Source: Mugil cephalus (Eukaryota; Chordata; Actinopteri; Mugiliformes; Mugilidae). From it: a DNA stretch of 64,000 nt. The notes under the pieces are model-generated. The model did not search any database. It had not been told where the DNA came from and was given only the letters and a program-made list of their open reading frames with translations. The translations under genes were made by a program, and so were the position numbers. The stretch spans positions 157,001-221,000 of the forward strand of contig NC_061787.1 of NCBI RefSeq assembly GCF_022458985.1, written 5' to 3'. Below, piece by piece: positions 1-64,000 of this stretch (its first letter is position 1; every line of letters begins with the position of its first letter).

Positions 1-806
<806 letters not shown>

Positions 807-1894
807 GAGTGGAACAGTATAACTTTTGGGTGAAAGCGGAGGCTGTGTTTGGGGGTGTAGTTTTACTTGTAGTAGTTTTTGTCCACCTTTTCTCACAAGA
901 ATTATGAAGTCTGTATTAAACAGTAAAGCAAAGTTTGGGCAGCTGTTAGGTTCACTCACAGAAACAAGCTCAAGACCTTCAGACGAACAAAATTGTGAAG
1001 GATCACACTTTTAATTACCCAGTATTTAGGCTAACTATGAAGTATAATAAGTCAAATCTGACTGGACTGATCAGTTCACTTTCATTTTACTGGACCACTC
1101 TAATGCTAAGACAACCTGTCGGATAGACACTCAGGCTGTGCAATGACTACATCGGCCCATCACTGGCTTTCTCTCATTATTTGTAAGCTAGTGCTAATTA
1201 CAACAACACTATACTAATGTTTCCATTTGTATTTACCAGATTTTACACTTTAAATGCTTCAGTGTTGTGTTTTGAGTTTCCTGTTTTATTTTGTTAAGTT
1301 TCTTGGTTTCCTGTTTTGTGTTTCTCTTTGTGTGCTCCACCCAGTTTCACCTGTGTGTGGTCTTCCCTGGTCCTCTAGTGAAGGTGTAGCCCTGCCTCTC
1401 CCTTTGTTCTCTACCAGGTTTTTGCCTTTTCCTACCGTGTCTTTACTAAGATATTTAATTAAAATATTTAAATACATTTAAAAATGTGGGGGAAATAATA
1501 AAGAAATCTATATAGTAAAATGTCTGATCAACCAAAGACTTTGCAACCCCCCAGCAGTACCTCCACGGGCCCCTAGGGGTCACGGACCGCCTGTTGAAGA
1601 CCTGTGTCTTCGGACACATTGCTGATGGCGGCAGCATTATGTTTTTGAAGTAACATGCCCAACATTGTCCACACATTTGCGTTTCCATAATAAAAACTGG
1701 TTGCTTTTTTTTCTGGATAGACTCTGTGGACCTCAGGCCTGAAGTGTTATAATTAGTAGTAGTTGTGGTTTCACTGTTACAGATACTTGGTCACTAACGT
1801 CAAATATAAAACAGCCGTCACCATTAAACGTTGACAAAAGTGCAGCGACTTTTTAATACTATGGAAGATAGATGGTCGTGCTTTTACAGTCAGA
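807..1894. other. Intergenic, no gene recognised
   Basis: Short open frames here show no recognisable domain or codon bias. Positions about 1260-1480 are T-rich and low in complexity, resembling a dispersed repeat, but I cannot name it. Confidence 0.4.
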
Positions 1895-2078
1895 CACACA
1901 TCCAGCCATTCACCCACACAAGCACACACACATTCACACAGTGTTGCACTGGGAGCAACTGGGGGTTCAGCGACTTGCTCAAGGACACTTCAGCATATGG
2001 GACGTTCTGGGGATCGAACCACTCGTGGACAACCCGCTCCACCTACCTACCGACTGAGCCACAGCCGCCCTGTGGTAA
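1895..2078 (+). repeat. Dispersed teleost SINE-like fragment
   Basis: A CA-rich run is followed by GGGAGCAACTGGGGGTTCAG, CTTGCTCAAGGACACTTCAG and GGGGATCGAACC. This word order is characteristic of a repeat found throughout teleost genomes; the GATCGAACC piece resembles a tRNA B box. A shorter copy in the opposite orientation lies at 3385-3545. The exact family is not assigned. Confidence 0.6.
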
Positions 2079-3384
2079 ATCCCATTTACCTAATGAAGTG
2101 GACACGGAGGGAACATCTACGTCCAGCAGAGACACATTCCTCCATTAACAGCTGTTTTCTATGAAGACGTCTGTCCGCTCTCCGTCTCTTCTGGTCCCTC
2201 CCCCTCTACTTTCCTCCTGTAAAGAGGACCAGGTGAGGACGCACATGAAGACAGATGAGCAGAAAAATCTGTTGGTGTGTTTATATGTGTCGGCTTCGCT
2301 CTGACCACGAAAAGCCTGAGGCTTTAATCCACTTCTTTGATGAATTTGTCCGGATCAAACAGGACGAGGCGGCTACGGTGTGAATCACACTTTTACTCAG
2401 CGTGTGTGTTTACTTGTCTTTACGTAGATGTGAGGACTCATCCTTGACAGAACACCCAGGTTGTGAGGACAGTTCACCCATGGGTTCCCGTTTAGTGGTA
2501 AATCTGAATCTCAAACAGCTCAGGGGCCACGGTCACATGTCTCGACCCACCACCTGGGATCCAAGAACCGTTTCTCCCTGTTTCACCAACGTTATTTGAG
2601 GCACAGTGGAACATTGTAGCAGCAGTCGTGTCTAAAACTATGGAATCAGAATCAATGATAATAAAACTGATTGACTGAATCTGACTCTGGTCTCTTTGTG
2701 CATTGTTACAAATTAAAGTACTTAAATAAGGATAAAAATAGAAAACTGTACAGAATAAATTGGACTTTGATAATAAAAGTTTAGAAAAGAATAAAGGCCG
2801 GGAGCAGATATGCACAGTGACTAGAGCAGTAAGTATATAGAATCACTACTACTGTCATCTGTTGTTTCAAAACCATGAACAGTTGTTTTTGTGTGAGTCA
2901 GATGCTTTGTCCTGAGTTCCTCTCAGACAGTAGAGGAACGCAGCAGCTCATCCAGACCAGCTGAGGCTAATCACAGTTCTTATTAAACATGGGACTGGAC
3001 ACTCTGGAGCTCCCAATGGTCCTCATTTTCTTGATTCCTGGTCCTTTAATATCATTTCCTGACCCTTGGTATCATATACTCTTTGTTTCATTTGTGTTTC
3101 TTTGAGTGCGTACCATAACATACAACCTGTATTCACGTATTACTCATATGGTTATTACATTAAATCCAGGTCCAAGTAATGTGTCTTTCTTAATCCTTTT
3201 TATCTTCGTATATTTATTTACTTATTTTCCTGCCATCTCCACTTTTCCTCTTTTAAATGCCAGTTTCACTATGCACATGGAGTATTTAACCTCATAACGT
3301 GTTTCTGTCACAGGAAAATACTGGAAGAAAGAAAGTAACAAAAGATAAGTTGAAAGGTGGAAGAAAAGTTGACTCCCTGGGATA
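2079..3384. other. Intergenic, no gene recognised
   Basis: AT-rich DNA with only short chance open frames on both strands. No splice-consistent coding segments were found. Confidence 0.4.
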
Positions 3385-3545
3385 TGGACCACAGGCCGAA
3401 GTGTCCTTGAACAAGACACTGAACCCCAAGTTGCTCCAAGTGCTTGGCACTGTTGTATGAATGTGTGTGTTCTTGTGTGAAGTTCTGGTTGTAAAATGTG
3501 TTGTGCATTGTGGCAATAAAAAGGAAAGTGCTTTATAAATACAAG
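3385..3545 (-). repeat. Dispersed SINE-like fragment, reverse copy
   Basis: Contains AAGTGTCCTTGAACAAGACA and CCCAAGTTGCTCCAAGTG, the reverse complement of the element at 1895-2078. It ends in GCAATAAAAAGGAAAGTGCT, a tail-like segment. Confidence 0.55.
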
Positions 3546-4500
3546 CCATACACATCGAGTCATTAAAATACATTAGCGAGGATAAAAGAAATCTGATCTG
3601 GCATCAACCTCCCTGTGATGTTTCTTCACTTCTTGTACTTACATTTTTGTTTCTGTCCCAGAAAACTCTTAACATAAAACAACTACAGAACCAGAGGGAC
3701 GGTGACGCACGACTTCAACAAGCTCTTCAGTCTAACACCTGGATTTACATCAGCCAGAAACCACAACAAGGCTGTACTCACTTTCTATAATGACTCTGCC
3801 GACATCAAACACTCACACATCGCATGACACAAACACAACGCTGAGATCATTTCCTGTCTAGCTTCTGTAACTCAACACAATCTCTCATTAAAGGCATAAG
3901 AGGTCAGAGGCCTCTTCAGCTCCCTCACGCGAAATGCTCATAGATGTGAAAGACTTGCCGAGATTCTTTTCTTTTTGCTCCGTGGCGAATAAGCTTCATT
4001 CAACATCAGTGGTGAAAATGGAAAAAGGGACCATGTAGGAGGGGTTCTGTGTTTCATAAGCCATCAGTGGTTCAGGTAAGGTTTAGGGGATGAGGGTCCT
4101 AAAGGAGATGAATCAGCAGACACGCACTCAGAATTGATGGCACTCAGATAAACGGCATACGCCCACACACGAAAACACACCTCAACACACAAACACACAC
4201 CTGTCCAGGCTATATGAGGCTTCTTTAAACAGAAAAATACTGCTGCTGCTGTGGGGACATCTGGCTGCTCACAGCCGGTTTCCTCTAACCCAGCTGACTG
4301 CTGCGTGACTAAATCACACATTTTGCAGGATCTCTTTTGTTCATAACTTTTCTTCACTGTGTCTGTGTCTGATCTGCTGTGAAATAGTTGAGTCTCTGAG
4401 CAAAACTAAGACACAACTTTACTCAAAGACCATCCTCTGCCCTGCTCTATCTCTTTAAAGGACTTTAAAAGACCTCGCATTTTGATTTTCTATCTGCCTG
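3546..4500. other. Intergenic, no gene recognised
   Basis: A 97-codon open frame on the minus strand (4064-4357) has no recognisable domain and no splice context. Nothing else stands out. Confidence 0.35.
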
Positions 4501-4765
4501 CCCATGTTAGATTCAACTTTACTTTCATTCCACTATTGTCATTTCAGTACAGATAATTACTGAGGTACGATGAACATACAGATGGATTTGTGCGTTAAAT
4601 GTAAGTAGACTATAAACAGGAACTAAAGCGTTGTTTTGGTGTGTGAGGGTCAGCGGAGGGCAGGGTTTAGTAAGGCCAGAGCTCTGGGGAAAAAGCCACT
4701 CCTCAGTCTGCTGGTCCTCGGCTGGATGGTTCTGAAGCTGCCTGAGGGCAGGAGAGAAAAATGTC
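4501..4765 (+). repeat. Dispersed retroposon remnant
   Basis: The start has the pattern CAACTTTACTTTCATTCCAC, resembling the TTTATTGTCATT segments of teleost non-LTR repeats. The end has GCCAGAGCTCTGGGGAAAAA, CTCCTCAGTCTGCTGGTCCT and CTGCCTGAGGGCAGGAG, a word series I recognise from many fish genomes. Other TTTATTGTCATT-type tails lie at 29925-29985 and about 59206-59240. Confidence 0.5.
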
Positions 4766-4959
4766 CATGTTCAGCGTGGGAGCAGTCCATCACAACGTTG
4801 TGAGCTCATTGCAGACGTTGCTTGTCCTGGACATTCTCAGTGGCAGAAGAAGCGCTGCCTGCGATGAGCTGGCAGCATTAAGATGGACTCCTCCCACCCA
4901 GCATTATTTAAAGGACTGTTTGAAATCCTTCACCAGTCATTTGTAACTGACCAGTTAAA

Positions 4960-6130
4960 TCGTTCTTAGCTTATTCTGACTGGTGACTGACCATTAGACC
5001 TCACATAAACCTCTAATGGACTCCCAGGACGTCCTTAAACTATTTCTAAGGTGATGATCAACGTAAGGGATGCATTATTCACCTCACTGACCAAATAACT
5101 CATTAAACCAATAATGTGATCTCCAGAAGGAGCCCTAAACCTCCTCATTTAAGGTCACAACCAACAAAAGCATCTAACAATAGCCACCTGATGATCTCCT
5201 TAGAACATTTTCAACTTCCACCAAATCTTCATTAAAGATACACGATGACGTACTTTGTCACTAGAAGCTTGTTTTTGACCATTAGAACGATGTAAATGAC
5301 ACATGGAGCCTCATTGGTCAACTTTGTGTTTGGTTACGATCTCCTAAAAATCACTGGAAAATCCTTCATGGATGCAGTCGTCAAGAAACACCTAATGTCT
5401 TCGAGACCCACCCAACTGAGCAGCGGTACCTCAAAAACTACCATTACAGACATTTAAAACTTATTGAGGATCAGTGGAACCGCCTGCAAGGCCACCTCAC
5501 CCCTCTAACAACCCCAACCCTAGAAACCATGGTTACCACAAGAACCACCTGGAATTATGCAGTTCTCCCAGTGATGGTTACAGCAGACTAATGATCACAT
5601 GAGCATCCTTAGTGTGCCCTTAATCGTCTTAAAAAAGTACTACAATGACACTAGAACCTCATTTATGAACATTATGGAAGGAGGAAGTCTGGGACTGAAT
5701 GATCACAGGTTCGCATCCCCCTGTGTCCATGGTGGAGGTGCCTTGAAGCAACCACCTCATCCTCAAGTAGCTATTAATGTGAACGAATGGAAATGGAGAG
5801 AAAGAATTTCCTCATAAGTGATCAATAAAGGATTAGTTCTATTCTATTAGAATCTTAATGATACTTAGCAAACTAGTAATGATCCCATAACAGTCATTGG
5901 CACTACAACCCATTAATTCCTTTAAAGACATTTCAAATGAATGGCACTTAAAATCTAGTAAAACCCCTCTAAAATGAACTTAGAACCTCAATAACCACTA
6001 GAACGTCTTTAACGACCACCAAAGATGACTGGACTCATGAAGCCTCTAAGCGGTTCTAGATCTGACAAATAGAGAACAAATGCCACGGAAAGAAACACTT
6101 GAACCTCCTGTATGACCAACAGCACCACTT
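4960..6130. repeat. Possible decayed minisatellite
   Basis: Loosely recurring phrases (accattaga, cactagaac, gaacctca, ctttaacgacca) appear every few dozen bases for over 1 kb, as expected of a very old degraded tandem array. No clean unit can be defined by eye. Confidence 0.3.
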
Positions 6131-7782
6131 AAAGGACTCCTGGGACCTTTTTCTACAGTGTTTTCTGTACATTAACAAATAAACAAATGTAGGCAGAAAT
6201 TATGTTTATCTCTGTAATTATTGGTTGGCATCAAGTCACTGCAAACTGTTTCTGTATTTAGAAAGGCTGGATGGCTTGAACTGCTGGGATCCTGCAGAGC
6301 AAAACCACAACACAGAAGGGGAGAGCGTGAGCAGGAAACTAATGTAGCTAATCAACTACCCCAAACCAGAACCCACACAATCAGGCCGTGTTTCCAGAAC
6401 CAGACTGAAACCACACACTGAGGAGACATCAGAGAGAGTTTAACCACAGGCTTGTGTATTTACTGTGGGAAGTCACTGCAGGTAACAAAAACACATTCAG
6501 CATCACAGTCAGAAACTATTTAACCATTAACAGCCACAACGTCTCCAGTTCACCAGGTTTGCCCTCATTCCTCTCATAAATGCACCACAGTCTCTCAGAG
6601 CACTTAAAGCTGGGCTATGAGGATGGTTAACTCCCAGGCTGTAAAGTCCACCACTAATATAAATGGCTGCTTTGCTTTGCAACAAATACAGCAAAGAAAA
6701 AGAGAAAAGAGAAAATGTGACACAACTGTCTCATCTGATCTCATATCATCTCATTTCAACACAATGTGATCAAATCAGACCAAAAGTCCAGAAACATCCA
6801 CCTGCTGGTGACAATAGAGGAAAACAACCGGGAATCACCAAAGTCATTAGAAGTTTTATAGCATTATGTAGCATTATGTCATATAGCTGATGGTATATTT
6901 CACAGGATAAAGTACAACTTTGGCCTGTTTCCAAATAAGTAGGCCACGTCTTCTGGACCCCACGAATAAGTCAAACTACTCGACCAATTTAGTTGCTGAG
7001 ATATTACAGTAAAAAGTCACAAGTCACAAGTGGAAAAGCCAGAGAATCGCCAAATCCATTAAGGGTATGAATATCCCACATGTCTTGGTGATAAATGGAT
7101 CCTGTGAGGCCCATGAGGCCCGTCCACTGGACACCAGTTTAGCAGTTGAGGTATTAATATAAAATATCAACCTACTGGTGTCACAAGAGGAACAAACAGA
7201 AGCATGAATCTTCGGGGCTAATGCTGTCTTCCCTGGAGCCATGCTGCTGCTTAGAACATGTAAGGACTCCTCAGGTTTAAAGTGAGCAGACGGTGAATAT
7301 CTGCTTTCTTACATGACAACAGCAAAGACTGAGACTTTTGTTCTGATCCATGGACAGTGAGCGACCGGAGGCAGCGGGAGGTTCTGAGGACTCACAGCAA
7401 GGATCTCTGGGGATGTGAGCAAATGTTCGGCTTCATGAGTGGAAGTGCTGCCACAGCAGAAACAGTCCAACTGGATTTAATCGTTTTATGAGTCCACAAA
7501 GTTGGTCTCCGTTTCACACTGTGTCTTTGCAAAGTCTCAGCCTGGACAAAGCCGTGAGCTCTCGTTGGCACAGGAAGCAACATGGCCACTGTTACCTACA
7601 GCCACTGTTTGTTCCACTTTTCAGGGTTTAACTCAAATATTTCCATGCTAGTTAGCTCTGCTGCCAAATCCAAGGCCTCATAAAAAGACCCAGGACCAGG
7701 TCTCAGGGGCAGATTTTACAGCAGCAGCATCTGGAGGAAGTCTGATACAGGAGCGGAGAGGATCTGAAACCAGTTTGTCTGT
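6131..7782. other. Intergenic, no gene recognised
   Basis: No coding signal on either strand. Positions 6900-7200 contain a loose internal repetition (caagtcacaagt, and two similar phrases with cactgg and accagttt), but nothing nameable. Confidence 0.35.
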
Positions 7783-8090
7783 GAAGGTTCTCGGTCATCC
7801 AGGTCATGGTTTAATAAAGGCAACTGGAGGTTTTTGAGAAGACTTTTCACCACTCATCCAAGTATCTTCTCCAGTTCTGAGGGACTGGTGGGCAGAGGCT
7901 TAATTAGAAAACTCTGTGGGTGTAGCCCATCAGACACTGGTTCAACTGATGTCCAATGTCTACCAGGTGTCCATACTGAGATTGTAAAGTAACTGTCCAT
8001 GTAAGGACAGTAACGTCCCCCGGGTGTCCATGTAAGGACAGTAATGTCCCCCAGGTGTCCATGTAAGGACAGTATCATCTTTGAAGTGAT
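7783..8090 (+). repeat. Dispersed teleost repeat with small tandem block
   Basis: Begins GTGAAGGTTCTCGGTCATCC, continues with a phrase on attached hands-off pairs CACTCATCCAAGTATCTTCT and CAGTTCTGAGGGACTGGTGG, then GTAGCCCATCAGACACTGGT. This order is common to a widespread fish repeat. From about 7990 a unit near GGTGTCCATGTAAGGACAGT is tandemly repeated three times. Confidence 0.55.
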
Positions 8091-9075
8091 GTAGAACCCA
8101 AATGAGCTACTTTGTCTTTTTCCAGCTTTTCTATCTTTCTGGGGGTAAAGTAGGAAAAAATCAGGTCAGGCCGTCTTTTCAAAATTAAAAGCTATAATAC
8201 CAGAAGATCTAAGGAAATATTTATGCTCCGTCTCACATGTCTAATGAGACAGCTGGGGGTTTAGCTGGACAGGACAGAGTTTGTGCTCAGCTAGAGTTCA
8301 CTTCAGTTCAGGGACTCATTTCATATCTTCATATGGTTGACAAACGTCCTGCATCCATTTTCAGCTTGTATCACCTTGTCTTTTCATTACACGTCATTCT
8401 TCATGTTTGTCCGTCCTCCATCCTCCCCTCTACAGTCTTTATGTATGTAGGTCAAATAGCTGTTTAATGTGAACATTCCTCATGCATAGCAGAGCACGGT
8501 CTGAATGAGAAATGAAATGAAACACCTCCAGCCTCTTCAAACGTTCACCGGGTCCATTGGTGTCCTCGAGTGACCCCCACTGAGGCTGCAGCCGCTGTCA
8601 AGAGTCCACAGGAAGTCAAGGCAGTGATTCATCAGCTTTAATGAATAAGTGAGGGGGCGATTGGACGCCGGGGCAGGGTCGCTCAGGTGCGCTTAGACAC
8701 AGGTGTGATAGCTGGAAAATGAAGCAACCGCAAGAGACCAGGGCGAGCTGCAGAGTCTGATATGACCGATGTCCAATTCAAGAGGTTTTTGTGCGGAAGA
8801 AGAAGAAGAAGAAGAAAAAAGAAAGCCCTCATTAACCATGTAATAACACCAAAAACACAGCACACTGAGCACAGAAACAAAATCAAAACACCATTGTCCA
8901 AACACAGGGAGCGCTGCTGGAGGAGGTTAAGACCCAAAAATACCAAATCAACATTAAAGAACGGCCATCAACGAAGGCTGACATGTGACATCTCCTGTGT
9001 CTGGGCCAAAAACTGTCACTTGAATGCACCACAGAGATTACAGTCAACAACCACCTGTGACTCTTTCATCTAAAT
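8091..9075. other. Intergenic, no gene recognised
   Basis: Includes a short AAG-rich run at 8797-8822. The 103-codon plus-strand open frame over it is low-complexity and has no family resemblance. Confidence 0.35.
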
Positions 9076-9640
9076 AATGCTTTGCTATTAGCTGGGAGGC
9101 TAACAAACTATGGAGACCTACTATTAGCTGTGAGGCTAGGAAACTAGGAAGAGCTACTATTATACAGGAAGCTAGAAAGCTATGGGGAGCTACTATTAGC
9201 TGTGAGACTGGGAAACAAGTAGGGGCTACTGTTACCTGAGAGGCAAGGAAGCTAGAAAGAAATATCAATAGTGGAAGCTATGAAGGCCAACTATTAGCTG
9301 GGGTGCTAGGAGGCAAGGAGGGACTACTATTAACTGCAAGACCAAGAAGCAAGAAGGGGCTACTATTTGCTAGAGTCCTAGGAAGCTATGAGAAGCTACA
9401 ATTAGCACTGGGAGGCTAGGACGCTAGGAAGCTTGGAAGCGCTACTATTAGCAGGGACGCTAGGAAGGTATGGGGAGCTACTATTAGCTGTGAGGCCATG
9501 AAGCAAGAAGAGGCTACTATTAGCTAGGGTGCTAGGAGGAGCTACTATTAGCTGGGAGGCTTGGACGTTAGGAAGAATTATCAATAGCTGGAAGGCTAGG
9601 AAACTAGGAGGAGCTACTATTAGCAGGAAGGCTAGGACGC
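9076..9640. repeat. Imperfect minisatellite, unit contains GGAGCTACTATTAGC
   Basis: About a dozen degenerate units of roughly 40-55 bp built from GAGCTACTATTAGCTG, GAGGCTAGGA and AAGCTAGGA. Unit lengths and spacing vary. It lies in gene-free DNA. Confidence 0.85.
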
Positions 9641-10497
9641 TGCAAAGAGCTTCTGACCGTGGTGCAGAGCTGGTCTCTTCTGATCAGACCAATGGTCTCC
9701 AACACTTCTAGATCATCATGTTGTTGTGGATAGTTGTGGTCCTGGTTCTCTGGAAACACACCAGAAACGCCACCCAGATGCCGACCTGAAAGGTTTCAGA
9801 TCTAATTATTCATTGATTCAACACATACACTCGTGGGGCCTTGCTTACTCCAAGCCCAGCACATAGATTCACTCAAGACGTCACAAGTGACGCTGGTTTA
9901 TTTTCAGTGCAAAACATTTGAAACCACCGACTCAAGTAAAATACACACTTTATGCAAACCAACCGAAAACCGAAGATGCCAGTGAAGGCGCCATGCTGCA
10001 GCAGCCAGAATGGAGTCTGCTTTCATAGCTGAAAAGTAAAATTAGGACGCATCATGTGGACGAATCCAAAGGGTCTTTCACATTAATAACTCATTAATCA
10101 GTCTGTAAAAATGACAGATGCATCAAATAATTAATATAATTACTTCTGCATGAATCAACTCAGAAATAATTAACTAAAAACCTCCTCATATGAACTGGTG
10201 CTTTCTGAACATGTGCTATTTTTAACCCGGGATGAACCTTAAAAAAACAACCGAATCAAATGAACTGAACAACCTCCAGCTCTGAGGAGAGGAAATGGTT
10301 AAAAGCTTCATTACTATTTAGATGATAGACCGACGCTACGTCTGAGCAGCCTTCAGACTCCTCCAGTCTCGGGGTGACGGCGGAATTTCAATGATGTGTT
10401 TAACCCGAGGGTCAGAAACACCTCATTGATCTAACGACCAGACGAGCATCACACATTTTTACTGCTTCATGTCCCTCAAAGTGACAACAGGAGCATT
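9641..10497. other. Intergenic, no gene recognised
   Basis: No coding or RNA signal that I can support. Confidence 0.35.
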
Positions 10498-11190
10498 TAA
10501 GGACAGCAACGTCTTGCTGTTGTCACTTTGGTTGTTTTGTGCCTGTTTGGAGTATTCGTTTGTCTTGTTAAGGTTGTTTGGGTTTCGTTGGTGTCTCTTT
10601 GTAGTTGGTTTGTGTTTCTTTGGTTGTTTTGCATCTCGTTGAGATGTTCTATGTGTCTCTTTGGTTTCTTCATTTCTCTTTTTGGTTGGTTTGTATCTCT
10701 TTGAATAAGTTTTCTGTGTCTTTGAGGCTGTTTTGGTTTTTGATGCATTTTGATGAGGATGTTCTGTGTCTCTTTTTGTTTGTTTTGGGCCTTTTTTGTC
10801 TTTTTGAAGTTATTCTGCATCTTGTTTGTGTCTCTTTAATGTAGTTTTGCATCTCTTTAAGGATGTTCTATGTCTCTTTCAGTGTTTGGTGTCTGTTTGT
10901 GTCATTTTGTGTCTGTTTGGGGTCTTTCATTTCTCTTCGTGGTTGTTTAGTTCCTGTCTCTTTGAGGTTGTTTTGCATCTCTTTGGCACCTCTTAATCTT
11001 GTTTTGTGTTTGTTTGGTTGATTTGCATTTCCTTGAGGATATTCTCTGTCTCGTTGTGGTTGTTTGTGTCTCTTTGTGGTTGTTTTGTATCTCTGTGAAG
11101 TATTGTTTTGTCTTTTTGAGGTTGTTTCGTCTTTATTTGGTTGTTTTGCATCCGTCTTTGTGTTTCTGTCATTATTTTTTTTCTGTTTTG
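10498..11190. repeat. T-rich minisatellite (GGTTGTTT.GTCTCTTTG units)
   Basis: Degenerate tandem units combining TTGTGTCTCTTTG, TGGTTGTTTTGCATCTC and GAGGATGTTCTGTG. Because the units lack stops in some frames, several long but meaningless open frames result. A short fragment of the same composition in reverse complement lies at 13325-13405. Confidence 0.8.
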
Positions 11191-12400
11191 AATCTCGCCT
11201 TCATAGAAGACTAATTTCCTTCATTGAATCAAGTTGTGATCAGTTCCAGCTCTCTGTTGTGTAGCAACAGATTCAGACAAAGTTGGATCCTGGGCTCAGG
11301 AAACGAACTGTGCACCTGCGGATGAACTTTTCAGTTCCACTGATTTCATATGTGAAGTTTAAAGCCCTGAATCTGAACTTGTCTCTAATTAAATCCTGAA
11401 GATTGGGGTCACAGAGTCTCATAAATGTCATGTGAGGACAGGTGTGATATTATCTCCGTCCTCCCTTTTAATCTGCTCGAGTCCCCAGCAGACCTGAGTA
11501 AATTTACATTCCAGCGGCCAGGCAGCCTCGGTGCAGTCATCTGAATGTAAATGCTGAGCTGATTGCAAAGAGAGGCAGGTCTCGGACGGCGTGTCCTCAG
11601 CGAGGTCACGAAAACCTGCTTTACACCAGCATCGCAATCACGTCCGCACAGGAAGCACTGAGGGAAGACGAGTAATAAGAAAGAGGGTTTATAAGTAATT
11701 CTGATTCTGATTCTGATTCTGATCTGGTCATTGACAGGCTTGTGTTTGCATACATTAACTTCAACACTTAACATTTTGGATTTTGGGATTTTTATTAAAA
11801 ACCAATCTCTACTCATACAGAGAGATCTACGCGATATATCTATACATAAATACATTTATATACATATATATGTATAGATATATATATATCTTCTCCCTTC
11901 AGCAAAAGGTTTTCTGCTTTCTTGTCTCATTTCCTCAGTGACTCAGTGACTTTCTGTCTGCCTTTTATTTCCTCCTCTTCCTCTTCCTCATGTCCTGATT
12001 TGATTTTTGGAGGCCGATTCAGGTGAATCCAGCTGTTTTCTTTGTTTTCCTGTGGTGAAATTTCATCTTCTCTCCCCTTTAAACCTCGGAGGAACTCAAC
12101 CTAGAAAGGCATCGATCTGATTGGTTCAGTGGCCGAGCCACCCTGATGCTCATCTCACAGAGTGGGAGGAAAACATTTCTGCCTGAGATAACCTCCATCC
12201 TCCAAGATTTAGCCGAGCTGGGAGTCACATGAGGACAGGCATGTGGAAAGTCACCTTAAATCACCACAAACTTTAACAGCGACTCCCGTTAACAGAAGGT
12301 TTATTTCAGTTTACTTCTGTTTTTGTAACTACCATAAGAAGAGATGCTGGAATAGTTTGATCCACAGAGGCCACCTCCACCTCAACCCACAGGACCCATA

Positions 12401-12404
<4 letters not shown>
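11191..12404. other. Intergenic, with a GATTCT hexamer run and TA-rich palindrome
   Basis: Four copies of GATTCT occur at about 11699-11722. A TA-rich self-complementary stretch with ATACATATATATGTAT lies near 11860-11890. No gene is seen. Confidence 0.4.

Positions 12405-12475
<71 letters not shown>
12405..12475. repeat. (CA)n microsatellite
   Basis: About 35 CA dinucleotides with a single interruption (ACCAC) near the middle. Confidence 0.95.
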
Positions 12476-12477
<2 letters not shown>

Positions 12478-13324
12478 ACAACACCACAGGAACCCTCAGA
12501 AGCCCCATGTCTGTTCGCTGATGAGTCACCACAAGGGAGACCTACACAATATTAAAGGTGGCTGTAATGCTTAATGCATCACATCAGTAATGAACCACAT
12601 GCTGATACGTTATTTAGTGACAGAATCACACTTGTGTTTTTATATTAAATATTAAATACACCTCCACATGTGGTCAGAGATCAGATTCCTCAAGTTCCAT
12701 CTCAATGAACCCTGGGGGTGATCACATCAAAATCGGTCTTTTACGTTGGCAACTTGTGATCAGATTCCCCAGACTGGATCTTAACGCAAGGTCTGAACAG
12801 GCCCATAGAATTTAATACAGGTTCAGTTAATGGCCCTAGGTTTGTATGGGAGGCCATAAAAGGCTCATCAATCACGTTTTCATTCCATCTGAATCAAATG
12901 ATGCTTAGCAAAAGAAATAAAGTGAAAAATACATTTATGAATATGTCCTGGGAATGCCTGGGTGCAGCCAAATTCTGCAACCAAGTATCTCTCACTTTAA
13001 GTGACATGCTTGGAGTTAGGGTCTCACTTGTTCTGGTGCATCCCTCAGACTTGAGCAGTTTGGGATCTAGTGAACTTGAAGGTCGGGTCAACACCTAGAG
13101 CTGTTCTTCATGTTTTTTTTTAGTTATTCCGTGTTTCAGGGTTTTTTCTGCCTAATTAAGGGCATTCCCACTTTTAGTGATAGCTGTTACCCGGAGAGTT
13201 GGGTGGGTGGGTCTCAACGTCCGACATGACCCCCATGTCCATATTTGGAGAATCCCAGTGTGGATGGAGTAAAGCTGATCCAACATGGCGCCCACTTCGA
13301 GGTTCAGAATCCCGTGTGTAACAC
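12476..13324. other. Intergenic, no gene recognised
   Basis: Overlapping open frames of 60-70 codons on both strands have no recognisable features. Confidence 0.35.
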
Positions 13325-13405
13325 TGTGCAACACAAAACAACCTCAAAGAGACAAAAAAACAACCACAAAGACACAAAAACACAACCACAAAGAAACATT
13401 CACTC
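13325..13405 (-). repeat. Short fragment related to the 10498-11190 minisatellite
   Basis: CAACCTCAAAGAGACAAAAA and CAACCACAAAGACACAAAAA are reverse complements of the T-rich units at 10498-11190. Confidence 0.6.
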
Positions 13406-13984
13406 CACCATCGGCTGCATAGACAGCAGCCTGGAGCTCAGACTGGACGTGTTGTACCTTTTATTTAAACCGGTTCATATTGAAACCACCTGAAAGGAAA
13501 CCGTGAACTTAAAAAATATTCTTTAGTCGAAGACAGAAAGCAGGAAGCACCGGCAGCTGAGCAGGTTCAGTGAGAGATAATTACAGCATGAAGAGAAACC
13601 TCCAGTCGAACGCTTCAAACAAGTTCAAACTAACACTTGACGCTCTGCTGACGGATATTCCCAGTGGACATGAATGCAGCATTATCTCTGTCTCTGCTGC
13701 TTTGCTTTAAACCTGTTCACCGTGTGCTCTCGCTGCAGCATCCTCCTGATCTGAGAGGTGATGTGTGGACGTTGTAAGCTCTCCTACATAAAGTCACTAA
13801 TGAACTTCATCTGACCTCTGCTGCTGTGAAATGTTGAACGTTTACTTACCAGCAAAACGTACAAACCAGCAGAAAGGATACCTAGGCTTCCTCTTTGATC
13901 TGTTCTATTAAACCAACACAGAATAAAATCAGAACCTGTTAACTCCCCATCTAGATTTCATTATGAGTTGTCTTTCTACCGATA

Positions 13985-14065
13985 TAGAAATATAGTCCTC
14001 CAACCAATCAGGGCCATTTACTTGCAAACAAATTCGACTCCACGGTGCTCAGATGATCTACTCTA
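13985..14065 (+). repeat. Dispersed repeat fragment, copy 1
   Basis: Contains ATAGTCCTCCAACCAATCAG followed by GGCCATTTACTTGCAAAC. A close copy at 30815-30880 has the same order with few changes, lying in crygn intron 1. Confidence 0.55.
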
Positions 14066-14171
14066 CTGTCCTGTCAGATCATTGATGGAGAATAATCAGA
14101 TCCCAATAGAGATGCTCTGGTCCATCTTTCCTCCACTAAAATCATAGGCGGAGAAACTGATCCGCCTTTAT

Positions 14172-14490
14172 TCTAGTCCAGGGGCCGGTACCTGTGGTTC
14201 CAGAGCCGGTTGCAGCTCTTTGGTCCCTCTGTGGGTTTCAGTGGTGAGTGATGTGGAGCAAGGACATTCACAAGTCATTCACTCTTTCACGCTAATGCTT
14301 CAGAATAGCAGCATCTACAACTATTCACTCAACAGTAAACAAGCAAGGGCTACACAACAACTGAATGACCCTGAATGCCACACACTCATGGCTGTAACAT
14401 CAACCAAAAACACTGAACTCCCACAGTGCATTGCAGGACATATACTCCTTGCTATCGAGTATTTACCTTGGACCAACCATGGATAAATCC
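14172..14490 (+). mobile_element. Probable hAT-type element remnant
   Basis: The left edge CAGGGGCCGGTACCTGTGGT followed by TCCAGAGCCGGTTGCAGCTC resembles the terminal region of fish hAT elements, which carry near-palindromic GGAGCCGC-type words next to GGCTCTTT. An 88-codon open frame follows (14220-14486) but I cannot tie it to a transposase. The call rests on the terminus only. Confidence 0.35.
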
Positions 14491-15501
14491 CTGTTATTTA
14501 TGCATAATTTTGTTTTCTCTGTAGCAGTTCTTTCATTTCATAAATGCATAAACACACTATAGTTTTTTATACACAGGCCTAGTACAGAGGTTAATTGAAC
14601 GCACCACTAGTTGACTTTAAAGAATCAGAAGTCGTTCAACTCCTTCTTCACACTAGAAATATTGTTGATACCAATGACAACATTTACTCTTCCATGAATG
14701 GGCAAAAACCTAGCCCTTTTCCACACCATCACTCCACTGCAGACATTTGCTGGCGTCCAGGCTAACTAATGAAACCAGATGTTCCCAGATCCCTCAGCTG
14801 TCGTCCTGTCTGTCGTCCTGTTTTTTGTCCCGATCTGTTTTCAAATACTAATAAAACAAACCCAGCGTGATCAGAACATTCCATCTAATCTGCATCAGCA
14901 ACTCAGTCCTGTTGGGAAAATAGAGACTGCAGAAGAAGAAAAGAAGAAGATGGATGTAGAAGGAAAGACAGAAAAGAGTTTTTGTACATATACCGTGGTG
15001 ACCTGTGACTTCTGGAGGCCGCTGTCTTGCCTGGTGACAATCCATCAGCTGCTAATGTAGATCTCAGCTAATGGAGGATGAAGATGAATGCTCTTCCACT
15101 TACTCCTCTGTCCTTCACTGTTTCTTTTTTGTTCTGGTTTTCTTTGTTTTCCTTCTCTTTCCTCTTGTTCTCCGTGTATGTTCTCTCTCATTCCTCCTTT
15201 ATCCGTTACTTCTCTTGGTCCTTTGATTTTTTTCTTGTTAACGAGTTAAACGCAAATAAACGGATCAGAGAAGAAAAGTGAAAGAAAGTAAAGGGAGGAT
15301 TTCTTCACCTCCTCCCTCTTTCATTCTTTCTTTCTCTGTCTTGGACGGATGGCGGGTCATTGGGTCAGTGTCATGGCGACTGATTGATGATTGGTCCCTT
15401 CAGAGAGCAGCTGTCATCTGACTTGTTTGATTGGCTCCCGACAGTTTGAAGGAAACACCTCACCCCCACTCGTCCATCTACAGTTACAGTAACAAACCAA
15501 T
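14491..15501. other. Intergenic, no gene recognised
   Basis: T/C-rich on the plus strand from 15110 to 15340. No supported gene. Confidence 0.35.
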
Positions 15502-15528
15502 GGGGGGGGGGGGGGGGGGGGGGGGGGG
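15502..15528. repeat. Homopolymer run of 27 G
   Basis: An uninterrupted G tract just downstream of AACAAACCAAT. Such a tract is prone to sequencing and assembly length errors. Confidence 0.9.
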
Positions 15529-18500
15529 TAGTCCCTGGGTTTCCTCTTCTCCTCCTCCTCTTTTGCTTTCTTTGTCCTATTCGTCTTCTTTGTCTTCTTG
15601 TTAAGTTTCTTCATTGTCTTCCTTTTCTCTCTCTGCCTAGTTTTCTTCTTCTCCTCCTCCTTGGTTCCTTTTCACGAGTCTGTTTCCCTCAGTCACATCC
15701 AACAGTTGAACTCTTCTCTCTTCTCGCACTGGTTTCTTATCTAAACTTCCTCTCTTGTTCTAACTTTCCTTGGGCGATACTCATCATAGACAACGGAGAA
15801 ACTTTCTGGACATTTTCTGGACTCAGGACTCAGCTGTCCACCTCAGCGTTGCCTTGATGTACAATAATTAGCGTATTTGTACGATAATTTCACTGTTTCT
15901 GTATGATGTACGATCAATAATTCCAAAAATCCTACGCCGTATGATTATTTAACCCCTTTAATACATGACAAACACATGATACATCCTGCTCTGCGCCTGA
16001 CGCTTCTTTAGATACAATCAGCCAATCAGCAAAGATCACTCTACCTCATGGAACACGTCATTATAGCATTTAACCAATCAGCAGAGGCCCAGAACGCATC
16101 CAACTTCCTTGTTTTTTCCGAAATCAGAAAATGGCATTTTTTACGGCTCTGCTACTTCCAGGTCTACGGTAATAACATGAAAACTAACGGTAAGTTGACG
16201 AAACTCACAAATTTTAGGTTTGAATATTTGTCATAAGTGATGACATATGAGTTGATTTCAGAGGATTTAGTGAAATGAGAGAAATCATAGCATGAAAAAT
16301 GCAGGCACCATATATGATCATATGCCTAAAACTAGTGTAGCATGGTACTCCAACAAAATTCATACGGTCTATGATGTGAAATGATGTGAAAAAGAATTCA
16401 CACAGACATACATTTAGACATAGCCCGACCAGTAGTAAGCTGTACTTGGCCTTTTTTTCTTTATAAATAAGTCAATACAACTGAGGACACTACACTATAC
16501 ACGGCCTGTGGTAATGTTTTACTGTAGCCGATGGTTAAATTAAATTAGCCTTGGTGGCTTCTAGACACTAAGAGACAGGATAACCTGAGATTCCAAACTG
16601 AGTATCTGGTCATGAAATGACACATCCAGATGTTTTTGTTTCCGTGTCTATTTTTATGCATTTGTGGCCGTTTCGTGCTTTGACAGTAAAAGATGAATTC
16701 AAGTCAAAGTGACTGACAGAGAAACCGGAGGGAGAAGTCTTCGTCCAGAGGCAGAGGAGCCTGACGACGAGGAAGAGGAGAGTAAAAGCGCAGACTTGGC
16801 AGTTGTATTTTTTCCAGACACCTGTCTAGTGTTTCATGTGACGCTGACTGACAGCACACGTCCACAGAGCTGTTCTTTCCATGTTTAGAGAAGCTGAAGG
16901 CGTACGAGATCAGATTCTGACTGATTATTCCCCAAACTGTCATCTCACCAAAACAAGTTCCACATAGATTCAAAACGTCATTGAGCAGGAACGTATCACA
17001 TTTCCTCCTATGAGTCTTGATCTGAGCGCATGGCCTCGATCCAAACAACAACGTAAGGTCTAATAAATCACTTTGTGTCTCTTTGAGCAACTAATTTTAG
17101 GCCTGTTTTCAAAATAAAAGCCTCTGTTGGGACCGTTGAGACAGCGGTGGAGACCAAACGCTGAGCCAAAAGAAAACTGGTTTAACTTTGGTTAATTTAT
17201 CATTCTGTTCTTTTGTGCATTTATTAAAAAAAATGAAAAAAGCAGAAACTATAGAGAATAAATTAATTCCATAATCAGTAATTCAAATTTTAACTAATTA
17301 GTTTTAGAAGTGCTCTTAACTCACAATAGCAGGAAATCATTTTTATTTTTCTATTATTATTTTATTTATTTTTATTCCTATATTTAGATTTTAATCCCCA
17401 TCTATTTTATATTTTGAGATACATTCTGTGTAAAAACAATAAAGAGAGTTGAAACCATTTTTTAATTGGACTCCTTGTATTCTTGAGTTTAGCTATGAGC
17501 TGTTGTGGAGCATATCTTTGCAGATATCTTTGCAGACTAGAGGTTCATTCTTACTCGTTCCACTGAATTTATTACGGATTTAATTACAAATGTTTATGTG
17601 ACGACAGACCCAGGTCAGTGGTTTCCTGGTAACCTCTGAGGAAATTTAATCACAGCCGTCGTGGACATTTATCTTTTCATTACATCCTTATGTAAATGTT
17701 CACTGGGTCTGTGCAGGTGAGCGTTTCATCTCTGCAAAAGTCTCCTTCTCCAACACAAACTGCACCTTGTGGAAGCCTCCGTCCTCCAGTTTCCTGCTCC
17801 TGTTGCCCTGTGAAGCCACATGCTTGGTGTTGTTTGTCAAAGCGGCGACAGGTACATTAACTGGATCTCATTTCCACATCCAGTCCATCCCCTGGTGACG
17901 GGGAGGGTGCAGCTGAGATTTATACGTCAGGGGTTTGGGCTCCGGCATGTTTCAGAGCCAAGAGAAAGAAAAGAGAAGCTCGATGACGTCCCTCATAAAT
18001 AAATGAGAGACTTCGGGCCTCCACGGAGGCTGCAGGACGTCCCAGAGCTCAGGGCGGCACTGTTAAACCTGACAACCTGATAAACCTACAACAAAAGTGG
18101 GATTTAAGTGTGTAGAGATGGAGCATTCCTGTTCAAGGTTCAGAGCAGAGCCCAGATGTTACAAACGGCATCAGATCTCAGTGGAAGACCTGAAATGTAC
18201 TTTTGGTTTTTATTGATCATTCAAAGCTGTAACAACCAAACTTCTCTGTGGTTCCATCTCATCCCCGAGGACTTTTCTTTTTTCAGTTCTCACTGAATGA
18301 GCTCCACTTTTTATTTCCATCTTACAAAAAAACAAAAAATAATTCATCACAAATTCAGTCAGTAACAACTCCACTACTGTAAAACCCAGTAAAGAGCCAG
18401 TAGAAACCCAGTAGAGTGCAGAGTCCAGTCCTGACATCTGGGTTCCTGTAGGTCTGGTACCACTAAGTCTGGGTTGGGTCTGGTCTCTGTAGATCTGTCT

Positions 18501-19325
18501 TCCTATAGGTCTCGGTTCCTCTAGGTTTGGATTCTTGAAGGTCTAGTTTCCTGTAGATCTGCTTGACTCGACCAGAGTGAATTTTAAAACATGACATTTT
18601 AAAAGCAAAGGAGAGTAATTAATGATATTTAATGCAGCAGAGTCTGAGCTGAAGTGACTTCATGATGGAAAGAGTTCAAACCTGAACTGAATCTCAGTTT
18701 AGTCGCACTGTGAAGCGAGTGATGCCTCTAAAGATCTGTTTGTGCTCATATTCAGAGACAAATGAAATGTCAGCAACTGTTCATGAATATAACTCCAGGA
18801 AAAGTTGTTCCAGTTAATGGTCCTGTTTAAGTTTCATGAGCAGGTTCCTCGTTTCATTTTCCTTTGTTTACTTTTTTACTTCTTTCTTTTACATGTTTCT
18901 TCCTCAGGCGAAGGTTGAAGTTTATTGTGAAAATGTAAAAAGATTTTTTGTGAAGACTGCAGTGGAGGACGACGAAGGCCTCCATTCACATGCTTTTCTT
19001 AGCGTAGCCACAGAGCTAGTTAGCATAGCATGCTAGCGTTGCCTTCTTCCTACCTTGTCAGAAACAGGACAATCTGACCCAGAATGACCGAGTGGTCCGG
19101 TCACCGTAGGGTTTCTGGTGCCAGCTCACTCCACAGAGGGGGGTCAGGTCCGGCCTCGTCCCTCCTCGGGTCCAGGTCTGGACATCAGGACGGTCCTTTA
19201 ATGTTTTTTCAAATAATGAGAATAATGAGAGAACACAAAGTCATCTGTTGGGTTGAATACACTTCAGTATTTTTATAGACTGCAGCTGTTTGAAAGTTGT
19301 CCCATTATACAGTTTACTTCCTGGT
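15529..19325. other. Intergenic, no gene recognised
   Basis: 3.8 kb without a supported gene. The longest open frame is 128 codons on the minus strand (16704-17090); it has no recognised domain, no flanking coding exons, and is treated as chance. Confidence 0.4.
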
Positions 19326-19435
19326 GAGTGCTGCCACCTGCTGGATCGGCTGAGAAACTACACACAGATGTTTTTTTTAATCAATGTATAGGTCACATGG
19401 ATAATTTACTTATATTTGATCACAGAACAGTGGGT

Positions 19436-20465
19436 AGTGTGCTCCGTTTATTAGGTTCACCTGTACAGTCAAACCCAATCCTGTGCGACAAGAACAAAGC
19501 CACTGCTCTCTCTCCACAAAGATCATTTCTGTCCATCTGCAGTTTGCTAAACATCATGTGGACAAGCCAAGAGACTACTGGGGAAATGATTTTTTATGGA
19601 TGGATGAAACTAAAGTACAGTTACTTGGCTTAAATGAGAGAGGAATGTCTGGAGACTATACAACACTGCATTCCAGCATCCGAACCTCATCCAGTTTGTG
19701 AAACGTGGGCGTGATTATGTTTTTGTTTGGGCCTGTTCTGCTGCATCTGCTCATCATTGATGGACCAATGAACTGTGAATTCTACCAGTGAACTCTGAAA
19801 GAAAACGTCAGGACATGTATCAGACCTGTGGAGCTCCATAAACTACATCTGTCCCAGTCTTCATGTCCTCCTCCAGGTGTCCACTCCTACCTAGATGAAT
19901 TATTCACCAACATGATTCCTGTTATACTCACAAACTGTCACAGATCATCAGCTATGTGTTATATTACTAGATCCTACATGTTTCCTTCAGCTTGATGTTT
20001 GTATCTATGACAGAAGTTAGTTTATCTTGTTTCTCCTGTTCTTTCTCTCTATCTTCTCTGGTTCTACCCGGCTGGTCTTCAGCAGATGGTTCCTCCATAT
20101 GAGCTGGTTCTGCTCCAGGTTTCTTCCTGTTAAAGGGAGTTTTTCCCTCAGGCTGCTCTGGAGGTTTCAGGCTGGTTTTTGTGAAGTGTCTTGAGACAAT
20201 TTGTGTTGTTATTGGCGCTATATAAATAAAACTAAATTGAACTGAACTGAAAAATTAAAAAATGAGTCCATGAGCTGAATGTGAAGAGAAACTGGGTCAT
20301 GGAGGAAGACAAGGAGCCCAAGAACACCAGTGGTTCTCCAGAAGAACCAGATGAATGTTCAGGAACAAGTCAAAGTCCTGACCTTCATCCAGTAGAAATG
20401 TTGGAGCATCAGCTGATGAGAGGAAACCACCAACATCTCACAACTCAGCTGGTTCTGATCTGAAG
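19436..20465 (+). mobile_element. Tc1/mariner transposase pseudogene split by a LINE-like tail
   Basis: Positions about 19490-19690 read LQFAKHHVDKPRDYW and then WMDETKVQLLGLNERG, matching the middle of Tc1-family transposases; about 19720-19830 continues with LLIIDGPMN and the equivalent of KENVRTCIR. After a roughly 400 bp insertion, 20281-20463 resumes with KRNWVMEEDKEPKNTSGS and SQSPDLHPVEMLEHQL. The DDE acids can be placed in DETK, EEDKEP and PVEM. The frame is broken by shifts and stops, so it is inactive. The left edge (TTTATTAGGTTCACCTGTAC) resembles the end of a common fish DNA element. Confidence 0.85.
19845..20248 (+). mobile_element. LINE (L2-like) 3' end inserted in the Tc1 remnant
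   Basis: Contains GGTTTCTTCCTGTTAAAGGG, GTGTCTTGAGACAATTTGTG and GGCGCTATATAAATAAAACT, then a run of TGAACTGAACTGAA. This is the 3' end order of a common teleost LINE family. It lies between the two halves of the Tc1 transposase, so it is the younger insertion. A second, reversed copy lies at 43665-43795. Confidence 0.7.
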
Positions 20466-21141
20466 TGATGGAGAGATCAGACGTTACAGTAAGTTACTAC
20501 ACACACACGGATACAAGTTTAATAATTCTGTTTTATTGAGGTAAAATCTTTAGATGTTTTCTAGATTTAAAAAAAAAAGTGGTAAAGTTTGATAAGGACG
20601 GTAAAGGAAACACTTGTTTTATTGAAGAGAGGGAAGAGAACAAAGAGTTTAAGGCACTGTAATGTTGTTGAGTTTCACTTGAAACATTAAAACAGACAGA
20701 AGAAGAATGAAGACACGTTTGTTAGTGTTAGCTCAAACTCCAGAGAACTGAGAGAGCAGGCGCATTAAATCTGTTCTGAATGTTTCAGAGTCGTGATCAT
20801 CTGGACAGAACATGGAGCAAAAATAACCTGATTCTACTAAACGCACCAAAAGGTGATGAAGAGCTGTTCTGACAAATATAACTCAGTGCTGTGTCTCCTC
20901 AGTCTGCATCAGGTAGAAATCCTCTGATCAGGGGAATGTCACTGGTTGTGCAGATAACTGGCCAGAAACCAAAGGTTTTCATCCTCTCATATAAACTTTT
21001 CTAACTGTACAAACCATGATGGAGGACAAACAGCCACACTGTCCTCAGCAGAGTCCCCGTCAGACACCTCTGACCAACACGTCTACGTTTCAAATTAAAC
21101 TCAATGACTTTTCTCCAGTTAGTCAACACACGTCTCCTCCA
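20466..21141 (-). other. Probable eci2 3' untranslated region and flank
   Basis: Downstream of the eci2 stop on the minus strand. AATAAA-type signals on that strand lie at about 20618-20623 and 20531-20536 (read as TTTATT on the plus strand), giving a 3' UTR of roughly 0.5-0.6 kb. No other feature is seen. Confidence 0.45.
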
Positions 21142-24100
21142 TCAGAGCTTGGCCTTGGCCTGGAAGAAGCTCATGACGGCGTTGAAACACTCGTCCGAGG
21201 TCCAGCGCTCCGTCAGGCGCTCCACCTCAGCATCGTTCACCGCGTGAAGACGCTCCTTCTCCACCGACCGGATCAGCTGTTTGGACAGAGCCAGAGACTG
21301 ACAGGGACAGAGACAGGGACAGAGACAGAGACAGGGACAGGGACAGAGACAGAGACAGAGACAGAGACAGAGACAGAGACAGAGACAGAGACAGACAGGG
21401 ACAGAGACAGAGACAGAGTAAGAGACAGAGACAGGGACCGAGACAGGGACAGACAGGGACAGGGACAGGGACAGAGACAGAGACAGGGACAGGGACAGGG
21501 AGGGGGGAAAGAAAAAGAAAAGAATACTGAATTTTCAACAGTCCTGGGTGATGAAACTGAGCCAACACTCGTGATAGAATCAGTCAATGCTATGAAGACG
21601 GACGTTTTTAAAAGGCTTTATACTAGTGACTGTGTGTTTGTGTTTACATTGGGGGGCAGCTTGGCGTAGGCCTTCAGTCTGGTCCAGACCTCCGACTGGA
21701 AGCTGCTGTCGGGAAAAACCTCCGTGACCAGGCCCAGTTCACAGGCCTGAACGGCCGTCAGCTTCTTATTAAACAGCAGCATCTCACTGGCCTGAAGACA
21801 GCAACATTCATAGGAGAGTATGATCGTCTCACTGTGCAGCAGCCAAGAACAAACAGTGTGAATATCTGTACCTTGGCGGCGCCCATGATCCGGGGGAAGG
21901 TGTAGGAGGAGCAGCCCTCAGCGCTCTGACCCAGCTGACTGAACGGAGTGTGGAACGTGGCCTGAGACACACAGAGTCACTGATCAATGACATGAACACA
22001 TGTTTCATATTCTCTCCTAAAACTGGACATGGAACGTCTCAGCACCACTGGATGCACTGGATCAGCACCAACTACAGATGCCTGGGTACATCCATTCATA
22101 GCTACCAACGGGGCCGGACCATCTCCGTCCATGTAGCTGGGTTAGGGCGGTTCTTCTTGTCACAGCGTTAATAACAGTTCTACTCTACGTGTGTTTTTGT
22201 GCACCCTCTCTGTAGCGTAGACCAGGTCAAAGAGTCCCAGCACAGTGACAGAGACTCCTACAGCCGGCCCGTTCACCACGGCAACCAGTGGCTTTGGGAA
22301 GTCGATGTAGGTCTTCACATACGTCCTGCAAAGGCAAAATAAAACAATAAAATTAACTGTAGAGTAGCAAAGTCTCAACCACTGTTCTGATGTAGATGGT
22401 TTTGATCTGAACATTTTACTCATTTTACTACTTCTGATCAAATTCTTTGCTGAATCATAAACAGATTCATCACCTTAACAGATCTCCTCCTTTCCTGGCC
22501 ATCTCCTCCACTCCTCCTTCAGGGATCTTGGTGAAGTTGGTGAGGTCGTTCCCGCTGCAGTAGAAATCTCCAGCACCTGCAGTGAAGAGAGGTTCCAGTA
22601 TTCAGTTCTATTTGTTTAGATGTTGCTGTAGATGGAACTGCCAGATGCATCTATACTTTCAACTGATCTGCAGCACTTTGATCTACTAGAAGCACGACTA
22701 CATCTCTGAACAAGTCCAGGTTCTGGTAGAGTTAGAAAAACTAACCTAAAAATATGTGAAGTACAAATGATCCAATCGTACAACACTGATGACACAATCG
22801 GTCCGATTCTTTTGACGGAGACGTGAGTTGGATCTAACTGAGACCTGTTACTGTGATGATGAGTCCCATGTGTTTGAAGCAGGAACGCTAGTAAGTGTGT
22901 GTACCAGTAAAAACAGTGAGGACGGAGTCGTCTTTCGCCGCCTGCTCCAGAGCTGCGATGATGTCGTTGTACATCTGAAAGAAAAATAATATTAAATAAC
23001 AAACAGCCCTAGTATGAGTCAGTGTAAAGAACTACATTCATAGTTTCATTCAGCTCCTACTTAAATAAAGAAGAGTTGTGATGTTTGGTTTGAAGCTCTG
23101 AATCCACACTGACCTCAGTCGTAATGGCGTTTTTCTTGGCAGGTCGGTTCAGTTTGATGGTGGTGATTCCATCCTCTGTGGTGACTAACAGCGTCTCAAA
23201 CTTTGACCCACTCGCAGCCGGATTTGCTACCACCTGGGCGGAGCTTCTGCCCTCTGCTGCCACCAGGGAACCAATCAGGTCACAGTACTGCTGCCTGGCC
23301 TCATCCTGATTAAACCAGGATTAAATGTATGCATCAGTTTATTTCTCATCTAAAGGAGCCAAAATGATCTACCCTGAGAGTAATATATTGGATATATATA
23401 TATATAAAACAAAGGTTATCAGTGCCAATAAACTACAGACAGAAGCTCCAGGTTGAATGCTTCCTATCACTGCTGATCCATTAGACGTGGTACCTGTGAT
23501 ATGGAGCCCAGTGACTTCCATGCATCCCACTTAACCTTGTTGACAAAGTCCAGCATCCCTGGTTTGGGAGTGTTGCAGGGGCCCTGAGTGGCCTGGAGGC
23601 AGGAAGTAAAATTAGGGTTAATTTCACCATGAAATGATGGAATAATTTAAGTCTAAGTCTAAATAAACAGAACAATAAATAAATAAGCATGTAATTGTGA
23701 TTCCCGGCAGGAATAGGTACAGGATTGGAGCAGTATGTGAAGGGGGAGCCACAGGTTCCCAAGCGGGTTGCAAGGATGTGGAGTGGTACCAACTACAGGT
23801 AGTTGGGCTCAGTTCTGCTAATAACACGGGTTCTGGAACCAAACTCTTGAGCGGGGCTGGATCATTTCCTTTTGTACACGGTGGGGAGTACAAAGCCCCA
23901 GGGCCACGGACTGCGTAGGTCTTCTCCGAGACTTTAGCGTCCTTGGCAACAGTGGGGCAGTTTGGACATGGCTGCCTGGACAAAACAACCCTGATGTGAA
24001 CCAGGGCAGTGCTACGTTCTCAGACCATAAACCATGTTCAAGCAAAGGGTAGATCATACATGTACTTGGAACCAGAGCGACTAAGACCAAAGGTTAATGA

Positions 24101-26526
24101 TTGACTTTGTGGTCACAACCAATTTGTCCTTAACACCAAGGAGCAGAGCTGGGCTGGGGAAAGCCGCTGAGTAGACCTGTTAACCTCAAAGTAGTAGTGA
24201 GGATGAACTGAACTGAGAATGTCTGCAAGAGGTCTTAATGAATTTCAAGTCGGCCAAATTAAAATTGTCCACTGCAGAAGTAGCTAGTGGGACCTTTGGT
24301 CAAACGTCGTTACTGTCTTTTATGGGAAGCAACCTTAGAACCTGCTGGTGGGCACCAGAGGTGGAGAAGGCCTTCAAGCTAAAGGGGGAGGACCTTCGGA
24401 CCTGGCTGACAAAGGACTTATGAAAAAGAGCAGCAAAGTACCATGAGGCCAGAAGGTTTGTGGCTTCAGCAGTGGCAGAGGAAACTACTCGGATGGAGTT
24501 TTGGGAAGTTCTGTATTTCAGTCATGGCCTGGGAGGAGACCCTGAGGGTTCCCCAGAACTTCTTTTACAGTATGCCTGGACTAGAAATGCCTTAAAATCC
24601 CTTAAGAGGACATGGGGACATTGGGAAGCTTGTTGCCATCAGAACCCGCCATCAGATAAGTGGTTGAACATGGAAGGATGAATAGATGAACGTAGTTTTA
24701 AGAGACATAAACATCTAGACCACCTGGAAAATATCCCACCTGTTTGAAGAGAGCGTAGATCTTTAGTTTGACCTCGTTGCCTGGATCCGTCTTCAGAGTC
24801 GATAGTTTGTTCTTTGCTTGTTCAAACTGCTCCACTGTCGCAGCTGCAAACACACAGAAATCATGGCAATGTCAGGAAACCACTGATAGATTTGAGTCCT
24901 TCAGTTGTCTCTGAGGCTAAAGCATGACATTCAAGAGAGCCGTTTCTTATGAAGAGTTTAAATTTCATGACACAGTTTGTCATCTTCCGTTTGGTTAAAC
25001 AAGCAACAATTTGTAATTATATAAAGACATAAGCATCACAAATCTTCACAGTGGAAATACAACTTACCAGATGTCTTGGCAATGTTATCACAATTTGCTG
25101 CTGGCAAACAAAGTAGTTCTAATATAAATATACTTTAAACTGGACTGTTATACAGGATCAGTGAATTCTTACATGTGACTTCTGTCTCAATCACATTTTG
25201 GTTGAAGGACGACTTAATTTAGCAGATGAGGATTAATGTGTTTTTCCTGCAGCAACTCAAAAAGGCTTTGTACTTAAATGTGAACCTTCATCTGGTGAAC
25301 AAACCGGAGTAATGACTGTACAGCTTCTTGATTCCTGACATGAAGAGGCTCTGTCATGCAGCAGATACTCACCCATCATAGGAGATGCTGTGGTGTGGAT
25401 CCTCAAACTGGGGATGGTGGATCTGACCACACTTGTGACACAGAAGAAAACTGTTAGTACAATTACAGACACTAAAATAAGCAGCTCATACTTGACTTTC
25501 TGCAAGTCTATTACATGCCAATACAACTAATGAAACACTCCCAGATACATTTAAGGGATTTCCACAAATTTTACAATCATGTATGTCATTGTATCAAACT
25601 CAGTTACCACAGTTACATCCTCTTATATATGGATATATAAACACACACTTGAAACAAATGACTGTGAAGCAAAAGAGCATAAAGGACATAATTAAGAAAT
25701 TAATGTTGTCCTAAATCACTTCCCTGTGGTACCCCAGATGTAACAGCTGTAATAATTAACAACAAAAATAAAATAATCGTCCGATCTCAGGTTCTGACAC
25801 AATAAATATGATCCTCAGCTTGACTTCCTGTCCTTTCTGTGTTAGGTTTTCATAGATTCATTATTGTTTTTGATTAAACAGCAATAATTAGCCTTGGTGA
25901 ATACATTAAGTAATTTCAGCTAAAATAAAACTTCAACACCTATTAATTTCCTAAATATAGAGATGAATTAATGGTCTGTGTTAATAACAATAATAATAAG
26001 TGAAAGAATATTAATAATAGATTCTCCAGTGGTAATAAAACAATTGAACCTTCACTGTGCTTCTTGAGTTATTCATGTTATTCAGAACAGTGCATAGATA
26101 CCAGTTAACTTCTTCAGTCACTACTTTTGAATGAAATTATTTATCTTCATGTCATACAAGCTCCTCCAGCTCCTGTCACAATCTGGAGCAAAGGTCGCAG
26201 CTACCTGGAGCTTAGCTTAGCTTAGCTTAGCTTAGCCTAGTCAGTTCCCAGGATGACATATAATGAAACCAATGGTCCACATACAGAGCTTGGTATGATT
26301 CTGGCTGGCTGATGCTACCTAGTTAGCACAGAAACGTAAACAGCAGCGTTGGCCACAGACATGATTCTTCTGCTCTGTTAACATTACTTCTAGTTTGACC
26401 CCAGTCAGTTACAAAGACCAATGAACCAGCTCAAACAGCAGCTAACACGGCCTCAGCCCGACTGTCCTACCTTCTTAATTTCACCAAACGCCAGGAAGCG
26501 AAGCACTTCAGAGCGACGCCGGCCAT
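21142..26526 (-). CDS. eci2: Enoyl-CoA delta isomerase 2 (ACBP + crotonase domains)
   Basis: Isomerises 3-cis/trans-enoyl-CoA to 2-trans-enoyl-CoA so that unsaturated fatty acids can enter beta-oxidation. Exons read on the minus strand: 26526-26471, 25431-25373, 24843-24740, 23592-23494, 23305-23114, 22974-22905, 22576-22474, 22325-22205, 21961-21872, 21791-21648, 21297-21142, summing to 1194 nt, 397 aa, all with GT-AG borders and matching phases. Residues 1-20 are basic and Arg/Lys-rich, a likely mitochondrial presequence. Residues about 40-125 are an acyl-CoA-binding domain ([20 protein letters not shown]). Residues about 140-385 are the crotonase fold: [11 protein letters not shown] and [12 protein letters not shown] form the oxyanion pocket, and Glu283 in GQSAEG is the expected catalytic base. 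The C-terminal AKL is a peroxisomal PTS1 signal. Length equals the family's usual ~394 aa. Confidence 0.96.
21298..21503 (-). repeat. (CAGAGA/CAGGGA)n array abutting the eci2 exon 11 acceptor
   Basis: Hexamer array on the plus strand; in eci2 sense it reads (TCTCTG/TCCCTG)n, a 200-base pyrimidine-rich tract ending directly at the CAG of the 3' splice site of the last exon. The array makes up over half of the 350 nt intron 10. Confidence 0.9.
23640..24690 (+). mobile_element. LINE fragment (endonuclease and pre-RT region) in eci2 intron 3
   Basis: The interval 24000-24100 corresponds to the C-terminal part of a non-LTR endonuclease, with words equivalent to a '[28 protein letters not shown]' region in pieces, and 24330-24500 reads [17 protein letters not shown] followed by a stop and then [17 protein letters not shown], matching the linker before reverse transcriptase in a common fish LINE. 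Stops and internal deletions make it inactive. It is on the plus strand, antisense to eci2, between exons 3 and 4. Confidence 0.65.
26209..26238. repeat. (AGCTT)n microsatellite
   Basis: Five to six AGCTT units in eci2 intron 1. Confidence 0.85.
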
Positions 26527-26664
26527 TTAAACCCAGATCCGGAGGTCCAAAGGTACAGAAGGACGGGACGAGGTAGCGTCAACTCCCACGGAGGCTAACA
26601 ACTAGCACTGTGCCGTTCGAGGACGAGCCGATTCTTTGGAGCGAACGAGAAGAGCAGGTTGACC

Positions 26665-26710
26665 TTTCCCAGAACCCCGCCCCCAAGCGGCCATTGTCCA
26701 ATCAAACATC
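26665..26710 (-). promoter_or_regulatory. eci2 proximal promoter: GC box and CCAAT box
   Basis: CCCCGCCCC at 26675-26683 (GC box, SP-family type) and CCAAT at 26698-26702 (NF-Y type; ATTGG in gene sense) lie about 150-175 bp upstream of the eci2 ATG. No TATA box is evident, as expected of a housekeeping metabolic gene. Function is inferred from motif and position. Confidence 0.5.
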
Positions 26711-27178
26711 CTAGAAACCGCCCACTCCAACTACATCTCAAAACAATAAACAAGCTGCATACCTCTGCTCCAAGCTAAGGCTAGAATGGGCTAAAGCTAC
26801 ACTGAGCTAGCAAGACGCTCATATACTGTTCATCAAAGTTATGGTTACTATTGGAGAATTTTGGTAATATCAGTGGCTAACTAATGTTAGTTAACTTACT
26901 GTTAGCTAACTAGCTTTAGCTGTTGTGTTGGATCTCAATACTGGTAGCCCTCTCTAACGTTATGTTTCATCAGTTTACGTTGAACATAACGTCCCAACAG
27001 GTCATTTAAACGTATTTAGTTTCATCTTTCATGTAGTATTTTGTGGATGAACAGCGAACTCCAGAAACTGTGCTCCTTGTGTTTCAGGTAGAGGTCATGA
27101 GCTTTCTCAGATTTTGCCATTGCCCCAAATTTTTTTCCTTGATAGTCGCCCTGACACTGTGCTGAAACTCCTTCCATG

Positions 27179-28984
27179 TCAGTAACTAAGGGAGGCGGGA
27201 CTAACAGTAACTAAGGGAGGCGGGACTAACAACAGTAACTAAGGGAGGCGGGACTAACAGTAACTAAGGGAGGCGGGACTAACAACAGTAACTAAGGGAG
27301 GCGGGACTAACAACAGTAACTAAGGGAGGCGGGACTAACAGTAACTAAGGGAGGCGGGACTAACAACAGTAACTAAGGGAGGCGGGACTAACAACAGTAA
27401 CGAAGGGAGGCGGGACTAACAGTAACTAAGGGAGGCGGGACTAACAACAGTAACTAAGGGAGGCGGGACTAACAGTAACTAAGGGAGGCGGGACTAACAG
27501 TAACTAAGGGAGGCGGGACTAACAACAGTAACGAAGGGAGGCGGGACTAACAGTATCTAAGGGAGGCGGGACTAACAACAGTAACGAAGGGAGGCGGGAC
27601 TAACAGTAACTAAGGGAGGCGGGACTAACAACAGTAACGAAGGGAGGCGGGACTAACAGTAACTAAGGGAGGCGGGACTAACAACAGTAACTAAGGGAGG
27701 CGGGACTAACAGTAACGAAGGGAGGCGGGACTAACAGTAACTAAGGGAGGCGGGACTAACAACTGTAACTAAGGGAGGCGGGACTAACAACAGTAACGAA
27801 GGGAGGCGGGACTAACAGTAACTAAGGGAGGCGGGACTAACAACAGTAACTAAGGGAGGCGGGACTAACAGTAACGAAGGGAGGCGGGACTAACAGTAAC
27901 TAAGGGAGGCGGGACTAACAGTAACTAAGGGAGGCGGGACTAACAACAGTAACTAAGGGAGGCGGGACTAACAACAGTAACTAAGGGAGGCGGGACTAAC
28001 AGTAACTAAGGGAGGCGGGACTAACAACAGTAACTAAGGGAGGCGGGACTAACAGTAACTAAGGGAGGCGGGACTAACAGTAACTAAGGGAGGCGGGACT
28101 AACAACAGTAACTAAGGGAGGCGGGACTAACAGTAACTAAGGGAGGCGGGACTAACAACAGTAACGAAGGGAGGCGGGACTAACAGTAACTAAGGGAGGC
28201 GGGACTAACAACAGTAACTAAGGGAGGCGGGACTAACAGTAACGAAGGGAGGCGGGACTAACAGTAACTAAGGGAGGCGGGACTAACAGTAACTAAGGGA
28301 GGCGGGACTAACAACAGTAACGAAGGGAGGCGGGACTAACAACAGTAACTAAGGGAGGCGGGACTAACAACAGTAACTAAGGGAGGCGGGACTAACAACA
28401 GTAACGAAGGGAGGCGGGACTAACAGTAACTAAGGGAGGCGGGACTAACAACAGTAACTAAAGGATGCGGGACTAACAGTAACGAAGGGAGGCGGGACTA
28501 ACAGTAACTAAGGGAGGCGGGACTAACAGTAACTAAGGGAGGCGGGACTAACAACAGTAACTAAGGGAGGCGGGACTAACAGTAACTAAGGGAGGCGGGA
28601 CTAACAACAGTAACTAAGGGAGGCGGGACTAACAACAGTAACGAAGGGAGGCGGGACTAACAGTAACTAAGGGAGGCGGGACTAACAACAGTAACTAAGG
28701 GAGGCGGGACTAACAGTAACGAAGGGAGGCGGGACTAACAACAGTAACTAAGGGAGGCGGGACTAACAGTAACTAAGGGAGGCGGGACTAACAACAGTAA
28801 CGAAGGGAGGCGGGACTAACAGTAACGAAGGGAGGCGGGACTAACAGTAACTAAGGGAGGCGGGACTAACAGTAACTAAGGGAGGCGGGACTAACAGTAA
28901 CGAAGGGAGGCGGGACTAACAACAGTAACTAAGGGAGGCGGGACTAACAGTAACGAAGGGAGGCGGGACTAACATTAACTAAGT
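27179..28984. repeat. 25/28-bp minisatellite with GGGAGGCGGGAC core
   Basis: About 68 head-to-tail copies of CAGTAACTAAGGGAGGCGGG plus ACTAA, with or without an extra CAA, giving 25 and 28 bp units. The main substitution is CTAAG versus CGAAG. Every copy keeps the GGGAGGCGGGAC core, close to an SP/KLF GC-box half. It sits 0.65 kb upstream of the eci2 start and 1.7 kb upstream of crygn. Confidence 0.97.
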
Positions 28985-29379
28985 AAATAATTTTTCGTAT
29001 TTATATGTTAAACAATAGTAGCTGTAAAATAAATAACAAAACAAGGCTTTAATTAAAACACTGATTGGATTTTTGATCAGCAGCCATTCATAACTGCAGA
29101 TTTTGGATAAAACAGGAGGATCTGAGCGAAACTAAATGAAGAGCTGCAAAGAGCTGAGGACAAAGGAACAGTGATCAGGACAAAGCTGCTTCCAGGTTTA
29201 GTGTAACAACATCGCCATATTCATAAACCTGCATATTTAATGCTGGCCTGTCCGTGATCGTTTTTAAAACTGTGGGTGTTTATTAGGGCGGAAGATTTTG
29301 GACTCATTGGCTGATTATTAATCAGGGAACAGACATAATGACAGAATGAATGTTTCCAAGGTGTCAGAGTTCAGGGAGA

Positions 29380-29394
29380 CCAGTAGAGGGCAGC
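29380..29394 (+). promoter_or_regulatory. CTCF-like motif
   Basis: CCAGTAGAGGGCAGC matches the CTCF core consensus (CCASYAGRKGGCRS) at every position. Occupancy is unknown. Confidence 0.4.
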
Positions 29395-29850
29395 ATCACT
29401 TTAGAAGAAAGAAACTTCCCTTTGGTGGATTTGATCAATCAGCTGTGTATTTTTGTGTATTTTCATATTTGATTCATTATTATTACCGTTTTGTTTCTGT
29501 AAATAATAATAATAACAATAGCTGGTAAAGAATATCTACAGCTACAAGTTATGAATTCCGACCGCAAATACAACACAACTGAATGGATGAATCTCTGGTG
29601 GGTTTGTTTTAATGAATAAATAAATAAATAAATATGTGAACTAATCAGCAGATTGACTGAACGATGTGATGAGATTTTCTATTCTTATTTTACAAATTTT
29701 ATTTTATTTATATGTTCATATGTTTACGTCAAGTTTAATTATTATTATTATATTATTATATATTTTTAGGATTTTACCTCACATTTTATTATCACCATAT
29801 TTATATTATATTATTTTATATTATTACATATATTTATTTATTCTTATTTT

Positions 29851-29919
29851 TGAAATAGAATAGAATAGAATAGAATAGAATAGAATAGAATAGAATAGAA
29901 TAGAATAGAATAGAATATA
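29851..29919. repeat. (AATAG)n microsatellite
   Basis: About 13 AATAG units followed by a TTTATTGTCATTG retroposon-like segment. Confidence 0.95.
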
Positions 29920-30464
29920 CTTTATTGTCATTGTCAAATACAATACACCAAGGTCCAACATAATAAAAATGATGAGCTACCCCCTCACCCTCTTTACTTA
30001 TCTTACCCTAAAACATTTATTTTATTTTACATTTTTCCTCTATTTTATATTATCATATTATTACAGTTTATTCTCGTATAATAAGAACAGAACAGAAAAG
30101 TTACTTTAAAAAGTATTATACTTTTTAAAGTAACTTTAAGATTCCTATTTTTCCGAATTAGAACATGAAATGATTAGTTAATGAATCTGTGGCGATGACC
30201 TTTTATTTACCAGTGACCTAATGAGCTCATGCATTAACAGTCGGACCGTCACAGAGGACACTGAACACTTTATTTCTGGTTGACGAAGAACATTCCTCTG
30301 GCTCTGTTTCGCTCCCAGGTGGTTTTCAGAGTAATTGGTAGTGAAGGATGTGAGAGCTTCCTCCTCAGCCTCTCTGTGAGCTGTTTGTCCCTGTAGAAAT
30401 GTGACGTGTGCATTATCATTGACCTGCAAAGCTGCGGCCAAGCACTTTTTATTGAGACCGACCA

Positions 30465-30612
30465 GAATCAGCAGACACGTCAGGATGAAGGGAAACCGTC
30501 GAGGCAGCAGAAACCTTTAAAGCTGGCCTTTTGTCCGACCCGCCGGGACCTCACCCCTCGCCCTCCCCCCTGCCATATATATTGGGGTGTCCAACTTTTT
30601 CTCTGTTACACT
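30465..30612 (+). promoter_or_regulatory. crygn promoter: TATA box and half-MARE
   Basis: TATATATT at 30576-30583 lies about 80 bp before the ATG, placing transcription start near 30605-30612 with a 5' UTR of about 50 nt. TCAGCA at 30468-30473 (TGCTGA on the other strand) with AT flank is a half Maf-recognition element, the type used by lens crystallin promoters. Motif-based inference. Confidence 0.5.
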
Positions 30613-30658
30613 GTGTGTGTGGTTGTGGGCCAGGTTGGACGACATCCAGTGGGCAAAA

Positions 30659-33602
30659 ATGTCGCAGTACTCTGGAAAGGTGAGTAGCAGCAGCACTGGA
30701 GGTTAAAGTTTGTTCTTAAAACACCAGTTTTTTGAATGGAGTTTGGTGTGATGTTCCAGCCTGTCGTAGCCAGGCTCAGATCTTCTGGTAACATCTGGAT
30801 TTAATTACATGTTAGTTGATAGTCCTCCAACCAATCAGAGCCATTTAGTTGGAAACGAACCCATCGAAGCCTCCCAAAAGTTCTGAACTGCTGGAGCACA
30901 GTGAGTTCCCAAACGGAGAGACTTCAGATCAACTTCAGATCAACTTCCCGCCTGGTTCCAGGCTGCTTTTAGTCCTGAACACTTTAAAATGTGAAGGCAA
31001 CACACAGAATAAATACATTCAGTTTTCCACGGAGGTTTGTTCTCATCCTAAGATTTATTTTTCCTTTTGTCAGAGCTTTTAGAATCTTAGAGAAATCCTT
31101 CAAATCTCTTCTTGCTTTTTACCTGCAGTTAAGGAAAATATAAATCATTTAAGAAGTGATGCAGGAGTTTTTACCAAGAAAATTCTGTTAAATCTTGCTG
31201 CTGTAATAGTTTTTGAAAGCATTTTTAAACAAACTTAAGTTAAACTTAAGTTAGATTGACAGTTCTGCATTTGAATTGATTTTTGAATGGATCTCAGTTT
31301 GACGTACTTCTATGTCCTGGAGAGGTCGAACAGACTGACCAGCTCTTTTGTGGCAAGTTGATTGGTTGGTTGAGTGTGAGAGAAGCTGGCGTTTAAAATT
31401 TTGTAAATTTCTTCACAATGATAATTCTACATATTTCTCTTTAACTGTTTTCTATTTATTTTACGAGACAATCTTGCTTTTTAAAAGTGTTTTTTATGTG
31501 CAACTAAGCTACTGTGAGCAGCAGTTTCCCATGTGGATCATTAAAGTGTAAAAGTCTAAAATGCAAAGATGCCATGAAGCTCATGTCCTCCTGCAGATTA
31601 CCTTCTATGAGGGGAAGTGCTTCACCGGCAGGAAGCTGGAGGTCAGAGGTGACTGTGATAACTTCCAGGACCGCGGCTTCATGAACAGGTCACCAGAACT
31701 TTGCTTTGTCGTCACCGTGCCACCACAGTGTCTCGCGTTGAAACCTGAAATTAGAAACGTTACCGATTGCTCCGCAGGGTGAACTCCATCCGTGTGGAGA
31801 GCGGAGCCTGGATCTGCTACGACCATCCCGACTTCAAGGGCCAGCAGTACATCCTGGAGCACGGCGAGTACCCAGAATTCCAGAGGTGGAATTCCCACAA
31901 TGACCACATGGGATCCTGCAAGCCCATCCGCATGGTAAACACGACGTGATGTTCTCTGAGACAGTATCAGAGGATGAACATGATTTAAACGGTTAAAATC
32001 TGACACATTTTTGTGTATTTGAGGTCAGACTTAAGTTTAACTTTAGAAATTCTTAGAAAACACTATTTTATTTCTGATTGTGGGTTGTTCCCCAGACGAC
32101 TCATGAGGATTACTGTGGTTATATTTCACTGCTTAGAGTTAGATGGGAGTGAAAATCAAACAAATAAAACGTGCTGTGCAGATGTGGCAGGAAAGGATTT
32201 TGGACTTTTGGACACTTCTCTGGAGATTCTGAGTTCAGTTAAAGCCTAAAAATAACCAGAGGTGAAGGAGAGAAGCAGCAGTTTACTACTTGACCAGTGG
32301 TTGAAGAACAAGATCTCCTGTGGTTCCTGGTTCCTCTCAGTGAGGTTTAGTGTCATGTGGTTTTCATTGAGCCAATCAGAGAAGATCCAGGAAACATCTT
32401 CAGGTCTAATCAGGGTCTAATGTGGTCTACAAGGTCCCCCTCTGATCTGGTTTATTAGGAACCATGAAGAAGAACAAGTGTCCTAATGTTTCTAATGTGA
32501 TGATGTTGATAAGTGTCTGAATCACCTTTGATGTTCTAATGTGACAAACACATGTTTACATTAGTTTAAGGACCAGGAACCAGATATGAGACCAGAACCA
32601 GATATGAGACCAGAACCAGATATGAGACATTCATTCATCTGGATTTAACACATGAAAAGTCTAGGGTTGATTTTTAGCAGTATTTCAGTGAGAGCCTATA
32701 AGCTCATGTTGTGTTTTCGCGGGTTTCCCGTCAGCATGGAGAGCACTACCGCATCGAGATGTTCGAGGGCTGTAACTTCTCCGGTCAGTGCGTGGAGATC
32801 TGCGACGACTGTCCATTCCTGCAGAGCCGCGGCTTCTCCAAGAACTGCATCAACTCCGTCAAGGTCTACGGAGACGGAGCGTGAGTTCAACACAACACAC
32901 CCACAAACACTCGCTGTGTATTCCTGCTCCCCAGTGGATGTATTGGGCCCCTCAGCTTTTCTCTGCGGCCACCAGTAGAATAAACACCAAGTATTTTAAA
33001 GCTTAAATTGTTCAGTATGGATGAGGGTGAACCCATTGGACCCTAATCAACATGGCTGTGAGGATGTTGTTGTTGGTCCCCAGAGGATTAATCAAGATGA
33101 ACATGGTGGAAACCTGAGCTTTTCTCTAAGTCCACAAGGACAAAGATCCTGTAGATTTCGATAAAAATCTTTTTGTGACATTTACTGAGGGATGAGCCCA
33201 TCAGTCTTAACGCCTCTGATCACAATGACCTCCACTCCAGTTTGGTTTAAAATATCCCTAAAGGGTCAATCTGTAGGATGACATTTAGTTTAAATATTCA
33301 TGCTCGGGGTAACTAGAGTCACGCTCTGGTCTCAGTCTTATGTGCTTTATTTGAACTGTTAGCATGGCTTAGCATGGTTAGCAGACTATGCTAAGATGTG
33401 TCAGTGGTTAGCTTTAAAGAATAATGACACCTGTTTGACGGCTCCAACATTTTTTTCCGTCCTCAGCTGGGTGATGTACGAGGAGCCCAACTTCCGCGGC
33501 CGCATGTACATCGTGGAGCGTGGAGACTACTGCAGCCATAACGAGTGGCAAGCCCAGAACCCCAACATCCAGTCCATCCGCAGAGTCGTCAACTACTTCT
33601 AA
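30659..33602 (+). CDS. crygn: Gamma-N crystallin
   Basis: Structural refractive protein of the eye lens with four Greek-key motifs in two domains. Exons: 30659-30679, 31597-31688, 31778-31934, 32735-32880, 33467-33602, giving 552 nt, 183 aa, all GT-AG. Exon 1 encodes only MSQYSGK, as in the family. Motif 1 is ITFYEGKCFTGRKLEV, motif 2 AWICYDHPDFKGQQY, motif 3 YRIEMFEGCNFSGQC, motif 4 AWVMYEEPNFRGRMY; the linker between domains is near residues 88-92 (IRMHGEHY). The sequence GFMNR-VNSIRVESGAW and the HNDHMGSC segment are diagnostic of gamma-N rather than other gamma or beta crystallins. Each Greek key is on its own exon, including a split of the first domain by an 89 nt intron. AATAAA at 33671-33676 is the likely polyadenylation signal. 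It is tail-to-tail with nub1. Confidence 0.95.
30815..30880 (+). repeat. Dispersed repeat fragment, copy 2
   Basis: GATAGTCCTCCAACCAATCA followed by GAGCCATTTAGTTGGAAACG mirrors 13985-14065. It lies in crygn intron 1. Confidence 0.55.
32566..32632. repeat. Short tandem repeat in crygn intron 3
   Basis: Three copies of a 21-bp unit CCAGAACCAGATATGAGA in crygn intron 3. Confidence 0.75.
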
Positions 33603-33670
33603 ACCCTGACCTCTGACCCCTCACCCACCCTCACCTGTGACCTCTCCCATCCATGTCAACATGTACCATA

Positions 33671-33676
33671 AATAAA
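33671..33676 (+). terminator. crygn polyadenylation signal AATAAA
   Basis: Canonical hexamer 69 nt after the stop codon. Confidence 0.7.
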
Positions 33677-33917
33677 CCAAGACTTAAATAAGAAAACTGA
33701 TCCCAACACTGTGTTGTTTTGTTTTGTGAACGAAAAAAATAAACATTCTCATATTTTTCCATTATTAGTTATGATTAAGAAAAAATCTTAATTAGTAAAC
33801 TTGATTAGTTTTCAATTACTGTGACTCTACTCCCTGAGGTTTTAGGTTTCAAAGAAAAAAAAGTTTTAATCACAAGAAGAGAACGTCTCAGGCTTTGGAA
33901 GCAAATTAGTTTTTGTT

Positions 33918-34000
33918 TCCACACACACACACACACATATATATATATGTATATATATTATATATACATATACACATATTTATATACACATATATATAAC
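33918..34000. repeat. (CA)n/(TA)n microsatellite
   Basis: CA units followed by an imperfect TA/TATG run between crygn and nub1. Confidence 0.85.
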
Positions 34001-34967
34001 AGGAAGGCCCTTATTCTTTATAAAATATCTGCTCATATCTGGATAAATATCTCAATATTTTTTTGGTATAAAACTCAAAATTCCTTCATCTAGACTTTTA
34101 AAGTCTAAACTTTACATGTGCATCAGCATCCAAGAGATGATGTGATGTGACTTTGGTCACTGGTTATTGACTAAATATGATTTATACTTTGGAACGAGCT
34201 GTAAAGTCTCTCTCACATTGGTTTCTACTTCTTGACCTTCGCCCTGATTTTAATTATTTTAGAGACAGAGACAGTTTGCAGCAGAGGAACATTTATATAC
34301 TAACACAGGCAAATAAAAATTAGATTTATTATTGTACTTGGCTTTGGCTTCACTTTGAGGAGCCGTTACACAGGTTTGTAAGTAACAGGACCTCGTTCTC
34401 TGGTTCAACCTCCTAAGATTTTGTTTGCAATGCATTTTTAATTTCTTTAAGGTATTTGGGGTCAGTAGGTCCTAAGACATATAAAGATGAAGCATCTATT
34501 AACGGGAAGTTGTTTTGAAAAATAACCCCTGTCCTCATATGTGGACATGGGGGATTATATCACTGTATATATATGTATCTAATGTAATCATCAGTACGGT
34601 TTCTCTACATTGTTCCGGGTCTGGGTTCATATGCTTACAGCAGAGACACCCAACAGGACTTCTACTTCAAACCGTTAAGACTCGACCAAACAAATGACCC
34701 GACAGAAAAGTATCATTTTCTTTAGTTGTGACAGCTCAACAGGAAACGGGTTTAAATGAAAAAACGTGAATCAAACTTAAAGCGTATCGTCGTCAGAACA
34801 ACGACAGGAATCCTCAAATCAAGAGCTTTGATCTTTGGTTTCTCACAGTTTTCCTTCAAAACAATCACTGATCCTTCCAGACGTTAAAATGAAAATGTGG
34901 AGCTGATTATTGCTGCTTCAGTTTGGCACTTTACTGCAGGAGCTGCAGTTTCAGGGGCCTGGTGTCG
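34001..34967 (-). other. Between crygn and nub1; probable nub1 3' UTR
   Basis: No gene. A minus-strand AATAAA (TTTATT at 34325-34330 on the plus strand) is the nearest candidate polyadenylation signal I see for nub1, about 640 nt after its stop. Confidence 0.4.
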
Positions 34968-37900
34968 TCAGGCCGTGTGTCCGGCCTCTCGGTTCAGGTA
35001 GGCCTTCATGGTCGCGATGAGCTCGCTCTCCTCCTCCAGCGTCAGGTCCAGATAATCCTCCTCATGATGGGAGATGTCCTCTAGGACCTCGTTGACCAGC
35101 TCGCTGTCCTCTGAGGACACATTCAGAAAGACAACCTGTCAGTTATTTAAAACCATTTAAAACCATTTAAAACCATTATGGGTTCAATTTAAGACCAAGT
35201 ATGAAAAATAAGGACTTTCATACTGGAAATAAAGCGTAAGAGATGTAAGACTTGACAACTTGGCTAATGTAAGACCTTCAATGCAAAATATGTTTGTATT
35301 TAAGACTTGTGTGTATGTGTGTGTGTTGGACAGAAACATACGCACAAAACGTACAAGACATTTGATAGAATACACATACAACGGCACCAATTACCAAGGT
35401 ATCAGGTGTTGCTCATTAGGGTGATTGTTGTTGCACATCGCCCACATTGTGTAGAGTAGAGTAGAGTAGGGTAGGGTAGAGTAGGGCAGAGTAGAGTAGG
35501 GTAGAGTAGAGTAGAGTAGAGTAGAGTAGAGTAGGGTAGAGTAGAGTAGAGTAGAGTAGAGTAGAGTAGAGTAGAGTAGAGTAGAGTAGGGTAGGGTAGG
35601 GTAGGGTAGGGTAGGGTAGGGTAGAGTAGAGTAGAGTAGAGTAGAGTAGAGTAGAGTAGAGTAGGGTAGAGTAGAGTAGGGTAGAGTAGAGTAGGGTAGA
35701 GTAGGGTAGGGTAGAGTAGGGTAGAGTAGGGTAGAGTAGGGTAGGGTAGAGTAGGGTAGAGTAGGGTAGGGTAGAGTAGGGTAGAGTAGGGTAGGGTAGA
35801 GTAGGGTAGGGTAGAGTAGAGTAGAGTAGGGTAGGGTAGAGTAGAGTAGGGTAGGGTAGAGTAGGGTAAGTAGGTAGGGTAGTAGGTAGGTAGAGTAGGG
35901 TAGAGTAGGGTAGAGTAGGTAGGGTAGGTAGGGTAGGTAGGTAGGTAGAGTAGTAGTTAGGTAGGTAGGTAGGTAGGGTTAGGTTAGTAGGTTGGTTGTA
36001 GAGTGTATTGGGTGGAATGTATTCTGTGATTTATTAGGTTAGTTTCTAAGTTATTGGGTGGAATGAGGTCGAGGTTCTAAAGCCTCATTAGTTCTAGAAG
36101 CTGAGATGGTCTGAGCTCCTTGATACGTTAGAACCTCCCTCTGACCTCTGACCTCCTCTGACCTCTGACCTCCTGACCTCCCTCTGACCTCTGACCTCCT
36201 CTGACCTCTGACCTCCTGACCTCCCTCTGACCTCCTCTGACCTCCTGACCTCCCTCTGACCTCCCTCTGACCTCCTCTGACCTCTGACCTCCCTCTGACC
36301 TCTGACCTCCCTCTGACCTCCTCTGACCTCTGACCTCCCTCTGACCTCCCTCTGACCTCCTCTGACCTCTGACCTCTGACCTCCCTCTGACCTCTGACCT
36401 CCTGACCTCCCTCTGACCTCCTCTGGCCTCCTGACCTCCCTCTGACCTCTGACCTCCTCTGACCTCCTGACCTCCCTCTGACCTCCTCTGACCTCCCTCT
36501 GACCTCTGACCTCCCTCTGACCTCCTCTGACCTCCCTCTGACCTCCTCTGACCTCCCTCTGACCTCTGACCTCCTCTGACCTCTGACCTCTGACCTCCTC
36601 TGACCTCCCTCTGACCTCCTCTGACCTCCCTCTGACCTCCCTCTGACCTCCCTCTGACCTCCTCTGACCTCCTCTGACCTCCGACCTCCTCTGACCTCTG
36701 ACCTCCTCTGACCTCTGACCTCCCTCTGACCTCTGAGGTCTGTGAGTGTCTCACCTGGGCTGGCCGAGGAAGTACTGGGCTCCTCACAGGACGGTGAGGA
36801 GGAGGTGGACGGAGTGGAGGTGGACGGAGGGGACGTGGACGGAGTGGAGGTGGACAGGAGTTCCGGGGACAAGTAGCCCTGATTGTCCAGCAGCAGCTGA
36901 GTCGCTGCCTGGACGTCTCCACCGGTCAATCTGAGAGCTGCTTCAGACGAGTCTCTCTCAAAACCCAAATACAGCAGCTGCAGAGACACAGAGACAACAG
37001 CTGGAGGACAACAGCAGGAGGACAACAGCAGGGGGACACCAGCAGCTGGAGGACAACAGCAGCTGGAGGACACCAGCAGCTGGAGGACAACAGCTGGAGG
37101 ACACCAGCAGCTGGAGGACAACAGCAAGGGGACACCAGCTGGAGGACAACAGCTGGAGGACACCAGCGGCTGGAGGACACCAGCTGGAGGACACCAGCAG
37201 CTGGAGGACACCAGCAGCTGGAAGACAACAGCTGGAGGACACCAGCAGATGGAGGACACCAGCTGGAGGACACCAGCTGGAGGATACCAGCAGATGGAGG
37301 ACACCAGCTGGAGGCAGGGGGTTACCTGCTGCAGCCGGTCCGGACTCAGCGCCTCCTCCGTGTTGTTGTTGGTGGCCTGAGCAGCCTGACTGGAGCTCAC
37401 CAGGATCTGAGGAGGACACAGGATGAGACATTTAGCTTCACTCTGAGGTTCCTGCTGTTAAAGTCACAGGGGGACAGGAAGTCACTGACGGCGTAAGCTT
37501 TGTCCACGTCTCCATCAGCGTGATGCAGAGCTCGGCCGGCGTCTCTCCGGGAGAAGCCCAGCTCTGCCAGGGTGGAGATGGCCTCCATCCTCCTCCTCCT
37601 CTTCTGCCTTTCCCTCTGCTGCAGCTCCTCCCGCTCCTGGTGCAAAGACAAAGACGTCCTCAGCCAACAGCCAATCACAAAGGAGGAGAAACACGTGGAC
37701 GCCAGTCTACTACCTGTCTGCTATCTACTACCTGTCTGCTATCTGCTACCTGTCTGCTATCTGCTACCTGTCTGCTATCTGCTACCTGTCTGCTAACTGC
37801 TACCTGTCTGCTACCTGTCTGCTATCTGCTACCTGTCTGCTAACTGCTACCTGTCTGCTACCTGTCTGCTAACTGCTACCTGTCTGCTACCTGTCTGCTA

Positions 37901-40900
37901 ACCGCTACCTGTCTGCTAACTGCTACCTGTCTGCTAACTGCTACCTGTCTGCTAACTGCTACCTGTCTGCTAACTGCTACCTGTCTGCTTCCTGTCATGT
38001 TTACTACCTGTCTACTACCTATCTGCTACCTGTCTGCTTCCTGTCTGCTACCTATCTGCTACCTGTCTGCTACCTGTCTGCTTCCTGTCTGCTACCTGTC
38101 TGCTACCTGTCTGCTTCCTGTCTGCTACCTGTCTGCTACCTGTCTGCTATCTGCCTGCTTCCTGTCTGCTACCTGTCTGCTATCTGCTACCTGTCTGCTA
38201 TCTACTACCTGTCTGCTAACTGCTACCTGTCTGCTATCTGCTACCTGTCTGCTATCTACTACCTGTCTACTATCTGCTACCTGTCTGCTAACTGCTACCT
38301 GTCTGCTAACTACTACCTGTCTGCTATCTGCTACCTGTCTGCTAACTGCTACCTGTCTGCTACCTGTCTGCTAACTACTACCTGTCTACTATCTGCTACC
38401 TGTCTGCTAACTGCTACCTGTCTGCTAACTGCTACCTGTCTGCTAACTACTACCTGTCTGATAACTACTACCTGTCTGCTACCTGTCTGCTAACTACTAC
38501 CTGTCTGCTAACTGCTACCTGTCTGCTAACTGCTACCTGTCTGCTAACTGCTACCTGTCTGCTTCCTGTCATGTTTACTACCTGTCTACTACCTATCTGC
38601 TACCTGTCTGCTTCCTGTCTGCTTCCTGTCTGCTACCTATCTGCTTCCTGTCTGCTTCCTGTCTGCTTCCTGTCTGCTACCTGTCTGCTACCTGTCTGCT
38701 ACCTGTCTGCTACCTGTCTGCTACCTGTCTGCGGTTGCTGATGTGGATGCTAGCCTCCTGCAGGTCTCCCTGACAGGCTCTGAGTCCCAGTCGAGCTTCT
38801 CTCTCGGTGAAACCCATTTCCATCAGCTGGGTCATTTTCTCCGAGTCCAGACACAGACGTCCGTACAGAGACTCCACCTGACAAACAACAACAACAACAA
38901 CAACATCATCAGGTCTGACGGGACACAGCAACACAACCAGTTAAATGCTCAAACTGCATCAGACTGACTTTGGACAGTTGCTGCCGGGCCTGACAGTCGT
39001 TTCCCTCGATGTAGGAGAGGAGACTCTGGAGGAGGTACAGCCGGAGGAACAGCACCTCCTCTCTGCCCGTGTTACCCTGGCAACGCACACACGTCAATGA
39101 TGTCAGGTGGGAATGAGTTGGTCATGATGGTGGAGGCTCAGCTCCTCCTCTACATGCTGGGGTTCAGTGTCGGGGGCACTGGTCTCGTTGTGCTGCTCTG
39201 GTGTTGTGTTGTGTTGTTGTGTAGTTGTGTAGTTGTGTGTGCTACCTTGATCATGAGCAGCCTCTGCTGCTGAGCTCCGTAACACTGGAGGAAACAGTCC
39301 TCAGCTTTCTGCAGGCGACTCTTCCCATCGTCCAGACACGACAGCGCCTCCAGGGCCCTGTAACACCACACGATGTCCAGCTGCAGGACGGCATAGTTGT
39401 CCACCGAGCTGAGCAGAGCCGACCGCAACACACTGCACACAGACACGCAACAGTCAGGCGAGAGTCACAGGGGAGGACACACTAACGGACGGGCCGTACC
39501 TGAACTGCTGGTCGGCCTGCAGCAGGTGACACAGAGCGTTGTCGTACTGCTTCTTCTTCATCAGAGCTCGACCTTTCTCATGGAAGCCCATGGCCAGGAT
39601 CAGGGCCTGGAGACACACAACACACACAGACACACAACACAGGTTCAAAACTGATGTCTGCAGTCAGACCAGAGACTGTATAAAGATAATAGAGCTCCCC
39701 CTGGTGGCTGAAGGCTGCAATGGATGGTCTCAGTCATTTTATGTAGTTAATATAATGTTGGTCAATGTTCAAGTGTCAAAGTTTTGTTCTAGTTTGTTAT
39801 TTGACGCTAGAGAAACATGAAGTGACATAATGGTGACTACCAGGTGCCATCCGGGGCCGTGAGAGGTGTAAAAATCTTAAAAAATGAGATCGTACTGATC
39901 AGACTCATCCCTCCGTCCATATCCCCAGGAAACAGCATCAGTTTGTCCAACATAAGGTAGTGGGGACACGTTGTCCATATTTATATAGAGTCTCTGTGTG
40001 AAACCAGCTGCTCACTGACTGAATCCAGTTCTCTGGATTATTGATGCGTGTGAAGGAGCTGCTGAGTGTCACCTTCTTCTCCTTGTGAGGGATCTTCAGG
40101 GGGTTTCCCTTCTGATCAGCGATCTCCAGGAAAGGCACCGTGTCTGGATCCTCGCTGCCGTCTGACAAACACAAACCACGATTCTTCAAACAGGTGTTTT
40201 GTTAACGAGCTCTTGCCTAATATTTAAACATCTACATATTAAGTCAGTGCCGCCCCTCAGGAACGACCCTGCTTCCACTTCCCTGGACATTTCTAAGTTG
40301 TTCATCTCACTTCAGATGAATGTGTGTCCACTTAATTCGTACAATTTAATTCAAATAAAATGTCTCCCCCCGAATCTCCACCATCGACCCTGTGGATTAA
40401 ACACATGTTCGCACCTCTCTCGGACAGGATCTGGAAGCCTTTCTTGGTCCTCTGGATGCTCTCGCTCTGGTTCGTCCTCTTCTCCTCCTCCTCAGTCATC
40501 TGTCGCTTCAGCTCAGCATCGCTCACCCTCAGCACCATGACCTTACTGTGATTCTTCACGCCCTGATCGGCCAGGACCTGGTCTGAGAGACAGACACACA
40601 TCTGAACATCACCCCCGTGTCTCATCACAGCGATCAACCGACCGACCAATGCTCATCTCCACAAAGAGACAGACGGCTTTTCACTGGAAGGTAGGTTTGA
40701 TTGACAGGTGGCTTGGATTAACGAGTAGATATGATTGACAGGTGGATCTGATTGATCAACAGGTGTGTCTGACTGATTGACAGGTGTGACTGATTGACTG
40801 ACAGGTGTGTCTGATTGATTGTCTGATTGATTGACAGGTGTGTCTGATTGACTGACAGGTGTGTCTGATTGACTGACAGGTGTGTCTGATTGATTGTCTG

Positions 40901-41775
40901 ATTGATTGACAGGTGTGTCTGACTGACTGACAGGTGTGTCTGATTGACAGGTTGATTTGATTGACAGGTGTGTCTGACTGATTGACAGGTGTGACTGATT
41001 GATTGACAGGTGTGTCTGATTGACTGACAGGTGTGTCTGATTGATTGATAGGTGTGTCTGACTGACTGACAGGTGTGTCTGATTGACAGGTTGATTTGAT
41101 TGACAGGTGTGTCTGACTGATTGATTGACAGGTGTGTCTGACTGATTGACAGGTGTGTCTGATTGACTGACAGGTGTGTCTGATTGACTGACAGGTGTGT
41201 CTGATTGATTGATAGGTGTGTCTGACTGACTGACAGGTGTGTCTGATTGACAGGTTGATTTGATTGACAGGTGTGTCTGACCTGCTGCCAGCGTTTTCCC
41301 GTTGAGGATCAGTTTGATGTGTTTCAGGCCGTGCTCCTGTCCAACCCTGTCTATCACCTCCTGGGCCAGTGTGTCCAGCCTCGTCTCCAGGTAGGTCTTC
41401 GCCTTTGGGTCCTGGAGACAAACATGGCGTCGTGTTAAGACCAGCGTCCACAGACAAAACAAACATCCTTCAGGGGCCTAACGTCCGTCCACCTTCTTGC
41501 TGTCTCTGGGCAGCAGCAGCTCCAGCGTGGCCACGTTGGTTTCTCTGAACGTCTTGTTGCCTTTTCCTCTCTTCACAGCCTGAGCTCGGATCGACTCCAG
41601 AGCGCCACCTACCTCCGACGCAGGCAGACACAGGAGAGGCGCGTAGCGCTCTGCTAGCTCCTGACCAGGGAGGAGGAGGAAAAAAGGGTTTAACACACCA
41701 CGATCAGCTCAAATAAACTCCCCAAACTAGTATTTTTGTTCTGTCACTGTGTGAAATATCTGGTCTCAGTGTGTC

Positions 41776-41815
<40 letters not shown>

Positions 41816-41934
41816 CAGACCTTCATCGCCTGTTCCCCCGGGAGGTTGTCATCAGTGAACGGAGGATGCCACAGCTGGATCTTCTCCTGCTTTAGGAGGT
41901 TCTTCAGTTTGGACTCCAGGTTCTGCTCCGCCAT
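34968..41934 (-). CDS. nub1: NEDD8 ultimate buster 1 (negative regulator of ubiquitin-like proteins)
   Basis: Adaptor that binds NEDD8 and FAT10 and delivers them and their conjugates to the proteasome. Minus-strand exons: 41934-41821, 41660-41493, 41411-41282, 40582-40415, 40161-40073, 39606-39500, 39432-39246, 39076-38969, 38877-38725, 37636-37490, 37406-37326, 36977-36755, 35110-34968; 1818 nt, 605 aa, the family's usual length. Residues about 100-155 form the ubiquitin-like region ([31 protein letters not shown]); 224-357 are the helical middle part ([35 protein letters not shown]). UBA1 ([20 protein letters not shown]) is near 370-405, UBA2 ([20 protein letters not shown]) near 426-457, UBA3 ([20 protein letters not shown]) near 478-520. 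KRRRR at about 419 is a candidate nuclear signal. A Ser/Thr/Pro tract precedes an acidic tail ([20 protein letters not shown]) as in the human protein. Introns 3, 9, 11 and 12 are filled with tandem arrays. Confidence 0.96.
35447..35995 (-). repeat. (TAGGG/TAGAG)n pentanucleotide array, nub1 intron 12
   Basis: About 100 units of GTAGA/GTAGG type on the plus strand, degrading into TAGG tetramers after 35865. G-rich on the plus strand, so the template strand of nub1 carries the G runs. Confidence 0.95.
36127..36736 (-). repeat. GGTCAGAGG-type array, nub1 intron 12
   Basis: Units of 7, 10 and 13 nt (CTCTGACCTC, CTCTGACCTCCTGACCTC and similar on the plus strand). In nub1 sense the array reads GAGGTCAGAGG and starts 19 nt after the exon 12 donor. 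It is stop-free in all sense frames and translates to Arg/Gly/Ser/Glu/Gln/Val repeats. Confidence 0.95.
36990..37316 (-). repeat. CCTCCAGCTG-type array filling nub1 intron 11
   Basis: On the plus strand GCTGGAGGACACCA and GCTGGAGGACAACA units alternate. The array occupies nearly all of the 348 nt intron and is stop-free in all three sense frames. Confidence 0.95.
37707..38735 (-). repeat. CTACCTGTCTG array in nub1 intron 9
   Basis: About 70 units, mainly 11 nt (CTACCTGTCTG) and 18 nt (CTACCTGTCTGCTAACTG). In nub1 sense each unit holds CAGACAGGTAGCAG. The first unit overlaps the end of exon 9, whose own donor is CAGACAG|GTAGCAG. Confidence 0.97.
38879..38908 (-). repeat. (AAC)n microsatellite in nub1 intron 8
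   Basis: About eight AAC units directly upstream (in gene sense, GTT) of the exon 9 acceptor. Confidence 0.85.
39691..39710 (-). promoter_or_regulatory. CTCF-like motif in nub1 intron 5
   Basis: The minus strand reads CCACCAGGGGGAGC, a near match to the CTCF core. It lies in a fragment related to the element at 62456-62560. Confidence 0.35.
40690..41281 (-). repeat. GACAGGTGTGTCTGATTG array in nub1 intron 3
   Basis: About 28 units of 17-25 nt (GACAGGTGTGTCTGACTGATT and variants). In gene sense the first unit GTCAGACACACCTGTC begins exactly at the exon 3 donor. It is stop-free in the exon 3 reading frame. Confidence 0.96.
41777..41814 (-). repeat. (GAT)n microsatellite in nub1 intron 1
   Basis: About 12 GAT units on the plus strand starting 3-6 nt from the exon 1 donor AAG|GTCTGATC. 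Confidence 0.9.
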
Positions 41935-41956
41935 CTCCTCTGAGGAAGGATGACAA

Positions 41957-42429
41957 CAAAGAGGAGGAAAAGGAGGAGGAGGAGGAGGAAGTCATGAGGA
42001 GGAGGAGGAGGAAAAGGAAGAAGTCATGAGGAGGAGGAGGAGGAGGAGGAGGAGGAAAAGGAAGAAGACATGAGGAGGAGGAGGAGAGGAGGAGGAGGAG
42101 GAGGAGAGGAAGGAAGAAGACATGAGGAGGAGGAGGAGGAGGAGGAAAAGGAAGAAGACATGAGGAGGAGGAGGAAGAGGAGGAGGAGGAGGAGGAAAAG
42201 GAAGAAGACATGAGGAGGAAGAGGAGGAGGAGGAGGAAAAGGAAGAAGACATGAGGAGGAGGAGGAAGAGGAGGAGGAGGAGGAAAAGGAAGAAGACATG
42301 AGGAGGAGGAGGAGGAGGAGGAAAAGGAAGAAGACATGAGGAGGAGGAGGAAGAGGAGGAGGAAGAGGAGGAAAAGGAAGAAGACATGAGGAGGAGGAGG
42401 AGGAGGAGGAGGAGGAGGAAAAAGAGGAG

Positions 42430-42464
<35 letters not shown>

Positions 42465-42665
42465 GGAGGAGGAGGAGGAGGAGGAAAAGGAAGAAGACAT
42501 GAGGAGGAGGAAGAGGAGGAGGAGGAAAGGGGAGGAGGAGGAGGAAGAGGAGGAGGAGGAGGAAAGGGGAGGAGGAGGAGGAAGAGGAGGAGGAGGAAAG
42601 GGGAGGAGGAGGAGGAGGAGGAGGAGGAGGAAGAAGACATGAGGAGGAGGAGGAGGAAAGGGGTG

Positions 42666-42700
<35 letters not shown>

Positions 42701-42720
42701 GGAGGAGGAGGAAAGGGGAG
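41957..42720 (-). repeat. (GGA)n array just upstream of the nub1 start codon
   Basis: A 760 bp purine-rich array of GGA with AAAGGAAGAAGACAT spacers on the plus strand; in gene sense (TCC)n with ATGTCTTCTTCCTTT. It ends about 20 nt upstream of CCTTCCTCAG, a good 3' splice site 5 nt before the start codon, so it is probably in the intron after an untranslated first exon. The many Pro/Ser-rich open frames over it are artefacts. Confidence 0.95.
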
Positions 42721-44213
42721 TTCCTGAGTCAGAGCAGCTGATAACAGCTTGTGTTTCCAGTCTCTGGATGAAATAAATGTCTGTGGTTCTCAGACCTGAG
42801 GCTCAGGACCCTGTAACTGGGCAAAGGTGACACCTAAAGAGTCAACAAGAACATTTCTAACTTTTTAAGATGTTATCTTGAGCCGTTTATCTTGATTATT
42901 ATGAGATAAGATATATGAGATAAGATATGACTGATCACAATTAGTGTAAACTGGGTTGAGGTGTTGACAACCTGAATATAAACAGTGACATTCATGAACA
43001 TCATGAGTAGAAAAGCTCCAGTAGGAGTTGGTCAGTGACTTACTTACTTCCTGATAATCTTCAGCAGGTCAGAAAAAGTTAAATGATGTCAGCTGATGTT
43101 AAAAAGGAGACGACATTTATTAGCATTAGCACACACGGCTAAAACCAACGTGCATTAACCCGGTGAGCTGGTAAAGATTAAAACGCTGCCATCAGTCGGT
43201 GTCGGTGTTAAATGTGACCGTGAGTCACCTTGATGTTAGAGGACGCGATGACAAACAGCTCCTCGATGGAAAATATCAGTTCAATCTGAAATGTTGCTTC
43301 GCTTCTGCTCGACGACGTTGTTTTTATGAATTTGTTGTTTCCGAGAAGGATATGACGAGAGAGAGAAGAGGTCTCACTTCTGAGCCTTTTCACGGGACGG
43401 TGGACGTGTGAACAACACAATTACTAGACGTGACAGCGCAGCTCAGGCGGCTCATCCTCCTACACATAGACGATCTTTGGTTATCTACGGTGGCGTAAGA
43501 GGGTCAAACTTCACTGTGTCGAAAGTAAGACTGAATGAAATAAAAGGCAAAAAAATAAATAAATAAATATAAATGTTGTTAAATATTATTAGGAAACGAA
43601 ATGGCACTAAACTAAATGAAAAAAATGCATAAATAATGAGAATACAGCCAATTGATGAAGCCAACTTTAATTGAATTGTATTTGTATAGCATCAATTACC
43701 TACAAGTTGTCTCAAGACACTTTTAGAACCCAGAACAAGCACTAAAGCAGTGGTGGCAAAGAAAAAACTCTTTTAACTCTTTAACAGGGAAGCGTTACCT
43801 AACCTAATAATTTTCTAAATGTCTTCTTTCCACATAACACAGTGTAATTCCAGGTCACTTTATTATATTATAATGTATTAATGTTGGCTAAGTAATATTT
43901 GTATTTATAAAAAAAAAAGCTGAATGTTTGGAGAATAAATAAAAGGTAGAAACAACCTGAAGGATTCTGATGAACATACTTAAAGAAGGAACGAGACTCC
44001 ATTGCTCGATATCTAAGAAGCTGCACCCAGTCACGTCTCTGGGCTTCCTGCCAAAAGAAGAAGAATTCCTGATTGAAAAAGCGTCCTGGCCCTCGGTGAA
44101 TTGTTTAGTCTTCAGATTTGTGTTTCTGTGTTTGTTTACTTTTAATTTCACTTCATCTCTAGATTTTACATTTGATTTATTTCATATCTGGATTCTCTGG
44201 TTGTGCGACCTCC
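42721..44213. other. Between nub1 and the C9orf152-like gene
   Basis: Should hold the nub1 promoter and a non-coding first exon, probably near 43200-43450 where CpGs cluster, but I cannot define them. A LINE tail lies at 43665-43795. AATAAA for the C9orf152-like gene is at 44176-44181 (minus strand). Confidence 0.4.
43665..43795 (-). mobile_element. LINE 3' tail, reverse copy
   Basis: TTTAATTGAATTGTATTTGT, AGTTGTCTCAAGACACTTTT and a TTAACAGGGA end are the reverse complement of the tail at 20120-20248. Confidence 0.7.
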
Positions 44214-47200
44214 TCAGAAGGACGCGTACATGCCCAGCCTCTTGGCGGCCTCAGAGATCCTCGGGTTCCTCCTGCTGGGGAACGGGTAGTGGCTGGAGGA
44301 GAACGAAGCCGCCCCTCCGACACTCAGCTGCCTGGTGAACCTGAGGGACGGGGCTGAGGACTTCCTGCTGGTCTGCAGGACGCCACTGGTTTTCTCAGGC
44401 TCCTCCGGGTCCTGGTGTCGGTTGTTGGTGGTAGATGATGCTACAGAGGCGACGGGGGTGGAGCTTTCATCAGAAGGTTCCTGAGAATCTGCGAAGGAGC
44501 TGCAGACCGAACTCTTCCTGGACGTCCTGAAGTCAGGAAAAGAAACCTGGATCCCGTCCACTGAGTCAGAGGATGTGGGAACTGAATTTTCTGCAGACCT
44601 GAAGACGGGATCTTTGGAGCCGCTGAAGGATGTTTCTTTGGAGCTGCTCAGAGAAACTGAGTCCTCACATTGTTTTCTGGCCTCATCCTCAGAGGAGGAA
44701 GACCAAGAACACCTGTTAAAAACAGTTCACGTGGAATCACAAGAGTTTCTACAAACACAAAAACGTCTGAACTGATCTAAAAGACGCTACAGTTAGAAAC
44801 AGAAGCATAACACCAGTTTGGACGTGACCTCCTGAAGTCAGCAGCCTCAGACTCTACACAATCTTCCAGTCTCACATCAAATCTGTCACCAAATCTGCCT
44901 TTTTCTACTTTAACCTCCTGAGACCTGAGTTTTTGTTTGTTGTGGATTTTTAATTCCTCGTATATTCCACATATAAAAACTAACCATCTTTCAACAGGAA
45001 GTAGTAGTTTTTATAAAACAAAAAACAAACAAACAAACAAAAAAAACAATGTCCTCTTATGTGGACACTGGGATTATCTCGTTATTTATATTAGAATAAT
45101 TTTAATACATGAACATGACTGAGCAAAGACAGAATTGCAAACAATGAAGTCCCAACGTCCTCAAATGAGTTCTTGCTAATTAGCGAGGTTGTAGCTTGTT
45201 GCTGTTGATAAAATTTGGTAAATTTGTGGATCATATCGAACTAGAAATGTTAATAAGAATAAATAAATAAGTTTTAAATGTAGAATTTGATGGGATTTTG
45301 TTCCTCGTCCACTTTTGTTGTGATCGTCTGTAGAATGAATCTGATGAAATGTTTTTACCGACTAGTGTAGTGATACTTTGCTACCACTAGATGTCAGACT
45401 TAAGTGTCCACTAATGAGGACAACGGGTTTAAATGAAGCAGAAAAAGCTGCAATAAAACCTAAAACTTAATGTCCCCATATGAGGACGCAGGGTCTCAGG
45501 AGGGTTAAAGCATCTCTTGAACCCTACACCCTCGTACATGCCGTCATCATCACCAGCCGTCTGGACTACAACTATGGAGTCCTGTTCAGGGGACCCAGCA
45601 GAACCCTGGACAGGCTCCAGTCCGTCCAGAACCGCTGCCCTGGGTTCTCACCCCCACCGAGGCCTGGCAGCGTATCCCCCCCACACTGACTCCCCATAAA
45701 ATACTGCATCTCTTATAAAATCCTCCGTCTACAGACCCGCTGCTTGTTGTGTCTGAGGAGGACGAGGGCAGCTGGACGCTGAGGGGGGGGCAGGAGCGCC
45801 GGTGGAGGTCCAGGTGGACGTGCCAGGGGTCGTAGGTCAGGAGTTCGGGTTCAAAGGTCACAGCCGGGGGTGAAACCAAACGCTGAGACACTGGCACCAC
45901 GTTGACAGCGTCCGACAGCTCCACAGAAACTGGAAAAAAGTAGTTTCAAGTAATAATTCAGTTTTCTATGTTGAGAATCTGAACTGAATGAATAAATGAA
46001 TGAATGAGAAGTTTATTTCAAATATGTAAATAAGGAAAATAGACGTTCATGAGGAAATAATAGAAAATGTAAATATATCAACATTTAAATAAGACTATTA
46101 TACAATTATACACAGTTATAGCAAAATACAAAATAAATATTCCAACAATTTATAATTTGATTTACTTACTTAAGTTCTCAGGTTTGATCACTTAGATTTT
46201 TCTTTAATATTTAAGCATTTTTATGTTGTAAAAACTCAAATCATTCTAGAGCTTTAACCTGGTACAGCCTCCAGCCTGACATGGTGAATGAGAAGGTGTT
46301 TATAAATCCTGGTTTTCCTCCACAGACAGACAAACCCCCCTGAATCCCCCCGAACCCCCTGAACCCCCTGAATCCCCTGAATCCCCCCTGAACCCCCTGA
46401 ATCCCCCCTGAACCCCCTGAACCCCCTGAACCCCCCATGAACCCCCCCTGAACCCCCTGAAACCCCTGAACCCCCTGAAACCCCTGACCCCCCCCTGAAC
46501 CCCCTGAACCCCCCCTGAACCCCCTGAACCCCCTGAAACCCCTGAACCCCTGAAACCTTCCCGGATGCTGTGATGCCGACTCTCGTCTCCACAGGTAAAT
46601 AATCTCACCTTCCCTGAGCAGCAGCACCTGAGTGTGTGTCCTCTGCCTGTCTCTGCTGCTCCTGTACTGTTCTCTGAGCATTGAAATGTCCATGTTCCTC
46701 CTGCTCTCCACCTCCTCCGCTTCCTCCTCCTCCTCCTCCTCCTTCTTCTGCTTCCCTGCAGGAGGAGACAGACGTCGACCTTTGACCCACAAGTAAACAA
46801 ACTGTTTCAGTTTTACCTGCTCAGTAAATATCTGTTCATCAGACTAAATTCAGTTTTAATTACTCGCGGCCTTTTGAATTGAAGTATTATTTAAGTATCC
46901 AGACTCAAAGTGCTTTCAGATTTCTGTGAACATGAAGCTTCGGCCGGTTTATGTTTCTGAGTTAAGTTGACGGAGACTCTGTGGCCCCGTAGCTGACGTC
47001 CACCTCCAGAAATAAAACTTCAAGAGCTGTGATTGGTCCTCCTGGTACCAGCGTTTCCTCTTTAGGGCTGTGATTGGTCGGACTCTGCCCCTCCTTCCGC
47101 CGTCTGTTCCCTGGCTTTATGTAAAGTGCTGTAGAACTGAAGTTCTTATTTATTATTATTATTAAATTATTATGTCTGCAGTTCTATGAAAGAACCTTTC

Positions 47201-48050
47201 GACTGAACTCGTCTTAAACTGATACGTTATATGTGTGTATGTAACAAAAACACATATTTACACAACATATATGGAAAGTAAAGGAACACGATTTCATTGT
47301 TCATGGATAAAATGTGAAAGTTGTGGGGAGAGGTTTGTTTGTTTGTTTGTTTGTTTGTTTTGTCAGCGTTTCCATGAAGTTTTTCTTCCTGGGTTCCGAC
47401 CATAAGCACAAAATGACACAATGAAACAGAACAATAACACAATAGAATTAAAAGACAACAAATGCAAGAAAGTATATGTATACACATATATACACATACA
47501 GTACACATACCCGCACATATACACACACATTTGTCCATGTGAAAATGAATCACAGTGAACCACAAAACTATTTCTGTTGGGAACATAACTCCATTTTATT
47601 TTATTTTACTTTATTTTATTATTTTATTTATTTTACTTTATTTTATTATTTTATTTTATATTTTTTTATATTTTAGATTCTTTATGTGTGGATGCTCCTG
47701 GACCCTGAGAAACTAATTTCTTTTGTGTGTGCAACATATAAATGACTATAAATGACTTGAACGCTCAGACCTCAGTTTGTTTAATGCCAGACGTGATGCA
47801 GTGGTGTTAACAAACATTTATTAAATTACCAAATTAAAAAATAACATGTAAAACTACACATATGGTGACCTTTCATGGACTAAGTTCAGATTTTAAACAG
47901 GACTCCTGAAGGAGAAGGTGACGGGTGAGTGCAGACCATGATTAAAATAAATGAAGCTGTGAGTGAATATGCTCTGGTTAAAGTGAGTGGACTGTTACCG
48001 TGCAGCAGCTGTTCACTGGGAGTCACACAGCAGCAGCAGGAGCAGGACAT
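44214..48050 (-). CDS. C9orf152: C9orf152-like protein of unknown function
   Basis: Minus-strand exons 48050-47999, 46755-46609, 45929-45737 and 44712-44214 join in phase to 891 nt, 296 aa. Resemblance to human C9orf152 (239 aa) was recognised from three conserved blocks: DISMLREQYRSSRDRQRTH (residues about 36-54), LTYDPWHVHLDLHRRSC in exon 3, and the C-terminal HYPFPSRRNPRISEAAKRLG followed by MYASF. The middle is Ser-rich and probably disordered; residues 20-32 are a Lys/Glu run. The start is uncertain: an in-frame ATG 48 nt upstream would add 16 residues, but a 3' splice-like CCAACAG lies just before the chosen ATG. The exon 3 donor (GG|GTCTGT) is weak and is the least certain border. No domain of known function is visible. 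AATAAA lies 33 nt after the stop. Confidence 0.75.
45480..45760 (+). mobile_element. L2-like LINE reverse transcriptase fragment
   Basis: Reads VIITSRLDYNYGVLFRGPSR then LDRLQSVQNRC, and LPIKYCISYKILRLQ in another frame, matching the C-terminal RT region of L2-clade LINEs. It is broken, antisense to the host gene, and its right edge touches the exon 3 donor of the C9orf152-like gene. Confidence 0.75.
46330..46556 (-). repeat. CCCCCTGAA array in C9orf152-like intron 2
   Basis: About 25 units of CCCCTGAAC/CCCCCTGAAT. In gene sense TTCAGGGGG, stop-free in three frames; it starts about 50 nt from the exon 2 donor and translates to Gly/Phe/Arg/Gln repeats. Confidence 0.95.
46810..47885. other. 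C9orf152-like intron 1
   Basis: AT-rich intron with a (GTTT)n run near 47336-47360 and a (TTTTA)n run near 47595-47665. No additional exon is supported. Confidence 0.45.
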
Positions 48051-48717
48051 CCTGTTGGCAGCAGCAGCAACACACCTACCCCATGGGTGCAGGGCCATAC
48101 GACGTCTTTAAAACCTTCTGCTAACTCCAACTAACTCCATCTGCACTTTAATCCCTCATACGGCTCCAGAACAGATCCAAAGCAGCGGGACTGGAACAAA
48201 CCGAGCAGGGGAAGACACAGACGTGGTCGGGGAGGAAGCTGGAAGAGAAAGTCAAACACTCAGAGTTATTCCGTAACTTTAATCGGTGTGTAAACAGAGG
48301 AGGACGAAGTGGCGCCTTTCACATCCGTTTGTTTGACGAGAGAGATTAAAGAATAAAATCACAAAGCCAGACTTTACTCTGGAACAAAAAAAAAACAAAA
48401 AAAACAGGATTATTTAATAAAGATAATGAACTAAAGCCCCGTTCATTCACACACTGAACCCACAATTCCTCCACTCACACAGTTAATTGATCTTAAGAAG
48501 TTCCAAGTTCAGATCCATTTAAATAAATTCTTATCAGCTGACATTTAAAGCTGAGAACTAATGTTCCTGTTTCTACTCAGATTAATTAAAAAGTTTATAC
48601 GTTTATTTTATCTTCAGAGTTCGTTCAGAGACGAGGAAATTAACGTTTGAGATTCACTTCTTCATTTTACTTCTAAAATCCACCCATCCATTACGTTTAC
48701 ACGCTTACCCTGCATCT
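48051..48717. other. Upstream of the C9orf152-like gene
   Basis: Expected to hold its promoter. No TATA box or CpG island stands out. Confidence 0.35.
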
Positions 48718-49292
48718 GAATCGAGTCTGAGTCTGAGTCTGAGTCTGAGTCTGAATCTGAATCTGAATCTGAATCTGAGTCTGAATCTGAATCTGAGTCT
48801 GAATCTGAATCTGAGTCTGAGTCTGAGTCTGAATCTGAATCTGAATCTGAGTCTGAGTCTGAGTCTGAATCTGTATCTGAATCTGAGTCTGAGTCTGAGT
48901 CTGAATCTGAATCTGAATCTGAATCTGAGTCTGAGTCTGAATCTGAATCTGAGTCTGAGTCTGAGTCTGAATCTGAATCTGAATCTGAATCTGAGTCTGA
49001 GTCTGAGTCTGAATCTGAATCTGAGTCTGAGTCTGAGTCTGAATCTGAATCTGAATCTGAATCTGAGTCTGAGTCTGAATCTGAATCTGAATCTGAATCT
49101 GAGTCTGAATCTGAATCTGAGTCTGAGTCTGAGTCTGAATCTGAATCTGAATCTGAGTCTGAGTCGAATCTGATCTGGAGTTCTGAGTCTGAATCTGAAT
49201 CTGAATCTGAGTCTGAGTCTGAATCTGAATCTGATCTGAATCTGAATCTGAGATCTGAGTCTGAATCTGATCTGAGTCTGAATCTGATCTGA
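48718..49292. repeat. (TCTGAG/TCTGAA)n hexamer array
   Basis: About 95 hexamers with G/A variation at the sixth position, arranged in short runs, and a few 5-mer interruptions near 49165 and 49225-49285. It lies in the divergent interval between the C9orf152-like gene and xylb. The 205-codon open frame on the minus strand is only this array. Confidence 0.97.
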
Positions 49293-49664
49293 TGGGAGGA
49301 ACTGAGTTGAGCATCTGAGAGTTACTGAATCCCGGTCGGGTGGATCACTGTCTCTTTAAGAGTTTAACCCCTGCAGGTGTTACACCGAATGCGTTTGGTA
49401 GTTTTTAATCACAGAGTCATTTAGTTATTTACTTTAAACTCTGAAGTATATTGAGGTAATGGCCTCATTTACTATATAAAAACATCACAGAGACACAGTC
49501 ACACAGAATAAGTGAAATAATAAGCCCATGAACATGAATGACAGTTTAAGTATAAATGTTCTCTCCTCCTCATAAACGCCTCGTATTCTGTGCTGTGGTT
49601 TAACCTGAGCTGTTCCACAGGTTCAGTAGTTTAGTTCCTGCATCACCTCCAGTGACTGAAGTAT
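49293..49664. other. Between hexamer array and xylb
   Basis: AT-rich; no gene or clear promoter motif. Confidence 0.35.
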
Positions 49665-49800
49665 CCAAGGTATCGATGTTTGGGTTTCAGAATCGATTGT
49701 GGAGCATAAAGACCTGGTATCAGATAGTATCGACATGTCAGTATCGACCCTCACATCTCTGGTCTGGTGAGGAGTATCGATATTTGTGTATCGATACATC
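49665..49800. repeat. TATCGATA-rich dispersed element next to the xylb start
   Basis: Six occurrences of ATCGAT or TATCGA within 135 bp (for example GGTATCGATG, GAGTATCGATATTT, GTGTATCGATACATCC). Similar GTATCGATAC-rich fragments are scattered in fish genomes. It ends 30 bp before the xylb ATG, so it forms the 5' UTR and proximal promoter. Confidence 0.6.
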
Positions 49801-49830
49801 CCTACTGCTCCTCGCTCGTCTTCTCTCGTC

Positions 49831-61586
<11,756 letters not shown>

Positions 61587-61945
61587 GATATTACATGAAA
61601 TGAACCACAGACCTGAAGATTTACATGTGATCAAGTGAAATCAATTAGAAGCAGGTTCATCATCTCCAACCATGAAAGTTCAGCCTCACTTACATGTTAA
61701 AGGTTGATCCAACAAACTACAACTTCCTAACACACAGATACCACAGCGCCACCTTCAGGAGTCCAGCCTCACCGGGTCAGCGCCTGCACAATGTTAGGCA
61801 GCTGGTTCTAATGTTATGGCTGATGGGTGTACTGACAGATATGACTGGGGTCAGACTCTCTGGTCTTTATCTTCTCAACGAGTCAAGTTTGTACCGTCTC
61901 AGATGTAATTAAATGTATGATCTTAATAAATTAAATTCTTGTGCC
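61587..61945 (+). other. xylb 3' UTR
   Basis: Runs to the AATAAA at 61925-61930. Contains a dispersed fragment near 61800-61830 (TAATGTTATGGCTGATGG), also seen at 51717-51740. Confidence 0.6.
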
Positions 61946-62306
61946 GGAGCTTCTCCTGCAGATATTTGACTAAACTGTAACAACGCAACAACTTCCTGCA
62001 GCCGCGAGGCTCATTCCAGTAATTAATCTGACAAAAGAAATGAAAATGAAGAATTCATTCCAGTAACAGAACTCCTTAGAGATGAAAGAACCATTCCTCA
62101 GCTCTAAATCTGTCACATGGACTAACAGGGGGGGGGGCTCTAGGGATTTCAATGCGAGTGACTGTAACATTCATGGAGACATGAATGTGCATGGACTTAC
62201 ATAGAATAACCAGTGGGGAGACCCACAACTAGTAAACAAAGAATATGGCCTGTGACTGGAGGTAAATACCATCACAGGGCGATTCTCATAAAGCCTGTAA
62301 ATGCAG

Positions 62307-62320
62307 CCAGTAGGAGGCGC
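62307..62320 (+). promoter_or_regulatory. CTCF-like motif
   Basis: CCAGTAGGAGGCGC, one mismatch from the core consensus. Confidence 0.3.
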
Positions 62321-62455
62321 TAGAGTCAACTGTTCTCTCATAACATTTGTATTAGAGTAACTGGTTGTTATCACATTTGCCTTTAACTGCCTGAAATGAC
62401 TGAGATCATCCTCGGAAAAAAATACCTGATGTGTATTTGAGTGTTTTACTTTGTC

Positions 62456-62560
62456 CCAAGCCCCGCCCACTAACATAGAGGGGGAGGAGCTTATAATCTA
62501 TACTGCAGTGTCCAGCCACCAGGGGGAGCTCTGCTAGCTCTGCTTCATTTACAGGAGCTG
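62456..62560 (+). repeat. SINE-like element with CTCF-like core, forward copy
   Basis: CCAAGCCCCGCCCACTAACA, TATACTGCAGTGTCCAGCCA and CCAGGGGGAGCTCTGCTAGC in order. It is the inverted counterpart of 63672-63772, about 85% alike by eye. Confidence 0.7.
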
Positions 62561-62740
62561 TACCATCATCCGTCTTTATCCGTCCCCTGTCTCCTGTGGG
62601 TGTGTCATCTGAGGACGTGTGGAGCCCCGTCCTCCCGGAAAGAGTGTGCGCTCCACATGCACACGGACTCACACATGTGGTCTGGTCTCTGCAGCAGCTG
62701 CCGTCTCCTCATGTGAACCTGTTCGTCTCTGCCGCATTAC

Positions 62741-63080
62741 ACACACACACACACACTACACACACATTACACAATACACACACACACACAATGCACACAC
62801 AATTCACAGACACACACACACAATATACACATACACACAATGCACAGACACACACACACAATGCACACACAATGCACAGACACACACACACACAATACAC
62901 ACACACACACATTACACACACACAATACACACATACACACACACAATATACACATACACACAATGCACAGACACACACACACAATATACACATGCACACA
63001 CACACACACAATGCACGCACACAATACACACACACACACATTACACACACACACACAATGCACACACACACACACACACA
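62741..63080. repeat. Long imperfect (CA)n array
   Basis: CA runs broken by AATACA, ATTACA and AATGCACAGA blocks that recur in order, so it is partly a higher-order repeat. Thr/His and Cys/Val open frames over it are artefacts. Confidence 0.95.
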
Positions 63081-63208
63081 TCTGGATCGAAGTCTCCCAC
63101 GGCTGAATCATTAGTCACAGAGAAAATGGTTTGGACGTGATCACACACAGACACACACTCGTTAACCTCCATCAACCTCTGGTCTATAATCTCACAACAC
63201 CACTGAGT

Positions 63209-63259
63209 GAAGGAAGGAAGGAAGGAAGGAAGGAAGGAAGAAAGGAAGGAAGGAAGGAA

Positions 63260-63305
<46 letters not shown>
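63209..63305. repeat. (GGAA)n then (GAAA)n microsatellite
   Basis: About 14 GGAA units followed by about 11 GAAA units. Confidence 0.95.
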
Positions 63306-63487
63306 GGAAGCTGATGTTTGGGTGAAAGAAGTAGTTCATGAGTTCATATGAGGTGAGTGGAATGTTTCCAGAATAATTCCTTCCTGTGGATTCACAGAGC
63401 GAAGCTGAACTAAAGATGAAAACACAGTGAACACATCGACTGATGAGAAAACCCGTGAGGAAGCTGTGACCTTCATCACGTCTGCAG

Positions 63488-63584
63488 GAGGAGGAGGAGG
63501 GGAGGAAGAGGAGGAGGAGGGGAGGATGGTGAAGGGCAGAGCCGGCCCTTAAAAGAAGAAAGAAAGAAAGAAAGAAAGAAAGAC
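63488..63584. repeat. (GGA)n and (GAAA)n short arrays
   Basis: GGAGGAGGAGGGGAGG-type run at 63488-63527 and six to seven GAAA units at 63558-63583. Confidence 0.85.
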
Positions 63585-63671
63585 ACCGGAGTCAGTCAGA
63601 ACCCAGATGAGTCTGATTCCTCTTATTATTTCATCTCCACCACAGACTGTAAATAAATATGAACAGTTCCT

Positions 63672-63772
63672 CTAAAGTGAAGCTGAAGCTAGTAGAGCGC
63701 CCCCTGGTGTCTGGCTGCAGTATAGGTTATAAGCCCCACCCCCTCTATGTTAGTGGGCGGGGCTTGGGCCGA
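63672..63772 (-). repeat. SINE-like element with CTCF-like core, inverted copy
   Basis: Reverse complement of 62456-62560, sharing GTTAGTGGGCGGGGCTTGG and GCGCCCCCTGGTGTCTGGCT. The CTCF-like core is at 63697-63710 on the minus strand. Confidence 0.7.
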
Positions 63773-64000
63773 ACTAAAACACGTTAATACGTCAGATACA
63801 TTTTTTTTAATTATTTGTTTCTGTCGTTTCATGTAGTTTGATGTAGCTCCGCCCTGCGTCCGTACTGATCAGACACCACCTGTGTCTCTGTCCAATGAGA
63901 GGAAGTGGAGACGTGCTTATTACGCACAGTTCAGTGTTTTTAGTGTGGACACTTTCAGATTGTAGGAAACGTGAACGTCCTCCCAAGCTGAACTCAGGTT
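63773..64000. other. Intergenic end of window
   Basis: No supported feature. Confidence 0.35.

Follow-up and report, generated by a model that had tools for sequence, protein, structure and literature searches.

The nub1 gene lies on the reverse strand of the window (the whole 64,000 nt stretch of Mugil cephalus DNA that was analysed) and its intron 9 is largely taken up by a tandem array that reaches into exon 9 (Table 1). Exon numbers are those of the coding exons in the nub1 gene model, a 5′ UTR exon falling outside the model. Exon 9 ends ...AACCGCAGACAG at 38725 and intron 9 starts GTAGCAGACAGGTAGCAG. Joined through the first donor, exons 9 and 10 align with human NUB1 (8usc) over 83 columns with no gap. 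HI[S/T]NRR is common to the end of exon 9 and the human protein, with the Arg-Arg conserved, while the last codon of the exon encodes Gln where human NUB1 has Glu. The final eight bases of exon 9 form part of the conserved Arg-Arg codons and at the same time fall inside an array unit.

Table 1 Features of the nub1 exon 9 to exon 10 region (positions are those of the window; a slash marks the junction between exon and intron)
Feature	Position	Strand	Basis or remarks
nub1 coding exon 9 (153 nt)	38725..38877	-	First UBA region; ends NRRQ
nub1 intron 9 (1088 nt)	37637..38724	-	Gene model
nub1 intron 9 tandem array	37706..38732	-	11-nt CAGACAGGTAG and 7-nt CAGTTAG or CAGATAG units; 55 CAG/GT donor-like sites; lower bound 37705 or 37706 (TRF)
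Exon 9 last 8 nt GCAGACAG	38725..38732	-	Identical to array unit
Authentic exon 9 5′ splice site CAG/GTAGCA	38719..38727	-	Gene model, human NUB1 match, donor scoring
Donor-proximal block, higher-order duplication copy 1	38429..38732	-	574 nt offset; 284/304 positions (93 %) identical to copy 2
Higher-order duplication copy 2, nub1 array	37855..38158	-	Comparison with copy 1
Intron 9 non-repeat 3′ end	37637..37705	-	Pyrimidine tract, acceptor CACCAG; candidate branch site CTGA ~24 nt upstream
nub1 coding exon 10 (147 nt, 49 codons)	37490..37636	-	In-frame if skipped

A preliminary description of this DNA had proposed that the authentic donor is the first unit of the array. This is borne out, the array being real and its TRF bounds starting 8 nt inside exon 9 and stopping 68 nt before the acceptor. 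Among 43 modelled introns this 8-nt suffix is the longest exon suffix to recur in its own intron, the next best being 6 nt. The array was parsed into 103 units comprising 67 11-mers (consensus CAGACAGGTAG), 32 7-mers (CAGTTAG, CAGATAG and variants) and four others, and the first 14 units counted from exon 9 are all 11-mers. The exact 14-mer CAGACAGGTAGCAG is present in 43 copies rather than the roughly 70 previously given, a figure that fits the 67 11-mers instead. From the authentic donor onward there are 55 CAG/GT sites, that is 54 decoys, separated by 18 nt in 33 of 54 gaps, by 11 nt in 12 and by 22–77 nt in nine. The canonical 5′ splice site sits in the first unit, equivalent GT donors recur in later ones, and exon-end sequence is part of the unit, this last feature being of the type seen in human CBS. 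By a position-weight score, 55 of 102 GT sites (the authentic one included) equalled or exceeded the authentic donor, which is itself weak on these weights (0.38 against 8.63 for the consensus). The decoys match the donor as had been proposed.

Translation of each of the 54 decoys led to a premature stop. Use of a later donor had been predicted to add V-A-D-R-stop and 53 of the decoys do exactly this, the other (+11) giving a frameshift and a later stop. The in-frame hexapeptide VADSRQ, expected from an 18-nt unit, can be ruled out as an isoform: none of the 54 decoys reads through, and no 18-nt first extension exists because the first 14 units are all 11-mers.

The 14-mer has 52 matches genome-wide, 43 of them within the 1-kb nub1 array and the other nine single matches elsewhere, while its reversed control has four in total. 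Its clustering at nub1 is far above chance, and this distribution rules out a dispersed satellite family. A search for a nub1 retrocopy as a record of splicing, using the joined exons 9 and 10, matched just the two nub1 exons genome-wide.

A triple-donor pattern searched across the genome gave 813 matches (reversed control 40) against 91 for a scrambled pattern (reversed control 22); the matches overlap inside arrays, so that 813 is not a number of loci. Among the matches listed, C1 and C2 hold at least 18 triple-donor clusters against at least 2 scrambled ones. Single-copy frequencies were alike in 20 sampled 10-kb loci (24 against 24, or 16 against 20 with three repeat-rich loci removed). 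Of the 18 clusters, 17 were fetched as strong-donor array loci: one, L033, is clearly located at the end of an exon and has the donor in its unit, a second, L032, possibly does, nine had no placement at an exon end and six lie by eye on the strand opposite an acceptor. These antisense arrays rule out genome-wide seeding from donors as the cause of the triple-donor excess. L033 carries 25 donor copies spaced mostly at 30 nt, with the last 14 exon nucleotides and the donor contained in the repeat; those 14 nucleotides recur exactly six times, and 24 of 24 decoys meet a stop within the extension. Judged by its sequence, L033 appears to be an independent second case, and with 14 exon nucleotides a stronger one than nub1. 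A PDB search (E up to 1) and Pfam returned nothing on the identity of its gene, which may resemble brambleberry.

Repeats overlapping a donor have precedents in human genes, among them CBS, whose repeats are used as splice donors. In the intron 18 VNTR of ABCA7, as described in PMC5954066, the array flanks the exon, the first GT is the canonical donor and the 25-bp unit begins with it; a donor one unit downstream leads to out-of-frame retention of 25 bp, and the VNTR is a proven polymorphism of about 12–427 copies whose length affects exon 19 skipping. Whereas ABCA7 has 25-bp units, many alleles and a known splicing effect, nub1 has 11- and 7-nt units and one assembly allele. The 31-bp VNTR of CBS, whose notation c.1444_1467+7 (PMC2630376) places the exon end and first intron bases in each unit, is located at the exon 13/intron 13 boundary according to PMC5188458, with 24 exon nucleotides per unit and 16–21 copies against 7–8 exon nucleotides and 55 donor-type sites in nub1. 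In the minisatellite of IFI6 (6-16, G1P3) downstream units are reported to act as splice donors and to yield three mRNA species (PMC4526556); alternative donors there produce protein isoforms, whereas the nub1 decoys all lead to a premature stop. By its sequence the nub1 array would belong to this kind, so that the arrangement, previously called unusual, is uncommon but not without precedent, and it brings examples from a fish to a class of repeat already described in human genes, in one case with a link to disease. Introns of sparid GH genes vary by minisatellites (PMC3045353), the likeness to nub1 being that of a minisatellite within an intron of a fish gene.

We consider it probable that the junction of exon 9 and intron 9 gave rise to the minisatellite, or was the place where it arose, and that the array is a by-product that splicing tolerates. 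A short tandem duplication across the junction, taking in the last 7–8 exon bases and the first intron bases, would have copied the 5′ splice site. Slippage, the derivation of 7-nt units and the 574-nt higher-order duplication could then have extended the intron from a ~68 nt non-repeat part to 1088 nt, each CAG/GTAG unit forming a U1 site that would match the real one in quality. The position of the exon 9 end within an array unit favours growth from the junction, and since the Arg-Arg codons are conserved with human NUB1 the coding sequence probably preceded the array. Splicing would be tolerated because the first donor, which adjoins exonic sequence, is presumably the one mainly used and because stray products stop early; transcripts from later donors would be expected to undergo nonsense-mediated decay. 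According to PMC5585400, binding of SRSF1 immediately upstream of a pair of donors suppresses the intron-distal one, an effect that would act against the first donor of nub1. By analogy with ABCA7, the array would be likely to show itself as a low level of +11 retention and, where alleles are longer, as exon 10 being skipped in frame. Such an origin suggests a simple start for donor-overlapping repeats, and 55 near-identical donors in a row, only the first of which keeps the frame open, offer a clean natural setting in which to see how a 5′ splice site is chosen among equals.

The array overlaps exon 9 by just 8 nt, and many donors would be expected to have three of these (CAG) in any case, which counts against birth at the junction. 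The presence of CAGGT-rich arrays away from donors in this genome makes it possible that an array formed nearby in the intron out of unrelated sequence, extended as far as the junction and later overwrote the donor, slippage or gene conversion putting array units in the place of the former donor and the final bases of the exon. We regard this as the less likely course, though one to be taken seriously: arrays fill short introns here (18 of 43 modelled), CAGGT-type arrays are common, as the triple-donor excess indicates, and the final codon of exon 9, with Gln in place of Glu, fits overwriting, but the replaced bases would have had to keep Arg-Arg, and the 14 repeated coding nucleotides of L033 are harder to obtain in this way. 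The preliminary suggestion that the minisatellite grew from a splice donor is thus probably right, given the eight exon-derived nucleotides in the unit and L033, while donor-like arrays of other origin in the same genome weaken it. Growth from the junction differs from the AGGT model of intron gain (PMC4974935), which is described as covering fission yeast genes where a 24-bp segment was duplicated several times; the two share tandem duplication of a splice signal or junction, yet what happened in nub1 looks like the lengthening of an intron already present. The nub1 unit contains AGGT and spans the coding end as in that model, but the intron also has a distinct 68-nt 3′ end outside the repeat, with a pyrimidine tract of its own, which makes gain of the intron by duplication of an exon segment highly improbable. 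An assembly artefact is equally hard to credit, for although arrays of a kilobase are easily mis-sized when, as here, the copies of an internal duplication are 93 % identical, the unit variation is ordered and the flanks yield intact exons.

The array is most likely a mutational by-product without function. That it forms a field of decoys regulating nub1, whether through titration of U1, forced premature-stop transcripts or protection from premature polyadenylation, seems to us improbable. All 54 decoys equal or exceed the position-weight score of the authentic donor and lead to stops, and the first 500 nt, at -70.9 kcal/mol, fold less than mononucleotide shuffles of them do (mean of 30 shuffles -97.6 kcal/mol), so that the decoy sites should be accessible. 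The authentic donor is weak, however, and GT has been neither purged nor specially kept, no position of the 11-mer varying more than its T (9 of 67 units); arrays without a donor in the unit also sit in other introns here. Control of premature polyadenylation, as previously suggested, finds little to act on, intron 9 containing neither AATAAA nor ATTAAA and just two copies of the weak variant AGTAAA. From 34700 to 38900 the nub1 strand has a single AATAAA, located in intron 12 at 36035.

A broader and rather doubtful reading is that, where the genome is rich in repeats, minisatellites have repeatedly arisen at exon-intron junctions (nub1 intron 9, L033 and perhaps L032), placing dozens of equal donors after one exon, with array length tuning the skipping of exon 10, whose 49 residues would make up most of the second UBA. 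If true, donor-seeded arrays would be natural tests of how the first among many identical 5′ splice sites is chosen. Within the window 10 of the 18 intronic arrays start ≤ 25 nt from the donor against 7.7 expected (p about 0.10) if arrays were placed uniformly over the remaining intron, arrays of period 1–2 or < 30 bp being left out, and donor hugging is accordingly not significant as a window-wide rule; the closeness of arrays to donors results mostly from the introns being short. TRF missed what by eye are donor array starts in nub1 intron 3 and xylb intron 5, which would raise the number and were kept uncounted as after the fact. Intron 3 of nub1 carries CAGGTG words antisense to the gene.

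The window lies 157 kb from the contig end and is 22.5 % tandem repeat. Strong VNTR enrichment is reported for human subtelomeres (PMC7608644), and a subtelomeric position may explain the repeats of the window, yet samples close to the ends differ in this genome. On C18, samples at 20 kb and 500 kb contained no TRF arrays, and among samples 160–170 kb from the ends seven of ten had < 2 % tandem repeat, those on C8, C9 and C10 reaching 31, 16 and 40 %.

The array filling intron 9 of nub1 begins 8 nt within exon 9, contains the exon 9 5′ splice site and ends 68 nt short of the acceptor. We parsed 103 units consisting of 67 11-mers, 32 7-mers and 4 others, with exact counts of 51 for CAGACAGGTAG and 55 for CAGGTAG. 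CAG|GT sites number 55 including the authentic donor, and lie 18 nt (33/54) or 11 nt (12/54) apart with the remaining spacings at 22-77 nt. The preliminary description had put the copies of a 14-mer at about 70; we counted 43 within the array, the other 9 of its 52 genome-wide matches being single ones elsewhere. A copy of the first 304 nt of the array, identical at 284 of the 304 positions, lies 574 nt further downstream, and growth therefore included a large internal duplication. The gene lies on the minus strand with 12 coding exons modelled (558 residues), to which a final exon was added during intron mapping, and its translation matches Ubiquitin_5 and three UBA stretches (Pfam) and human NUB1 (PDB). 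Tandem repeats make up 22.5 % of the window, versus 0.3-3.8 % in ten interior samples. The window spans 157-221 kb of a contig in the 634.8 Mb genome, which comprises 24 contigs; the gene content suggests a bony fish.

Features associated with the nub1 array and other intronic arrays (window coordinates unless a contig is named)
Feature	Coordinates	Strand	Basis or remark
nub1 exon 10	37490-37636	minus	gene model; 147 nt
nub1 intron 9	37637-38724	minus	gene model
nub1 array	37705/37706-38732	minus	TRF
nub1 exon 9	38725-38877	minus	gene model
L033 locus	C1:27181292-27183527	minus	25 CAGGTRAR copies, mostly 30 nt apart
eci2 intron 10	21298-21647 (array)	minus	
nub1 intron 3	40583-41281 (array)		
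xylb intron 3	51864-55316 (array)		
xylb intron 6	56165-56631 (array)		

When exon 10 is joined to exon 9 at the first donor, the encoded protein shows a gapless alignment with human NUB1 over 83 columns. The V-A-D-R-stop extension anticipated for later donors was found for 53 of the 54 downstream CAG|GT sites, while the remaining one (+11) shifts the frame and reaches a later stop. None of the 54 reads through, and the in-frame hexapeptide VADSRQ also proposed does not arise, since it would require a 7-mer in the first repeat and the array opens with 14 consecutive 11-mers. The authentic donor is weak by position weights, scoring 0.38 against 8.63 for the consensus, and its U1 duplex of -7.7 kcal/mol is mid-range among the twelve nub1 donors (-1.6 to -11.1). 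The common 7-mers contain no GT donor. Of 102 GT sites, 55 equal or exceed the authentic donor by these weights, itself counted. We therefore infer that position and exon context, rather than sequence, favour the first site. SRSF1 favours intron-proximal donors and hnRNP A1 intron-distal ones according to PMC5585400, which also describes two DOK7 donors 11 nt apart and suppression of the intron-distal donor by SRSF1 bound directly upstream of the donor pair. By analogy such an SRSF1 effect would oppose the first nub1 donor. We speculate that the TAG motifs of the array (109 per 1019 nt) could recruit hnRNP A1, favouring the first, intron-distal, donor.

The last 8 bases of exon 9 are contained in the array unit, the longest exon suffix recurring in its own intron (runner-up 6 nt) among 43 modelled introns of xylb (18), eci2 (10), crygn (3) and nub1 (12). 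The names xylb, eci2 and crygn are putative, from reading of translations; Pfam backs an FGGY kinase, and the enoyl-CoA hydratase match falls below the Pfam cut-off. These 8 bases belong to Arg-Arg codons also found in human NUB1, so the exon-end sequence is probably older than the array. It is possible that an array from elsewhere in the intron overwrote an older donor together with the exon end, as arrays of donor-like words are common in this genome away from donors. Arrays occur in 18 of the 43 introns, 10 of them starting ≤ 25 nt from the donor versus 7.7 expected (p about 0.10), indicating that much of this closeness is a necessary result of arrays filling short introns.

A second, probably donor-seeded array, at locus L033 of the same genome, is a stronger case than nub1 for growth from a donor. 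Its 30-nt unit includes 14 exon bases and CAG|GTGAGC, and the last 14 exon bases recur as 6 exact copies. All 24 decoys there meet a stop within the extension, and the array exon joined to the next one, with the acceptor chosen by eye, keeps the frame. L032, another strong-donor array locus with a candidate exon, may be a third case.

Donor-overlapping repeats are described in three reports. In ABCA7 the exon 18 donor is the first GT of an intronic VNTR with a 25-bp unit; one-unit retention was observed, out of frame with a premature stop, such transcripts increase under cycloheximide, and longer arrays give more exon 19 skipping (PMC5954066). Two frameshifting events are reported there at 14 % and 2 %, the order of the text suggesting that the latter is the one-unit retention. 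The 31-bp CBS repeat covers, by its own notation, the end of exon 13 together with 7 bases of the intron (PMC2630376), and in IFI6 downstream repeat units supply donors (PMC4526556). The nub1 array shares the structural features of this kind and is a good specimen of it, offering many equivalent donors and having a counterpart at L033; a function beyond cellular tolerance is not supported. By analogy, low-level +11 retention would be expected, as would in-frame skipping of exon 10 from longer nub1 alleles.

The nub1 arrangement has its mirror image in eci2 intron 10, where a TCTGTC-type array acts as the pyrimidine tract and continues into the exon for 14 nt beyond the acceptor. A 3.45 kb AGCCCCT array (about 494 copies) starts 13 nt past the donor of xylb intron 3, and the units in xylb intron 6 consist, by eye, of a pyrimidine tract and CCAG, thus providing many sense-orientation acceptor-like decoys. 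The array in nub1 intron 3, which includes CAGGTGTGT words in antisense orientation relative to nub1, begins, by eye, at the very first base of the intron. Genome-wide, three tandem CAGGTRAG gave 813 overlapping matches versus 91 for scrambled CAGTGRAG; single copies of the two were equally frequent in 20 sampled loci. Six of 17 examined strong-donor array clusters lie antisense next to acceptors (by eye). Among the matches listed, strong-donor arrays cluster near the middle of contig C1 (26.6-28.5 Mb). The length of C1, 54 Mb, far exceeds that of C2 (34.5 Mb) and C3 (31.9 Mb), and the region of clustering may represent a former chromosome end where a fusion took place.
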